Assembly: GCA_030432595.1 (NCBI GenBank)
Contig: JAUIGU010000001.1
Span: 62,001-126,000 of the forward strand
Source of the DNA: Phycisphaerae bacterium
Lineage (GTDB): Bacteria; Planctomycetota; Phycisphaerae; Phycisphaerales; Phycisphaeraceae
Length of the DNA stretch: 64,000 bases
Direction: 5' to 3'
Shown: positions 1-64,000 of the stretch, piece after piece
Numbering within the stretch: the stretch's first letter is position 1
Layout of the letters: each line of letters begins with the position of its first letter
Notes under the pieces: model-generated
The model's database searches: none
What the model saw: the letters and a program-made list of their open reading frames with translations, nothing else
What the model was told of the DNA's origin: nothing
Translations under genes and position numbers: made by a program

Positions 1-1
1 C

Positions 2-367
2 GAGGCCGTGATCTATCCGATGAGTCGGCGGACCCCCGCCGACGCCGGGGCCCCGATCTTTCTCCGCGATGTCGGTCGGGGCGGCGTCGGTTTCATCTGT
101 CAACGCGACCTGCCCGCGCGGGGCGACTGGCGCATCGTGTTCCTGCGGGACGGCTACGCGGTGGCCGAGTCGGCCATCAACCTCTGCCACACCCAGCGTG
201 TCCGCGACGGGGTCTTCCTGTGCGGCGGGCGGTTTGTCGCGGGCGCGGGGTTGCTCACGACGCTCGGCGTCGCGCCGCACGCCCTCGAAAACGAATACGC
301 GGCGTTGCTGGAGTCCGGGCCGAACTTTGGAAGCGGCGACCTCGCGAAACCCGCCGAAGCCGCCTGA
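2..367 (+). CDS. PilZ-like domain protein, 3' part only
   Basis: The reading frame is open to the left edge of the window, so the 5' end is missing; the GTG at base 8 is not a trustworthy start. The visible 120 or so residues have the look of the C-terminal half of a PilZ domain: a D-x-G-x-G-G-x-G-F segment (DVGRGGVGF) followed by alternating hydrophobic strands and a closing GGRFV strand. PilZ domains often bind cyclic di-GMP, but the Arg-rich N-terminal binding motif would lie outside the window or in the RR of MSRRTP, so binding cannot be judged. The gene ends 56 bases before the convergent carB stop. The family assignment is tentative. Confidence 0.5.
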   Translation, partial: EAVIYPMSRRTPADAGAPIFLRDVGRGGVGFICQRDLPARGDWRIVFLRDGYAVAESAINLCHTQRVRDGVFLCGGRFVAGAGLLTTLGVAPHALENEYAALLESGPNFGSGDLAKPAEAA

Positions 368-423
368 CGCGTGTTGCTGGGCGCATGTCGCCGCGCTGGG
401 CCGAGCCGAGAGATCGAAGGCCG

Positions 424-3975
<3,552 letters not shown>

Positions 3976-3981
3976 CGTGAG

Positions 3982-4005
3982 CCGGCGGGGTTTATCCCGG
4001 CGGGG
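3982..4005. repeat. CGGGGTTTATCCCGG motif upstream of carB
   Basis: A CCGGCGGGG direct repeat brackets TTTATC. Nearly the same core (GGGTTTATCCCGG) recurs at 7686-7701 and 54543-54557, each time between genes. It can form a short hairpin (CCGGG/CCCGG). Here it sits 7-30 bases before the carB ATG, within the expected leader. Function unknown: either a small REP or a control site. Confidence 0.4.
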
Positions 4006-4140
4006 TCACGCGGCCGCGGTCACGACTGCACTTAAAATGAGCGCCCGCCGGGGCGCGGCTAAATTCGCGACAGCGTAGCAGGCCGACTTGGGCGACGCAT
4101 GCCCTTGAAAGCTCAGAGGTTTACAAAAACACCCGCCCGC

Positions 4141-4764
4141 TCAGGCCGTCGCCCCGTACCGCTTGGCGGTGATGGTCGGCTGGATGATCCGCTGGCCCTC
4201 GACCGAGCGGTAGCCGCGCCCGGTCCGGGCGAAGCGCTTCGCCGCGGTCGCCACGGCGCGGGGGATCAGCGGCAGCAGCGGCTGCTCGACGTCGTTGAAC
4301 CGCCGCAGCGCGGGCTTGATCCGCTGGTCCCACGAGGGCACGCAGTCGTTGTACTCGTCGCCGCGGACGAACTGCCGGCAGCCGGCGTGGTCGCAGATCA
4401 GCGGGAACGGCACGGGCGTGTTAAAGATGCCGTAGTCGTCGGTGATCTCGTCGCCGGGGAACAGGTCGCGGACGGCGACCTCGAAGCCGTACCCCGTGGT
4501 CAGCGTCGAGGGGTGGCAGCAGTGGTTGACGTACTTGGAGATATCCCAGCCCAGGACACGGGTGCCGTCGGGCTCGATGTAGGTGTACTTCTCGACCGTG
4601 TCGGCCAGGAACGGGTCGTCGATCATCGGGTGGCCCGGCGGCAGCGCGATGTCCAGCGGGTCGCGGGCGTAGACCACCGTGCCCATGGGGATAAACCGCG
4701 CGGCGAAGACGCCGTAGCCCATCTGCTCGGAGACGAGGCGTAGTTCGGTGTAGGGGTGCATCAT
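4141..4764 (-). CDS. SET-domain protein (putative protein lysine methyltransferase)
   Basis: A 207-residue protein that starts at the first of two tandem ATGs; the open frame runs on upstream for another thousand bases, but that part is Arg-rich antisense translation of the neighbouring gene. SET features in order: GYGVFAARFIPMG (residues 16-28, the first SET strand), YVNHCCHPST (78-87, matching the SAM-binding and pseudoknot motif R-F-I-N-H-S-C-x-P-N) and GDEITDDYG (104-112, matching G-E-E-L-x-x-D-Y). A C-D-H-A-G-C pair follows, recalling a post-SET zinc site. SET enzymes transfer methyl groups from SAM to protein lysines; the bacterial substrate cannot be told. The small size implies a free-standing SET fold. 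A terminator-like RNA lies upstream at 4953-5011. Confidence 0.85.
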   Translation of the reverse strand: MMHPYTELRLVSEQMGYGVFAARFIPMGTVVYARDPLDIALPPGHPMIDDPFLADTVEKYTYIEPDGTRVLGWDISKYVNHCCHPSTLTTGYGFEVAVRDLFPGDEITDDYGIFNTPVPFPLICDHAGCRQFVRGDEYNDCVPSWDQRIKPALRRFNDVEQPLLPLIPRAVATAAKRFARTGRGYRSVEGQRIIQPTITAKRYGATA

Positions 4765-4952
4765 GGTGTTCGACTCACGACAGACACCGCCGTCTCGGAC
4801 GTTGACCAAACTCCAGGTGCGGAGCGACCAAAACTTCCGGGGGCGGGGAGGCGTCGCGTTGTCGATCGCACGGTGCTTCGGGCAACGGGGCGTATGCGCG
4901 AAAACGATACAAACCGGCGACCGGGAATCAAGGGGTCTGGCACGTCCGAAGC

Positions 4953-5011
4953 AAAAAAAACTTGCGGGCGGTACTCGTCGCGAAACGCCCCCGTTTTGCC
5001 CTGCCCGCAAG
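4953..5011 (-). terminator. Intrinsic terminator, leftward, with no gene directly upstream
   Basis: Read on the minus strand, CTTGCGGGC (5011-5003) pairs with GCCCGCAAG (4969-4961) and is followed at once by eight T (4960-4953). The 33-base interior holds a second hairpin, AAACG/CGTTT. The plus strand has no T-run after the stem, so the signal works leftward. It lies about 190 bases before the SET gene start. The nearest leftward gene upstream is the phosphoesterase at 6459, with the rightward C39 gene in between. It may stop antisense read-through, or be an attenuator or the end of a small RNA. Confidence 0.75.
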
Positions 5012-5088
5012 CGCGGCACCGGGCGGCCGTCTTTCGAGGGTCGCGGATCGTGGACCTTCGCCGCGGCGCGGCCCCGGAGGGCGGCACC

Positions 5089-5943
5089 ATGTCGGACCTG
5101 TTCGTCGCCGTGGGGTTGATGTGCTTCGCTTCGATCGCGGCGCTGTGGTGGGGCCGAAGGCTCGGCCGCGCGGGCGCCCGGACGCAGGCCGTGGTCGGGC
5201 TGGCCGTGCTGATCGTCTTCGTGGCGTACCTCACGCTGGTCCGCGACGCGGGCTGGGTGACGCGTTGGCTGCCCGGTTCGGCGGTGGCGATCTACAGCAA
5301 CCCGGTGCCCGCGCTGGCCGGGTTGGTCGCGGGCGTGCTGAGCGTGCAGGCGACGGTGCCGGCGTGGCGTCGCGCAGTGCTGGCGGCCGTGCTGCTGGGG
5401 TTCGGGTGGGAAGGCCCCGTCGGCCTGCTTTTCGCGCGGGCCCCGAACACGCACGCGCTGTGGAGCGACGGGGTGTGCATCCAGTCCACCCCGGCCACCT
5501 GCACGCCCGCCGCCGCCGCGACCCTGCTGAGGCACCACGGCATCGCGGCCGACGAATCGGAGATGGCAAGGCGATGCCGGACCAACGCCCGCGGCACGCA
5601 CCTGCTGGGCCTTTACCGCGGGCTTGTTTTGAAGACCGACGACACCGCTTGGACGCCGCGCGTCGAGTCGCCGGACTTCGAGACGTTCCGCCGACAACCC
5701 GACCGCCTGCCCGCCGTCGTCAGCGTCCGCCTGACCCGGTCGGCCCAGCAGCGCGAGCCGCGCTACGCCCGGCAGTGGGGCTGGACACTCGGCGTGACGC
5801 ACTCGGTCGTCGTGTTCGGGTTCACCGAGGACGGCTTCGTCGAGATCGGCGACCCCGGTGCCGGCCGCGAACGCTGGTCCACGCAGGGCCTGAGCGACCT
5901 GTGGGCGGATGAGGTGGCGTGGCTGTCCAAAGACGCGGGCTGA
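5089..5943 (+). CDS. Membrane-anchored C39-like cysteine peptidase
   Basis: The start chosen is the ATG at 5089, with GGAGG eight bases upstream; the longer open frame has no support. Residues 1-115 contain three or four hydrophobic segments (about 2-20, 33-50, 70-90, 96-115), so the N-terminus is in the membrane. The rest resembles the peptidase C39 fold: Cys138 in STPATCTPAAAATLL, a later His in GVTHSVVVFGF (about 236) and an Asp in EIGDPGAG, giving a Cys-His-Asp triad. C39 peptidases usually cut double-Gly leaders of bacteriocins from within an ABC transporter. No transporter or leader peptide is seen here, so this is a stand-alone member, 284 residues long, with unknown substrate. Confidence 0.75.
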   Translation: MSDLFVAVGLMCFASIAALWWGRRLGRAGARTQAVVGLAVLIVFVAYLTLVRDAGWVTRWLPGSAVAIYSNPVPALAGLVAGVLSVQATVPAWRRAVLAAVLLGFGWEGPVGLLFARAPNTHALWSDGVCIQSTPATCTPAAAATLLRHHGIAADESEMARRCRTNARGTHLLGLYRGLVLKTDDTAWTPRVESPDFETFRRQPDRLPAVVSVRLTRSAQQREPRYARQWGWTLGVTHSVVVFGFTEDGFVEIGDPGAGRERWSTQGLSDLWADEVAWLSKDAG

Positions 5944-5952
5944 TTGCTCGGT

Positions 5953-6459
5953 TCACCCGTGGACCTCGATCAACTCGGCCGCGGGCGCCGCGCCTGTCAG
6001 GTCCAGCAGCGCCACGGTGCAGCGCCCGTTCACCCACCCGCAGCACTCGCCGGGGTTGAGGTAGAGGCGGGGCCGGCCGGCGACGTCGCGCGTCTCGATC
6101 GACGCCTCGTGGTTGTGCCCGGAGATGAGCACGTCGGCGGCGGCGTGGTCGTCGGGTTTGAACCACTCAACGAAGTGCGCCAAGGCAATGATCTTGCCGC
6201 CGAGTTCGAAGCGCATCGGGCCGTCGGCGATCTGCGGGAGGGTCTTTTTGAGCCCGTCGCGTTCGCCGTCGTTGTTGCCGTAGACCGCGTGGACCGGCGT
6301 GCCGGCCATCGCCTCCGCGTTCAGCAGCTTCGCGGCGAAGGGCGCGACAAAGTCCCCGGCGTGAATCACCGCATCGACCTTGAGCCGTTTGAACAGATCG
6401 ACCGCGCGTTGGAACGTGGGCAAGCGGTCGTGCGTGTCGCTGAGGACGCCGATCTTCAC
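5953..6459 (-). CDS. YfcE/MJ0936-type metallophosphoesterase
   Basis: A 168-residue calcineurin-like phosphoesterase of the small YfcE family, which hydrolyses phosphodiesters with two bound metal ions. The metal ligands are visible in order: SDTHD (residues 7-11), HAGDF (about 35-39), GNND (about 61-64), an ALAHF His, and GHNHE (about 115-119). The length is typical. It converges with the C39 gene, the stops being nine bases apart, and its transcript would run antisense through that gene if not stopped. The physiological substrate is unknown in the family. Confidence 0.9.
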   Translation of the reverse strand: MKIGVLSDTHDRLPTFQRAVDLFKRLKVDAVIHAGDFVAPFAAKLLNAEAMAGTPVHAVYGNNDGERDGLKKTLPQIADGPMRFELGGKIIALAHFVEWFKPDDHAAADVLISGHNHEASIETRDVAGRPRLYLNPGECCGWVNGRCTVALLDLTGAAPAAELIEVHG

Positions 6460-6545
6460 GGCATGATTCTAATGAAAACCCAAATCCGACCGCGGCTTGG
6501 CCACGCGTGCCGCACTTGTCCGCCGGGTTCCGTTCAATGCCCGAC

Positions 6546-6590
6546 AAAAAACGGCCGCGCGGTTTCACACCGCGCGGCCGTTTCGTTTTT
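6546..6590. terminator. Bidirectional intrinsic terminator
   Basis: The 12-bp GC-rich stem CGGCCGCGCGGT/ACCGCGCGGCCG with a five-base loop has six A on its left and TTTCGTTTTT on its right, so it can act on both strands. It closes the leftward gene at 6623-7615, whose stop lies 33 bases away, and isolates the phosphoesterase. Confidence 0.9.
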
Positions 6591-6622
6591 GAATGGCCTT
6601 TGGCTTGGCCTCCCGCGGCGGA

Positions 6623-7615
6623 TTACTCCACCGGCAGGCTCTTGATCGTCACGGTCGTGTCGATGGCCATGGGCATCTCGATGGACTCGCCGTTGGGGCC
6701 CTGGCCTTCGGGCGTGGTGATGCTGCCCTTGAGGGTCTGGTTGATCTCCATGGACTCGACCCAACCGTTTGCGAGGTTGAAGACGCACGAGCCCTTCTGG
6801 GTGCCGTCGAGCTGCATGCCCATGTGGACGTTGGGCATGACCTCCATCTTCGCGTCGGGCTTGGTGGCCAGCTTGCCGTTGATGTCGGCGGTCGCGGTCT
6901 GGCCGTCGGCGGCGGTGAGGGTGTATTCGACGTTGACGTTCAGCGGCGCGAAGCCTTTGAGGTCGACGGTCTGGTCCCAGGTGTCGCCGAGGTCGATCGG
7001 GCCGTCGGGGTAAGCGGTGTAGCTGGACTCGATGAGTTCCTTCATCGTGTCTCCGCTCATCTGGGTTTCGATGGCGGCGCGCACCTGGTCCCGCATCGGG
7101 CCCTGGGCGTTCATCGCGTCCAGCAGGCGGTCGGTCATGCCCTCGAAGCCCTGGACGTTGGACACCTTGCCGTCGGGCGCGAGTTCGTAGGTGAGTTCGA
7201 GGCCGTGGACGGCGGCGAAGCCCAGCAGCATCGGGTTGTTCGGCGCGCCGCCGTTCTTGGAGTCCCACGCGCCGCGGCCCATCGGCCCGTCGGCCTCGCC
7301 GCGCACACGCTCAAAGTCGACCTTCACCGCGAGGTTGCCGCTGTCCGTCCGCTCGAGCACCTGGGTGTGCATGGTGATCGTGACCAGGATCTCCATCAGG
7401 ATCTGTTGCGGGCCGGCCTGCATGTCGGTGAGCTGGTCGATGGTCAGTTCCTGACGGAATTCGTCGCCGGGGTTGAGGTTGAGCTTCAGCTCGACCTCGC
7501 GGGCCGACGTGGCCTGCGGCAGCACCGCCGGCAACACGACCACGGCGGCGAGCATGAGAATCATCAGGCGTTTCAGGGACGGGCCGGACATTCGGGGCTG
7601 GGAAGACGTGCGCAC
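6623..7615 (-). CDS. Secreted DUF6263-like protein of unknown function
   Basis: A 330-residue protein starting at GTG with AAAGGAG about eight bases upstream, one of the clearer ribosome sites here. Residues 14-38 form a signal peptide (basic LKR, a hydrophobic core LMILMLAAVVVLPAVL, then an ATSA-R cleavage-like site), so it is exported. The mature part is rich in beta strands and begins VELKLNLNPGDEFRQ, a pattern I associate with the DUF6263 family; it ends in TVTIKSLPVE. No enzyme motif is seen. A strong terminator follows. The family name is from memory of the style and is not certain. Confidence 0.6.
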   Translation of the reverse strand: MRTSSQPRMSGPSLKRLMILMLAAVVVLPAVLPQATSAREVELKLNLNPGDEFRQELTIDQLTDMQAGPQQILMEILVTITMHTQVLERTDSGNLAVKVDFERVRGEADGPMGRGAWDSKNGGAPNNPMLLGFAAVHGLELTYELAPDGKVSNVQGFEGMTDRLLDAMNAQGPMRDQVRAAIETQMSGDTMKELIESSYTAYPDGPIDLGDTWDQTVDLKGFAPLNVNVEYTLTAADGQTATADINGKLATKPDAKMEVMPNVHMGMQLDGTQKGSCVFNLANGWVESMEINQTLKGSITTPEGQGPNGESIEMPMAIDTTVTIKSLPVE

Positions 7616-7685
7616 GGGGGACGCTCCTTTCGTTGGGGTGATTCACAGCGTAGTCGCCGGCGCGTCCCGAGCGTGACAGTCCGGG

Positions 7686-7701
7686 CCGGGGTTTATCCCG
7701 G
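7686..7701. repeat. CCGGGGTTTATCCCGG hairpin motif
   Basis: Second copy of the motif seen upstream of carB, here in the leader region of the leftward gene ending at 7615. It can form a five-base-pair stem around GTTTAT. Confidence 0.4.
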
Positions 7702-7749
7702 ATGTGTGGACGCTGGCGTCTGAAACGCGGGAAAACCCGGGGGAATACG

Positions 7750-8046
7750 TCACGCCGGGCTCGCGAGGCCCGAGACCTGGGCGGCCCGCAGCAGGGTGGC
7801 GCGGGTGATGTCCATCATCACGTCGGCCGGCCAGTCCAGCGAGGGGTCGTTCTTGTAAACATCGGGGACAACCGCGAGGGTCAGGGCGCGAACCTCTTCT
7901 TCCACGTCCGCCCGACGCCGGCGGTGCAGCGACGCGTCGCCGCCGTGGATCGGCTCGGCCAAGTCGTACGCCAGCATCAGCGTCGTGACCTGCCAGTCGT
8001 AATACCCCTGCAACGGGTTGTCGGCTTCGTGGGCGTGGTCGGGCAT
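7750..8046 (-). CDS. Hypothetical protein, 98 residues
   Basis: A small acidic-to-neutral protein with a YYDWQVTTLMLAYDLAEP segment and a likely helical C-terminal half (ADVEEEVRALTLAVVPDVY). No signal peptide or membrane segment. I do not recognise the family. The codon use matches the neighbours and no better frame overlaps it, so it is probably real. It lies downstream of hisA on the same strand. The ATG is eight bases from the heptamer array at 8054-8144, so its leader RNA, if transcribed from hisA, would contain 13 repeats. Confidence 0.55.
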   Translation of the reverse strand: MPDHAHEADNPLQGYYDWQVTTLMLAYDLAEPIHGGDASLHRRRRADVEEEVRALTLAVVPDVYKNDPSLDWPADVMMDITRATLLRAAQVSGLASPA

Positions 8047-8053
8047 GGAGAAG

Positions 8054-8144
8054 TGGTCAGTGGTCAGTGGTCAGTGGTCAGTGGTCAGTGGTCAGTGGTC
8101 AGTGGTCAGTGGTCAGTGGTCAGTGGTCAGTGGTCAGTGGTCAG
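8054..8144. repeat. Thirteen tandem copies of TGGTCAG
   Basis: A perfect seven-base tandem array (91 bases) between hisA and the 98-residue gene. In the register CAGTGGT it differs by one base from the CAGTAGT units of the arrays at 23166-23272 and 25203-25320, which points to one heptamer family. Being perfect, it should be prone to copy-number change. Unlike the other arrays it has no opposed partner. Confidence 0.97.
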
Positions 8145-8155
8145 TTAAGCATATT

Positions 8156-8183
8156 GAAGCCCACGGTCTGCGACCGTGGGTGC
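8156..8183. repeat. Single REP-like hairpin
   Basis: GAAGCCCACGGTC, three bases, then GACCGTGGG. It matches the second hairpin of the double elements at 37357 and 61627 and lies eight bases after the hisA stop (read leftward), where it may also protect or end the hisA mRNA. Confidence 0.85.
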
Positions 8184-8191
8184 CGCGGCCA

Positions 8192-8938
8192 TCAAGTTTC
8201 AAATACCTCGATCGCTTGGGTGAGCGTGAACTTTCCGTCGTACAGCGCCCGGCCCACAATCGCGCCCTGGATCGGCAGCGGCTTGAGCGCTTCGAGGTGC
8301 TTCAATTCGCCGACGCCGCCCGAGGCGACGATGGGGACGTCGGTCGCGGCGCACATGTCGGCGGTGGCGTCGATGTTCGGGCCGGCGAGCGTGCCGTCGG
8401 TGGCGATGTCGGTGTAGACGATCGCAGCCAGCCGCCAGCCGTTCACGCGCTGGGCCAGCTCGACGGCGGTCGTTTCGGAGGTCTGCTCCCAGCCATCGGT
8501 GGCGACGCGCCCGTCGCGCGCGTCCAGCCCGAGCACGAGCCGGTGCGCGTAGTCGTCTCGCTGGGCGAGTTGTTCAAACCACGCCCAGTCGCGCAGCGCC
8601 GCGGTGCCGACGACGACGCGCGTGACGCCGGCTTCGAGCAGCGCGTCGATGGTGGCCTCGTTGCGCACGCCCCCGCCGACCTCGACCTTCATCGGCGTCG
8701 CGGCGCAGATGTTTGCGATGACGTCGCGGTGTGTCGGCTCACCACTGCGGGCACCATCCAGGTCAACGACATGCAACCAAGCCGCGCCCGCGTCGGCGAA
8801 CTGCCGCGCCTGGCTGACCGGGTCGTCGCCGTAGGTGGTCTGCCGGTCGTAGTCGCCCTGGTAGAGGCGCACGACGTTTCCGCCGCGCAGGTCGATGGCG
8901 GGGAAGACGTGCTTGAGGTTGACGGACGGTTCGGACAT
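8192..8938 (-). CDS. hisA: Phosphoribosyl-formimino-AICAR isomerase
   Basis: Catalyses the Amadori rearrangement of ProFAR to PRFAR in histidine synthesis. The (beta-alpha)8 barrel is complete at 248 residues from the ATG at 8938. Both catalytic aspartates are in place: FPAIDLRGG at the N-terminus and VYTDIATDGT near residue 165; the phosphate sites EVGGGVRN and ASGGVGE are also intact. The longer open frame upstream is shadow coding. hisA stands apart from other his genes. It lies 34 bases downstream of the carbonic-anhydrase-like gene, so the two may be co-transcribed. Confidence 0.97.
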   Translation of the reverse strand: MSEPSVNLKHVFPAIDLRGGNVVRLYQGDYDRQTTYGDDPVSQARQFADAGAAWLHVVDLDGARSGEPTHRDVIANICAATPMKVEVGGGVRNEATIDALLEAGVTRVVVGTAALRDWAWFEQLAQRDDYAHRLVLGLDARDGRVATDGWEQTSETTAVELAQRVNGWRLAAIVYTDIATDGTLAGPNIDATADMCAATDVPIVASGGVGELKHLEALKPLPIQGAIVGRALYDGKFTLTQAIEVFET

Positions 8939-8972
8939 CGGCCGGGCAACATACCGGGAAGCCTCACGGCTT

Positions 8973-9488
8973 TCAGCCGCTCCCGTATGCCCGAAATTCC
9001 GGCGCGTCCGGCGTCTCGGCGTGGCGTCGGGCCAGTTCCCGGTAGTGCCCCGGCAGCCAGCGCAGGTATTCGCGTTCTTTGTCGTTGACCTCGCGCACCA
9101 CCCGGCCGGGCACGCCCATGACCACCATCCCGTCGGGCACCGACAGACCCGGCGGCACCAGCGCGCCCGCCGCAATCAGGCAGCCGGCGCCGATCCGCGT
9201 CCGGCCCAGGACCGTCGCGTGCATGCCGATCAGCGTGCCGTCGCCCACCGTCTCGCCGTGCACCACGGCGTTGTGGCCGATGGTGACGTCTGCGCCGATG
9301 GTGTTCGGCACGCCCGAGTCACAGTGCACCGTCGCGTTGTCCTGCACGTTGGTGCCTTCCCCGATGGCCACGGCCGCGACGTCGCCCCGGATCACGGCGC
9401 CGTACCACACGCTGGCCGCCTCGCCGAGCTTCACGTCCCCCAGAACACGGGCGGTGTCGGCCAGATAGGCCCCGTGAATCCGTCGCAT
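8973..9488 (-). CDS. Gamma-class carbonic anhydrase-like hexapeptide protein
   Basis: A left-handed beta-helix protein of the YrdA/CaiE/gamma-carbonic-anhydrase family. Hexapeptide-type repeats run from about residue 10 to 135, and the metal ligands are seen as HCDSG (His near 56) and HNAVVHG (His near 73 and 78). Family members bind zinc or iron and some hydrate CO2; many have unknown substrates. I chose the ATG at 9488 (171 residues) because AGGAGG lies eight bases upstream of it; the ATG at 9506 would put this site inside the gene. Upstream is a long leader with a sigma-70-like promoter at 9804-9831 and a structured RNA. Confidence 0.88.
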   Translation of the reverse strand: MRRIHGAYLADTARVLGDVKLGEAASVWYGAVIRGDVAAVAIGEGTNVQDNATVHCDSGVPNTIGADVTIGHNAVVHGETVGDGTLIGMHATVLGRTRIGAGCLIAAGALVPPGLSVPDGMVVMGVPGRVVREVNDKEREYLRWLPGHYRELARRHAETPDAPEFRAYGSG

Positions 9489-9664
9489 CGTCCGGGCCTC
9501 CTGCATTCACCTATCGACAAATCCGTGCAATACCCGCCCGACGAATGTGATTCAGAACAAGTCACGAAAAAGAACAGGCTCTACAATCTTCGTCTTCGAC
9601 TTCGCGTCTGCCGAACACCCCGACCGCTCCTTCGCCGAATCGGGAAAGGCAGCACGATCAAGGT

Positions 9665-9797
9665 CTAGTTTAAGAAAAGGTGGGCGGGCCTTTGGTAGCA
9701 CGTCGGCGGGGGGTGATCCGAGCAGTGCCGTCCATTGGCCCGCCCAATTTTTTCTGGGCGGCCCCCGCGGTCCACACGTCGGATCACCCGTCGACGC
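9665..9797 (-). ncRNA. Candidate structured small RNA
   Basis: Leftward from the promoter at 9804-9831, the first ~90 bases can fold into a long hairpin. The 11-bp outer stem pairs 9789-9779 with 9721-9711 (GGGTGATCCGA/TCGGATCACCC), a symmetrical 15/15-base interior follows, and the inner stem GGCCGCCC/GGGCGGGCC closes an A-rich loop. A second GGCCCGCCC at 9690-9682 can compete for the inner strand and is followed by CTTTTCTT, a possible terminator. The overall shape (stem, large bubble, stem) recalls 6S-like regulators but is shorter, and I recognise no known RNA family. It could instead be the 5' leader of the gamma-CA/hisA transcript. Confidence 0.5.
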
Positions 9798-9803
9798 GGA
9801 CGG

Positions 9804-9831
9804 AGTATAAGCCGCTGCGACACAGTTTCAA
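9804..9831 (-). promoter_or_regulatory. Sigma-70-type promoter, leftward
   Basis: On the minus strand TTGAAA (9831-9826) and TATACT (9809-9804) are separated by 16 bases. Start of transcription would be near 9797. It lies between the WYL gene stop (9880) and the gamma-CA gene, and would make either the candidate small RNA or a 310-base leader. Confidence 0.6.
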
Positions 9832-9879
9832 CCAAGCGTCTTTCGAAATGCGGTTTTCCCCAAGCGCTTTTCGACAACA

Positions 9880-10842
9880 TTACGAAAGACTTTCTGCGGC
9901 GCGGCGATGCATTGCGCAGACCCGCTCCCTAAGTGCAAACGGTTTCACGATCTCGACCTGGTCCGCGTAGCCGCACAGCCACCACGCGATCTCGTCCAGC
10001 CCATCGACGCGGAACGTCACGCGTAGCCGCCCGTCGGCGAGCCGTTCCTGCTGCTGCGTCGCGTGCCAGAGCGTTTCGCCGACGTTGTCCGAAACCATCT
10101 GTGAAAAGATCAGTTCGATATCGTGCTCTTCCCCGCCGGGGATCAGTTGCCACGCGTTGCCGAGTTTGTCCGTGGCGGTGTAGTCCGGCCGGTCGAAGCG
10201 CTCGTCGGTCGGCGTGATGTCGCGGAAGCGCACGAGCTTGAACACGCGCACCTCGCCGTGCGCAGGCGACCAACCCAGCACGTACCACGCGCGATTGACA
10301 AAGTGCAGCAGGTACGGGTGCAGATTCAGTTCGACCGGGTCGGGCTCGGCGGCGGCGCGGTACGTCGCCCGGCACACGCGGCCCTGGTCGATGCACGGCT
10401 GGAGCACGCCGTACCACTTGCCCTCCGCCTGGTCGTCCACCGGGACGCGGTCGGGCTTGACGTCGACCGTGGTCACCAGCGCCGAACAGACCTCGCGGAT
10501 CGACGCCGGCACGCTGGCGATCAGCTTGCGGATCGCCGACAACGCCGCGCCGGTCATCGGGCGCGACCGGTCCGCCGAGGCGATCCGCCCCAACAGCAAC
10601 AGCCCGACCACCTCACCCGCGGTCAGGTTGATCGGCGGCAGGTAGAAGCCGCGCTGCAGCCGGTAGCCCTCGTCTTTGTCGTGGTAGACCGGGATGCCCG
10701 CGGCCTTGAGCGCCGCGAAGTCGCGGAACAGCGTGCGTCGGCTGACGCCCATCTCGTCCATCAAGTCGTGCGCGTCCAGACCGGGGCTGCTCTGCAACAG
10801 CGTGATCAGGCGGACCAGTCGTTGGACCCGGGAGAGCGCCAT
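9880..10842 (-). CDS. YafY-type helix-turn-helix/WYL-domain regulator
   Basis: A 320-residue transcription factor. Residues 1-60 form an HTH_11-type winged helix (LMDEMGVSRRTLFRDFAALK, then the wing GIPVYHDKDEGYRL). The middle and C-terminal parts contain the WYL fold, with the hallmark WYVLGW near residue 190, and a WYL C-terminal extension (IAWWLCGYADQVEIVKPFALRE split over 280-305). WYL domains sense ligands such as nucleic acids or nucleotides and control stress and defence genes. It is the last gene of the leftward dehydratase/ACP cluster, 81 bases after the hot-dog gene, and may regulate it; the target is not visible. Confidence 0.9.
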   Translation of the reverse strand: MALSRVQRLVRLITLLQSSPGLDAHDLMDEMGVSRRTLFRDFAALKAAGIPVYHDKDEGYRLQRGFYLPPINLTAGEVVGLLLLGRIASADRSRPMTGAALSAIRKLIASVPASIREVCSALVTTVDVKPDRVPVDDQAEGKWYGVLQPCIDQGRVCRATYRAAAEPDPVELNLHPYLLHFVNRAWYVLGWSPAHGEVRVFKLVRFRDITPTDERFDRPDYTATDKLGNAWQLIPGGEEHDIELIFSQMVSDNVGETLWHATQQQERLADGRLRVTFRVDGLDEIAWWLCGYADQVEIVKPFALRERVCAMHRRAAESLS

Positions 10843-10923
10843 GGCCGAACACGGGAGGAGTCAAAACACGCGGGCCACAGGCGACCCCCTCACGGCGTGC
10901 AGTGTAACGACAACACGCAGAAT

Positions 10924-11454
10924 TCAGAACCCCGCGGGCCGGGGGATGCCGCTGATGTCCAGCAGCGACATGAATTGTTCGGTGAACACGAAGTTGTGTT
11001 CGGGGAACGCGAGGCCTTGCCGGTTGCGGTCGACGTGACTGAACATCAGGTCGATCTGCGCGAAGGGCAGGGTCTTGCCACCGGGCGTGTCGATAAGCTC
11101 GACGGTGCCGGAGCACGCGGCGCCGCTTTCGTCGAGGCGTTCGACCACGGCGGTGTGGCGGATCGTCGTGCCGGGCATGGCGAGCACGCCGGGCTCAAAC
11201 ACGGCCTTGCCGATCTTGGCGAGGATGACCTTCTCACGGAAGTCGTGCGCGTGCCCGGCCAGCACGCCGGCGGTCTGGGCCATGCCCTCGATCACCAGCG
11301 TGTGCGGCATGCACGGCAGCGCCCGCAGCCCGCGCTGCGGGTCGGCGGGGAAATGGTCGTGCAGCACGTCCTCGCCCCACGACACCGTGCGGATCGCGAC
11401 GCAGCGCTGCGCCTTCTCCAACTCCACAATGCGATCAAGCCAAACCCAACGCAT
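10924..11454 (-). CDS. FabZ/FabA-like hot-dog dehydratase
   Basis: A 176-residue hot-dog protein. The helix motif has the family pattern D-H-F-x(n)-P-x-M-P-x-x-x-x-x-E-x-M-A-Q: DHFPADP, then a short insert QRGLRAL, then MPHTLVIEGMAQTAG, with a catalytic His and Glu. It should dehydrate (or only bind) 3-hydroxyacyl-ACP. The insert and divergent residues mark it as a specialised member, not the housekeeping FabZ. It begins at the ATG at 11454 and lies 55 bases downstream of the acyl carrier protein gene; with the second dehydratase at 11981 it forms a three-gene fatty-acyl unit. Confidence 0.82.
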   Translation of the reverse strand: MRWVWLDRIVELEKAQRCVAIRTVSWGEDVLHDHFPADPQRGLRALPCMPHTLVIEGMAQTAGVLAGHAHDFREKVILAKIGKAVFEPGVLAMPGTTIRHTAVVERLDESGAACSGTVELIDTPGGKTLPFAQIDLMFSHVDRNRQGLAFPEHNFVFTEQFMSLLDISGIPRPAGF

Positions 11455-11509
11455 GCGTCGTGAACCCTCAAGCCTTCCCGATTGATTCCGCCACGGTGGG
11501 TGACGCCAC

Positions 11510-11896
11510 TCAGCCCAGCTTGGACTGCACAAACTTCACGATGGTGTCGACGGTGAAGACCTTCTCGAAGTCGTCCACGTCGCGCGACTCGTCGATGGCC
11601 GAAAGGTCCGCGTGCGGCATCTTGGCCTGCAGCTCGCTGATGCCTTTGTCCGTGATCTTGCCGTCCTGCACATACTCCGGGTCACTGAGCACGTCGTTGG
11701 GCATCATCTCGGCCTGATCGATCTTGATGTCGAATGCCTTCTCGAGGCGGAACGAGATGTCGAGGTAGTCGATCGACTCGGCACCCAGGTCCGGGCCCAG
11801 CGTCGCGGTCGGGGTGACCTCGTCCTCGTCCACGCCCAGCGCATCCTCGAGGACTTCCGTCACCTTGGCCAGTACGTCGTCGTAGCTCATGCTCAT
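11510..11896 (-). CDS. Acyl carrier protein, extended form
   Basis: The phosphopantetheine site is Ser41 in DLGAESIDYLDISFRLE, close to the canonical D-L-G-x-D-S-L-D. At 128 residues it is about 50 longer than the usual ACP: the extra residues (about 70-110) lie between helices III and IV and are rich in Asp, Lys and Glu, while the C-terminal helix (TVDTIVKFVQSKLG) is normal. Placed between two dehydratase genes, it is probably dedicated to a special acyl chain (for example a hydroxylated or membrane-specific one) and not to bulk fatty acid synthesis. That role is inferred from context. Confidence 0.9.
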   Translation of the reverse strand: MSMSYDDVLAKVTEVLEDALGVDEDEVTPTATLGPDLGAESIDYLDISFRLEKAFDIKIDQAEMMPNDVLSDPEYVQDGKITDKGISELQAKMPHADLSAIDESRDVDDFEKVFTVDTIVKFVQSKLG

Positions 11897-11980
11897 CCGT
11901 GGTTCTCCGCGGCGCGGGCGCGCCCTGTGTGCCTGTCGGCGGGTTGGTGGGGTATCCGGGGTTCGTGTTTCTTTTTGTTG

Positions 11981-12391
11981 TTACGGGTCGGTCGGCGGGC
12001 CTGCGGCCTTCGGGTGAACGGGCCGCAGCTTGAACCGGCCCTTGACCGCCTCTTTCCCCTCGACCGTGCCCACACCCTCGAAGTCAAAATCGTCGCCGTC
12101 GGCCTTGCGCAGCGACACGTCCACCGACAGCGCCTGCCCGGGCTTGACCATCGCCGCGTAGGTCATCTTGCGGACCTCGGCCACGACCAGCGGCAGCCCC
12201 GGCCCGTCGGCGCGGCCTGCCACCAGCTTCGCCGCCGCCTGCACCATCGTCTCGAGCATCATCACGCCCGGCAAAATCGGGAAGCTCGGGAAGTGGTCGT
12301 CCAGGTATTCCTCGGCGCGCGAGACGTTCTTCACGGCCTTGATCCGCTCGTCCGTCTGCTCCAGCACCTGATCGATTAATTCGAATCGCAT
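11981..12391 (-). CDS. fabZ: FabZ-type 3-hydroxyacyl-ACP dehydratase
   Basis: A 136-residue hot-dog fold enzyme of near-standard FabZ length. The active-site motif DHFPSFPILPGVMMLETMVQ has the catalytic His33 and the downstream Glu (MLE) in the right spacing. It removes water from 3-hydroxyacyl-ACP to give trans-2-enoyl-ACP. It is first in the leftward unit fabZ, ACP, hot-dog protein, WYL regulator, with 84 bases to the ACP gene. Divergent from galK. Whether it is the housekeeping FabZ or one for a special lipid cannot be told here. Confidence 0.9.
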   Translation of the reverse strand: MRFELIDQVLEQTDERIKAVKNVSRAEEYLDDHFPSFPILPGVMMLETMVQAAAKLVAGRADGPGLPLVVAEVRKMTYAAMVKPGQALSVDVSLRKADGDDFDFEGVGTVEGKEAVKGRFKLRPVHPKAAGPPTDP

Positions 12392-12540
12392 GGGTCTTGG
12401 CGGGCGTCCTTCCCGGTCACGCGCTCCGCGGCGGCATGAACCCCCCGCGTGAGCAAGCGGCGAGTGTAGGAACCCGCCCCACGCCGGGCAAACGAAGGGG
12501 CTTTGTCTCCAGAGCCAAAGTCGATCACCGCCGGACCATT

Positions 12541-13734
<1,194 letters not shown>

Positions 13735-13764
13735 CCGTACACTCCCGGTTTCCTGGTCTGTTCC

Positions 13765-13812
13765 ATTTTTTGAGCGGCCCAAGCCGGTCCTGAGCGAAGC
13801 GAAGGGCCGGAT
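13765..13812. repeat. Short hairpin repeat between galK and the aminotransferase gene
   Basis: CCGGTCC and GGGCCGG flank TGAGCGAAGCGAA. The core CCTGAGCGAAGCGAAGG is a sequence that recurs between genes in many unrelated genomes. A run of six T lies just before it, so it is not an ordinary terminator for galK. Confidence 0.5.
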
Positions 13813-13835
13813 CGCCCGTGGCCCCGGAAACCGCC

Positions 13836-14729
13836 ATGCCCGCCCCGCTGCCGCCCGACACGATCGTCTACGCCCACGGCGACTTCCGCCCCCTCGCGCA
13901 GGCTTCTTACGCCCTCGAAGAACGCGGCGTCCTCTTCGCCGACGGCGTCTACGAAGTCGTCCGCTACGACCGCGGCAAGCCCTTCGCCCTCAAGCCCCAC
14001 GCCGACCGCCTCGCCAACTCGCTCGACGGCATCGACCTGCCCGGCCTCGACGCCGACGAAGTCGCCGACCTTTCCAACGAGCTCGTCAAACGCGCCGGCC
14101 ACGACCACTGCAAGGTCTACTGGCAGGTCACCCGCGGCGACCTGGGCCCGCGCGATTTCCTTATCCAAACCCCGACCGACTTCAAACCCAACCTCACGCT
14201 CATCGCGTACCCCACCCCACCCCTTCAACGCGACGCCACCGCGTTGCCCCCTTCCGGGGGCGCGATCATCGTCGAGGACTGCCGCTGGACCAAGTGCTGG
14301 ATCAAGTCGCTGATGCTCCAGCCCGCGTCGCTGGCCAAGACCGCCGCGCACAAGGCCGGGGCCGTCGAGGCGATCTTCGAGCGCGAGAAGCCCGGCACCA
14401 CCGAGTCGCACATCACCGAGGGCTCGTCCACCAACGTCTTCATCGTCCGCGACGGGCAACTGCTCACCCACCCCAACGACGGCTGGGTTTTGCCGGGCAT
14501 CACCCGCGATGTGCTGCTCGACGCCGCGCAGAACGAGCTGGGCCTGCCCTTCGCCGAGCAGACCTTCACCGCCGCCGACCTCAAGGCCGCGGACGAGGTC
14601 TTCGTCTGCTCCACCACCCAGTTGACCGCGATCACGTCCGTCCACGGCCAACCCATCGGCGACGGCCAACCCGGACCGATCACCACCGCGGTGAACAAGG
14701 CGTACACCGAGCGCATCCTGGCCGACTGA
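13836..14729 (+). CDS. dat: D-alanine aminotransferase-like class IV transaminase
   Basis: A 297-residue fold-type IV PLP enzyme. The catalytic lysine is in [18 protein letters not shown], the region that distinguishes D-amino-acid transaminase from branched-chain transaminase (which has a longer fold and different residues). The PLP-phosphate motif appears as [15 protein letters not shown], and the C-terminal S-T-T-Q-L motif closes the site. It should interconvert D-alanine and D-glutamate, or act on other D-amino acids, for example for cell-wall precursors. I chose the ATG at 13836 over the GTG 18 bases earlier. Confidence 0.85.
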
Positions 14730-14919
14730 CCGGCCCGCACCGCGTCGGCAACTTCGTCATCTCGCCCCGCTTCCCCGGCCTGACACGCGGCGGCGATCCG
14801 GACGGCCGTTTTCCCGTTTCTTCGGTCATCAAGCCCCAAAACGGCTTGCAGCCATCCCCTTCCCCCACTACGCTCGCCGCCCCACCACCCTTTTTCCTTG
14901 TCCCACAGAAAGATCGACC

Positions 14920-16164
14920 ATGCCCGACCTGATCGCCCCCCACGGCGGCACGCTCGTTGACCGCTTCGCCGCCAACCCCGCCGAGCTCGAATCCGCCGCC
15001 GCGTCGCTCACCAAGCTGCCGCTCTCGGCCGCCGATGTCGCCACCGTCTACCGCATCGCCGACGGCACCCTCTCGCCGCTCACCGGCCCGATGAACGAGG
15101 ACGTCTACCACGGCGTCCTCGATACCCAGACCATCACCGCCAACGGCAAGAAGCTCGCGTGGACCATCCCGCTCGCCTTCCCCGTCACCAAGGAACTCGC
15201 CGCCGCCCTCAAGCCCGGCGACACCGTCGCGCTCACCAACCCCGACGGCGCGGTCATCGGCACCCTCGACGTCGGCTCGGTCTTCGCCTGGGACAAGCCG
15301 CGCTACATCAAGTCCGTCTACCGCACCGACCGCACCGACCACGCCGGCGCCGACATGGTGCTCAAGAACGACGCCGGCAAGGACTTCCTCGTCGGCGGCG
15401 AGCTCTCCGCCCTGCCGCAACCCAAAAACCCGCACTTCGGTCAGTACGTCCTCTCGCCGAAAGAAACCCGCGCGTTCGTCGCCGACAAGGGCTGGGACGC
15501 CTGCGTCGCCTTCCAGACCCGCAACCCCCTGCACCGCGCCCACGAGTACGCGTTGCTCTACGGCCTCGAGGTCCTGCTCCGCGAAGGCAAGAACGCCGGC
15601 GCCATCCTCAACCCGCTCGTCGGCGAGACCAAGGGCGACGACGTCTCCGCCGAGATCCGCATGCAGACCTACGAAAAACTCATCGCCTCCGGTGAGTTCG
15701 GCGACGGCGACAAAGACAAAGAACTCTGGGACAAGGTCGGCGGCTCCGTCACCGACCGCGTCGCGCTCCTCGGCCTGGACCTCAAGATGTTCTACGGCGG
15801 GCCCGCCGAGGCCGTCATGCACGCCATCTACCGCCAGAACTTCGGCTACACCCACATCATCATCGGCCGCAAGCACGCCGACGTCCCCTACGCCGACGGC
15901 ACCGCCATCTGGGGCGACTTCGACGCCCAGGAAATCTTCAACGAGCTCAACGGCGAGCTCGCCATCAAGCCCGTCAACGTCGGCTTCGCCGCCTTCTACG
16001 AGTCGCTCGGCCGGGTGGACCTCATGTCCAACCACGACGAAGAAAAGCCCGTCTTCATCTCCGGCAAACAGGTCCGCGCCACGCTGCAACAAGGCGAACA
16101 GGTCGACCCGCGCATCATGCGCCCCTCCACCAGCGCCATCCTCGCGGAAGCGATGAAGCAGTAA
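14920..16164 (+). CDS. sat: Sulfate adenylyltransferase (single-chain type)
   Basis: Makes adenosine 5'-phosphosulfate from sulfate and ATP. This is the monomeric Sat type, not CysND. The nucleotidyltransferase motif [14 protein letters not shown] (near residue 200) carries the two His of the HxxH site, and the second motif [12 protein letters not shown] follows near 315. The N-terminal PUA-like domain contains LSPLTGPM. Length 414 is typical of bacterial Sat without an APS-kinase domain. It stands alone, so it may serve sulfate assimilation or supply of sulfate esters; the context does not say. Confidence 0.96.
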
Positions 16165-16200
16165 TCGCCTTCAATCCACGCGTAAAACTGAAAACCACCC

Positions 16201-16229
16201 GAAGCCCACGTTCAATGAACGTGGGCTTC
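16201..16229. repeat. REP-like hairpin after sat
   Basis: The 14-base arms GAAGCCCACGTTCA and TGAACGTGGGCTTC are separated by one A. It has the GAAGCCC/GGGCTTC ends of the family at 37357 and 61627. It lies 36 bases after the sat stop and is not followed by a T-run. Confidence 0.9.
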
Positions 16230-16255
16230 TGTGTTGAAGCGAACGATCCCCATCC

Positions 16256-16277
16256 CCCCGCAACCGCCTGCGGGGCT
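16256..16277. repeat. REP-like hairpin (CCCCGCA/TGCGGGG type)
   Basis: CCCCGCA, six bases, TGCGGGG, followed by CTTT. Similar hairpins with the ends AGCCCCG/CGGGGCT lie at 31314-31337 and 31376-31399. Read rightward it may help end the sat transcript. Confidence 0.7.
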
Positions 16278-16301
16278 TTCTCCAGCGCGATAACCGCCGC
16301 G

Positions 16302-16511
16302 TCATTTCTTTTCGGGCAGTTGCCCCGTGACCAGCGCCAGCAGCAACCCCGCCACCGCGCCGACCGCCCCGCCAACGCCGCCCGCGACCGCGCTGGCCAG
16401 GATGCCCTCGTACCCCATCGCGTCCTTGACCCCCAGGGCCGCGAACAGCCCGACGATCATCCCGCCGTACTGAAACACCTTGCCCAACGTGGTCTGAGTG
16501 CGTTCGGCCAT
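16302..16511 (-). CDS. Small two-helix membrane protein
   Basis: A 69-residue protein starting MAERTQTTLGK, chosen because AGGAG lies nine bases before this ATG; the longer frame runs into the repeat at 16541. Two hydrophobic segments (about 15-30 and 38-62) contain many Gly and Ala, in particular AVAGGVGGAVGAVAG, like a glycine-zipper membrane protein. It ends in EKK. No family recognised. Probably inner membrane. Downstream of fumC on the same strand, but a REP element lies between. Confidence 0.7.
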   Translation of the reverse strand: MAERTQTTLGKVFQYGGMIVGLFAALGVKDAMGYEGILASAVAGGVGGAVGAVAGLLLALVTGQLPEKK

Positions 16512-16540
16512 GCGAGATTGCTCCTGTGTTGCTCCGTAAT

Positions 16541-16587
16541 AGCCGCAGGCCGGCGGCCTCCGGTCCGGAACCTGACAGGTTCCGGCT
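16541..16587. repeat. Double-hairpin REP element, family A, copy 1
   Basis: A 47-base element: AGCCG, hairpin AGGCC-GGC-GGCCT, linker CCGGT, hairpin CCGGAACCTG-A-CAGGTTCCGG, and the closing CGGCT. The outer AGCCG/CGGCT can also pair, giving a three-way junction. It has the same length and order as 31445-31491, with paired base changes in both hairpins. Confidence 0.9.
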
Positions 16588-16597
16588 GATGAAAACG

Positions 16598-18046
16598 TCA
16601 ATCTGAAGAGGGCCGGGTCATTGCGTCGTAGTCCATCAGCTCGGCGAGCCGTTCGGCGGGCATCAGGTTCAGCTCGCCGACGAGTTGCTTGATGGTCTTG
16701 CCCTCCTTGTGGGCCTGCTTGGCGAGGGCGCTGCACTTGTCGTAGCCGATCTCGGGGGCGAGCGCGGTGATGGTCATGAGCGAGGCCTCGAGCAGCTCAG
16801 TGCAGCGCTGCTCGTTAACTTCCAAACCATTCAGCAGCTTGTCGACGAAGACGTTGGACACGTTGCTGAGCAGTTCGACGGATTCGAGGAACGCGTCGAT
16901 CATCACGGGCATCGCGACGTTGAGCTCGAAGATCGAACCGACCCCACCCATGCCGGCCATGGTGACCGTCGCGTCGTTGCCGATCACCCGGCAGCACACC
17001 TGCATGACCGACTCACAGATGACCGGGTTGACCTTGCCGGGCATGATCGACGACCCCGGTTGGATCGCCGGCAGGTTCAGCTCCCCGATCCCGCAACGCG
17101 GGCCGCTGCCGAGGTGGCGGATGTCGTTGGCGATCTTGGAGAGGGAGACGGCGATGGTTTTTAATTCGGCATGCGCCGAGACGAAAGCGTCTTTCGCTGC
17201 CTGCCAGTCAACGTGAGATGGAGTCTCGTTGAACGTGACACTAACTGTGACTCCGTCAATAGGCTGCGGTTTATGCGGTCGCCTCTTGTTGAGGGCGATG
17301 CAAACCTTCTGCGAAAACTCAGGATGGGCATTGATGCCTGTTCCAACCGCCGTGCCACCGATTGGTAGATGATCTAGCGCAGTAACCACATTCACTGACC
17401 TTTCCATGGCTTGCGTCGCCATGGTCTCGTACCCGCCAAACACTTGCCCCATACGGATTGGTGTAGCGTCCATAAGGTGAGTACGACCAACCTTAACAAT
17501 GGCGTCCCAAGTTCGTGATTTTTCACCGAGTGCCAGGGACATCTTCGAGAGTGACGGCGCAAGCTGGTCTCGAATCGCGAAACAACCTGCGATATGCATC
17601 GCCGTCGGGAACGTGTCGTTGCTGCTCTGCCCCATGTTGACGTGGTCGTTGGGGTGGACGCCGCCGTCGGCCTTGGTGGTCGCGCCCAGGCCGAGCTTGT
17701 CGTTGGCGAGCGCGGCGATGACCTCGTTGGCGTTCATGTTGGTGCTGGTGCCGCTGCCAGTCTGGTAGACGTCCACGGGGAAGTGTTGATCGTGCTTCCC
17801 TTGCGCGACTTCATCCGCCGCGGCGATGATGGCGTCCGCCAACTCCGGGGGGAGCTTGCCGAGGTCCTTGTTGGCCTGGGCGCAGGCGGCCTTGAGGTGG
17901 CCGAAGGCGTGGATCACGGCCGGCGGAAGCGGGCGATTCGCGATCGGGAAGTTGGCGACGGCGCGGGCGGTGCTGGCGCCGTACAGCGCGTCGGCGGGCA
18001 CGGGCATCTCGCCCATGGAGTCTTTTTCGAGGCGGGTGTCGGGCAC
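16598..18046 (-). CDS. fumC: Class II fumarate hydratase
   Basis: Interconverts fumarate and malate in the TCA cycle, independent of iron-sulfur clusters. Key motifs: TGSGTSTNMNANEV, HPNDHVNMGQSSNDTFPTA, GRTHLMDATPIRMGQ and the signature GSSIMPGKVNP with the catalytic Ser. Length 482 is slightly above the usual 460. It starts at GTG with GGAGG six bases upstream. Bases 17161-17640, roughly residues 136-295, have only about 54% GC against about 67% on either side, with codons rarely used nearby (ACT, ATA, TTA types); motifs remain intact. That suggests replacement of the gene's middle by homologous DNA from another source. Confidence 0.95.
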   Translation of the reverse strand: MPDTRLEKDSMGEMPVPADALYGASTARAVANFPIANRPLPPAVIHAFGHLKAACAQANKDLGKLPPELADAIIAAADEVAQGKHDQHFPVDVYQTGSGTSTNMNANEVIAALANDKLGLGATTKADGGVHPNDHVNMGQSSNDTFPTAMHIAGCFAIRDQLAPSLSKMSLALGEKSRTWDAIVKVGRTHLMDATPIRMGQVFGGYETMATQAMERSVNVVTALDHLPIGGTAVGTGINAHPEFSQKVCIALNKRRPHKPQPIDGVTVSVTFNETPSHVDWQAAKDAFVSAHAELKTIAVSLSKIANDIRHLGSGPRCGIGELNLPAIQPGSSIMPGKVNPVICESVMQVCCRVIGNDATVTMAGMGGVGSIFELNVAMPVMIDAFLESVELLSNVSNVFVDKLLNGLEVNEQRCTELLEASLMTITALAPEIGYDKCSALAKQAHKEGKTIKQLVGELNLMPAERLAELMDYDAMTRPSSD

Positions 18047-18111
18047 GGGGAACCTCCGAGTGGGGAAGGTTCCGCATCGTAGAAAAAACGAAACCTCGCG
18101 GCGCGCGTCAC

Positions 18112-18138
18112 AAAGCCGCCGACGGTGTCGGCGGTTTT
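18112..18138. terminator. Hairpin terminator between the coiled-coil gene and fumC
   Basis: CCGCCGAC-GGT-GTCGGCGG with AAAG on the left and TTTTC on the right. Both flanks are short, so it may act in either direction; leftward it would follow the coiled-coil gene and precede fumC. Confidence 0.5.
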
Positions 18139-18192
18139 CGGGCGGGTGGTTGGCGGGAACCGCCGACGCCGGCGGCGGCTTGGTACGAGGCG

Positions 18193-19428
18193 TTACGCGA
18201 CCTTGAGCTGCGGGCCGTCGCCGGCGTCGCTCTGCGAAGCGGGCCCGGTCATTGGCGGACCGGTCTGCGCCGTCGCGGCCGGGTGGGTGGCCTCGCCGCC
18301 CTGGATCGACGCGGCCATCTGGTCGAGCATCCGGTTGGCCCGGCCTTTGAGGTCGATCATGATCTGGTCGGCCTGGTGGTCGAACAGGTCCGCGAGCCCG
18401 GCCAGACGCTCGTCCAGCTTCTGGCTGCGCACCAGCAAATCGTCGTCGGTCCGTGCGACCGCGGCGGCGGTCTTGGTCTGGTGTTCGCTGAGCGACCGGT
18501 CCAGCCGCTGCTTGAGCGAGCGCGACACGTCGTCCGCCCGGCCCATCGCGGTGACCACCTGCTCGCGCAACTGGTCGAGCGTCGCCCGGCCGCGCTGCTC
18601 GGTGTCGCCCAGCACCTCGTCGACCATGGTCGCTAGGCGTTCACGCAACTGCCCGACCTGCGCGATGCCGGCCTCCTCGGCCTCCATCAGCGCGTCGGCG
18701 TTCTCGGCGGTGTACCGCGCGGCGATCTCGCGCTGCTGGCGGGCCATCACTTCCGACAGCTCCGCACGCTTCTCCGACAGCTCGCGCTGGAGCTGGTCGA
18801 GGTGGTTCTGCTTCTGTCGGCTCACCGCGTCGGCGAAGGACTGCTGCTCCTTGATCTGTTGCGAGACCAGCGCCTCGTGGTGGTCGTCCAGCCGGCGGTT
18901 GAACTCGGCGGTGTGCTCGGCGAGGCGGGCGTCGACGGTTTTGGTGAGGTCGTGGCCGTGCTGCTGCAAGCCCTCGGCGACGGTGCGCAGCTCCTGCGTG
19001 CGGGCCTCGGCCTCGGCGATCGCGGGCTCGACCGAGCGCGCCTCGGCGATCATCGCCTCGAAGCGCTCCGCCAGGTTGGTCATCTTCATCTCCAGCCGCT
19101 CGAGCTGGTCGGTGCGCGTCTTGACGCGGGACTCGGTGGCGTGGAGCTTCTCCATGCGCTCGGTGACGGCGTCGTTGAGCTGCTCGACCTTGCGGATGAG
19201 CTTCTGCACGCCCGGCAACGCTTCCTTGGAGGGCGTCGCCGCCGAGGTCGTGGATTCGAGCTTCATCGCCTGCACGGTGGCGACGCTGTCGGCGGTGTCG
19301 CTGACCGCGGCGCGCGACTGCTTGAGCAGGTCGAGCAGGCGGAAGCGTTCCTGCCGGGCGCGGTCGAGCAACGCCGACAGTTCGTCGCGGGTCTGGCTGG
19401 GCGAGAGCGATTTGGCCGGGTCGATCAT
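18193..19428 (-). CDS. Long coiled-coil protein
   Basis: A 411-residue protein made almost wholly of heptad-patterned helix from about residue 10 to 360 (for example QKLIRKVEQLNDAVTERME and QLQRELSEKRAELSEVMARQ), with a Pro/Thr/Ala-rich tail of some 40 residues. No signal peptide, no membrane segment, no nucleotide-binding motif. Such proteins can act as cytoskeletal filaments, tethers or chromosome-associated factors. I do not recognise a family. It stands alone between fumC and the divergent antiporter gene. Confidence 0.7.
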   Translation of the reverse strand: MIDPAKSLSPSQTRDELSALLDRARQERFRLLDLLKQSRAAVSDTADSVATVQAMKLESTTSAATPSKEALPGVQKLIRKVEQLNDAVTERMEKLHATESRVKTRTDQLERLEMKMTNLAERFEAMIAEARSVEPAIAEAEARTQELRTVAEGLQQHGHDLTKTVDARLAEHTAEFNRRLDDHHEALVSQQIKEQQSFADAVSRQKQNHLDQLQRELSEKRAELSEVMARQQREIAARYTAENADALMEAEEAGIAQVGQLRERLATMVDEVLGDTEQRGRATLDQLREQVVTAMGRADDVSRSLKQRLDRSLSEHQTKTAAAVARTDDDLLVRSQKLDERLAGLADLFDHQADQIMIDLKGRANRMLDQMAASIQGGEATHPAATAQTGPPMTGPASQSDAGDGPQLKVA

Positions 19429-19628
19429 GGCGGGCGTCCTGATAACGAAGCGGTGGCGGGCCCGCGGTGACGGCGGGCGTTGCCGGATCTGTCTTGGGGT
19501 AATCGGACGCGAGGGGGCGACGGGTCAGAGTCGCGGCGGTTATCGGTACACTTTTTTCGGCCGGGAAGAAATGTGGCGGACCGACGCCGCCGGTTCCACG
19601 CCCGCCGCCTCGTTTGGGAGCGCCCCGC

Positions 19629-21190
<1,562 letters not shown>

Positions 21191-21194
<4 letters not shown>

Positions 21195-21682
21195 GGGAAG
21201 ACGCAGCGGTTCAACTCGTCGAAGTGACGCGCGAGAACGTCGCGGCGGTTGTCGCGCTCTCCGTCGCCGAGGACCAGCAACCCTTCGTCGCCAACAACGC
21301 GTGCTCGCTGGCCGAGGCGTACGTCAGCCCCGAGCGGGCGTGGCCGCGGGCGATTTATTCCGACGAACAACCCGTCGGTTTCCTCATGCTCGACCTCGTT
21401 CCGCCCGACGAAGCGTTCATCGAGAAGGGCAAACGCGAGTACTGGCTCTGGCGGCTGATGATCGACCAAAAGCATCAACGCAAAGGCTACGGCCGGGCCG
21501 CGATCCGCGCGGTTGCCGCCCACGTCCGGACGCTGCCGGAGGCGACGCACCTGCTCACGTCCTACAAGCCCGGCGACGGCTGCGCCGAGCCGTTCTACCG
21601 GGGCCTGGGCTTCGAGCCGTTCCACGACCCCACCGCCGGCGACGAGGTGCCGCTCCGCCTGGACCTCTCGCTTTTTGCGTGA
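21191..21682 (+). CDS. GNAT-family N-acetyltransferase
   Basis: Starts at GTG in the GTGA overlap with the antiporter stop, so the two are translationally coupled; the longer open frame upstream is shadow. The 163-residue protein has the acetyl-CoA motif QKHQRKGYGRAAIRAV (Q/R-x-x-G-x-G/A) and the closing AEPFYRGLGFEPF strand. The YWLWRLMIDQ strand before the motif resembles spermine/spermidine or aminoglycoside-type GNATs. The substrate is unknown; coupling to a cation antiporter suggests a link to salt or polyamine stress, which is only an inference. Confidence 0.9.
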
Positions 21683-21703
21683 TGTCCGTGCCACGGCTAT
21701 AAC
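21675..21703 (+). promoter_or_regulatory. Possible sigma-70 promoter for metK
   Basis: TTGCGT (21675-21680), 17 bases, TATAAC (21698-21703). Start would be near 21710, 53 bases before the metK ATG. It overlaps the 3' end of the acetyltransferase gene. Confidence 0.4.
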
Positions 21704-21762
21704 GCCCGGCCCGGCGAAACCGCCCGAACCCCTTTTTTTCTCGCACTTTTCAACCATCCATC

Positions 21763-23142
21763 ATGGCCAAGACCACCCGCAACGGCACCCCGTCCTCCCG
21801 TAAGCCCGTCCGCAAGAGCGCCAAGCCCGCGCCCAAGCGCAACGGCCAGACGCCCGACGAGCACTACCTCTTCACCTCCGAATCGGTCTCGATGGGCCAC
21901 CCCGACAAGGTGTCCGACGCGGTCAGCGACGCGATCCTCGACTCGCTGCTCACCCACGACCCGCAGGCCCGCGTCGCCTGCGAGACCTTCTGCACCACGG
22001 GCCTGGTCGTCGTCGGCGGCGAGATCACCGTACACAACCAGAAGGCGATCGACGCGCTCAACAACGCCGAGGAAACGATCCGCGAAACCATCCGCAAGAT
22101 CGGCTACGTCGGCGACCTGGGCATGAAGTTCGACGCCGACACCTGCGGCGTCGTCCGCACGATGCACAGCCAGAGCGCCGACATCTCGCAGGGCGTCACC
22201 GAGGGCAGCGGCGTGGACAGCGAACAGGGCGCCGGCGACCAGGGCCTGATGTTCGGCTACGCCTGCAAAGAAACCGCCGACCTCATGCCGCTGGCTATCG
22301 ACCTGTCGCACAAGCTCGTCGCCAAGCACGCGTCCGTCCGCCAGGCCGGCAAGCTCATCAAGGGCCTGCGCCCCGACGCCAAGAGCCAGGTCACCGTCGA
22401 GTACGACATGAAGAACCGCCCCGTGCGGATCGACACCGTCGTCCTCTCCACGCAGCACACCGCCGACTGGAACGGCAACGCGAAACAGAAAAAGCTCGGC
22501 CAGGAAGTCTTCAAGCACATCATCCAACCCGTCATCAGCGGCAAGTACTTCGACCCCAAGAAGACCAAGGTCGTCTTCAACCCCACCGGCAAGACCCGCG
22601 TCCCGGCCGGTGCGCTCAAGGTCTTCGTCAACCCCACCGGCCAGTTCGAGATCGGCGGGCCGCACGGCGACGTCGGGCTCACCGGACGCAAGATCATCGT
22701 CGACACCTACGGCGGCCGCGGGCGTCACGGCGGCGGCGCGTTCTCGGGCAAGGACCCCTCCAAGGTCGACCGCAGCGCCGCCTACATGGGCCGGTACATC
22801 GCGAAGAACCTCGTCAAGTCCGGCCTCTGCGACGTCTGCGAAGTCCAGCTCTCCTACGCCATTGGCATCGCCGAGCCGACCTCCGTCCACGTCGACACCT
22901 ACAAGACCGGCCGCATCCCCGAACCCCAGATCGTCGCGCTGGTGCGCGAACACTTCCCGCTCACCCCGTCGGGCATCCTCAAGCACCTCAAGCTCCGCAA
23001 CCCGATCTTCTCGGCGACGTCCAGCCACGGCCACTTCGGCCGCAAGCCCGGCAAGGTCACCGTGAACGGCAAGAGCCACGAGACCTTCACCTGGGAGAAG
23101 ACCGACCTCGCGGACAAGCTCAAGAAGGCCGCGGGGCTTTGA
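21763..23142 (+). CDS. metK: S-adenosylmethionine synthetase
   Basis: Makes SAM from methionine and ATP. The three-domain MAT fold is intact: [16 protein letters not shown], the flexible loop region [19 protein letters not shown] and the glycine-rich [19 protein letters not shown]. At 459 residues it is longer than the E. coli enzyme (about 384): an N-terminal tail of about 30 basic, Ser/Pro/Lys-rich residues precedes [14 protein letters not shown], and the middle has extra residues near [13 protein letters not shown]. No SAM riboswitch is visible upstream. The stop codon lies inside the perfect hairpin at 23135-23161. Confidence 0.97.
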
Positions 23143-23161
23143 CGCCAGCGGCGTCAAAGCC
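23135..23161. repeat. Perfect hairpin across the metK stop codon
   Basis: Twelve-base arms GGCTTTGACGCC and GGCGTCAAAGCC with a three-base loop. The TGA of metK is bases 23140-23142, inside the left arm, so the last codons Gly-Leu-stop are part of the repeat. The ends resemble the AAAGCC/GGCTTT family seen in carB. No T-run follows. Confidence 0.9.
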
Positions 23162-23165
23162 GTAG

Positions 23166-23272
23166 CCAGTAGTCAGGAGCCAGTAGTCAGTAGAACCACG
23201 ACGTTCGCAGCAAGCGATCCGTGGCCGCTATCTTGTGTCTTGCCTGCTGACTACTGACTACTGAACTCCTGC
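23166..23272. repeat. Opposed heptamer arrays between metK and ptsI
   Basis: Left arm 23166-23193 reads as heptamers CAGTAGT, CAGGAGC, CAGTAGT, CAGTAG. The right arm 23244-23272 carries the reverse complement units (ACTACTG, ACTACTG, AACTCCTG). The arms can form an imperfect hairpin around a 50-base spacer. The right arm ends one base before the ptsI ATG, so it occupies the place of the ribosome site. Confidence 0.9.
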
Positions 23273-23273
23273 C

Positions 23274-25043
23274 ATGCACACCCACAAAGGCATCCCCGTC
23301 TCCCCCGGCATCGCGATCGCCCCGGCGTTCGTGCTGGACCCGGACCGGCTGCGGGTGTCGCGGCGGCCCGTCCCCGAGAAGCGTGTGCCCGCCGAGCTCA
23401 AGGCGCTCGAAGACGCCCTCGCCGCCTCCATCGCCGAGGTCGAGGAGCTGCGCCGCGGGACCGAAGACATCCTCGGGGCCGAGCTGGCGAAGATCTTCTC
23501 GTTCCACTTAGGCATGCTCGCCGACCCGCACCTGACCGGGCAGTTCAGACACGCCATCGAGCGCGACCACGTCAACGCGGCCTACGCCGTCTACGCCGTG
23601 CTCAAACGCCTCGCAGACACGTTCCTCAACCACAAGGACCGCTACTTCCGCGAGCGCGTCTCGGACATCTACGACCTGCAACGCCGCATCCTCGGGCACC
23701 TCACCGGCGGCGTAGATGGCGGCCTGGCCTCGATCGAACACCCCTGCGTCCTCATCGCCCGCGACCTCACCCCCAGCCAGACCGCGGCTCTCGACAAGTC
23801 CAAGGTCCGCGCCCTCGCCACCGACTACGGCGGCCGCACCAGCCACACCGCCATCCTCGCCCACGCCCTGGGCATCCCCGCCATCGTCGGCCTCGAAGAC
23901 GCCACCCGCCGCATCAACACCGGCGACCCCCTCATCGTCGACGGCCACCGCGGCTTCCTCGTCGCCGACCCCGACGCCGCCCAGCTCCTGGAATACCGCC
24001 AGGAGATCGAACACATCCAGGACCTCGCCACGCAGCGCCGCGCCCTGCGCGACCTGCCCGCCCAGACCCGCGACGGCACCGACATCGAACTCCACGGCAA
24101 CATCGAGTTCCCCACCGAGATCGCCGAGGCCCTCGACAACGGCGCCCAGGGCATCGGCCTGTACCGCACCGAGTTCCTCTACCTCGCCTCCGACCACGAG
24201 CCCTCCGAAGACGAGCAGTACGAGGCCTACCGCCAAGCCATCCGCAACCTCGACGGCAAGCCGCTCACCATCCGCACCCTCGACCTGGGTGCCGACAAGC
24301 TCACGCACTCCGGCCTGGCTGGCGAGGACCACGACGAACGCAACCCCTTCCTGGGCTGCCGGTCCATCCGCCTGTGCCTGCAGAACCTGCCGATGTTCAA
24401 GACGCAGCTCCGGGCCATCCTCCGCGCCAGCGCCGAGGGCCCGGTCCGGATCATGTTCCCACTCATCAGCCAGATCATGGAGCTCCGCCAGGCGAAGATG
24501 GTGCTGGGCGACGTCCGCGAGGACCTCGAGGAAGAAGGCGTCGCCGTCGCGGCCAACATCCCCGTGGGCATGATGATCGAGGTGCCCTCGGCCGCGCTCC
24601 AGGCCCGCTCCTTCGCCGACGAGGTGGACTTTTTTTCCATCGGGACCAACGACCTGATCCAGTACACCCTCGCGGTGGACCGCGGCAACGAGCGGATCGC
24701 GTCGCTGTATTCCGCCGCCCACCCGGCGCTCATCGGGCTGCTCAAGGAGGTGATCCGCACCGCCGATAGAACCGATACGACCGTTTCGCTCTGCGGCGAG
24801 ATGGCCGGCCAGCCCGAGTTCACCATGCTCTTGCTGGGGCTGGGCTTACGGCGGTTTTCCATGACCCCGCCGGCCATCCCGGAGGTCAAATCCGTGATCC
24901 GGGCCGTCTCGGTCGAACAATGCCGCCGGCTGGCCCGTAAAGTGGCCGGACTCGACACGGACCGCGAAGTGCTAAATTACCTCCGTGACGAGCTAGGACG
25001 AATCATGCCCGACGCCTTCGATGGCCGTTCCATCGGATACTGA
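23274..25043 (+). CDS. ptsI: PTS enzyme I (phosphoenolpyruvate-protein phosphotransferase)
   Basis: Takes phosphate from phosphoenolpyruvate and passes it to HPr. The 589-residue length is that of ordinary enzyme I. The N-terminal HPr-binding domain (about 20-140) is followed by the phospho-histidine site GGRTSHTAILA (His near 190) and the PEP-binding barrel with GLYRTEFLYL, GCRSIRLCL, FSIGTNDLIQYTLAVDRGN and the catalytic Cys of SLCGEMAG. No HPr or EII genes are nearby, so this may drive regulatory phosphorylation and not only sugar uptake. The start immediately follows a repeat arm and has no Shine-Dalgarno. Confidence 0.95.
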   Translation: MHTHKGIPVSPGIAIAPAFVLDPDRLRVSRRPVPEKRVPAELKALEDALAASIAEVEELRRGTEDILGAELAKIFSFHLGMLADPHLTGQFRHAIERDHVNAAYAVYAVLKRLADTFLNHKDRYFRERVSDIYDLQRRILGHLTGGVDGGLASIEHPCVLIARDLTPSQTAALDKSKVRALATDYGGRTSHTAILAHALGIPAIVGLEDATRRINTGDPLIVDGHRGFLVADPDAAQLLEYRQEIEHIQDLATQRRALRDLPAQTRDGTDIELHGNIEFPTEIAEALDNGAQGIGLYRTEFLYLASDHEPSEDEQYEAYRQAIRNLDGKPLTIRTLDLGADKLTHSGLAGEDHDERNPFLGCRSIRLCLQNLPMFKTQLRAILRASAEGPVRIMFPLISQIMELRQAKMVLGDVREDLEEEGVAVAANIPVGMMIEVPSAALQARSFADEVDFFSIGTNDLIQYTLAVDRGNERIASLYSAAHPALIGLLKEVIRTADRTDTTVSLCGEMAGQPEFTMLLLGLGLRRFSMTPPAIPEVKSVIRAVSVEQCRRLARKVAGLDTDREVLNYLRDELGRIMPDAFDGRSIGY

Positions 25044-25105
25044 GCCCGGAAGCCCCCGCGGAACCCAACCGGGACCCGCACCGCTTCCCGCCCCGGAGTG
25101 AAGAC

Positions 25106-25192
25106 TTCCGGGGGCGTCGGCACAACCGAACTCGCGAACGGAACGCTCGCCGCGTAGAACCGGCTCGAGCGAACCGGACGCCCCCCGAAAGG
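25106..25192. repeat. Inverted repeat in the ptsI-rng gap
   Basis: TCCGGGGGCGTC near 25105-25116 can pair with GACGCCCCCCGA near 25180-25191 around a spacer of some 60 bases. It lies in the likely 5' leader of the RNase G/E gene and could take part in its autoregulation, which is known for RNase E but not shown here. Confidence 0.4.
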
Positions 25193-25202
25193 AGTCGGGA
25201 GT

Positions 25203-25320
25203 ATCAGTCGTCAGGAGCCAGTAGTCAGTAGTCAGGAGACCCAACGCGTCGCGTGCATATGCGTCCCGCGCGGGCTGTCTCGTCTACTGGCTCCTGGCTC
25301 CTGACTCCTGTCTCCTGTCA
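25203..25320. repeat. Opposed heptamer arrays between ptsI and rng
   Basis: Left arm about 25206-25240 in CAGTAGT/CAGGAGC units. Right arm about 25279-25320 in the reverse units (TACTGGCTCCTGGCTCCTGAC and on). Same heptamer family as 23166-23272. The right arm ends only a few bases before the ATG of the RNase gene. Confidence 0.9.
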
Positions 25321-25323
25321 AAA

Positions 25324-27597
25324 ATGCCTTCCCGTGAAATGCTGATCAACTACGTCCCCGGCGAGGAGTGCCGCATCGCCATCGTCGAGGACGGGAAGCT
25401 CGAAGAGTTCTATCACGAACGCGCTTCCACCGAATCCCACGTCAACAACATCTACAAGGGCGTCGTCACCAACGTCGAGCCGGCGATCCAGGCCGCGTTC
25501 GTCGACTTCGGCCTCGAACAGAACGGCTTCCTCCACGTCACCGACGTGCACCCCAAATACTTCCCGGGCGCCGACAAAGACGAAACCGAAAAGATCGGCA
25601 AGAAGACCGGCCGCCGCGACCGCCCGCCCATCGAGAAGTGCTTCAAACGCGGCAGCAAAGTCGTCGTTCAAGTCCTGAAAGAAGGCATCGGCACCAAGGG
25701 CCCGACCGTCACGAGCTACTGCTCGATCCCGGGCCGGTTCCTCGTGATGATGCCCGACATGGAGCGGCACGGCGTGTCGCGCAAGACCGAGGACGAGGAC
25801 GCGCGCAAAGAGATGCGCGACATCCTCAAGACCCTCGACCCGCCGGACGGGTTCGGGTTCATCGTCCGCACCGCCGGGCTGGGCCAGACCAAGACCGACC
25901 TCAAACGCGACATGGCGTACCTGCTGCGCCTCTGGAAGGACATCGAGAAGAGCCAGAAGTCGATCCGCAAGAAGACCGGCGAGCTCTACACCGAGTCCGA
26001 CCTGGTCATCCGCACGCTGCGCGACGTGTTCACCCCCGACATCGAGCGCGTCATCCTCGACGACCCCGAAGCGGCGCAGCGGGCCCACGCGTTCCTGGCC
26101 GTCGCCAACCCGCGCTCCAAGAGCAAGGTCGTGCTCTACGACGACCCCGTGCCTATGTTCCACCGCTTCGGCGTCGAGCAGCAGATCGACCACATCGGCG
26201 CCCGCACCGTGCCGCTGCCCTCCGGCGGCGCGCTGGTCATCGACCCGACCGAGGCGCTCGTCGCCATCGACGTCAACTCCGGCAAGAGCCGCAAGGCCAA
26301 GGACGCCGAGTCCAACGCCTACCAGACCAACCAGGAAGCCATCGACGAGATCGCCCGGCAGCTGCGCCTCCGCGACCTGGGCGGGCTCGTCGTGCTCGAC
26401 CTCATCGACATGATGCAGGCCAAGCACCGCAAGTCCATCGAGTCGCGCCTGCGCAACCTGCTCAAGAACGACCGCGCCCGCACCCGGGTCGGCAGCATCA
26501 GCCAGTTCGGCATGCTCGAGATGTCGCGCCAACGCATGCGCCCGTCGCTGAAGAAAACGATCTTCCGTGAGTGTTCGCACTGCGAGGGCCACGGCTACAG
26601 CAAGAGCGCCGAGTCGGTCGTGCTCCAGGTGATGCGCGAGCTGTCGCTGGTCATGCACCGCGAAGACGTCGCCACCGTCGAGCTGACGATCAGCCCCGAC
26701 GTGGCGTTCCACATCCTCAACCGCAAGCGCGGCGAACTCGTCCGCCTCGAACACCGCCACGGCAAGGGCGTCACCGTCCGCGTCGGCGGCGGACGCATCG
26801 ACTTCGTCAAGGTCACCGCGTTCAACAAGGCCGGCACCGCCCTGCCCGAACACGCGCCCCACGACCCCAAGAAGATCGCCAAGCCCACCGACACGACCTT
26901 CCGCGAACTGACGCGCGAAGAACTCAAGGACCTGATCGCCGACCTCGAACAGCTCGAAGCCGAGGACGCCGCACTCGAAGCCAAAGCCGCCGAGGCCGCC
27001 GCCCAACCAACCGCCGAGAAGCCCTCCGAGGCGACCGAAAACGAAGCCAGCGACGACACCGAGGAAGGCGGCAAGAAGAAGCGCCGACGACGCCGACGCG
27101 GCGGGCGCGGCCGCAACAAGTCCAAGGCCGAAGGCGACGAACAGGCCAACACCGAAACAGACGCGGCCACCGCCGACGACGATCCGGCAAGCAAGGACGA
27201 GGCCCAATCGTCGGACGTGCGTGGCGACAAGGATCAGGACCCCGCGAGCACGGAAGCGTCCGACGAAGATGCCCCGAAGAAAAAACGCCGACGCCGTCGC
27301 CGACGTAAGAAGCCCTCGGGCGAATCCGAGCTGGACGAAATGCCGGAAAAGAGCGGGCAAGCCGACGACAAGAAAACCACCGAAAATCCTGCGGAAAACG
27401 CCGAAGCGAACAGCAGCGGCGACACCCCCGACGGCGACGAAGCCCCCAAGAAGAAGCGCCGCCGGCGCCGACGCAGCAAGAAAAAGACCGGCGACGCCGA
27501 GGGACAGGCCGACTCAAGTGACGACGCCTCGGGCGGTGAGCCCTCCGACGCCCCCGCCGCGGGCTACTCCAACACGGTGGTCGAGGCCGGCGCGTGA
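25324..27597 (+). CDS. rng: RNase G/E family endoribonuclease with charged tail
   Basis: A single-strand-specific endonuclease of mRNA decay and rRNA/tRNA processing. Order: N-terminal strands, S1 domain (about 35-130, VNNIYKGVVTNVEPAIQAAF), 5' sensor region, DNase-I-like catalytic part with AIDVNSGK (Asp and Asn) and LVVLDLIDM (second Asp), then the zinc link CSHCEGHG near 420. From about 520 the tail is low-complexity: acidic and Ala/Glu-rich spacers alternate with three Lys/Arg clusters (each K-K followed by six or seven R) near 582, 651 and 707. Such clusters may bind RNA or partner proteins as in RNase E scaffolds. The stop overlaps the dxr start (GTGA). Confidence 0.95.
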   Translation: MPSREMLINYVPGEECRIAIVEDGKLEEFYHERASTESHVNNIYKGVVTNVEPAIQAAFVDFGLEQNGFLHVTDVHPKYFPGADKDETEKIGKKTGRRDRPPIEKCFKRGSKVVVQVLKEGIGTKGPTVTSYCSIPGRFLVMMPDMERHGVSRKTEDEDARKEMRDILKTLDPPDGFGFIVRTAGLGQTKTDLKRDMAYLLRLWKDIEKSQKSIRKKTGELYTESDLVIRTLRDVFTPDIERVILDDPEAAQRAHAFLAVANPRSKSKVVLYDDPVPMFHRFGVEQQIDHIGARTVPLPSGGALVIDPTEALVAIDVNSGKSRKAKDAESNAYQTNQEAIDEIARQLRLRDLGGLVVLDLIDMMQAKHRKSIESRLRNLLKNDRARTRVGSISQFGMLEMSRQRMRPSLKKTIFRECSHCEGHGYSKSAESVVLQVMRELSLVMHREDVATVELTISPDVAFHILNRKRGELVRLEHRHGKGVTVRVGGGRIDFVKVTAFNKAGTALPEHAPHDPKKIAKPTDTTFRELTREELKDLIADLEQLEAEDAALEAKAAEAAAQPTAEKPSEATENEASDDTEEGGKKKRRRRRRGGRGRNKSKAEGDEQANTETDAATADDDPASKDEAQSSDVRGDKDQDPASTEASDEDAPKKKRRRRRRRKKPSGESELDEMPEKSGQADDKKTTENPAENAEANSSGDTPDGDEAPKKKRRRRRRSKKKTGDAEGQADSSDDASGGEPSDAPAAGYSNTVVEAGA

Positions 27598-28838
27598 GCG
27601 GCGGCGGCGCATCGAACGCGAAACGTGTGATCGTCCTGGGTTCCACCGGGTCGATCGGCGTCAACACGCTCGACGTCATCGACCACCTCAACCGCACCTC
27701 GCCCCAGCGCTTCCGGGTGGTCGGGCTCGCGGCCGGACGCAACGCGTCGTTGCTTTCCCAGCAGGCCGTCCGCTTCGGCGTTGAGTCGGTTGCACTGTGC
27801 GAAGGCGGCTGCGACCAACTCACGACGACCGCGACCTGCTTCGACGGCCCCGACGCCGCGCTGCAACTCGTGCAGGAAACCGACGCCGACCTGGTCGTCG
27901 CCGCGATCGTCGGCGTCGCCGGGCTCCCCGCCACCCTCGCCGCGCTCGAGCGCGGCACCGACGTCGCCCTCGCGAACAAAGAAACCCTCGTCGCCGCCGG
28001 CGAACTCGTGATCCCGCTCGCCCAACGCACCGGCGCGAAGCTCCTGCCCGTCGACTCCGAGCACGCCGCGATCTGGCAGTGCCTGCTCTCCCGCGGTAAC
28101 GCAGACACAACCAACGATCACGTCGTCCCCGGCATCGACACCGCCGCCGTGCGCCGCGTCGTCCTCACCGCCTCGGGCGGCCCCTTCCGCGACGCCGACC
28201 CCGCCGACATCTACGACGCCACCGCCGAGCAGGCCTTGAACCACCCCACCTGGGACATGGGCCCCAAGGTCACGATCGACTCGGCGACGATGATGAACAA
28301 AGCCCTCGAACTCATCGAGGCCCACCACCTGTTTCAACTCCCCGCCGAGCGGCTCACCGCGCTCATCCACCCGCAGTCGGTCGTGCACGGCTTCGTCGAG
28401 TTTGCCGACCACAGCGTGCTCGCCCAGCTCGCCCCGCCCGATATGCGGACGCCGATCCAGGCGGCGCTCAGCCACCCGCAGCGCCCCAACGGCTGCTCCC
28501 GGCAGCTCGACTGGACCAAGCTCTCCCGCCTGGATTTCACCCCGCCCGACGGCGACCGCTTCCCGGCTCTGGGTCTCGCGTACCGGGTGATCCGCGTCGG
28601 CGGCACGGCCGGGGCGGTGCTCAACGCCGCGAACGAGGCCGCCGTCGACGCCTTCCTCAAGCCCCGCGGCACGAACCCGGCGGTGCCCTTCGGGCGTATC
28701 GTGGAACTGGTGGCCGAGGCGATGCAGGCCGTGCCCGCCACCCCCGCCGACACGCTCGATGCCGTCCTCGACGCCGACGCCCGGGCCCGGGCCTTCGTCG
28801 CCGAACAACTCGCCGCCGCCGCCGCCACGCCCCGATAA
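27594..28838 (+). CDS. dxr: 1-deoxy-D-xylulose-5-phosphate reductoisomerase
   Basis: Converts DXP to MEP with NADPH in the non-mevalonate isoprenoid pathway. Motifs: GSTGSIGVNTLDV (NADPH), ALANKETLVAAGE, the metal and substrate residues in LPVDSEHAAIWQCL, the flexible-loop region GWD-like NHPTWDMGPKVTIDSATMMNK and IHPQSVVHGFVEF. 414 residues, near the family norm of about 390-400. It starts at GTG overlapping the RNase stop by four bases, so the two are coupled. rseP follows after 156 bases; a dxr-rseP neighbourhood is common in bacteria. Confidence 0.97.
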   Translation: MSGGGASNAKRVIVLGSTGSIGVNTLDVIDHLNRTSPQRFRVVGLAAGRNASLLSQQAVRFGVESVALCEGGCDQLTTTATCFDGPDAALQLVQETDADLVVAAIVGVAGLPATLAALERGTDVALANKETLVAAGELVIPLAQRTGAKLLPVDSEHAAIWQCLLSRGNADTTNDHVVPGIDTAAVRRVVLTASGGPFRDADPADIYDATAEQALNHPTWDMGPKVTIDSATMMNKALELIEAHHLFQLPAERLTALIHPQSVVHGFVEFADHSVLAQLAPPDMRTPIQAALSHPQRPNGCSRQLDWTKLSRLDFTPPDGDRFPALGLAYRVIRVGGTAGAVLNAANEAAVDAFLKPRGTNPAVPFGRIVELVAEAMQAVPATPADTLDAVLDADARARAFVAEQLAAAAATPR

Positions 28839-28907
28839 ACTCCTTCCCCCCAACCGCGAACCGACGCGGCCCGCCTCGTGGAACCGGCCACCTTTCCCCT
28901 GTTTTTC

Positions 28908-28966
28908 TCGATGCTCCCGGTGTTCTTGCTGTTCTCGGTTTTCCCGATGCTCTCCCTGTTCCGTCT
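28908..28966. repeat. Degenerate nine-base tandem array before rseP
   Basis: Six or seven units of nine bases ending in TTC or CTC (TCGATGCTC, CCGGTGTTC, TTGCTGTTC, TCGGTTTTC, CCGATGCTC, TCCCTGTTC). Only one orientation is present. It fills much of the dxr-rseP gap and lies 29 bases before the rseP ATG. Confidence 0.75.
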
Positions 28967-28994
28967 CCCGCCCGCTTGAGCCGATACCCCTCCC

Positions 28995-31136
28995 ATGGCC
29001 ACGCTGTTCACCAACCCCTACCTCGCCACCGCCGCCCTGATCCTGGGCTTCGGGTTCCTCATCTTCATCCACGAGCTGGGCCACTTCCTGGTCGCCAAGT
29101 GGGTCGGCATCCGCGCCACCCAGTTCGCCATCGGGTTCGGCCACGCCGTCCTCGCCTACCGCAAGGGCGTCGGCTTCAAAGTCGGCTCCACCGAGCCGCA
29201 GTACCGATCACTCACCGAGGAAAAACTCCGTGAAGACGGCGTCGACCTGGAAAAAGTCGACGAGCGCCGCTTCTACGAAGCCGCCGACGCCCTGGGCCTG
29301 GGCGAGACCGAGTACCGCCTCAACTGGATGCCGCTGGGCGGCTACGTCAAGATGCTCGGCCAGGAAGACATGGACCCCAACGCCATGTCCGACGACCCCC
29401 GCGCCTTCAACCGCAAGCCGATCTGGGCCCGGGCCTGCGTCATCTCGGCCGGCGTGGTGATGAACCTGATCTTCGGGATGCTGTTCCTGATCGTCGCGTT
29501 CTCGGATTACGCGGGCGTGCAGTTCGCGGCGCCGGAAGTCCGCGACACGTTCGCCGGCAGCCCCGCCGCGGTCACCTACGCCGACGACCACGACGGCGAG
29601 CCGGCCTACCTGGGCCTCCGCACCGGCGACCGCATCACCCACGTCCACGGCGAACCCATCGAGGACATGGTCGCCGTCAAGATCGCCGGCGCCCTGGGCG
29701 ACCCCGGCAAGCCCGTGCCCCTCACCGTCGAACGCCCGGGCCACGACGGAACCCTCACCTACCGCATCACGCCCGTCGCCGACCAGCGCGCCGAAGGCAT
29801 GCTCGCAATGGGCATCGACATGCCCGTCACCCTCACGCTGTTCGGCCCCAACTTCGTCAACAAGGAAGACTGGAGCAAGACCGTCTGGGCCCAACACGGC
29901 GTCGAGCCGGGCATGACCCTTACCGCCGTGAACGGCCAAGCGGTCGAGACCTACGCCGCGTTCGCAAGGACGATCGACGCCTTGGGTGCCGAGCGCGTCA
30001 CGCTCACGTTCCAACACGCCGACGCCGAGGCCGCGGCGTCCCCCGTCAACGTGACCGTCGAGACCCAGGCCCGGCTGGCCAACCTCCCCACCGGCGGCGT
30101 CGGGCTCGCGGGCCTGCGCCCGGCCATCTTGATCGCCAGCCTCGAGGAAGACGGCCCCGCGGACAAGGCCGGCATCAAACCCGGCGACATCATCGCCCGC
30201 ATCGGCGGCGCAATCTTCCCCGGCGACATCGACGACGTGATCAACGCCGTCAAGAACGCCAACGGCAAGCCGCTGTCCATCGAGGTCCTCCGCGACGGAA
30301 AGCTCGTCCCGTTCGAAAATGTCACGCCCCGGAAGGGCAAGGTCGGCATCGGCATCCAGCCCAACGTCGATACCGCACACGTCGCGGGCGTGGTCCCCGA
30401 CGGACCCGCGGCCGGCCTCAACCTCCCGCCCGGCTCGCAGGTCGTCTCCATCAACGGCCAGCCGGTCGAGAGCTTCAACGACATGCTCGCCGTGCTCCAG
30501 CGCCTGCTCCCGCGACATGTGGAATCCACGTTGCCAGCGCAAGACCCAGAGCCCATGTACGGCGACCCGAACACGATCACCTTCGACCTCGGCGTGCTCG
30601 TCAACCTCGGCGAAGGCGTCGAAGAAACCACGACCCTCACGCTCGACGCCACCGCCGTCGCCCAACTCCGCCAGGCCGGCTGGACGCTGCGCGACAGCGT
30701 CCCGTTCGAGCCCCACGAAATCCGTGTCGCCGGCGAGACCCTCGGCGAGGCCGCGACGCTGGGCCTGGAAAAGACCGGCGAGTTCGTCCAGCAGACCTAC
30801 ATCACCCTGCTCCGCCTCTTCCAACGCAGCGTCAAGGTCAAGCACCTGCGCGGACCGGTCGGCATCGTCGACGCCGGCGTCAACGTCGCGTCGCGCGGCT
30901 GGCCCTACTACCTGTTCTTCCTGGGCCTGATCTCCATCAACCTCGCGGTCATCAACTTCCTCCCCCTGCCCATCGTCGACGGCGGGCTCATGGTCTTCCT
31001 CATCATCGAAAAACTCCGCGGCAAACCCGCCGGCGAACGCGTCCAGACCGCCGCCATGATCGTCGGCCTGGTGCTCATCGCGTCCGTCTTCCTGGTCGTC
31101 ACCTACAACGACATCGCACGCATCTTCACGGGCTGA
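28995..31136 (+). CDS. rseP: RseP-type site-2 (intramembrane) zinc protease
   Basis: Cuts transmembrane anti-sigma factors or signal peptides within the inner membrane. The HExxH motif is in IFIHELGHFLVAKWVG (near residue 32), and the second zinc site is NFLPLPIVDGG near the C-terminus. Between them lie at least two PDZ domains (about 190-260 and 360-480, seen as GDRITHVHGEPIE and GIKPGDIIARIGG, perhaps a third at LPPGSQVVSINGQPVES). At 713 residues it is far longer than the 450 of E. coli RseP, the extra length being periplasmic. A matching anti-sigma factor is not in the window. Confidence 0.94.
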   Translation: MATLFTNPYLATAALILGFGFLIFIHELGHFLVAKWVGIRATQFAIGFGHAVLAYRKGVGFKVGSTEPQYRSLTEEKLREDGVDLEKVDERRFYEAADALGLGETEYRLNWMPLGGYVKMLGQEDMDPNAMSDDPRAFNRKPIWARACVISAGVVMNLIFGMLFLIVAFSDYAGVQFAAPEVRDTFAGSPAAVTYADDHDGEPAYLGLRTGDRITHVHGEPIEDMVAVKIAGALGDPGKPVPLTVERPGHDGTLTYRITPVADQRAEGMLAMGIDMPVTLTLFGPNFVNKEDWSKTVWAQHGVEPGMTLTAVNGQAVETYAAFARTIDALGAERVTLTFQHADAEAAASPVNVTVETQARLANLPTGGVGLAGLRPAILIASLEEDGPADKAGIKPGDIIARIGGAIFPGDIDDVINAVKNANGKPLSIEVLRDGKLVPFENVTPRKGKVGIGIQPNVDTAHVAGVVPDGPAAGLNLPPGSQVVSINGQPVESFNDMLAVLQRLLPRHVESTLPAQDPEPMYGDPNTITFDLGVLVNLGEGVEETTTLTLDATAVAQLRQAGWTLRDSVPFEPHEIRVAGETLGEAATLGLEKTGEFVQQTYITLLRLFQRSVKVKHLRGPVGIVDAGVNVASRGWPYYLFFLGLISINLAVINFLPLPIVDGGLMVFLIIEKLRGKPAGERVQTAAMIVGLVLIASVFLVVTYNDIARIFTG

Positions 31137-32247
31137 ACCGGAAACCCGCGACCACAAAAAGCCGCAAGAAGCATGTTGCATCCTTCATCATTTCTTAGCT
31201 GCGACACACCGCGTCGCAGGTGTCACAGATGATGGACGATGAGACAGCGACGCGGCGCGTCGCAGCTAAAAGTCATTCATCACGCAATGCGGTTGAAAGA
31301 ATCCGATCATCACAGCCCCGTATCCGCATGCGGGGCCCGCGTGATCTGAGACTCAGAAAGTCATTTGGCACCCGAGCCCCGCAAACGGTTGCGGGGCTGT
31401 GTTATTTTCGTTTCGGCGCGGGGTTGGAGTTTCCCGCGCGCCGCAGCCGGGAGCCGGCGGCTCCCGGTCCGGAACCCGCCGGGTTCCGGCTATCCGTGCA
31501 AGAAACACGGACGATTCTGGGGACGACAACGCCCCTCGGATTCACATGTCAAAGAACACCGTGTGCGCCTCTTCGCGAGCCGGGCCGTGTCGGCCCGGTT
31601 TTCCCGTCATTCGGAAATCCGGGGTGACACACCCCGGCTCGCTTCGAAACAAACCCGGGGCGGGACCGCCGTCGCGATCCACAGACCCCCGGCCGGCGTC
31701 GGTTTTTCAACCCGCCGTCACCGCGCTTCGGATGGGACTCACTCGGGGGGTTCCGGCGGGAAACGGCGTGCGATCGAAATCCATTCCGACCCACCCGCGT
31801 CCAAGGCCACACGACATTTCGTGATTAAGGAACTCAAGCCCTCACCCACCTGGCACCCACGCGGAGGCCACGCCCTTCGTCTGCACCTACATTTTACCCG
31901 CACGTCAAGTTGACGCGGCGAAGTGTCGGACAAAGCGTGCGCAGGAAGCCAACGCCGACCCCCACGGCAGGTGAACCGTGTGGTGGGGCTTTGGTCACTC
32001 GGCACCTAAGACGTGGCGCATCAGGTTCGGCACTCGGCGTGCCGGTGATAAAGGAATCCCCCCTGCGGAAAAATCCGGGGAGATGCGGGGTTTTCCCCTT
32101 TTTCTGCTATGACGGTTCAGATCGGGTTAAGCACGGCTGCCGCGCGAGTAAACTCCCGCGAGCGGTGGCCGGTTCGTAGCGGATGCTGTTTTGCCCGCCA
32201 GCCCTGACCCCAATACGCCGAGTGATTTCGGCAGGAGATGACGAGAG
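31137..32247. other. Gene-free 1.1-kb region rich in hairpins
   Basis: I see no credible gene. Short open frames here are Arg/Pro-rich and do not look like proteins. Instead there are at least six palindromes: a large inverted repeat 31194-31281 (TTAGCTGCGAC and GTCGCAGCTAA arms), AGCCCCG hairpins at 31314-31337 and 31376-31399, the family A element at 31445, CGGGCC-GTGTC-GGCCCG followed by TTTT at about 31580-31602, and CCGGGGTG-ACA-CACCCCGG at about 31619-31637. The last 600 bases hold nothing clear apart from the leader of the following gene. Confidence 0.7.
31445..31491. repeat. Double-hairpin REP element, family A, copy 2
   Basis: Same 47-base plan as 16541-16587: AGCCG, hairpin GAGCC-GGC-GGCTC, the linker CCGGT, hairpin CCGGAACCCG-C-CGGGTTCCGG, CGGCT. 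Compared with copy 1 both stems differ by paired (compensatory) changes. Confidence 0.9.
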
Positions 32248-33246
32248 ATGACTTATCGCGGTGGCATGATCGGGATGGTGTTGGCCGGCGTCGCGTGGTC
32301 CGGTCCGGCCGAGGCGACGGTCGATTTCACGTTCAACTTCACGGACGCAGCGGGCGTGGGGTTCAACGCGGCCGGCCAGACCGGTCAGGACCGGCGGGAC
32401 GCGCTTGCTCAGGCGGCGGGCTACATCTCCAGCGTCCTGGGCCCGGCGTACACGGCGACGATCAACCTTGACGTCAACGGCAGCCAGACCAACGACACCA
32501 CGCTGGCGTCGGCGGCGTCGAACTTCAACCTGGCTTTCCCCGGCAACGGGTTCGGGTCGGCCGGCGACGTGCAGCTCAAAATCCTCGGCGGCAACAGCGC
32601 CGACCCCGCACCCGGAGTCGCCGACGGCATTGTCGATTGGAACTTCGAGGACTTCCAGTGGGAGACCGGCAACGACTTCCAGCCCGGCGAGATCGACTTT
32701 CTCAACACCGCCATCCACGAGCTGACGCACGCGATCGGCTTCGCCAGCGACATCCAAGAAAACGGCACCAGTGGCTGGGGGGATGCGCCGGGCACCGGTT
32801 CGGCGTGGAGCCCGTTCGACGAGTTCGTCGCGTTCACCGACGGCACCTCGATCATCGACGGCACGACCTTCGCCCTCGACGGCACCAAGTGGGACGCGGC
32901 GTCGGTCGGCGGGGCCGGTGCGGCGGGGTTGCAGTTCAACGGCCCCAACGCCGTCGCTGCCGCGGGCGGCAACCCGGTCTACCTCTACTCGCCGACGACT
33001 TGGGAAGGCGGCAGTTCCGGCTCGCACCTGGACACCGACTTCTACTTCGCGGGCAACGGTCAGATCGAAAACATGATGAACCACGCGTCCAGCCTCTCCG
33101 AAGGCCTCGACATCCGCGAGTTCACCGCCATCGAGTTGGGCATCCTCAAGGACATCGGCTACACCCAACTCGTCCCCGAACCCAGCACGCTGGCGTTGGG
33201 CGCCCTCGCCTTCCTCGCGTGTGCTTCGCGGCGACGTAGTGCCTGA
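32248..33246 (+). CDS. Secreted PEP-CTERM zinc metalloprotease-like protein
   Basis: Starts with a signal peptide (about 1-24, ending PAEA). The zinc motif HELTHAIGF (His157, His161) is preceded by EIDFLNTAI, as in matrixin-like proteases; a possible Met-turn is NMMNHASSL near 275. The C-terminus is a PEP-CTERM sorting tail: VPEPSTLALGALAFLA then CASRRRSA, for export and processing by an exosortase. It resembles a group of PEP-CTERM-associated metalloproteases found in planctomycetes. No third zinc ligand is obvious directly after HELTHAIGF, so activity is probable but not assured. AGGAG lies ten bases before the ATG. A terminator follows. Confidence 0.75.
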   Translation: MTYRGGMIGMVLAGVAWSGPAEATVDFTFNFTDAAGVGFNAAGQTGQDRRDALAQAAGYISSVLGPAYTATINLDVNGSQTNDTTLASAASNFNLAFPGNGFGSAGDVQLKILGGNSADPAPGVADGIVDWNFEDFQWETGNDFQPGEIDFLNTAIHELTHAIGFASDIQENGTSGWGDAPGTGSAWSPFDEFVAFTDGTSIIDGTTFALDGTKWDAASVGGAGAAGLQFNGPNAVAAAGGNPVYLYSPTTWEGGSSGSHLDTDFYFAGNGQIENMMNHASSLSEGLDIREFTAIELGILKDIGYTQLVPEPSTLALGALAFLACASRRRSA

Positions 33247-33270
33247 CGACCCAACCCGGACCCCAAACAG

Positions 33271-33297
33271 CCGCCCGGCAACGGGCGGTTTTTGTTT
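33271..33297 (+). terminator. Intrinsic terminator
   Basis: CCGCCCG-GCAA-CGGGCGG followed by TTTTTGTTT, 25 bases after the metalloprotease stop. Clear rightward terminator. Confidence 0.92.
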
Positions 33298-33513
33298 GCG
33301 CGGACCGGACCCTCGTTCTAGGCAACTTCGTCGAGGGTGAGGATTCTGGTTATCTCATACGCGTCTGTGCGTCGCGTCCTCGCCGTACCCTGCGGCGGCT
33401 TCGTGGCGTTCGTATACTGCTCGGCTCGCTGCACGCCGCCCCGCCCTCCCACGGACGCTGGTGCCCCGATGGCCGTCGCCGGGGCGCCCCGGAACCCCAC
33501 CCCCGCCCCGACC

Positions 33514-35868
33514 ATGCGCACCCTGATCCCGTTGCTGGCCCTGATCCTGGGCGTCGTCGTCTTCTTCGCCATTGCCACCGGGCCCAAGGGCGACCCGTCC
33601 GGGCCCGACGCGGCGGAACCGGCGGGTGCGGCGGAAACGGCGGCGGAGGCGTTCGTGGCCGACGAAGATGTGGAGCCGAGCGCCGAGACTGACGCGCCTG
33701 TGGCCGACGGTGTCGCGCCGGCCGAGACCACGCTCTCCGAGACTGCGCCGGTCGAAACGATGCCAGCCGAAGCGGGCGAACCAGACGGGCTTGAGTCGGC
33801 CGACGCCGGGACCGACACGGACACGACCGGCCAAACGGCGGCGGCAAACGGCGCGGCGACGAGCGGCGGCAACGATGGTGGCGACGCGGGGACGTACAAA
33901 CTTGTCACCGCCGAGCGCCCGGTCGAAACGGCGATCGGCGGCCTCACGCCGGACGGCGCGTACCGGCTTGAGGCGGAGTTCACGCCTTACGGCGCGGGCC
34001 TGAAGCGTGTCCGCCTCGCGGATTTCGCCGAGTCCATCACCAACGACGCGCGATACACGCTGCTGGACGCGGGGCAGGCCCCGAGTTTTTACACGCTCGC
34101 GGCGTCCAACCTGCGCATCGACGGGCAGGTGATCCGATACCGCGACACGGAGGGGAATCTCAAGCCGATCTCCTCCGCCCCGTGGGAGCGCGACGCAACC
34201 GTCGAAGGCGACGACACTCAATCCGACGCCGTGACGTACCGCCTCGCCATCGTGGACGACACCGGGCAGCCCGTCGCCGACCTGGTGCGCACCTGGTCGC
34301 TGGACCCGGACAGCTACGAGCTGCGGCTCGATCAGCGCGTGATCAACCGCACCGGGCGCGACATCAAGGTCACGTTCGATCAGTACGGCGTGGGCGACCT
34401 GCTCATGGACCGCGGGGCGTACATCGGCGACCAGCGGCAGCTCATCACCGGGTACTTCGGCACCAAGAACGAGCCCAAGTCGCGCATCTTCATCGATGAC
34501 GCGTACTGGAAGCGCGGCTCGCTGGCCGGCGACGACGACCCGTCGATCTGGCCCAACCGCGGCCTGGGCGACCACAACCGGCTCGCGTGGGTCGCCGCGG
34601 AGAACCGCTACTTCGCGCTGGTCACGCACCTGCCGCTGCCCGAGGCCGGCACCGGGGAGGCCGCGGCGCTGACCACCGCGGACCTGCCCGAGTTCGACGG
34701 GCGCTTCCCGCGCCTCGGCGTGCGCGTGCACGGCGGCGACGGCAAGGCGGAGAACGCCGACGTCATCACGACCTACGGCACGGCCGAGCAGGCCGTCGCT
34801 CCCGGGCAGACGCTGGACCTCTCGATGGACGTCTACGCGGGGCCGCGCAAGTCCGAGATCTTCGCCCTGCCGCCCTACGACGCGCTGAACTTCGACGAGC
34901 TGATCCGCTACGAGCTGGGCTGCACCTGGTGCACGTTCCAGTGGCTGGCGCACCTTCTGCTGGGTTATCTGAAGCTGCTGCACGCGCTCGTGTTCGACTG
35001 GGGCGTGGCGATCATCCTGCTGGTGCTGACCGTCCGCATCCTGCTGCACCCGATCACCAAGCGGGCGCAGGGCAACATGATGAAGATGTCCAAGCAGATG
35101 GCGACGATCCAGCCGGAGATGCAGAAGCTCAAGGAGAAGTACAAGGACGACCCGAGCAAGATGAACGCGGAGGTGATGAAGCTCTACAAGGAGAAGGGCG
35201 TGAACCCGCTGGGCATGCTGGGCTGCCTGCCGATGCTGCTGCAGACGCCGATCTGGATCGCGCTGTACGCGATGCTGTACCTGGCGATCGAGCTGCGGCA
35301 CGAGTCGGCGTTCTACGGGGTGTTCCAGGCGATCTCGGGCGATTCGTGGAAGTTCCTCGCGGACCTGTCGGTGTCGGACCGGTTTATCCCGTTCTTCGAC
35401 GAGCCGCGGTACTTCAACCTCCTGTTCCTGAAGCTGGACTACTCGGCGTTCAACATCTTGCCGATCCTGATGGCGGTGGTGTTCTTCTTCAACATGAAGT
35501 TCACGACGCCGCCGGCGCAGACGGAGGAGCAGCGTCAGCAGCAGAAGATCATGCGGATCATGCCGTTCATCTTCCCGATCTTTCTGTACTCCGCGCCGGC
35601 GGGCCTGACGCTGTACATCACGGCGTCGACCCTGGCGGGCATCGTGGACAGCTACCTCGTCCGCAGACACATCAAGCAGCAGGAAGAGGCGGGCACGCTG
35701 TTCGACAAGAAGGAAGTGAAGGAAGGGTCGTTCCGCTGGAAGATGCAGCAGCGCCTCAAGCTCGCGCAGGAGATGGCGGCGGCGAAGATGGAGGAGCAGC
35801 AGAAGGGCCGAAAGAACGTGCAGAACACGGCGCAGGGGAAGGGCTACAAAAACCGGAAGAAGAAGTGA
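33514..35868 (+). CDS. yidC: Membrane protein insertase YidC
   Basis: Inserts and folds inner-membrane proteins with or without Sec. The start ATG at 33514 gives the expected N-terminal anchor MRTLIPLLALILGVVVFFA. A long Ala/Glu/Thr-rich linker (about 25-130) precedes the periplasmic beta-rich domain (about 135-460), and the conserved five-helix insertase core begins near FQWLAHLLLGYLKLLHAL, includes the coiled cytoplasmic region NMMKMSKQMATIQPEMQKLK with the strictly placed Arg upstream (LTVRILLHP), and ends in a basic tail KNRKKK that can touch ribosomes. 784 residues is long because of the linker. mnmE follows, as in many bacteria. Confidence 0.95.
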   Translation: MRTLIPLLALILGVVVFFAIATGPKGDPSGPDAAEPAGAAETAAEAFVADEDVEPSAETDAPVADGVAPAETTLSETAPVETMPAEAGEPDGLESADAGTDTDTTGQTAAANGAATSGGNDGGDAGTYKLVTAERPVETAIGGLTPDGAYRLEAEFTPYGAGLKRVRLADFAESITNDARYTLLDAGQAPSFYTLAASNLRIDGQVIRYRDTEGNLKPISSAPWERDATVEGDDTQSDAVTYRLAIVDDTGQPVADLVRTWSLDPDSYELRLDQRVINRTGRDIKVTFDQYGVGDLLMDRGAYIGDQRQLITGYFGTKNEPKSRIFIDDAYWKRGSLAGDDDPSIWPNRGLGDHNRLAWVAAENRYFALVTHLPLPEAGTGEAAALTTADLPEFDGRFPRLGVRVHGGDGKAENADVITTYGTAEQAVAPGQTLDLSMDVYAGPRKSEIFALPPYDALNFDELIRYELGCTWCTFQWLAHLLLGYLKLLHALVFDWGVAIILLVLTVRILLHPITKRAQGNMMKMSKQMATIQPEMQKLKEKYKDDPSKMNAEVMKLYKEKGVNPLGMLGCLPMLLQTPIWIALYAMLYLAIELRHESAFYGVFQAISGDSWKFLADLSVSDRFIPFFDEPRYFNLLFLKLDYSAFNILPILMAVVFFFNMKFTTPPAQTEEQRQQQKIMRIMPFIFPIFLYSAPAGLTLYITASTLAGIVDSYLVRRHIKQQEEAGTLFDKKEVKEGSFRWKMQQRLKLAQEMAAAKMEEQQKGRKNVQNTAQGKGYKNRKKK

Positions 35869-35888
35869 GTTGGTGGCGCGAGTGGTGG

Positions 35889-35953
35889 ACCGGTCGCTGA
35901 CGCTCCCGGCTCTGACTTCGTGCTCGGCGGAGCCGGGAGCGTGAGCGACCGGT
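35889..35953. repeat. Hairpin repeat between yidC and mnmE
   Basis: 23-base arms: ACCGGTCGCTGACGCTCC plus CGGCT (35889-35911) and its reverse complement at 35931-35953 with one mismatch, around a 19-base loop. The motif GAGCCGGGAGCGTGAGCGAC is a recurrent intergenic palindrome in planctomycete DNA. No T-run. Confidence 0.9.
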
Positions 35954-35981
35954 GGGTTTTGAGCGTCCGGCGGGTTTCAAG

Positions 35982-37319
35982 ATGCAGCTCGGTGACACCA
36001 TCGCGGCCGTGAGTTCTCCGCCGGGGCGGGGTTGGCGGGGGATGATCCGGGTCGCGGGGGGCGAGGCGTTGTCGGTGGCAGCGGCATTGTTGGCGAAGGG
36101 CGCATTGTCCGACCGTCGCGTGGCGCGGTGCGTGTTGCGTGAGTCGGCAATCCCGGTGCTGGCGACGTTGTTCCGCGGGCCGGGCAGCTACTGCGGGGAC
36201 GACACGGTGGAGTTGCAGTTGCCCGGGCACCCGGCGCTCCTGGAGCGGGTGCTGCACGCGTGCTTCGCGGCCGGGGCGCGGTCGGCGGAGCCGGGCGAGT
36301 TCACGTACCGGGCGTGGCGGGCGGGCAAGCTGGACCTGCTCGAGGCCGAGGGCGTCGCGGCGATGATCGCGGCGCGCAGCGACGCGCAGCTCGACGCGGC
36401 GCGGCAGCTGCACGGCCGGGCGCTGGGCCGGACCGCCGACACGCTCGCGGCGACGCTGACCGATTCGCTCGCGCTGGTCGAGGCGGGGATCGACTTCACT
36501 GACCAGGAAGACGTGGTGCCGATTGCGCCACGTGATTTGCACGAGCGGCTGCGGGTGTTGCTCGCACAGGTTCGCGACCTGTTGCAGCGCAGCCGGAGCT
36601 GGAGCGCGTTGGACGCGTTGCCGCGGGTGGTGCTGGCCGGGCCGCCGAGCACGGGGAAGAGCACGTTGTTCAACGCCTTGCTCGGTCGTGAGCGTGCGGT
36701 GACCGACCCATTGCCCGGGACGACGCGCGACGTGATCGAAGAGGCGTGGACGGTTGCGCCCGGAAGGGAAGTGATGCTCGCGGATTTGGCGGGTCTGGAC
36801 GACGCGGGCTCGGCGCTGGACGCCGAAGCGCAACGGCTCGCGCAGGAAGCGATCGGCAACGCCGACGTGGTGCTGTGGTTGGGGTCGCCGGAACAACCGG
36901 GACCCGGAGCAACATCAGACCGTGGCCCCCGCGTCATCACCGTTCGGAGCCGGGCCGACCTCGACCCCGCGCCCGCTTCGAAAGCTCAAGCCTCCGATGC
37001 GTACGTCAGCGGCACCACCGGCGAGGGCCTCGACCATCTGCGTCGCCTCGTGCTCGACCGGCTCGGCACGCTCGACACCACCGCGGCCGGCGACGCGCTC
37101 ACGCTCCAGCCTCGCCACGCCGACGCGTTGCGCAACACCGGCAGCGCGCTGCACGCCGCGGCGGATCGCGTTCATCCCGACGCTCACGCGCTGGCGGACC
37201 CGGAATGGGTGGCTATGCACCTGCGGGATGCGCTCGACGCGTTGGGCACGCTGTCGGGCCGGATCGACCCGGACACGGTGATCGGGCGGGTGTTCGCAGT
37301 GTTTTGTGTGGGGAAGTAG
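35982..37319 (+). CDS. mnmE: tRNA modification GTPase MnmE
   Basis: With MnmG it modifies the wobble uridine (cmnm5U) of certain tRNAs. Order: N-terminal tetrahydrofolate-binding domain (GDTIAAVSSPPGRGWRGMIR), helical domain, G domain about 215-370, and the C-terminal FCVGK box with the catalytic Cys. G1 is GPPSTGKSTLFNALLG, G2 GTTRDVIEE, G3 DLAG. The G4 motif, normally N-K-x-D, reads S-R-A-D here, which would weaken guanine specificity. Length 445 is normal. The start ATG at 35982 is the one matching the family; ten codons upstream belong to the repeat. MnmG is not in the window. Confidence 0.93.
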   Translation: MQLGDTIAAVSSPPGRGWRGMIRVAGGEALSVAAALLAKGALSDRRVARCVLRESAIPVLATLFRGPGSYCGDDTVELQLPGHPALLERVLHACFAAGARSAEPGEFTYRAWRAGKLDLLEAEGVAAMIAARSDAQLDAARQLHGRALGRTADTLAATLTDSLALVEAGIDFTDQEDVVPIAPRDLHERLRVLLAQVRDLLQRSRSWSALDALPRVVLAGPPSTGKSTLFNALLGRERAVTDPLPGTTRDVIEEAWTVAPGREVMLADLAGLDDAGSALDAEAQRLAQEAIGNADVVLWLGSPEQPGPGATSDRGPRVITVRSRADLDPAPASKAQASDAYVSGTTGEGLDHLRRLVLDRLGTLDTTAAGDALTLQPRHADALRNTGSALHAAADRVHPDAHALADPEWVAMHLRDALDALGTLSGRIDPDTVIGRVFAVFCVGK

Positions 37320-37356
37320 GGGGTGGGGTCTGGGGCAGGGTCGTGCAGTGCTTTGA

Positions 37357-37408
37357 GAAGCCCAGCCCTTTCAGGGCTGGGGGCCCACGGTCGCAGACCG
37401 TGGGCTTC
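37357..37408. repeat. Double-hairpin REP element, family B, copy 1
   Basis: The outer GAAGC/GCTTC ends enclose CCCAGCCCT-TTC-AGGGCTGGG and CCCACGGTC-GCA-GACCGTGGG. The near-identical copy at 61627-61679 differs mainly in the loops. Lies 38 bases after the mnmE stop. Confidence 0.93.
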
Positions 37409-37511
37409 GCGTAGAGAACCAAGCTCCCAGAGATTCAAACCTGTCACGTTTTCGTCCTCTTCCCTTCTCAAGCACCGGACCCCGAACCCCATGTAAACTA
37501 CGGGGCTCCGC

Positions 37512-38006
37512 ATGGCCAGGAACAAACGCAAAGCCGACGCCCACAACTACGAGCCGCGCATCGTGAACCGACGCGCCCGGCACGACTATCACATCGGCGA
37601 GACGCTCGAGTGCGGCATCCAGCTCATGGGCAGCGAGGTCAAGTCCGTCCGCATGGGGCGCGTCTCGTTGGCCGAGGGCTACGCGGCCATCGACGGCGAC
37701 CCGCCGCAGCTCACGCTGCTCAACGTGGACATCGCCGCGTACCCGCACGCGTCGGACTCGCACCAGCACGCGCCCAAGCGCCCGCGCAAGCTGCTCGCGC
37801 ACCGGCGGCAGATCGCCAAGTTCGCGGGGCTGTCCTCCACCAAAGGCGTGACGATCGTGCCGATGGCGATGTACTTCGTGCGCGGCCGGGTCAAGCTCGA
37901 GATCGGGCTGGGCACGGGCAAGAAGCAGTACGACAAACGCCAGGACCTCAAGAAACAGCAGAGCGACCGGGACATCCGCCGGGCGATGACGCGGAAAGTG
38001 CTTTGA
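37512..38006 (+). CDS. smpB: SsrA-binding protein SmpB
   Basis: Binds tmRNA and brings it to stalled ribosomes for trans-translation. The OB-fold starts with YHIGETLECGIQLMGSEVKS, followed by SLAEGYAAI, and the basic tail ends KKQQSDRDIRRAMTRKVL (the family's K-R-x-x-I-x-x-R type helix). 164 residues, usual length. No tmRNA gene was found in the window. A GGGTTCG array starts two bases after the stop. Confidence 0.96.
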   Translation: MARNKRKADAHNYEPRIVNRRARHDYHIGETLECGIQLMGSEVKSVRMGRVSLAEGYAAIDGDPPQLTLLNVDIAAYPHASDSHQHAPKRPRKLLAHRRQIAKFAGLSSTKGVTIVPMAMYFVRGRVKLEIGLGTGKKQYDKRQDLKKQQSDRDIRRAMTRKVL

Positions 38007-38007
38007 T

Positions 38008-38158
38008 CGGGGTTCGGGGTTCGGGGTTCGGGGTTCGGGCGCAGCGTAGGAGGTCGACCGCTTTGTTCATGATGGGTTGTTTTGACTTTTCGTCTTCATA
38101 AGGCCGGAGAACTTTCATCAATCACGTTGCCGGCCCGAACCCCGAACCCCGAACCCTG
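38008..38158. repeat. Opposed GGGTTCG heptamer arrays
   Basis: Left arm 38008-38039: four copies of GGGGTTC/GGGTTCG. Right arm 38131-38158: three copies of the reverse complement CCCGAAC. The arms can pair around a 90-base spacer. The left arm begins two bases after the smpB stop, and the right arm runs into the 5' end of the following transporter gene. Confidence 0.93.
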
Positions 38159-38224
38159 TCCCCCGGCGCGCCGCCCCTCCGCCTGCTCCTGCTCGTCACG
38201 CTGCTGGAGAACGCGGCGTCGGCG

Positions 38225-39382
38225 ATGATCCAGGTCGGGCTGTTTTTTTTCGCCGAGGCCCGGCTGGACTTTTCGCCGACGCAGAACCTGTGGCTGGCGG
38301 TGCTGCACGGCGCGACGTACGTCGTGGGCGCGCTGCTCAGCCATCCGTTGTCGGACAAGCTCGGCGAGAAGCGCACGCTCGTGGGGGTGTTGGTGTTGCA
38401 GGCGTTGCTGACGGCGTGGATGGCGTGGCGGCCGGACGCGTGGTCGGTGTGGGTGGTCTCGCCGGTGTTGCTGACGGTGTACGGGCTGAAGTGGCCGGTG
38501 GTGGAGTCGTACGTGGTGGCCGGGCGCACGCCGCGGCAGACGACCGCGGCGCTGGGGAAGTTCAACGTGACGTGGTCGGCGTCGGTGGCGCTGGCGGGGA
38601 CGTTCGCGGGGGTTCTGATCAAGGCGGGGGCGGCGGCGCTGTTCCTCGCGTCGGTGGGATGCACGGCGGTGACCATCGCGCTGTGCGTCGCGTTCCTGCC
38701 GAGGGTTCTGCAACACCTCGACCACGACCACCCCGAGCGGCCCGACCCGGCGCTGTCGCAGCGTTACGGCCGGCTGCTGCGCTCGTGCCGGTGGACGATG
38801 ATGTCGGGCTACGCGTTGGAGCGCGTCGCGTTGCCACTGCTGCCGATGATCTTCGCGTCGATGGGCGTGGGGGTGGCGGCGGCGTCGGCGCTGGCCATGC
38901 TGATGGCGTGGTCGCGCACGGCGGCGTTCGCGTGGCTGGGCGCGTGGCCGGGCTGGCACGGCGGGCGCAAGCTGCCGCTGTGCGCCGCGCTGCTGCTGCC
39001 GGTCACGATCCTGCTGATCGTCGAGAGCCCGATCTTGTGGGTCGTGTTGCTCGGCCTGATCGTGTTCGGCGTGTGCGAGGGCGTGGCGTACACCGGCTCG
39101 CTGTACTACGCGATGGTGCTCAAGAACGCGTCGGTCGATGCGGGCGGCGCGCACGAGGCGATCATCGGCGGCGGGTTCGTCGTCGGGCCGTTGGCGGGCC
39201 TGGGCGCCCGCAAAGTCTCGGCGACTTTGACGCCGGCGCTGCCATCGTGGTTGGGCATGACGCTGGGGCTCAGCCCGCTGTTCGTGTTGGGCCTGGTCGG
39301 TGGGTTGCTGCCGCTGCGCGGGATGTCGACTGTGCCGACGCCGCAAACAGAATCCAGTCACCCCATGAGCGAAACGAAATGA
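38225..39382 (+). CDS. MFS transporter, start uncertain
   Basis: A membrane transporter of the major facilitator type with 10-12 hydrophobic segments and a DKLGEKR loop after the second helix, as in MFS motif A. The first ATG/GTG/TTG in frame is 38225, but clear coding sequence continues upstream (L-L-L-V-T-L-L-E-N-A-A-S-A before that Met) and completes the first membrane helix. The frame is open back to the stop at 38099, and the space is taken by the right arm of the GGGTTCG element, with no ordinary start codon. The gene either starts at a non-standard codon (a CTG near 38180) or lost its start to the repeat. The substrate is unknown. Confidence 0.75.
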   Translation: MIQVGLFFFAEARLDFSPTQNLWLAVLHGATYVVGALLSHPLSDKLGEKRTLVGVLVLQALLTAWMAWRPDAWSVWVVSPVLLTVYGLKWPVVESYVVAGRTPRQTTAALGKFNVTWSASVALAGTFAGVLIKAGAAALFLASVGCTAVTIALCVAFLPRVLQHLDHDHPERPDPALSQRYGRLLRSCRWTMMSGYALERVALPLLPMIFASMGVGVAAASALAMLMAWSRTAAFAWLGAWPGWHGGRKLPLCAALLLPVTILLIVESPILWVVLLGLIVFGVCEGVAYTGSLYYAMVLKNASVDAGGAHEAIIGGGFVVGPLAGLGARKVSATLTPALPSWLGMTLGLSPLFVLGLVGGLLPLRGMSTVPTPQTESSHPMSETK

Positions 39383-39387
39383 TGCCT

Positions 39388-39525
39388 CGCTCCCTCTCCC
39401 TTCCAGGGAGAGGGTTGGGGTGAGGGTCGAGCCTCTCAACGTTCATTCAAAGATGGGTTGAGCCGTGGTGGTGTGTGCGCCCCACCCTCCCCCGGCCTCT
39501 CACTGAAAGGAAGGGGAGGAAGTAG
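39388..39525. repeat. Two opposed copies of a CCTCTCCC...GGTTGGGGTGAGGG-type repeat
   Basis: Copy 1 (about 39389-39426): CTCCCTCTCCCTTCCAGGGA then GAGGGTTGGGGTGAGGGT. Copy 2 (about 39480-39521) is a diverged version in the opposite direction. They lie between convergent genes (MFS and pdeM). The same motif is widespread in unrelated bacterial genomes. Confidence 0.75.
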
Positions 39526-39555
39526 TCACACCGCGCGACATAGTCTGGATCAGTT

Positions 39556-40251
39556 TCACACCGCCGAGGCCGGCGCCACCGCCGATGACACGTCCGCGAC
39601 GCGGTCGGGCCCGACGACGTAGACGCGGTCGTTCGCCTTGGGCTGCACACACTTCATGCCCGTGAACGCACCGAACGCCGGCAGCAACGCGCAGCGCGGG
39701 CCGAACACGAACGCCGGCAGACGCATCCGGTCGCCGCGACCACTCGCGCCGCCGAGCCGCACCGCGGGGTGGACGTGCCCGGCCATGACCGCGGCGTCTT
39801 CACGCTCGACCGGCTCGTGGGCATACACGACATCGCCATCGCGCACCGGCGTGTCCCACACCTCAATGCCCAGGTACTCCGGCGGGTCGCCGGCCCCCAC
39901 GTCGTGGTTGCCGCGCACGTTGTATATGTCCAGATACGACACGCGGTCGCGCCACCCGCGCAGCCGACGCAGCAGCGAATCGGTCACGCCCGCGCGGCTG
40001 TGGAAGAAGTCGCCCAGGATGATGAGCGACTCGGCCGCGCTCGACTCGCACACCCGCGCGAGCCGGTCGAGCGTGTCGCCGTTGCAGGCGTCGGGCACGG
40101 GCACGCCGGACAACCGAAAGTGGTCGGCCTTGCCCAGGTGCAGGTCGGTGACGATCACCGTGCGCGTGTCGTGCTGCACGACGACGCGCTGCGGCAACAA
40201 CTCCCAACGCCGGTCGGCCCAGTCGATGTTCAACGTATTGGCCATGATCAT
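39556..40251 (-). CDS. pdeM: Ligase-associated metallophosphoesterase PdeM
   Basis: A 231-residue calcineurin-like phosphoesterase of the group linked to the Lhr/ligase repair operon. Motifs: VTDLHLGKADHFR (D-x-H), LGDFFHSRAG (G-D-x-x-H), VRGNHDVGAG (G-N-H-D), AHEP and MAGHVHPAV (G-H-x-H). Members act as DNA or nucleotide phosphodiesterases in DNA-damage response. The first ATG has AAGGAG eight bases upstream. It is the last gene of the leftward repair cluster, separated from the helicase gene by the large inverted repeat at 40325-40670. Confidence 0.92.
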   Translation of the reverse strand: MIMANTLNIDWADRRWELLPQRVVVQHDTRTVIVTDLHLGKADHFRLSGVPVPDACNGDTLDRLARVCESSAAESLIILGDFFHSRAGVTDSLLRRLRGWRDRVSYLDIYNVRGNHDVGAGDPPEYLGIEVWDTPVRDGDVVYAHEPVEREDAAVMAGHVHPAVRLGGASGRGDRMRLPAFVFGPRCALLPAFGAFTGMKCVQPKANDRVYVVGPDRVADVSSAVAPASAV

Positions 40252-40324
40252 GGGGCGGACTCCTTTCCGCGGGCGACGCCGTCCTCATGACGGCCAGATC
40301 AATATAGCAGACCCGGGGGAGGAA

Positions 40325-40670
40325 CCGCCAAGACGCCAAGGCAGCCAATTTGAAAGTCATATCACAGAGAACGCGGAGACACAGAGGCACAGAGTAAGAA
40401 AGAACTGGCCACAGATTTCGCAGATGACGCAGATGAAATCAGAAAAGCATGGAAACAGGATGCACAGAATGATCAAGATGAAGACAGAAACAAAAGTACA
40501 TCCTGATCATCATGCCCATCCTGTCCCTGCCTGAATCTGCGTCATCTGCGAAATCTGCGGTTCATAATGTTTTCCTCTGTGCATCTGTGCCTCTGTGCCT
40601 CTGTGCCTCTGTGTCTCCGCGTTCTCTGTGATACTTCCTCGATTCCTTGTCGGTCTTGGCGTCTTGGCGG
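40325..40670. repeat. Large multi-arm inverted repeat between helicase and pdeM
   Basis: Three nested perfect arm pairs: CCGCCAAGACGCCAAG (40325-40340 with 40655-40670, 16 bp); a 35-bp pair 40360-40394 with 40599-40633 (CACAGAGAACGCGGAGAC core); and a 23-bp pair 40412-40434 with 40535-40557 (CAGATTTCGCAGATGACGC core). A fourth imperfect pair (CAGGATG/CATCCTG) lies inside. The right arm has extra CTCTGTGC octamers that the left lacks. The motifs themselves (CGCCAAGACGCCAAG, CACAGAGGCACAGAG, CACAGATTTCGCAGAT) are known to recur across phyla. It fills the whole gap. Confidence 0.95.
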
Positions 40671-40677
40671 CCGATCG

Positions 40678-43143
40678 TCACACCTTGCCCACCGCGTTTT
40701 CGAGTTTCGAGACCATCGCCGTCACGCGGTTCTCCCAGCTCTGGCTGGTCAGGTGTTGTTCCCGCAGCCGCTCGGCCCACAACGGGAACGCCAGCGGCGT
40801 CAACCGCCCCGGCTCAACAAGGGACAGCGTCTCTTCGGCTATCGCGTCGAGCGCCGTGCGCAGCCGGGCGACCTCGAGTTGCCGTTCGAGCACTTCCCGC
40901 TTCGCCTGGTCGAGCAGCAGGTTGTCGGGGTCGAAGTCGCGGAACACGTCGAAGAACAGCTCGCTGGACGCCTGCAGTTGCCGGCCGCTGACGGATTGCC
41001 CGGGGTAGCCGACGTTGATGAGCCCCGCGATCCGCGCGATGTCGCGGAATTGACGGCGGGCGAGCTGGCCGGTGTCCACGCAGGCGAGCAGGTCTTCGAT
41101 GAGGTGGTCGGTGCCAAGCAGCGCCCGCCACCCGGATTCGTCCAAGTCGAACGGCTCGGGCGAGAGTAGCTCGATTCCGTAATCGGTCACCGTTACGACC
41201 ACCGTGCGCGGCGATGCTCGGGTCAGGCGCAACGCGAGCAGCGCGCCGAGCCCTTCGTGGATGGACCGGCCGCGCAACGGATAGAGGAAGCGGTGGTGCC
41301 CGTCGCGGGTACGCACCGCCTCGATCAACAGCTCGCCGTCTCCGGGGATGCGGGACCACTGCGCTTGGAGTTCGAGCAGCGGACGGATCGCTTCGAGTTC
41401 GGGCGTGTCGAATGTGCCCTGCCGGGCGCGGTCGAGCTTGTCGCGCACCGCGGCGGCGAGCTGCGTGGACAGCGGGCTCTTGCCGCCCTGCCAGCGCGGG
41501 ACGGTGGCCTTGGTGCCCCTGGCCTTGCGGACGATCGCGGCCATGCCGCGCACCTGCACGAGTTCCAGGAGGTGTCCGGCGAAGACGAAACGGTCGCCGG
41601 GCTTGAGGTAGCCGACGAAGTTTTCCTCGACCGTGCCGAGCTTCTTGCCGTTGGCGAACTTGACGACGATCGCGGCGTCGGAGGTGATCGTGCCGATGGC
41701 CATGCGGTGGAACTTCGCGATGCGCGGGCCCGCGACGCGGTAAAAGCCCGGGCGGTGCTCGTCTTCCACGACCCGCGCGAACTGGGGGTAGACCTTCAGC
41801 GTCTCGCCGCCGCGGATCACGAAGTCCAGGCACCACTTCCACTCTCGCTCGGTCAGTTCGGCGAACGCCCGTGTCGTCTTGACTTCCTCGCGCATCGCCA
41901 CGGCGTCGAACCCGCCGCCCATCGCGCAGGTCACCAGGTGCTGCACCAGCACGTCGAGCGGGCGGTCCAGCGGCCGGCGCGACTCGATCCTCCGCGCCTC
42001 GCCGGCGCTGCGCGCCGCAGCGAAGTCGAGCACCTCCAGCGCGTTGGTCGGCACGCCGAGCAATCGACTCACCGCGCCCGGCCGGTGCCCGCTGCGCCCC
42101 GCGCGCTGCAGCATCCGCGCGACGCCCTTGGGCGAGGCCACCTGGATCACCTGCTCGACCGGCGAGAAGTCCACGCCCAGGTCCAGCGACGACGTGCACA
42201 CGCAGCACTTCAGCCCGCCGACGCGCAACAGGTCTTCGACCGCCTTGCGCGTCTTGCGGTCGATGCTTCCGTGGTGCAGCGCAACTTTTCCGACCCAGTC
42301 GGGGCGCTGCGTCTGCAATCGGTTGAACCAGATCTCCGCCTGGCTGCGCGTGTTGGTGAACAGGAGCGTCGAGCCGGCGCTCTCGATCGCGTCGATGACC
42401 TGGTCGACCAGCCGGAGCCCTAAGTGCCCGGCCCAGGGGAAGCGCTCGATGCTTTCGGGCAGCAGCGTGAGCAGCTCGAAGGCCTTGTGGTCGGGGCCGT
42501 GGATCAACTCGCCATTGTCTGCGTGGCTTCCGAGCAGCGTGTCGCGGGCTTCGTCGAGGTTGCCGAGCGTCGCCGACAGGCCCCACGTCTGAAGCGTGGG
42601 GTTCCAGCCGCGAAGTCGCGCGAGGCCCAGCTCGGTCTGCGTGCCGCGCTTGGTGGACATCAGCTCGTGCCACTCGTCGACGATGACGGTTTGAACGCCC
42701 GCAAACTTCCGCTCGGCGTCGGCGTAGCTCATCAAGACGGACAATGACTCGGGCGTAGTCACCAGGCACGACGGCAGCCGCTCCTTCTGCTTCGCCTTCA
42801 CGCTCTGCGACACGTCGCCCGTCCGCCGCTGCACCGTCCACGGCAGACCGAGCGCGTCGATCGGGCGATTGAGATTCTCCTCCGTATCCGTCGCGAGCGC
42901 CCGCAGCGGCGTGATCCACACCACGCGTGGCCCGACCGTCGACAGGTCCTTCCACGCTTGCCGATCCGGGTGCTCGTTACACCAGCGCATCAGCGCCGGC
43001 AGCCAGACCGAGAACGTTTTGCCCATCCCCGTCGGCGCGTGCACCAACCCCGACCGGCCCGCGAGCTGCGCCTCCCAGCACTGCTGCTGAAACGCGAACG
43101 GCTCGCCCACCGTCTCACGGAACCATTGCTCGACGGGGTTCAT
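40678..43143 (-). CDS. Ligase-associated DEXH-box helicase (Lhr type)
   Basis: A DNA helicase of superfamily 2, 821 residues, like the Lhr-C/mLhr group encoded beside ATP-dependent ligases. Walker A is APTGMGKT (36-43), Walker B VDEWHE, motif III SATLGN, and RecA2 carries VCTSSLDLGVDFSPVEQV, with QRAGRSGHRPG as motif VI. A winged helix and the long Lhr C-terminal part follow. It translocates 3' to 5' and unwinds RNA-DNA or DNA duplexes. It starts six bases from the GCCACAAAA-type repeat at 43149, so repeat DNA is its leader. Confidence 0.95.
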   Translation of the reverse strand: MNPVEQWFRETVGEPFAFQQQCWEAQLAGRSGLVHAPTGMGKTFSVWLPALMRWCNEHPDRQAWKDLSTVGPRVVWITPLRALATDTEENLNRPIDALGLPWTVQRRTGDVSQSVKAKQKERLPSCLVTTPESLSVLMSYADAERKFAGVQTVIVDEWHELMSTKRGTQTELGLARLRGWNPTLQTWGLSATLGNLDEARDTLLGSHADNGELIHGPDHKAFELLTLLPESIERFPWAGHLGLRLVDQVIDAIESAGSTLLFTNTRSQAEIWFNRLQTQRPDWVGKVALHHGSIDRKTRKAVEDLLRVGGLKCCVCTSSLDLGVDFSPVEQVIQVASPKGVARMLQRAGRSGHRPGAVSRLLGVPTNALEVLDFAAARSAGEARRIESRRPLDRPLDVLVQHLVTCAMGGGFDAVAMREEVKTTRAFAELTEREWKWCLDFVIRGGETLKVYPQFARVVEDEHRPGFYRVAGPRIAKFHRMAIGTITSDAAIVVKFANGKKLGTVEENFVGYLKPGDRFVFAGHLLELVQVRGMAAIVRKARGTKATVPRWQGGKSPLSTQLAAAVRDKLDRARQGTFDTPELEAIRPLLELQAQWSRIPGDGELLIEAVRTRDGHHRFLYPLRGRSIHEGLGALLALRLTRASPRTVVVTVTDYGIELLSPEPFDLDESGWRALLGTDHLIEDLLACVDTGQLARRQFRDIARIAGLINVGYPGQSVSGRQLQASSELFFDVFRDFDPDNLLLDQAKREVLERQLEVARLRTALDAIAEETLSLVEPGRLTPLAFPLWAERLREQHLTSQSWENRVTAMVSKLENAVGKV

Positions 43144-43148
43144 GCGGT

Positions 43149-43261
43149 GGCCACAAAAGGCACAAAAAACACAGAACTAAAACAAGAACGACAAAAGCAA
43201 AAGCAAAATCAAGTGACTATCCCGACCATTTCATTTTGTGATTTCTGTGCATTTTGTGGCT
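43149..43261. repeat. Inverted repeat (GCCACAAAA type) between ligase and helicase genes
   Basis: The left arm GCCACAAAAGGCACAAAA near 43147-43170 and the reverse of GCCACAAAATGCACAGAAA at 43240-43260 can pair. A-rich purine sequence fills the centre. The ligase stop codon TAG (43262-43260) is at the very edge of the right arm. AT-rich compared with all neighbours. Confidence 0.88.
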
Positions 43262-44873
43262 AAACACGCTTGGCTAAAAGTCGCTTCAAGTCCACGAGTG
43301 TATCCGCCTCCTCCGGCTGCTTGTCGGTGCGCCAGCGGCTCACGCGGGGGAAGCGCAGGGCGACGCCGGACTTGTGCCGCTCGGACTCGTTGATGCCCTC
43401 AAACGCGATCTCGAACACGAGCTCCGGCTTGACCTGGCGGAACGAGCCCTTCTTGCCGACGCTGTGGTCGCGGATGAACTTGTCGACCTTGGCGAATTCT
43501 TCGTCGGTCAGGCCGCTGTAGGCCTTGGTGACCGGGACCAGCTCGCCTTCGCCGCGTTGCTTGCCGTTCCAGACCGCGAAGGTGTAGTCGGTGTAGAGCG
43601 TGGACCGCCGGCCGGTGCCGCGCTGGGCGTAGATCATCACGCAGTCGACGGTGTACGGATCGACCTTCCACTTCCACCAAAGGCCTTTCCCGGTGCGGCC
43701 CGTCCCGTACGGCGCATCCGCACGCTTGAGCATGAAGCCCTCGACGCCGTGGGCGCGCGACTCTTCACGCAAGTCTGCTAGTTGTTCCCAGGATTCCGCC
43801 TCAACGAGCTGCGAGAGCCGTAGTGCTTCATCTTCGATCAGTACCTGCTCGAGTGTCTCGCGGCGTTGGTCCGTGGAGTGTGCCCGTTGGTCGTCGCCGG
43901 CGTGTTCGAGCAGGTCGTAAGCCATGAAGACCACGGGCACGTCCATGAAGAGCATGAGTTCGACGCGTTTGCGGTTCAGGCGTTTCTGGAGCTGGCCGAA
44001 GAGCAGCGGTTTGTCGCCGTCCCACGCGAGCACTTCGCCGTCGATCACCGTGCCGTCGGGCAGGCGGTCGCCGACGGCGCGGAGTTCGGGGAAGGCGTCG
44101 GTGATCAGTTCGTCGCCGCGCGACCACAGCAGGGTCTGGCCGGCGCGGCGGATGAGCTGGGCGCGGATGCCGTCCCACTTCCACTCGACGCGCCAGTCGG
44201 CCACGTCACCGAGCACGTCGGCCGGGTCGTCGTCGAGCTGGTGGGCCAGGAAAAACGGGTACGGCCGGGCCGGGTCTTCCACATCATCGCCGCCGCGCAG
44301 GAGCGCCTCGAAGTTCTCGACGCTCGGCGTGTACGTGCCCGCCAGGCGGTGCTGCATCACCGCGGGGTCGATGTCCGCCGCCGCGGCGAGCGCGTTGATG
44401 ACGACCTTGCGCGCCGCGCCGAAGCGGAAGTTGCCGGAGATGAGTTTGTGGAAAAGGAAGCGCTCGTGGCCGTCGAAGGTTTTCCACGCCTTGCGGATGG
44501 CGTCGCGTTGTTGCGTTTCGGTCATCAAAGGCAATGGCAGAATGCGTTCTTCGACGACGCGGTGCAGCGGCTCGCCGCTGGGGCCGGGCGCGTCGGCGGG
44601 CGGGAGGATCAGCGCGAGCGTCTCGGAAAGATCGCCGACGCTGCTGTGGCACTCGCTCAGCAGCCAGTCGTCGAAGCCGGTGACCTCGCCGGCCCACTGC
44701 CGCAGGCGTTTGTACGACACCCGCCGGATCAACTTCTGCCCGGTCAGCACCGCCAGCGCCCACGCGGCGTCGCGCGGCTGCGCGTCCTCGAAGTAGCGGC
44801 GCAGCGCGGCGGTCTTCTCCGACGTGCGCGTCGTGCGGTCGACTTCGAGGAAGAGCTGGGTGAAGCGTTGCAT
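43260..44873 (-). CDS. ATP-dependent DNA ligase (bacterial repair type)
   Basis: Seals nicks using ATP, forming a ligase-AMP at the lysine of motif I, EWKWDGIRAQLI (K-x-D-G) near residue 235. Motifs III (VFMAYDLLEH), IV (GVEGFMLKR) and V (LWWKWKVDPY) follow, then an OB-fold with the late FPRVSRWRTDK. A helical N-terminal domain makes up about 210 residues. At 537 residues it matches the LigC/LigB-like enzymes of the Lhr operon. This is additional to the NAD-dependent LigA expected elsewhere. The ATG at 44873 lies eight bases from the right end of the repeat at 44881. Confidence 0.95.
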   Translation of the reverse strand: MQRFTQLFLEVDRTTRTSEKTAALRRYFEDAQPRDAAWALAVLTGQKLIRRVSYKRLRQWAGEVTGFDDWLLSECHSSVGDLSETLALILPPADAPGPSGEPLHRVVEERILPLPLMTETQQRDAIRKAWKTFDGHERFLFHKLISGNFRFGAARKVVINALAAAADIDPAVMQHRLAGTYTPSVENFEALLRGGDDVEDPARPYPFFLAHQLDDDPADVLGDVADWRVEWKWDGIRAQLIRRAGQTLLWSRGDELITDAFPELRAVGDRLPDGTVIDGEVLAWDGDKPLLFGQLQKRLNRKRVELMLFMDVPVVFMAYDLLEHAGDDQRAHSTDQRRETLEQVLIEDEALRLSQLVEAESWEQLADLREESRAHGVEGFMLKRADAPYGTGRTGKGLWWKWKVDPYTVDCVMIYAQRGTGRRSTLYTDYTFAVWNGKQRGEGELVPVTKAYSGLTDEEFAKVDKFIRDHSVGKKGSFRQVKPELVFEIAFEGINESERHKSGVALRFPRVSRWRTDKQPEEADTLVDLKRLLAKRV

Positions 44874-44880
44874 CGTTTGG

Positions 44881-45134
44881 AACCACCGATGAACACGGAT
44901 GAACTCCGAAGCATTTGAACCGCAGATTTCACAGATGCCGCAGATTCAGACGTGAATCAGAGTGACCAAATCGTCGGAGCAGTCGAACAGCGTAGAACGC
45001 TGATAGACACGTCATAAGAAAACAAAAGACCAAAAGGCAACAACGGTTTTCCTCCATTGCTTCATCTGCGCGATCTGTGAAATCTGCGGTTCCGCCCGGT
45101 ATCAATCCGTGTTTATCCCGATTCATCGGTGGTT
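44881..45134. repeat. Multi-arm inverted repeat between exonuclease and ligase genes
   Basis: The outer arms AACCACCGATGAA (44881-44893) and TTCATCGGTGGTT (45122-45134) are perfect, as are the inner 20-base arms GAACCGCAGATTTCACAGAT (44917-44936 with 45073-45092); ACACGGAT/ATCCGTGT lie between. The spacer of about 135 bases is AT-rich. The right arm supplies the last six residues (TTDESG) and the stop codon of the exonuclease. Related in build to 40325-40670. Confidence 0.95.
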
Positions 45135-46144
45135 TCTCCGGTTTGTTCCGTGTCGCTTTCGCCTTCGTAGCGCGTGGGCACGATGTCGGCGTCCATGCCT
45201 TGCTGGCGGAGGTAGCGGACGAGGGCCTGGGTGTAGCCGTGGGTGACGCCGACGCTTTCGCAGCCGGTGTCGGCGATGGTCTGGAGCAGCCCGGGCCAGT
45301 CGGCGTGGTCGGAGACGACGAAGCCGCGGTCGACGCCACGCCGCCGGCGGTTGCCGCGGATCGCCATCCAGCCGGACGCGAACGCGGTCGAGTACGGCGC
45401 GAACTTCCGCAGCCACGGCGTGCCCAGCGTCGAGGGCGGCGTGACGACCAGGCCGACGCCTTTGCAGGTCTTGCGAGATTCTTCGGTGGAGGTCGTGGTG
45501 TCCGGCAGCGCGACGCCGGCGGCGCGGTAGACGTCGTTGAACCGCTGGACCGAGCCGTGCACGACGACCGGTCCGAGGCTTGCGTCCACGCTGTGCAGGA
45601 TGCGCTGCGCCTTGCCGAGCGCGTAGGCGAACACGACGCTGGTCCGCCCCGCTTCCTGGTTGTCGCGCCACCACGCGTTGATGTCGGCGGTGACCTCGGC
45701 GTCGTCGCGCCAGCGGTAGATCGGCAGGCCAAACGTGCTCTCGGTGATGAAGCGGTGGCACTTCACCGGCTCGAACGCGTCGCACGTGCCGTCGGGCTGG
45801 ACCTTGTAGTCGCCGCTGATGACCTCGACCCGCCCGGCGTGCTCAACCCGCACCTGGGCCGAGCCGAGCAGGTGCCCCGCGGGGTGCAGCGAGACCTTGA
45901 CGCCGTTGAGGTCGAGCAGTTCGCCGTAGGCGACGCCCTGGATGTCCGCGTCGTTCTGCACGCGCTGGCGGAGCACCTCGACACCGGGCTCGCTGCAGAG
46001 GTAGCGGTCACAGCCCCAGGTCGCATGATCGCTGTGGGCGTGGGTCACGACCGCGCGATCGACCGGCCGCCACGGGTCGATGAAGAAGTCGCCGGCCGCG
46101 CAGTACAAGCCGCGGTCGGTGGGTTCGACGAGGTTCCTTCCCAT
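45113..46144 (-). CDS. Ligase-associated MBL-fold DNA exonuclease
   Basis: A metallo-beta-lactamase/beta-CASP-like nuclease of 343 residues, related to SNM1/Artemis and the exonuclease of bacterial Lhr operons. Zinc ligands: THAHSDHATW (H-x-H-x-D-H), AGHLLGSAQV, SGDYK and SDHADW. It trims DNA ends before ligation. The ATG shares one base with the TGA of the membrane-protein gene upstream (TGATG), so translation is coupled. The C-terminal six codons come from the repeat arm at 45122. Confidence 0.93.
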   Translation of the reverse strand: MGRNLVEPTDRGLYCAAGDFFIDPWRPVDRAVVTHAHSDHATWGCDRYLCSEPGVEVLRQRVQNDADIQGVAYGELLDLNGVKVSLHPAGHLLGSAQVRVEHAGRVEVISGDYKVQPDGTCDAFEPVKCHRFITESTFGLPIYRWRDDAEVTADINAWWRDNQEAGRTSVVFAYALGKAQRILHSVDASLGPVVVHGSVQRFNDVYRAAGVALPDTTTSTEESRKTCKGVGLVVTPPSTLGTPWLRKFAPYSTAFASGWMAIRGNRRRRGVDRGFVVSDHADWPGLLQTIADTGCESVGVTHGYTQALVRYLRQQGMDADIVPTRYEGESDTEQTGETTDESG

Positions 46145-46614
46145 CACGCCGCACCCCGCGCCGCGGCGCCGGCCTGCCAGAGCATGAAGACGACCAACAC
46201 GCCGCGCAACGTCCACACCGCGGTGCGCAGCCAGTTGGTCAGGACCAAACCCCGGTGGGCGTCGCGCTCGAAGCCGCGGCTGAGTTCGGCATGGCGCGGG
46301 ACCTGCAGCACGAATGTCGATGCCCACACAAGAAGCAACAAAACCAGGCCGGCCCATACCCCTGCCTTGCCCACGCCCGCGGGCGACCACCCCAACAGTG
46401 CCAACGCCGTGCCGAGCTCCGCGAACATCAGCGGAACGACGACCCATGTCGTCTGTCGCATGTGCCGCTGCTGGAACGACACGAAGCCGTCGGCCCCGAC
46501 GCCGTCGAACAGCGGGTAGTGCACGACCTGCACGAACCAGATCAGCCCGACCATCGCCCACGTGGCGGCGGCGTGGACCAGCAGCACGGCATCAGCGAGC
46601 GTCGCCTCGTTCAC
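46144..46614 (-). CDS. Four-helix membrane protein of unknown function
   Basis: 156 residues with four hydrophobic helices (about 8-30, 55-75, 82-103, 128-148). Conserved-looking motifs: WFVQVVHYPLF in the first loop and FQQRHMRQTTWVVVP at the start of the second helix, which I have seen in DUF1772-like or related small membrane proteins; the assignment is weak. It overlaps the SRPBCC gene by four bases (GTGA) upstream and the exonuclease by one base downstream, so all three are probably made together. Confidence 0.75.
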   Translation of the reverse strand: MNEATLADAVLLVHAAATWAMVGLIWFVQVVHYPLFDGVGADGFVSFQQRHMRQTTWVVVPLMFAELGTALALLGWSPAGVGKAGVWAGLVLLLLVWASTFVLQVPRHAELSRGFERDAHRGLVLTNWLRTAVWTLRGVLVVFMLWQAGAAARGAA

Positions 46615-47165
46615 GCGGCGGCCTCGCGGAGGTTCTCCGGTGACGTCAACAGCGCGGCCGGATCGCCGTCGCCCTCATACAAACTCGCAAGCGTGGCGTG
46701 CCGGTGCGTGAACATCCGGGCCAGGTCCGGACGCACGATCATTCGATTCACCATGGGTGCCAACAGCCAGCCCGGCGGGCGGTAGCGGATCACGTCGCGG
46801 ACGAGCGTGCCGGCTTCGTCGGGTTCGAAGAAGTGTTCGTGAACGAACGACGCGTACGGGCCTTGGGCTTGCCGGTCCTCGAAGTAGTGCGGCGGATCGA
46901 CCTTGGTGATCTCCGTCTTCCAGCGGACCGGCACGCCGTGGAGCTTGAGCCGGTAGCGGTAGTGCGCGCCGGGCGCGAAGGCCTCCGGGGATTCGTCGAT
47001 GATGTGGAAGTGCAGGAACGGCGGCACCACGAGGTTCATGTGGCGGCAGTCCGTAAGAAAAGGCCACAACACGTCCGGCGTGCGGGGCAGGTGTTGCCGC
47101 GCTTCGCAGAGAAAGTCACAGCCGTCACGGTCAAAACGGATCACGCAGGACTGTAGGACGTCCAT
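46611..47165 (-). CDS. SRPBCC-family (START-like) protein
   Basis: A 184-residue ligand-binding fold of the polyketide-cyclase/START type: beta strands with VVPPFLHFHIIDESPEAFAPG, a YRYRLKLHGVPVRWKTEI sheet, and FVHEHFFEPDEAGTLVRDVI before a C-terminal helix. Family members bind hydrophobic ligands. Its second half resembles the N-terminal domain of the next gene upstream (R-Y-x-x-P-x-W-L-L, then F-x-x-R-H), so the two are likely paralogues. In other bacteria such SRPBCC and SDR39U1 genes accompany photolyase genes; here they lead into a ligase repair cluster. Confidence 0.85.
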   Translation of the reverse strand: MDVLQSCVIRFDRDGCDFLCEARQHLPRTPDVLWPFLTDCRHMNLVVPPFLHFHIIDESPEAFAPGAHYRYRLKLHGVPVRWKTEITKVDPPHYFEDRQAQGPYASFVHEHFFEPDEAGTLVRDVIRYRPPGWLLAPMVNRMIVRPDLARMFTHRHATLASLYEGDGDPAALLTSPENLREAAA

Positions 47166-47205
47166 CCCCGGATGACTTTGTCATCAGCCTTGAAAGCGAA
47201 TCTGA

Positions 47206-48567
47206 TCAGACGTCCTTTCGGCACCCCAGCAACGACCGCAAACAAGCGTCGAGGTTGTCGTTTCGGTATGTGTACTTCGCGCGGCGGAGGGCGGCGTTGT
47301 CGACGCGCTGGCTGGCGAGGAGCAAGTCGGGGCCGGCCTGCCCGAGTTTGGCTTTGAGGGCGAACTTCGGGACGGGCATCACGGTCGGTCGGCCGAGGAT
47401 GCGGCCGAGCACCTTGGTGAACTGGGCGTTGGTGACGGGTTGGGGGGAGACGGCGTTGACGGGGCCGGTGAGTTGGTCGTCGAGGATGGCGCGGTAGATG
47501 ACGCCGAGCAGGTCGTTGATGCCGATCCAGCTCATCCACTGCCGACCGCTGCCGAGCTTGCCGCCCAGGCCTTTGCGGACTAGGGGGAGCATCTGCCCGA
47601 GCGCCCCGCCGCGCGGGTCGAGCACGAGGCCGATGCGGAGGTTGACAACGCGGATGCCGGCGGCGACGGCGGGCTTGGTGGCGTTCTCCCAGCCGTGGGC
47701 GACGTCGGCGAGGAAGTCCTTGCCGGGCGTGGCGGGGTCGTCGTGCTCGGCGAGCAGCTCGTCGCCACGGTTGCCGTAGTAGCCGACGGCCGAAGCGCTG
47801 ACGAGGACGGCGGGCTTGCGCTGCAAGCGCGAGAGCGCTTCGCAGAGGACGCGGGTGCCCTCGACGCGGCTTTCCTCGATGCGGCGTCTGACCTTGGGCG
47901 TCCACTTCTGCACGACCGGTTCGCCGGCAAGGTGGACCACGGCGTCGGCGCCGCTGAGAGCGTTGGCCTGCCAGCCGACGCCTTTCTCGGCGCGGGGCAC
48001 GGGGCGGACGGTGTGCCCGCCGGTGGTGAGGTAGGGCGACAGCGCAGAGCCGACCAGGCCGGTGCTGCCGGTGATCGCGACGGTGAGCGATCGGCCCGCG
48101 GCTTGTTGGTGGTCTTCGAGGTCGCGTTTGAGCAGGTCGTGCCGGTACGCGAAGGCCTGCTCGATCTTGTCGCGTACGAACCATCCGTGCGCGGCCTGGC
48201 CCAGGAGCCAGTACGGCATCTCGTAGCGGACGTGGTCGTGCATGACGGTGGTGCGTCCGCCGGTGGCGGGGTCGGGCTCGACGCGGTGGGTGTGTTCCCA
48301 GGAGGCGAAGGGGCCCTTGACCTGCACGTCGCGGAACTGCAGGCCGTCGATGTAGTCGCGGTGCTCGGCGACCCACTTGGTTTTGAACGGGGCCTTGACT
48401 TCGAGGACGGCGCGTTGGCCGTTGCGGATGCCCTCGAACTTGACGATCTTCGCGTGCTCCCACGGCGGCGACAGCCGGGCCAGGGCGCCGTCGCGCGTGT
48501 GCCAGGCGAACACCTCGGACGGCGGCGCCGCGATGGGCGTTTTGCGGGTGTGCGTGTGGGCGGCCAT
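47206..48567 (-). CDS. SRPBCC-SDR39U1 fusion (TIGR01777-type epimerase)
   Basis: 453 residues in two domains: an N-terminal SRPBCC domain (about 1-150, VFAWHTRDGALARLSPPWE) and an extended short-chain dehydrogenase-like domain with AITGSTGLVGSAL (NADP loop) and LVSASAVGYYGNRGDE, the signature of the TIGR01777/SDR39U1 group. The substrate of this group is unknown. I chose the ATG at 48567; one nine bases upstream is possible. It is 40 bases from the SRPBCC gene and is the first gene of the leftward seven-gene cluster ending with pdeM. Confidence 0.9.
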   Translation of the reverse strand: MAAHTHTRKTPIAAPPSEVFAWHTRDGALARLSPPWEHAKIVKFEGIRNGQRAVLEVKAPFKTKWVAEHRDYIDGLQFRDVQVKGPFASWEHTHRVEPDPATGGRTTVMHDHVRYEMPYWLLGQAAHGWFVRDKIEQAFAYRHDLLKRDLEDHQQAAGRSLTVAITGSTGLVGSALSPYLTTGGHTVRPVPRAEKGVGWQANALSGADAVVHLAGEPVVQKWTPKVRRRIEESRVEGTRVLCEALSRLQRKPAVLVSASAVGYYGNRGDELLAEHDDPATPGKDFLADVAHGWENATKPAVAAGIRVVNLRIGLVLDPRGGALGQMLPLVRKGLGGKLGSGRQWMSWIGINDLLGVIYRAILDDQLTGPVNAVSPQPVTNAQFTKVLGRILGRPTVMPVPKFALKAKLGQAGPDLLLASQRVDNAALRRAKYTYRNDNLDACLRSLLGCRKDV

Positions 48568-48683
48568 GGGCGGCATCGTAATGGGCGGACGCGCGGGCGT
48601 GGCGTGCGGGGCTTGTGTCGCTGGTGAAGGTGCGAACTTCAGAACGCGGAACCCGTCCCGCGGGCGTGCCGTATGCTCGGGTG

Positions 48684-49745
48684 ATGATCGCCTCGCCCCG
48701 TCGACCGGACCGCCCGAACTGGACACCGCATGCAGCGGGGTTGTGGTGTCTTCTGGTGTTCCTGATGTTGACCGGCTGCGCCGCGGCGCCGACGGCCACC
48801 GCGCCCGCGACGCCGACGGTGGTCGGCACGCTGGAACTGAGCGACCCGCAGTCGTGGCCGGGCGATCTGAAGATCCCGCTGCACGCGTCGGGCCCGTACC
48901 GCTACGCCGACGTCGCGCTCAACGGCAGCCAGGTCGGGCGGTTCCTTTTCGACACCGGCGCGAACCGCACGGTGGTGGACAACGGCCGGGCCAACCGGCT
49001 CGGGCTTCCCGACGACGGCGGCGGCACGACGACGGGCATCGCCGGCCAGACCCAGACGCGCTACCGCCGCGCCGAGCAGCTCGCGCTCAAGGCTTCGACC
49101 ACCGACGCGGAGGCGCGGTACCGGCTGCACACCGGGCCGGCCCGCATGATCGCGATGGACATGCAGAAACTCGGCGGGATGCACGGCGGGACGGGGGGCA
49201 TCCTCGGCTTCCGCGGGGTCGATGCCGTGCCCTTCACCTTCAACCCCGCCGACGCCTCGCTCACGCTGCACCGCCCCGACACGTTCCGCCCGCCGGCCGG
49301 CACGACGCGCGCCCGGCTGCACCGCTTCCACGGCCTGCCCGTCGTCGAGGCCGAGCTGTTCGGGCGGGACGACGACCGCGTCAAGGTGCGCTTCATCCTC
49401 GACACGGGCATGAACACGTCGGTCTCGCTGCCCCACACCGTGCTGCAACAACACCCGGCGGTGGCGTCGGTCCCCGTGACCGGCAGCGGCAACTCGCGCG
49501 GCGTCGGCGGCACCCTGGCCAGCAACAACACCTGGCTCAAGAAGACCCGCATGTTCGGCCTGGACCTGCGCCACCTGCCGGTCAGCTTCGAGCCTATGCC
49601 CGCCCAACTCCAGCCGCGCACCGGCCCGCCCCAGGGACGCATCGGCATGGCGGTGCTCGCGCACTTCGAGCTCACCTTCGACGCGCGGCGGGGGTATGTG
49701 TATGCGCGGTATCTCGGGGAGAGCAGTAAAGCAGGAGAGCAGTAG
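48684..49745 (+). CDS. Retropepsin-like aspartyl protease lipoprotein
   Basis: Lipoprotein signal with lipobox LTGC (Cys32), so it is exported and lipid-anchored. Two aspartyl-protease half sites: FLFDTGANRTVV (Asp near 90) and FILDTGMNTSVSL (near 243), each followed by a hydrophobic-Gly strand (GILGF, GRIGMAVLAHFEL), so one chain may form a pseudo-dimer instead of the usual retroviral-type homodimer. 353 residues from the ATG at 48684. The last residues (SSKAGEQ) and the stop are encoded by the octamer repeat that begins near 49721. The substrate is unknown. Confidence 0.82.
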   Translation: MIASPRRPDRPNWTPHAAGLWCLLVFLMLTGCAAAPTATAPATPTVVGTLELSDPQSWPGDLKIPLHASGPYRYADVALNGSQVGRFLFDTGANRTVVDNGRANRLGLPDDGGGTTTGIAGQTQTRYRRAEQLALKASTTDAEARYRLHTGPARMIAMDMQKLGGMHGGTGGILGFRGVDAVPFTFNPADASLTLHRPDTFRPPAGTTRARLHRFHGLPVVEAELFGRDDDRVKVRFILDTGMNTSVSLPHTVLQQHPAVASVPVTGSGNSRGVGGTLASNNTWLKKTRMFGLDLRHLPVSFEPMPAQLQPRTGPPQGRIGMAVLAHFELTFDARRGYVYARYLGESSKAGEQ

Positions 49746-49848
49746 AACAGGAGATCAATAGAGCATTAGATTGAGACACGAAACACCGGAGTTTTGTCTC
49801 GTTGTCCGTGTTTCTTGATTTACTGCTCTACTGTTCTACTGCTTTACC
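49721..49848. repeat. Opposed octamer arrays after the aspartyl protease gene
   Basis: Left arm 49721-49770 in units like AGCAGTAG, AACAGGAG, ATCAATAG, AGCATTAG. The right arm 49815-49848 has the reverse units (TACTGCTC, TACTGTTC, TACTGCTT). A small inner pair GAAACAC/GTGTTTC lies in between. The left arm starts inside the protease gene and carries its stop codon TAG (49743-49745). Confidence 0.92.
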
Positions 49849-49919
49849 GCCAGTCCGGATAACCCGCCGCCGTCCGCCCGCCACGCAACCCGCCGGGTCA
49901 CCCGCCCGATACCCCGGAC

Positions 49920-50408
49920 ATGCGGCGCGAGTCTTTTGAATCTTTGCCGGCCTGGCGTCAGGCGATGAAGCTGGCGCTGTCGGTGCATCGGTTGGCCGGG
50001 ACGCTGCCCGCGGACGAGAAGTCCGGGCTCGCGGCCGGCATGAAGAAGGCTTCGCAAGCACCGGCCGGGCTGATCGCGCAGGCCGACGCGTCGGAAGAAC
50101 CCGACGCCGCGATCGCCACCCTGAACAAGTGCGAAACGCCGCTGCGCGAACTGCTGACCACCGCCCTGCTCGCCCAACAGCTCAAGATGCTCGGGCGCAG
50201 CGACCTGCGGCGGCTGCGCGGACTGGTCGCCAAGACCCGGCGCGAGATCGACGACGAGATCGAGGCATGGACGCAGGCGCCGGAGGAGACGCCTGCGTCC
50301 GGCCTTGAACTCGTTGACGCGGACCAGGACGACGACGACTTCGACGCGATCGGTTTGAATGATCGCCAACGGCCCAAGTCCTTCTGGCCGCTACGCCGCG
50401 CGGCGTGA
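49920..50408 (+). CDS. Four-helix-bundle protein (S23/IVS-type), diverged
   Basis: 162 residues. The first 120 look like the four-helix-bundle family also found in rRNA intervening sequences and near diversity-generating elements: FESLPAWRQAMKLALSVHRL, P-A-D-E-K-S-G-L, then MKKASQAPAGLIAQA in the place of I-R-R-A-a-x-S-I-x-x-N-I-A-E-G. The last 40 residues are acidic and then basic, unlike the family. No reverse transcriptase or other partner is nearby. Its role is unknown; it may bind another protein or nucleic acid. Confidence 0.7.
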   Translation: MRRESFESLPAWRQAMKLALSVHRLAGTLPADEKSGLAAGMKKASQAPAGLIAQADASEEPDAAIATLNKCETPLRELLTTALLAQQLKMLGRSDLRRLRGLVAKTRREIDDEIEAWTQAPEETPASGLELVDADQDDDDFDAIGLNDRQRPKSFWPLRRAA

Positions 50409-50485
50409 TTCCGAGCCGACTTGAGATTCCGGGTGCCACGGTTCCATGACGGCATCCTCGTCGGGCACGGCCTACACTCGCCGCC

Positions 50486-51547
50486 ATGCCCGCGGCGACC
50501 GCAACCTTTCCAACGACCCGTATCGACACCGTCCTCGTCGGCGCCGGGCCGATCGGCCTGGAGTTGGCGGTCTCGCTCAAGCACCTGGGCGCCGATTACG
50601 TGCATCTTGAAGCGGGCAATATCGCCCAGACCGTCACCTGGTACCCCAAGCAGACGCGCTACTTCTCGTCGCCGCAGCGCATCGCCATCGCGGGCGTGCC
50701 GCTGATCACCGACAACGGCGAGAAGGCGACCCGCGAGCAATACCTCGCGTACCTGCGCGGCGTCGTGCAGCAGTTTGACCTGCCCGTCCGCAGCTACACG
50801 CCGGTCGAGTCGGTCGAACGCAAAGACGACGGTCGGTTTTTGGTTCGCACGCCAAACGAAACCTTCGACGGCAAGCACGTCGTGCTCGCCATCGGCGACA
50901 TGCACGCCCCCCGCAAACTCGGCGTGCCCGGCGAAGACCTGCCGCACGTCTCGCACTACTTCGACGAGCCGCACCGCTACTTCGGCCAGCGGCTGCTCAT
51001 CGTCGGCGGCAAGAACTCCGCGGTCGAGGCGGCGCTGCGCTGCCACCACGCGGGCGCGAAGGTCGACGTGTCGTACCGCGGCGAGGCTTTCCCCGAGTCG
51101 TCGATCAAGTACTGGCTGCTGCCAGAGATCAACGCACTGATCAAGCACGGGCAGATCGCGTTTCACCCCCACACCGAGGTCGCGGAGATCCAACCCGGCA
51201 AGGTCGTGCTGCGCTCCAACACCGCGGACAAAACCGAAACCGTCCCCGCCGACTTCGTGCTGCTGCTCACCGGCTACGTCCAGGACCCGACGCTGTTCAA
51301 GATGGCCGGCGTCACGCTCGACGGCGAGAACCACGCGCCGACGCTCGACCCCGACACGATGATGACGGACGTGCCGAACCTGTTCGTCGCCGGGACCGCC
51401 GCGGCGGGCACGCAGCAGCGCTTCAAGCTCTTCATCGAGAACTGCCACCCGCACGTCCGCAAGATCGCCAAGGCCATCACGGGGAAAGAGCCGCCGCGCG
51501 AATTGATCAACAACGCCGCCGAGACGTTCGGCCTGGCGGAGTCGTAA
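50486..51547 (+). CDS. YpdA-like FAD/NAD(P)-dependent oxidoreductase
   Basis: 353 residues of the two-dinucleotide-domain flavoprotein type. FAD site [16 protein letters not shown] near residue 18 and the NAD(P) site [19 protein letters not shown] near 175, then [16 protein letters not shown] and [19 protein letters not shown]. This pattern is that of YpdA, the bacillithiol disulfide reductase, which lacks the C-x-x-C of thioredoxin reductases; none is seen here either. Whether this organism makes bacillithiol is not shown. It stands alone. Confidence 0.87.
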
Positions 51548-51659
51548 TCGTGCCTCGCGCCGTTTTCGCCTGACGATCCGACAGAACCGAACGCAAGCCG
51601 TTACGCTGCGGCGTGTCGTGACCAACTGCCATTCTTATCCACTTGCCGAGGAGTTTGCC

Positions 51660-52214
51660 ATGCCCACCCCGACCCGACTCGCATCGTTTTCCCTGGTTGT
51701 TCCGTTGCTGCTGGTCGGCGTGTTGCTGCTCACGACCGGCAACCCGCCCGCCGCGAAAGCCGACGACCACGCGGCCGGCGTCACCACCGACGGCCAGGCC
51801 GCGCCGCTCGCCACGCACGACATCAGCCTCGAACAGGCCCACATGGTGATCATGGCCGCCATGCAGCGCGCCGAAGCGATCGACACCAAGATGGACATCG
51901 CCGTCGTCGACGCCGGCGGAAACCTCAAGGCCTTCGTCCGCATGGACGGCGCGTGGCTGGGCTCCATCGACATCGCGATCAAGAAAGCCAAAACCGCCCG
52001 CTACTTCGACATGCCCACCGGCGAAATCGGCAAGCTCTCCAAAGAAGACGGCCCGCTCTACAACATCGAGCACTCCAACGGCGGGCTCATCACCTTCCCC
52101 GGCGGCGTCCCGCTCAAGGCCGCCGACGGCACGATCATCGGCGCCATCGGCGTGTCGGGCTCGACCGTCGAGAACGACCACGACGTCGCCAGCGCCGGCG
52201 CCGACGCGCTGTAA
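51660..52214 (+). CDS. Exported GlcG/HbpS-like (DUF336) protein
   Basis: The start ATG at 51660 gives a signal peptide (hydrophobic [18 protein letters not shown], cleavage near AKA-DD). The mature domain has the GlcG/HbpS fold: [55 protein letters not shown] and [17 protein letters not shown]. Members bind haem or cobalamin or assist glycolate use; the exported form with this length (184 residues) resembles extracytoplasmic haem-binding HbpS. No glycolate genes are nearby. A GAGGAG-like site lies a few bases before the ATG. Confidence 0.88.
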
Positions 52215-52281
52215 GATGCGGATGAGTTTCTTACTTCACCGATTGTGCTTTGACGCGCCAACCTGATCAGGGAACCCGACC

Positions 52282-52763
52282 ATGTCCGACGAACCGCAGG
52301 CCGCCCCGCCGAGTGCCCCCCCCCGTCCACCCCCGCCGCCGGACTGACGGACGCGCCGCCGGCCCCGACGGGCGAGGTCCCCAAGGACCAGCGAACGATG
52401 GGCATGTTGTGCCACCTGTTGTCGCTGGCCGGGTTCGTCGTGCCGGTGCCGGGCGCGAACGTGCTCGGGCCGCTCATCCTCTGGATGGTGAAGAAGGACG
52501 AGATGCCGTTTGTCAACGACCAGGGCAAAGAAGCCGTGAACTTTCAGATCACCGTGTTGATCGCGGCGCTGGCGTGCGGCGTGCTGGGGATCATCGGGCT
52601 CATCTTGACCGTGGTCGTGATCGGGATCGTGATTCTCCCGCTGGCGGGCCTGCTGGCCTTGGCGGTGTTCATCGCCAGCCTGGTCTTCACCATCATCGCG
52701 GCGCTCAAGGCCAACGAGGGCGAGCACTACCGCTACCCCTTCGCGCTGCGCTTGGTGAAGTAA
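52282..52763 (+). CDS. DUF4870 membrane protein, frame broken at a C9 tract
   Basis: The C-terminal part (from 52398: MGMLCHLLSLAGFVVPVPGA) is a typical DUF4870/Tic20-like protein with three membrane helices and the motif NDQGKEAVNFQ. The natural start appears to be the ATG at 52282 (MSDEPQAAPPSAPP), but that frame meets a stop after a run of nine C at 52316-52324. With ten C the frame continues through a Pro/Ala-rich stretch (then L-T-D-A-P-P-A-P-T-G-E-V-P-K-D-Q-R-T) into MGMLCHLL, as in the family. So the gene is either off-phase by one base or the tract is a sequencing error. The ATG at 52398 alone would give 121 residues and keep all helices. Confidence 0.82.
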
Positions 52764-52827
52764 GCGCACCCGGGGGCCGGGGGACGCGGGTCGATGCGCG
52801 TCACCCGCTAAACGCGAGCGTTTCGAC

Positions 52828-54318
52828 TCAACCGCGTGGTTCCGCCCCGCGGTTTTCCTTTGCGCGGCGGGCGTTCGCGGTCAACGCGTGCGCTATCAGC
52901 GCCAGCGCCACCAACCCCGCGCCCAGCGCGACGTATTCCCACTCGACCATCACGCTCAGCCCCAGGCACCCGGCCAACCCGACCCACGCGAACGCACGCG
53001 GGTACCGGCGGTCGTCCGGCGGCAGGCGCAGCGCCGCGGCGTTGGTCAGGCCGTAGTACACCAGCACGGTCACGGCCGACAGCGACCACGCGTGTCGGAT
53101 CGAGCCGACGAGGACCAGCCCCAGAACAATCGCGGTCACGAGCAGCACCGCGGGCGCGGGCGTGGTCCCGGTCGGATCGACCCGGGCGAAGACGCCTGGC
53201 AGGTGGCCCCGCCGCCCCATCGCCAGCGCGACGCGTGAGAGGCCGAACAGGAGGTTGAGCACGACGCCGACCATCGCGGTGACGGCGCCGACAGCGACGA
53301 GCCAGACCGTCCAGACCGGGGCGTCTACCCCCCGCAGCGCCGCTTCGAGTGGCGCCGCACCGTCTGCCGTCAACTTCGCAAGCGCGTCAGGACCGACCGC
53401 GAACAGCGCCGCCAGCGCGACGGCGGCGTACGTCATCACGGTTACCGTCATGGTCACGGCCACCGCGCGGGGGATGGTCCGCACGGGCGAACGCACCTCT
53501 TCCGCGAGCGTCGCGATCCGGCCGTAGCCGGTGTAAGCAACGAACATCAGCGCTGTGGCCCAGGCCACGCCGAGCCACCCATCCATCGTGAAGCCGGTCG
53601 GCGAGATCGGGCGGTGCCTGGCCGACGGTTCGGCATCGATCGATGTCCCCGATGTCGACGCCGCGCCGTCCTCCCGCAGCTCGAACCAGTACATGGTGTT
53701 GCCCCAATCGATGACCACGTCGCCCTGGCGGAGCGTGGACACAAACGCGGCGACCACAAAAATCCCCAGCGACACCAACGTCACACACACGATCACCGTG
53801 TTCACCGCCGTGGTCCGCTTCATGCCTTCGAGCACGAGCGTCATCAGGCTCAGCACGACGACCAGGCCCGCGCCGATGCGCAGCGACGCGCCGGCGTCGG
53901 GGAAGCCGAAGAGCCCCCAGCCGTACGCCGCCAACCCCAGCGCCGCCGTCGCGGCGGATGCAGACTTGGCGACGAGGAACATGAACCCCGCGACCGCGCC
54001 CCACGCCGGCGTCAAGTAGCGGTGCCCGTACTCGTAGGTGCCGCCCGCCACCGGGTGCGCGGCGGCGAGTTGCGCCGAGCTCAGCGCGTTGCACCACGCC
54101 AGCCCGCCGGCCAGCACCACCGCTGGCAGCAAGCCCCAACCCGCCGCCCCCGCGCCCAGGCCGATGGCCACGAACACGCCCGTGCCCACCATCGACCCCA
54201 GCCCCAGCATCACCGCGCCCGGCACGCCGACCTGCCGCCGCAGCCGGCCGGAGCCCGCGCCGCCTGGGGGCGCTGCGTCGTTCGACGCACGACGGTTTGG
54301 AGACGGCGAATCGTTCAC
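52828..54318 (-). CDS. APC-family amino acid permease
   Basis: A 496-residue cation or polyamine/amino acid transporter of the APC superfamily with about 12 membrane helices. The first helix has GAVMLGLGSMVGTGVFVAIG (unwound G-x-G substrate site), followed by SSAQLAAAHPVAGGTYEYG. A hydrophilic loop of about 50 residues between helices 6 and 7 is longer than usual. Its substrate cannot be named. The leader contains a terminator hairpin (54383-54418), so expression may be set by attenuation. Confidence 0.9.
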   Translation of the reverse strand: MNDSPSPNRRASNDAAPPGGAGSGRLRRQVGVPGAVMLGLGSMVGTGVFVAIGLGAGAAGWGLLPAVVLAGGLAWCNALSSAQLAAAHPVAGGTYEYGHRYLTPAWGAVAGFMFLVAKSASAATAALGLAAYGWGLFGFPDAGASLRIGAGLVVVLSLMTLVLEGMKRTTAVNTVIVCVTLVSLGIFVVAAFVSTLRQGDVVIDWGNTMYWFELREDGAASTSGTSIDAEPSARHRPISPTGFTMDGWLGVAWATALMFVAYTGYGRIATLAEEVRSPVRTIPRAVAVTMTVTVMTYAAVALAALFAVGPDALAKLTADGAAPLEAALRGVDAPVWTVWLVAVGAVTAMVGVVLNLLFGLSRVALAMGRRGHLPGVFARVDPTGTTPAPAVLLVTAIVLGLVLVGSIRHAWSLSAVTVLVYYGLTNAAALRLPPDDRRYPRAFAWVGLAGCLGLSVMVEWEYVALGAGLVALALIAHALTANARRAKENRGAEPRG

Positions 54319-54382
54319 CGCCGGAGCATACGGCCGCGCCCTGACCCGTCGTTTCGCAGCCGTGCGGGCTCACAAACGGCAC

Positions 54383-54418
54383 AAAAAACGGAGCTCATGA
54401 CGTAAAGCCACGAGCTCC
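54383..54418 (-). terminator. Intrinsic terminator in the leader of the APC permease gene
   Basis: On the minus strand GGAGCTCGTGG (54418-54408) pairs with TCATGAGCTCC (54400-54390), including two G-U pairs that only work on this strand; the loop is CTTTACG and TTTTTT follows (54388-54383). It lies 65 bases before the permease ATG, with no gene upstream on this strand. Confidence 0.85.
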
Positions 54419-54511
54419 GCGGGGTGGGTGGGGCAGGGAGAATTGGCCGGACGTTTAACCCCGACCGTGGTCCAGATTCGAGCCGGACTCGAACCCGACT
54501 CTGAGAGTATA
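54419..54511 (-). promoter_or_regulatory. Candidate regulatory leader of the APC permease gene
   Basis: Leftward from a TATACT (54511-54506, possible -10; no good -35) the RNA would begin near 54499. It contains a hairpin TTCGAG-TCCGG-CTCGAA, a GGTCGGGGTTAAAC segment and a C-rich stretch, and then the terminator. This fits an attenuator or riboswitch for the permease, or a short stable RNA of about 115 bases. No known riboswitch or T-box consensus was recognised. Confidence 0.4.
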
Positions 54512-54542
54512 GGGGAGGACCGGTGCGGAAAGAAGCCCGAAT

Positions 54543-54557
54543 CACGGGTTTATCCCG
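54543..54557. repeat. CGGGTTTATCCCGG motif
   Basis: Third copy of the motif at 3982 and 7686, between the divergent APC and pseudopilin genes. Confidence 0.4.
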
Positions 54558-54664
54558 GCGGAATTCCCCTAGGACAGTCGCGATGACTCAGGTCGTACGG
54601 CGGCTTTGGGTGTAATCGGGCGGGGGATTGCGCCCCACGCTTGCTGAATCCGGTTGCATTGTGG

Positions 54665-54693
54665 TTGGTGAGCGGCGGGGCGTCGGGTATGAT
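54665..54693 (+). promoter_or_regulatory. Possible sigma-70 promoter for the pseudopilin gene
   Basis: TTGGTG (54665-54670), 17 bases, TATGAT (54688-54693). Transcription would start near 54700, which supports translation from the ATG at 54725 and excludes the earlier candidate starts at 54641 and 54689. Confidence 0.5.
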
Positions 54694-54724
54694 TTCGGAC
54701 TCGGGCCGGGAGCCGACCTTTTTC

Positions 54725-55693
54725 ATGCAAAACACGATCAGTGCCAACTTTACGCCGCGGCGCGTCCCGCGATCCGGGCGTTCCGGTCGCGCCCCGGCCG
54801 GGTTTGTTTTGCGTTTTCGTTCAGTTCGGCCGGGCTTCACGCTCATCGAATTGCTGGTCGTGGTGTCGATCATCGCGCTGTTGATCGGGATCCTGCTGCC
54901 GGCGCTGGGTTCGGCCCGCCACGCCGCCAAGAACCTCGCGTGTTTGAGCAACCAGCGGCAGATCGGCGTGGCGTTCGGGTCGTACAGCACGACCCACAAC
55001 GACCTGATCCCGTTCGCGTACGACCGCCAACTCGACCTGCGTGCGGCGGAAGAAAGCTGGACCTGGGACGACAGCATCGGGGAAGAGCTCGGGCACGGCC
55101 TCCGCCGGGTCCGACGCGGCAAGGATTTCCTGCTGGCCGAGGAGGGGTCTCCGATCCTGATCTGCCCGGGCGACCCGGCGACCAGCGACGGGCCGACGGA
55201 GGTGGCCGTCCGGTCGTACGCCATGCCGTACTCGGGCGCGGACCTGGACTCGTCGGTGAAGCAGCCGCGCGGCCTGGGCGCTCACCCGCGTGAAGGCGAA
55301 CGGCAGACGCGGTTCTCGCTGGCCAGCGACGTGCCGGCCGCGTCGAGCACGATCCTGGTCACGGAGTACCCCCGCAGCGGCGGGACTCTGGGTCCCCGGC
55401 TCTCGGCCCCGACGCGGTACGCGTTTTACAACATTCAGGGCGCCGAGGCCGGTGCCTGGATCCCCACGGCCCGGGAGCAGCTCGTGGCCGCGTGGCGTGA
55501 CACCAACGGCACGCATTCCAGCGACCGCGGCGGCACGGACATCGTTTACGAGACCGAACGCCGCTTCAATTACCTCAAGGCGGACGGCTCGGCGTCGTCG
55601 GGCACGCCCTACGAAACCGCCGGCGAGCAGTTCTCCCCGGAGCTGCCCGACGGCACCTCCTACCTCCAATGGACCCGCGACCCCGACGACTGA
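54725..55693 (+). CDS. Type II pseudopilin-like protein (long leader)
   Basis: A prepilin with a basic leader of about 37 residues and the classic cleavage and helix region RPG-FTLIELLVVVSIIALLIG, with Glu at +5, followed by ILLPALGSARHAAKNLACLSN and Q-R-Q, typical of the large planctomycete family of such proteins. The rest is a beta-rich globular domain with no enzyme motif. 322 residues. Secreted or envelope-located after cleavage by a prepilin peptidase. It does not have the DUF1559 H-x9-D-G motif at its end; instead it ends TRDPDD. Role within a secretion pseudopilus or surface structure unknown. Confidence 0.85.
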   Translation: MQNTISANFTPRRVPRSGRSGRAPAGFVLRFRSVRPGFTLIELLVVVSIIALLIGILLPALGSARHAAKNLACLSNQRQIGVAFGSYSTTHNDLIPFAYDRQLDLRAAEESWTWDDSIGEELGHGLRRVRRGKDFLLAEEGSPILICPGDPATSDGPTEVAVRSYAMPYSGADLDSSVKQPRGLGAHPREGERQTRFSLASDVPAASSTILVTEYPRSGGTLGPRLSAPTRYAFYNIQGAEAGAWIPTAREQLVAAWRDTNGTHSSDRGGTDIVYETERRFNYLKADGSASSGTPYETAGEQFSPELPDGTSYLQWTRDPDD

Positions 55694-55931
55694 GAAGCCC
55701 TTTTCGAACCGGGTCCCCAAGCCGTTCCGCGGGGCGTCAACACCGCTTGGGTCTCGGCCCGGATTCGGGTATCGTGCATGGCTTGAAGGATTTATCGGAT
55801 TCACCCCCGCCGGCCCAAGCCAGACCGTTCGACTGCCGCTTGAGCCAGGATCCAGATTCTCCGGAAGCTCCGGACGGCCCCAGTCCCTCGAAGGTAGTTC
55901 CTCGATTTAGTTCCTCATTCGAGACGTCATA
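55694..55931. other. Gap between pseudopilin and serine protease genes
   Basis: 238 bases with no gene. It holds one weak inverted repeat (CCCCAAGC near 55714 and GCTTGGGT near 55744, with CCGGGT/GCCCGG outside). No T-run and no clear promoter were seen. Confidence 0.4.
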
Positions 55932-58088
55932 ATGACCACCCCGCCTGCCCGATCTGTTCGCACGCTCAAGTCTTCCGGCCGACCGCTCGCACACGCCCGC
56001 GCCGTTTCGATGGCGCTGGGCGGGGTTCTGGTGACCGGCTTCGCGGCCCCGGCCCTGGGCATCGTCCACCTGGACCCCAAGCATGAGCCGTTCTCGATCA
56101 CCAAAGCCCAGACCGGCATCGCCACGTCCGTCGGCTCGATCGAGTTCCGCGCCCCCGAAGAGGGCGACGACACGACGCAGGGCGGCCTGCGGCGGTCCGG
56201 GCAGGCCAGCGGCGTGCTGCTCGACGCGGGCAACGACCGCACGTGGTTCGTCACCGCCGCCCACAACCTCGCACCGATCGGCCGGTTCGACAGCGGCGAC
56301 GGTTCGTTCCAGGGCGTCGTCACATACGCGCTGGGCGACAACTACAACACCAACCTGGCCGTCAATATCAGCGAGTGGTACATCTCGAGTTTTGCTGGGG
56401 ACGGGACGGGAATCTCGGGCGGCGACATCGCGATCGTGCCGCTGCCGTTCACCCCGGCAGAAGTCGCGGCGACCGGCAACGCGCGGGTGCCGATCTTCAC
56501 CCGGGACACGCCCCAGGAGTTCATCGATGCGATCGAGGGCGAGATCGTCGAGATCGTCGGCTTCGGTCAGAGCGGCAACGGCGCGCAGGGCGCCCCGCTC
56601 GACGACGGCGACCCGGTCCCCTTGACGTTCGACGGCGTCCGGCGCTGGGGGCAGAACCGCCTCGAGCTCTGGACCGACAACTCAATCCCGCGAATCTTCG
56701 CCGACGAACGCGACAACTTCGTCCAGATGGACTTCGACGTCGATCGCGACGACGACCTGTATGACGTGACGCCCAACGACCCGACCGACATCAACGCCGC
56801 CCGGGAGCAGACCTACGCGCTCAAGAACACGGGCGAATTCGTCATTTCCGGCGGGATCGAACCCCGCCAGATCCCCGAGGAAGACTTCCGCGTGCCCTTC
56901 GAGGTCGGGTTCTCGCCGGGGGACAGCGGCGGCGGCGTGTTCCTCAGCGACGCGCTGGTGGGCCTGCCGATCTCGGTCCGGGCGGTGCCGCTGGACGGCG
57001 ACGGCGACGCGGACGAAGACGGCGTGGGCTTCGGCTACGGGTCGACGGCCGAGTTCATCACGCTCAACGACTTCGCGTTCAACATCAACACCCTGATCAC
57101 CGCCGCGGAGCAGGCCGAGGTCGATTTCGCCAACGGCGCCCGCGCCGACCCGCTGCTCGACGACACCGAGCTCGCGTCGATGGGCTGGCTCTACGGCGCG
57201 GTCGACCTGAACCCGATCTACAACTACCCGGACCAGGACGAGATCAACAACCGCCGCGGCAACGCGGTCCCGCCGGGCCCGATCACCTCGCCGCTGACCG
57301 GCGGTGACGAGGACGTCTCGGCCTCCACCATCGGGGCGGAGGTGCTGCTGAACATCCTCGAAGTCAGCTACTACGCCGGCGAGCAGCTCAGCAACGTCAG
57401 CAAGGCCAAGCTCATCGGCATCCTGCCGGTCACAGCGTCCGACGACATCACCGACCAGGAGTTGATCGACCTGATCAACCTCCCGGACATCACCGATTCG
57501 GAGTCCCTGGTCTCGGCACTGGACAACGACCTGGGGTTGTTCTACGACGCGCCCACGATCGACCGCGCGATCCACGCGAGCTCGACGCTGCGGTTCATCG
57601 CCACCAACACCGACGCCGGCCCGCGGGCGAGTTCGCCGACCATCGACCTCGACCTCATCGGCGACTACGACGGCGACGGCGGTTTCGACACCGACGACAT
57701 CGACGCGTTCATCGCCGAGGTGGCGGCCGGCAGCGAGTGGGCCGACCTCGACCTGGACGGCGACTTCGACGACGACGACACGTCGGCCTACGTCGAGGGC
57801 ATCCTGGGCCTGCTCATGGGCGACGCCAACCTCAGCGGGCAGATCGAGCAGGGCGACCTGGACGCCGTGCTGGCCAACTGGGGTCAGTCCGGCAAGGGCT
57901 GGGCCGACGGCAGCTTCGGCACAGATGGCTTCGTGGACCAGGCCGACCTGGACATCATCCTGCAGAACTGGGGCTCGACGGCCGCGCCGTCGTTCGCCGC
58001 CAACCCCGGCGTTGTGCCCGAGCCCTCGTCGGTCGCGGCCCTGGCGGCGATCGGGGCCGTGGCGCTGCGGCGCCGCCGGTCGGCGTGA
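55932..58088 (+). CDS. Secreted trypsin-like protease with dockerin-like repeats and PEP-CTERM tail
   Basis: 718 residues. The signal peptide ends near residue 43 (VTGFAAPALG). A chymotrypsin-type triad is suggested by FVTAAHN (His near 110), GGDIAIVPL (Asp near 165) and FSPGDSGGGVF (Ser near 332), with acidic inserts between. From about 575 come Asp-rich, dockerin/EF-hand-like repeats (DYDGDGGFDTDD, DLDGDFDDDD, GDANLSGQIEQGDLD, DGFVDQADLDIILQNWG) that may bind calcium, and then VPEPSSVAALAAIGAVAL plus RRRRSA, an exosortase sorting signal. So it is exported and surface-processed. A terminator follows. The substrate is unknown. Confidence 0.85.
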   Translation: MTTPPARSVRTLKSSGRPLAHARAVSMALGGVLVTGFAAPALGIVHLDPKHEPFSITKAQTGIATSVGSIEFRAPEEGDDTTQGGLRRSGQASGVLLDAGNDRTWFVTAAHNLAPIGRFDSGDGSFQGVVTYALGDNYNTNLAVNISEWYISSFAGDGTGISGGDIAIVPLPFTPAEVAATGNARVPIFTRDTPQEFIDAIEGEIVEIVGFGQSGNGAQGAPLDDGDPVPLTFDGVRRWGQNRLELWTDNSIPRIFADERDNFVQMDFDVDRDDDLYDVTPNDPTDINAAREQTYALKNTGEFVISGGIEPRQIPEEDFRVPFEVGFSPGDSGGGVFLSDALVGLPISVRAVPLDGDGDADEDGVGFGYGSTAEFITLNDFAFNINTLITAAEQAEVDFANGARADPLLDDTELASMGWLYGAVDLNPIYNYPDQDEINNRRGNAVPPGPITSPLTGGDEDVSASTIGAEVLLNILEVSYYAGEQLSNVSKAKLIGILPVTASDDITDQELIDLINLPDITDSESLVSALDNDLGLFYDAPTIDRAIHASSTLRFIATNTDAGPRASSPTIDLDLIGDYDGDGGFDTDDIDAFIAEVAAGSEWADLDLDGDFDDDDTSAYVEGILGLLMGDANLSGQIEQGDLDAVLANWGQSGKGWADGSFGTDGFVDQADLDIILQNWGSTAAPSFAANPGVVPEPSSVAALAAIGAVALRRRRSA

Positions 58089-58125
58089 TCCGCAGCCGCG
58101 GCCCGGCTTTCCATGACCTTTCCCG

Positions 58126-58152
58126 CCCACGCCCCGCGCGTGGGCTTTTTTC
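58126..58152 (+). terminator. Intrinsic terminator
   Basis: GCCCACGC-CCCGC-GCGTGGGC followed by TTTTTT, 37 bases after the serine protease stop. Confidence 0.93.
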
Positions 58153-58298
58153 TGGGGCGGCGAGAGCGCTGCGGGAAACCGAGGTCATCCGCACGCCGCG
58201 GGCCCGGATCGGAATCGGGGGTTGCGAAACGCGCCGCGATTTGTCAGGGTGCCGCGTCGTTTGGCAGGCCCCGCGTGACCGTCTCAGGAGGCCCGGAC

Positions 58299-61200
58299 TT
58301 GGAAACCACGCCCGTGACGAGCCCGACGCCCGGCGCGGTGCGCACGCGGTCGCTGTCGCCGGCGTCCGCGTGGCCGGGCGTGACCATCGAGGGCGGCGGC
58401 GGGCTGCGTGTGCCGATCCTGGCCGGCGGCTGGCCGCGGGGGGTCTGGGCGGGGGACGTGCTGGTGAGCCGGTTGCTGGCCGGCCCGGTGGGCGGAGGGA
58501 TGATGCGGCTGTTTCTGCGGCGGCTCCGCGGCGGCGGCGTGATTGACGCGTGCGAAGCAGTCGGAAAAGGATCAAGCGCAACCTGGACAGCCGGGGGCCA
58601 TGAGGCCGTGTGGTCCGGGGCGTGGTGTTCGGTGGCGAAGCCCGGAAAGGCGGGGGCGTCAGAAACCAAGACTGACGCCACCTTCACAATCCGCCTCGTG
58701 TTGGATACCACCGAACGGCGCTGGGCGTGGCAAGTCCGGGTCGATGGCCTCGGACCGGACGCGTGGGACGCGGTGCTGGTGCAGGACGTCGGGCTGGCCC
58801 ACGAGGGTCTGGTGCGCAACAACGAGAAGTACGTCAGCCAGTACCTCGACCACCGCGTGCTGTCGCACGCCGACGCCGGGCCCGTTGTGATGTCGCGGCA
58901 GGCGCTGGCTCAGGGCGGAGCGCACCCGTGGCTGTTGTCGACGGCGACGCGGGGCGTGGCGGCGATGACCGACGGCGTCGCGTTCTACGGGCCGGTCTAC
59001 AAGACCGGGCAACCGCCGGCGCACCTGTTCGACCCCGAACTGCCCAACGGCGTGATCCAGCACGAGTCCGCCGCGGCGGTGTTGCAGGCCCGGCCTGAGG
59101 TCGGCGACTCGGGGAGTCGAGCCACCGCCACGTTCGCCTTCGCCTTCACGCCCGACCACCCCGACGCCTCGAGCGAGGCGGACCTGGACGGCGTCGATCC
59201 ATTGCTGGCGTGGGCCAGGTCGTCCGCCGCTTCGTCCGACCACGATCTTGGTGGTGACGGCCCGCCCGCTCCAGCGCCGACGCGCTGCGAAGAAGCGTCG
59301 CCGCTGCGCAGCGGCGAACCCGCCACCGAAGCCGACCTCGAATCCTGGTTCGGCCCGTGCTCGGCCTGGCGCAACGTCGAGCAGGCCGACGCCGGCGTGC
59401 TCTCGTTCTTCCACGGCCCCGACCGCCACGTCGCGACGTTTCAGAAGGACGCCGACCTCCGCCGCGGGCACGGGCACATCCTCCGCACCGGCCAAGCGTG
59501 GATGCCCGCCCCCGACACGCTGGGCATGACGTGCTACCAGCACGGCGTCTTCGCCTCGCAGGTCACGCTGGGCAACACGACCTTTGGCCAGATCACCGGC
59601 GTCGCGCGCGACGAGCTCAACCTCGATCAACTGTCGGGCCTGCGCGTTTCGGTCGACCTCGAGGACGGTGAAGGCTTCGTGCAGCTCGCCGAGGCCAGCG
59701 CGTTCGAGATGGCCCCCGGGTGGGCGCGTTGGTGGTACCGCCTCGGCGGGCGCGTCTTGACCGTTCGAGCCGTCGCCAGCCCGGACGAGACGCTGCTGCG
59801 TTTCTCGCTCCGTGTCGTGAAAGGGGGCGCCGTCCGCGCCCGCCTCACGCAGCACCTCTGCATCGGCGAGCAGGAAGACTGCTTCGAAACCGATGTGCAT
59901 TTCGACACCACCACCGGCGTCTGCACCGCGACGCCGTCCCCGAAAACCCGGCTCGCCCAGACGCAGCCCGGCACGCGCTTCGCGTTGTCGATTGATCGCG
60001 TGGACGATTTGTGCCGGTTTGATGCGATTCCGTTCGACCCCGAATCAGAGGAAGCCGGGTGTTACCCGTATCTGGTGGTCGAAACCGAAATGCTCGACGC
60101 GTTCGCTTGGTCGCTGGCCGGCGCAACCAAAGGGAACAGCTTGCCTGCCGACCTTTCGCCCGACCCCGCCGCATCTGTCGACGCCGCCGACGCCTACTGG
60201 GCAGAGCTCCGCGCGCCGCTGACGCGATTGATCGAGGGCCGGAAAGACGGTGTGCCCGAATCCTTCGTCGATCTGCCGCCGTGGTTTGTGCATAACGCGA
60301 TGATCCACCTGAGCCTGCCGCACGGCCTCGAGCAGTTCGGCGGGGCTGCGTGGGGCACACGCGACGTCTGCCAAGGCCCGGTCGAGATGCTCCGCGCGAT
60401 CGAACGACCCGACGTCATCGCCGAGATCCTGCGCGTCGTGTTTAAGCACCAGTTCCGGCAGAACGGCAACTGGCCACAGTGGTTCATGCACGAGCCGTAC
60501 CAGGCGATCCAGGCCGGCGAGAGCCACGGCGACGTCGTGGTCTGGCCGATGTACGCCGTGTGCCACTACCTCGAGATGACCGGCGACACGTCGCTGCTCG
60601 ACGAAGCGGTGACCTACACCGAGCACGACCGCGCCGCCGGCTTCCCCTTCAGCAACGAGCAGCACGCCGAGCCGATCCGTGCCCACATCGACCGCGCACT
60701 CGAACGCATCGCGTCGCAGCACATCCCCGGCACCGTGCTGCCGCGTTACGGCGACGGCGACTGGAACGACTCGCTCCAGCCCGCCGAGCCGTGGATGGCC
60801 GAGCGCATGGTCAGTTCGTGGACCGTCGCGCTGCTTCAGCACACGCTGTCTCGCCTGAGCGAAGCCGTGCGTGGCTACGACGCCTCGTGGTCGGAAGCGC
60901 TCGCCGCCCGGGCCGCCGCGGTCGCGCAGAACTTCCAGCGGTGGTGCGTGATCGACGGGCAGGTCGCGGGCATCGTGCTGTTCAACGAAGACCAATCCGC
61001 CGCCGAGCCGCTGTTGCACCCCCATGACGAGCGCACCGGCATCCGCCACAGCCTGATCCCCATGAACCGCGGGCTGCTGGGCGGGCTGTTCAGCGACGAA
61101 CAGGCCGCGCACCACCTCGCGGTCATGCGTGAAACACTCGCGGCCCCCGACGGCATGCGGCTGATGGAACGCCCGCCGACCTACACCGGCGGGCACTCGC

Positions 61201-61565
61201 GCTTTTTCCAGCGGGCCGAGTCCGCGGCGTTCTTCGGGCGCGAGATCGGGCTGATGTACACCCACGCCCACCTGCGCACCGCCGAGGTCATGATCGAGCG
61301 CGGCCTGATCGACGAAGCTTTGCGCCTACTGGACATCGTCAACCCCGTCGGGCTGCCGGGGCGCGTTTCCAACGCTGAGCGACGCCAGGGCAACGCGTAC
61401 TTCAGCAGCTCCGACGCGGGGTTCGCATCTCGCTTCGACGCGGATACGGACCACGAGAAGGTCTACACAGGCGACGTCACCGCGCGCGGCGGGTGGCGCA
61501 TCTACTCGTCGGGCCCGGGGATCTACCTCTGGCTGCTGCGGCGGTGCCTCGAAGCGGACGCGTGA
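58299..61565 (+). CDS. GH94-like carbohydrate phosphorylase
   Basis: 1088 residues. I start it at the TTG at 58299 because AGGAGG lies seven bases upstream and the frame before it crosses the terminator. N-terminal beta-sandwich parts are followed by a helical (alpha/alpha)6 barrel with WFVHNAMIHLSLPHGLEQ, GTRDVCQGPVEM, NWPQWFMHEPYQAI and the general-acid motif RYGDGDWNDSLQP near 815, then TYTGGHSRFFQRAESAAFF. This is the plan of family GH94 (cellobiose/chitobiose phosphorylase and the phosphorylase part of cyclic beta-glucan synthase). It should split a beta-glucoside with phosphate. Which sugar is not clear. It stands alone, without transporter genes. Confidence 0.83.
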   Translation: METTPVTSPTPGAVRTRSLSPASAWPGVTIEGGGGLRVPILAGGWPRGVWAGDVLVSRLLAGPVGGGMMRLFLRRLRGGGVIDACEAVGKGSSATWTAGGHEAVWSGAWCSVAKPGKAGASETKTDATFTIRLVLDTTERRWAWQVRVDGLGPDAWDAVLVQDVGLAHEGLVRNNEKYVSQYLDHRVLSHADAGPVVMSRQALAQGGAHPWLLSTATRGVAAMTDGVAFYGPVYKTGQPPAHLFDPELPNGVIQHESAAAVLQARPEVGDSGSRATATFAFAFTPDHPDASSEADLDGVDPLLAWARSSAASSDHDLGGDGPPAPAPTRCEEASPLRSGEPATEADLESWFGPCSAWRNVEQADAGVLSFFHGPDRHVATFQKDADLRRGHGHILRTGQAWMPAPDTLGMTCYQHGVFASQVTLGNTTFGQITGVARDELNLDQLSGLRVSVDLEDGEGFVQLAEASAFEMAPGWARWWYRLGGRVLTVRAVASPDETLLRFSLRVVKGGAVRARLTQHLCIGEQEDCFETDVHFDTTTGVCTATPSPKTRLAQTQPGTRFALSIDRVDDLCRFDAIPFDPESEEAGCYPYLVVETEMLDAFAWSLAGATKGNSLPADLSPDPAASVDAADAYWAELRAPLTRLIEGRKDGVPESFVDLPPWFVHNAMIHLSLPHGLEQFGGAAWGTRDVCQGPVEMLRAIERPDVIAEILRVVFKHQFRQNGNWPQWFMHEPYQAIQAGESHGDVVVWPMYAVCHYLEMTGDTSLLDEAVTYTEHDRAAGFPFSNEQHAEPIRAHIDRALERIASQHIPGTVLPRYGDGDWNDSLQPAEPWMAERMVSSWTVALLQHTLSRLSEAVRGYDASWSEALAARAAAVAQNFQRWCVIDGQVAGIVLFNEDQSAAEPLLHPHDERTGIRHSLIPMNRGLLGGLFSDEQAAHHLAVMRETLAAPDGMRLMERPPTYTGGHSRFFQRAESAAFFGREIGLMYTHAHLRTAEVMIERGLIDEALRLLDIVNPVGLPGRVSNAERRQGNAYFSSSDAGFASRFDADTDHEKVYTGDVTARGGWRIYSSGPGIYLWLLRRCLEADA

Positions 61566-61626
61566 TCAGAATCAGACTTTTCGAATAATTAGGGTAATGC
61601 GGACGTCTGGTTTGCAGTTATCTCGC

Positions 61627-61679
61627 GAAGCCCAGCCTTTGCAGGGCTGGGTGACCCACGGTCAAAGACCGTGGGCTTC
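61627..61679. repeat. Double-hairpin REP element, family B, copy 2
   Basis: Same plan as 37357-37408: GAAGC, CCCAGCCTT-TGC-AGGGCTGGG, a TGA spacer, CCCACGGTC-AAA-GACCGTGGG, CTTC. 61 bases after the phosphorylase stop. The remainder of the 345-base gap to sucA shows nothing else. Confidence 0.93.
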
Positions 61680-61912
61680 AAGTGGAACTTGACCGATTCC
61701 TGATCAAGTTCACCCTTGTCCTACCATCAATAAGGTCTCGTGCATTACGCGTCCGATAGCCCGTTTTTTGTCGCGCCTACGATGCCCCGACGCCCACGGC
61801 GACGCCCCGCCCGGTCGATGTCAACCATGGAAAATCGCGCAAGGCGTTCGCCGACCCTTGTGATATTCTGACTCCCCCGCGTTCGGCCGCCGCAACCCGC
61901 CCCACCGCCACC

Positions 61913-64000
<2,088 letters not shown>

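Follow-up and report, generated by a model that had tools for sequence, protein, structure and literature searches.

Nested gene-less hairpins at a helicase-pdeM junction of a Phycisphaerae bacterium: probable miniature derivatives of GxxExxY nuclease elements

Structure of the nested element

A 346 bp repeat (40325-40670) occupies the spacer between a ligase-associated DEXH-box helicase gene (40678-43143, reverse strand), about 7 nt beyond its stop codon, and a pdeM-like metallophosphoesterase gene lying downstream (39556-40251, reverse strand) in a Phycisphaerae bacterium. The locus raises the question of how inverted arms of several repeat types came to be enclosed within one another at a single gene junction. 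All coordinates refer to the window, which is the whole stretch of 64,000 nucleotides that was analysed.

The element is comprised of four inverted arm pairs nested as A(B(C(D))), with left arms on the forward and right arms on the reverse strand. Each arm is a short tandem run of heptamers (two to four per arm, seven in the right B arm) with a spacing specific to its class, and all four modules display the same plan of about three inverted units per arm. The outermost hairpin, A (unit CGCCAAG, spacing 8,9), has its left arm, CCGCCAAGACGCCAAG followed by a degenerate third unit, at 40325-40349 and its right arm at 40646-40670; the CCGCCAAGACGCCAAG stretches (40325-40340 and 40655-40670) pair at 16 of 16 positions, and pairing over 24 nt is 88%. 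Hairpin B (unit CACAGAG, spacing 9,8,8) has four units in its left arm (40360-40394) and seven in its right arm (40575-40633), the inner three of which (40575-40598) are extra tandem units, while 40360-40394 and 40599-40633 pair at 35 of 35 positions. The arms of C (unit C[AG]CAGAT, spacing 9,9, 9,10 or 10,10) are located at 40409-40434, with three units spaced 9,9, and at 40535-40560, and 23 of 23 positions pair between 40412-40434 and 40535-40557. The innermost pair, D (unit CAGGATG, spacing 9,9 or 9,10), is imperfect in both its left (40455-40480) and right (40499-40524) arms. The first-pass annotation had described this arrangement as three perfect nested arm pairs around an imperfect CAGGATG pair, and its description is borne out in full. 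The extra CTCTGTGC units that it reported in the right B arm are likewise real, given seven heptamers against four on the left; of the "unequal growth after pairing" that it read into them, only the difference in unit number stands.

The predicted RNA fold of the element has an energy of -192.7 kcal/mol, compared with -97.5 +/- 5.2 kcal/mol for shuffled sequences (z = -18), and the element matches no curated family or covariance model in Rfam.

The arms of a hairpin almost always belong to the same class where both could be called. Among 20 A hairpins, the two arms agree at the heptamer positions in 70-100% of cases, while at the 2-nt spacer preceding the third unit they agree in only 30% and 20%. 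Part of the perfection of the arms thus reflects the unit consensus rather than pairing, and the combination of conserved heptamers with a variable spacer suggests that the heptamers are recognised, not that one arm was simply copied from the other.

Modules across the source genome

The source genome (4.39 Mb in 73 contigs) contains more than 40 such hairpin sites. We catalogued 40 elements, typed by eye from the arm calls with a few stray unit runs omitted: 13 consist of a single module and 27 of several. Left-handed arms precede right-handed arms in all 40, and nesting is consistent in all 27 multi-module elements. The order of the modules varies, A lying outside C nine times and C outside A twice. 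The linkers between modules measure 8-21 nt, and no linker homology, which was sought as the mark of a composite moving as a whole, was found within or between elements. The variable orders and unrelated linkers indicate that modules combine freely and that the composite is not one moving unit. Beyond the source genome, the best matches to the window composite cover only part of it, and the pairing of A outside B recurs in many phyla; the whole composite repeated as one unit in many genomes, which had been named as the case that would count against stepwise assembly, was not found. The proposal that the stack was built stepwise, like Russian dolls, is accordingly upheld by modules that stand alone, in several combinations and in both A/C orders with unrelated linkers; that proposal did not recognise the arms as the termini of GxxExxY nuclease elements (see below).

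Other elements of the window include a second nested element at 44881-45134, in which an outer hairpin F (44881-44909 and 45105-45134) holds C arms (44917-44945 and 45064-45092) in its loop, and an E-type hairpin with CACAAAA units (43149-43260) between the ligase and helicase genes; E-like arms also flank a GxxExxY gene elsewhere (L186). A further inverted pair of tandem-unit arms (GCAGTAAAGCAGGAGAGCAGTAGAACAGG) at 49723-49850 is apparently another family of the same kind, and inverted GGGGTTCGGGGTTCGGG arrays at 38008-38165 are a different repeat type. Some records of Anaerolineae, Cyanobacteria and Bacteroidetes (L132, L115, L141, L098) display one-sided runs of A then B arms with no clear right half.

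Association of the arms with GxxExxY genes

Two arm pairs with large loops, picked by arm pattern alone, were found to enclose a GxxExxY gene (L040 and L063, the latter gene with an internal stop). The GxxExxY genes of full-length elements belong to the PF13366 (PDDEXK_3)/TIGR04256 family of PD-(D/E)XK nucleases. Across 22 related genomes, about 41 of the 49 PF13366 genes lie between matching heptamer arms, mostly less than 100 bp away. The scores for inverted arms upstream and downstream reach 97, and 33 of the 49 genes score above every control window (windows shifted by 600 bp; maximum 37, median 20.5). The remaining genes, about eight, have no convincing arms. Two of these loci (L174 and L175) encode longer proteins in which the GxxExxY domain is joined to an acidic or glycine-arginine tail; they have no flanking arms and may be domesticated.

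All four arm classes of the window element flank a PF13366 gene somewhere: A at nine loci (L164, L200, L227, L228, L233, L236, L237, L238 and L245), B at three (L183, L169 and L225), C at four (L040, L176, L191 and L250) and D at one (L199). Most of the GxxExxY genes seen in other phyla likewise lie between matching arms, and arm-flanked genes were found in records of Bacteroides, Bernardetia and Sphingomonas; one such gene of Sphingomonas parapaucimobilis, with CGCGAAG arms, is located between fabD and fabG (L206). The window element is itself gene-less and is filed as a derivative rather than a full GxxExxY element, because it lacks a nuclease gene of its own. An A-type nuclease was not found in the source genome, although A hairpins are the commonest there, which leaves a source that was lost, is missing from the assembly or belongs to another clade. 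At two loci (L047, 748-1552, and L054, 770-1333), A (and C) arms pair across about 560-800 bp and surround genes of other kinds, not GxxExxY, which may have been captured.

The association was also approached from the repeat side. A genome scan for the A-B repeat alone matched 46 stretches from many phyla. Spread by viruses was not retained as an explanation, a single viral contig and no phage record having been found. PF13366 is present in all 11 genomes selected by the A-B repeat alone, compared with 22 of 41 relatives (p = 0.003), and within the repeat-picked genomes 19 of 22 loci score above the control maximum of 30, with the gene flanked by A arms in Acetothermia, Anaerolineae, Proteobacteria, Planctomycetes and Tolypothrix. 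Repeat number and PF13366 are correlated (rho 0.50, p = 0.0009); repeat number and Y1 transposase are not (rho 0.16, p = 0.31).

The GxxExxY nuclease

Judged by its catalytic D...ExK residues and its family profile, the GxxExxY protein falls into the PD-(D/E)XK superfamily; E23, D63, E73 and K75 are among its invariant residues. An AF2 model is confident (pLDDT 96.5). A PDB search with the protein sequence gave no match, and a Foldseek search of the model against the PDB gave none under E 0.001 (best E 0.02 or worse). The best Foldseek matches are weak; they include the Cas4-like SSO0001, DrdV, Bax1, splicing and homing endonucleases and a Holliday resolvase. Most of them are nucleases, and several are of PD-(D/E)XK type.

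Arm class clusters on the nuclease tree, with 12 changes against a shuffled mean of 17.9 (0 of 200 shuffles), the classes having been set by simply counting unit endings, two of them by hand. Clustering is strongest for the arm class ending in GAT (3 changes against 7.5 when shuffled, 0 of 500), and the GAG and AAG classes are intermixed.

Comparison with a genome of the same genus

In the same-genus genome G001, the helicase-pdeM junction is about 90 bp long and has no element, and the junction is likewise without an element in every other relative examined that has it. At the empty G001 junction (L069, about 4000-4015), the sequence GGCGTCCTGGCGG resembles the right A arm at 12 of 13 positions, which may be a scar or chance. 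Several other element sites of the source genome are also empty in G001, and the sites compared between the two genomes include empty and INTERMEDIATE sites. Intermediate stages with fewer arms, which the first-pass annotation had proposed to look for at the helicase-pdeM junction, were therefore not to be found there; one is present at the element at 44881-45134, which has the structure F(C()C)F in the source genome and in G001 is the outer F hairpin only, whose loop of about 80 nt contains no C arms. This is a fewer-arm stage, C having been either gained in the source genome or lost in G001.

Six gene-bearing units of the source genome span 450-479 bp from arm to arm, and at all six syntenic sites tested both the gene and its matching arms are missing from G001. 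At one site (L187) the flanks join in G001 with a 1-bp gap, and the gaps at other gene-unit sites measure 24-198 bp; at L184 the gap holds 1.3 kb of other sequence, and at L186 a different hairpin family is present. Presence and absence in two species fit either gain or loss at these six sites, although PF13366, with seven copies in the source genome, is absent from the whole of G001.

Discussion

Arms and gene co-occur in many phyla and are present or absent as a unit, and the modules nest in more than one order. The 346 bp repeat is in our view probably a stack of four gene-less hairpins (A, B, C and D), each a miniature derivative of a GxxExxY mobile element. The full-length element would be about 450-480 bp long, with inverted arms of about three heptamers each around one GxxExxY PD-(D/E)XK nuclease gene. 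The nuclease would recognise heptamer arms belonging to its family, whether on the element that encodes it or, acting in trans, on gene-less copies, and would cut, after which the hairpin or its copy would be joined in without target duplication. No target-site duplication was detected, the longest word shared by the flanks averaging 4.33 nt against 4.01 expected. Where a hairpin enters the loop of an older one beside a gene end, Russian-doll stacks would result. That the nuclease moves the hairpins, and that insertion targets hairpin loops, is inferred. The helicase-pdeM stack itself is most likely a selfish insertion just past the helicase stop codon, and its effect on pdeM expression, if any, would be secondary.

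Other explanations of the hairpins were weighed against this one. The hairpins might be older, kept independently or mobilised otherwise, with GxxExxY a homing-type gene specialised in their loops. The genes do sit in loops, which also hold other hairpins and, at L047 and L054, other genes, and a nuclease clade tracking arm class is expected under homing as well. We nevertheless regard homing as improbable, since at six of six syntenic sites G001 has neither the gene nor arms of that type, and none of these sites has a matching hairpin without the gene. Selection for gene regulation, with the paired tandem repeats bound by a global regulator or a nucleoid protein, would account for the conserved heptamers beside a variable second A spacer, as for protein binding, and for the location of the elements at gene ends; the idea was put forward for comparable paired sites of Geobacter metallireducens (PMC2700814). 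Against it, the sites are not conserved between genomes of the same genus and, in many phyla, these arms surround a nuclease gene; we give regulation very little weight as the origin of the arms.

Movement of the hairpins in trans by Y1 (HUH) transposases, in the manner of REP/REPIN sequences and their RAYTs, fits the three Y1 transposase domain matches of the source genome and the fact that REPINs are likewise short hairpins without a gene of their own (PMC3116915). Yet Y1 genes, unlike PF13366, are uncorrelated with the repeats, and the heptamer arms that surround PF13366 genes are absent around Y1 genes at the ten loci checked, several of which are flanked by other palindromes, one of them GTAG-type; such movement is highly unlikely here. 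Short palindromes (GTAGGGTGGGCACCGCCCACC in L260) lie on either side of Y1 transposase genes of related genomes (L260, L256 and L259) and represent a distinct REP-like system in these bacteria. Equally hard to credit is a local origin of the arms, with no mobility, through replication slippage and template switching (palindrome correction). The extra CTCTGTGC units in one arm do resemble slippage, but the same sequences occur at unrelated sites by the dozen and across many phyla, and the spacer mismatch between arms speaks against arm-to-arm copying. The empty syntenic sites largely exclude an origin in place, while slippage may act secondarily.

The REPIN/RAYT system is the closest to the proposed GxxExxY elements in its way of working, since short gene-less intergenic hairpins are in both cases apparently moved in trans by a genome-encoded nuclease-type enzyme that is flanked by the same motif (PMC3116915). 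The enzymes differ, HUH Y1 in one case and PD-(D/E)XK in the other, and REPINs are REP doublets whereas the arms described here consist of spaced heptamers. A GxxExxY gene inside the hairpin and nested stacks of several families also set these elements apart, and among them we found neither a cognate Y1 gene flanked by the repeat nor GTAG/CGTC-tagged REP palindromes, the arms being made of CGCCAAG, CACAGAG and CAGAT units. With the MITEs of DDE insertion sequences they share gene-less copies, inverted ends and a gene-bearing parent; in contrast to these, they have no DDE transposase, their ends are tandem heptamer arms and the target-site duplication of DDE-type MITEs is not seen. The sites of G. 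metallireducens (classes 1-4), called global regulator binding sites by Aklujkar et al. (2009, PMC2700814), are similar in form, with three to five tandem 7-8-mers in opposite-strand pairs at variable distance in intergenic regions, and the CACGGAGA-type arms, read in reverse, match the class 2 unit TCTCCGTS. As far as the available part of that paper goes, the sites are read as regulator (IHF/HU) sites, unlike our reading, and no tie to a nuclease gene, mobility of the pairs or nesting was found in it.

A search of the open-access literature found no paper tying GxxExxY to repeats, mobility or a role in mobile elements. The name occurs in only two papers of the full text searched, in one of them as a mention in passing, and the arm sequence words occur in no paper there. 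The link between GxxExxY and repeat mobility is thus provisionally new, as the search covered open-access text only.

With somewhat less assurance than for the window element, we favour the view that GxxExxY nucleases define a very small (about 460 bp), transposase-free class of self-mobile elements in many phyla. Their heptamer-arm hairpins would move in trans and enter one another's loops, and many of the intergenic hairpin repeats of environmental bacteria that lack an explanation would be members of this class. Should the nuclease by itself suffice to move its hairpin, mobility would here be based on a PD-(D/E)XK enzyme and need no transposase, and the elements would be, to our knowledge, among the smallest self-mobile ones. 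GxxExxY elements may thereby explain a whole class of bacterial repeats, for which they provide a candidate enzyme, a unit length and a candidate mechanism in Planctomycetota, Proteobacteria, Cyanobacteria, Chloroflexota, Bacteroidota and others, and the GxxExxY family gains a candidate biological role.
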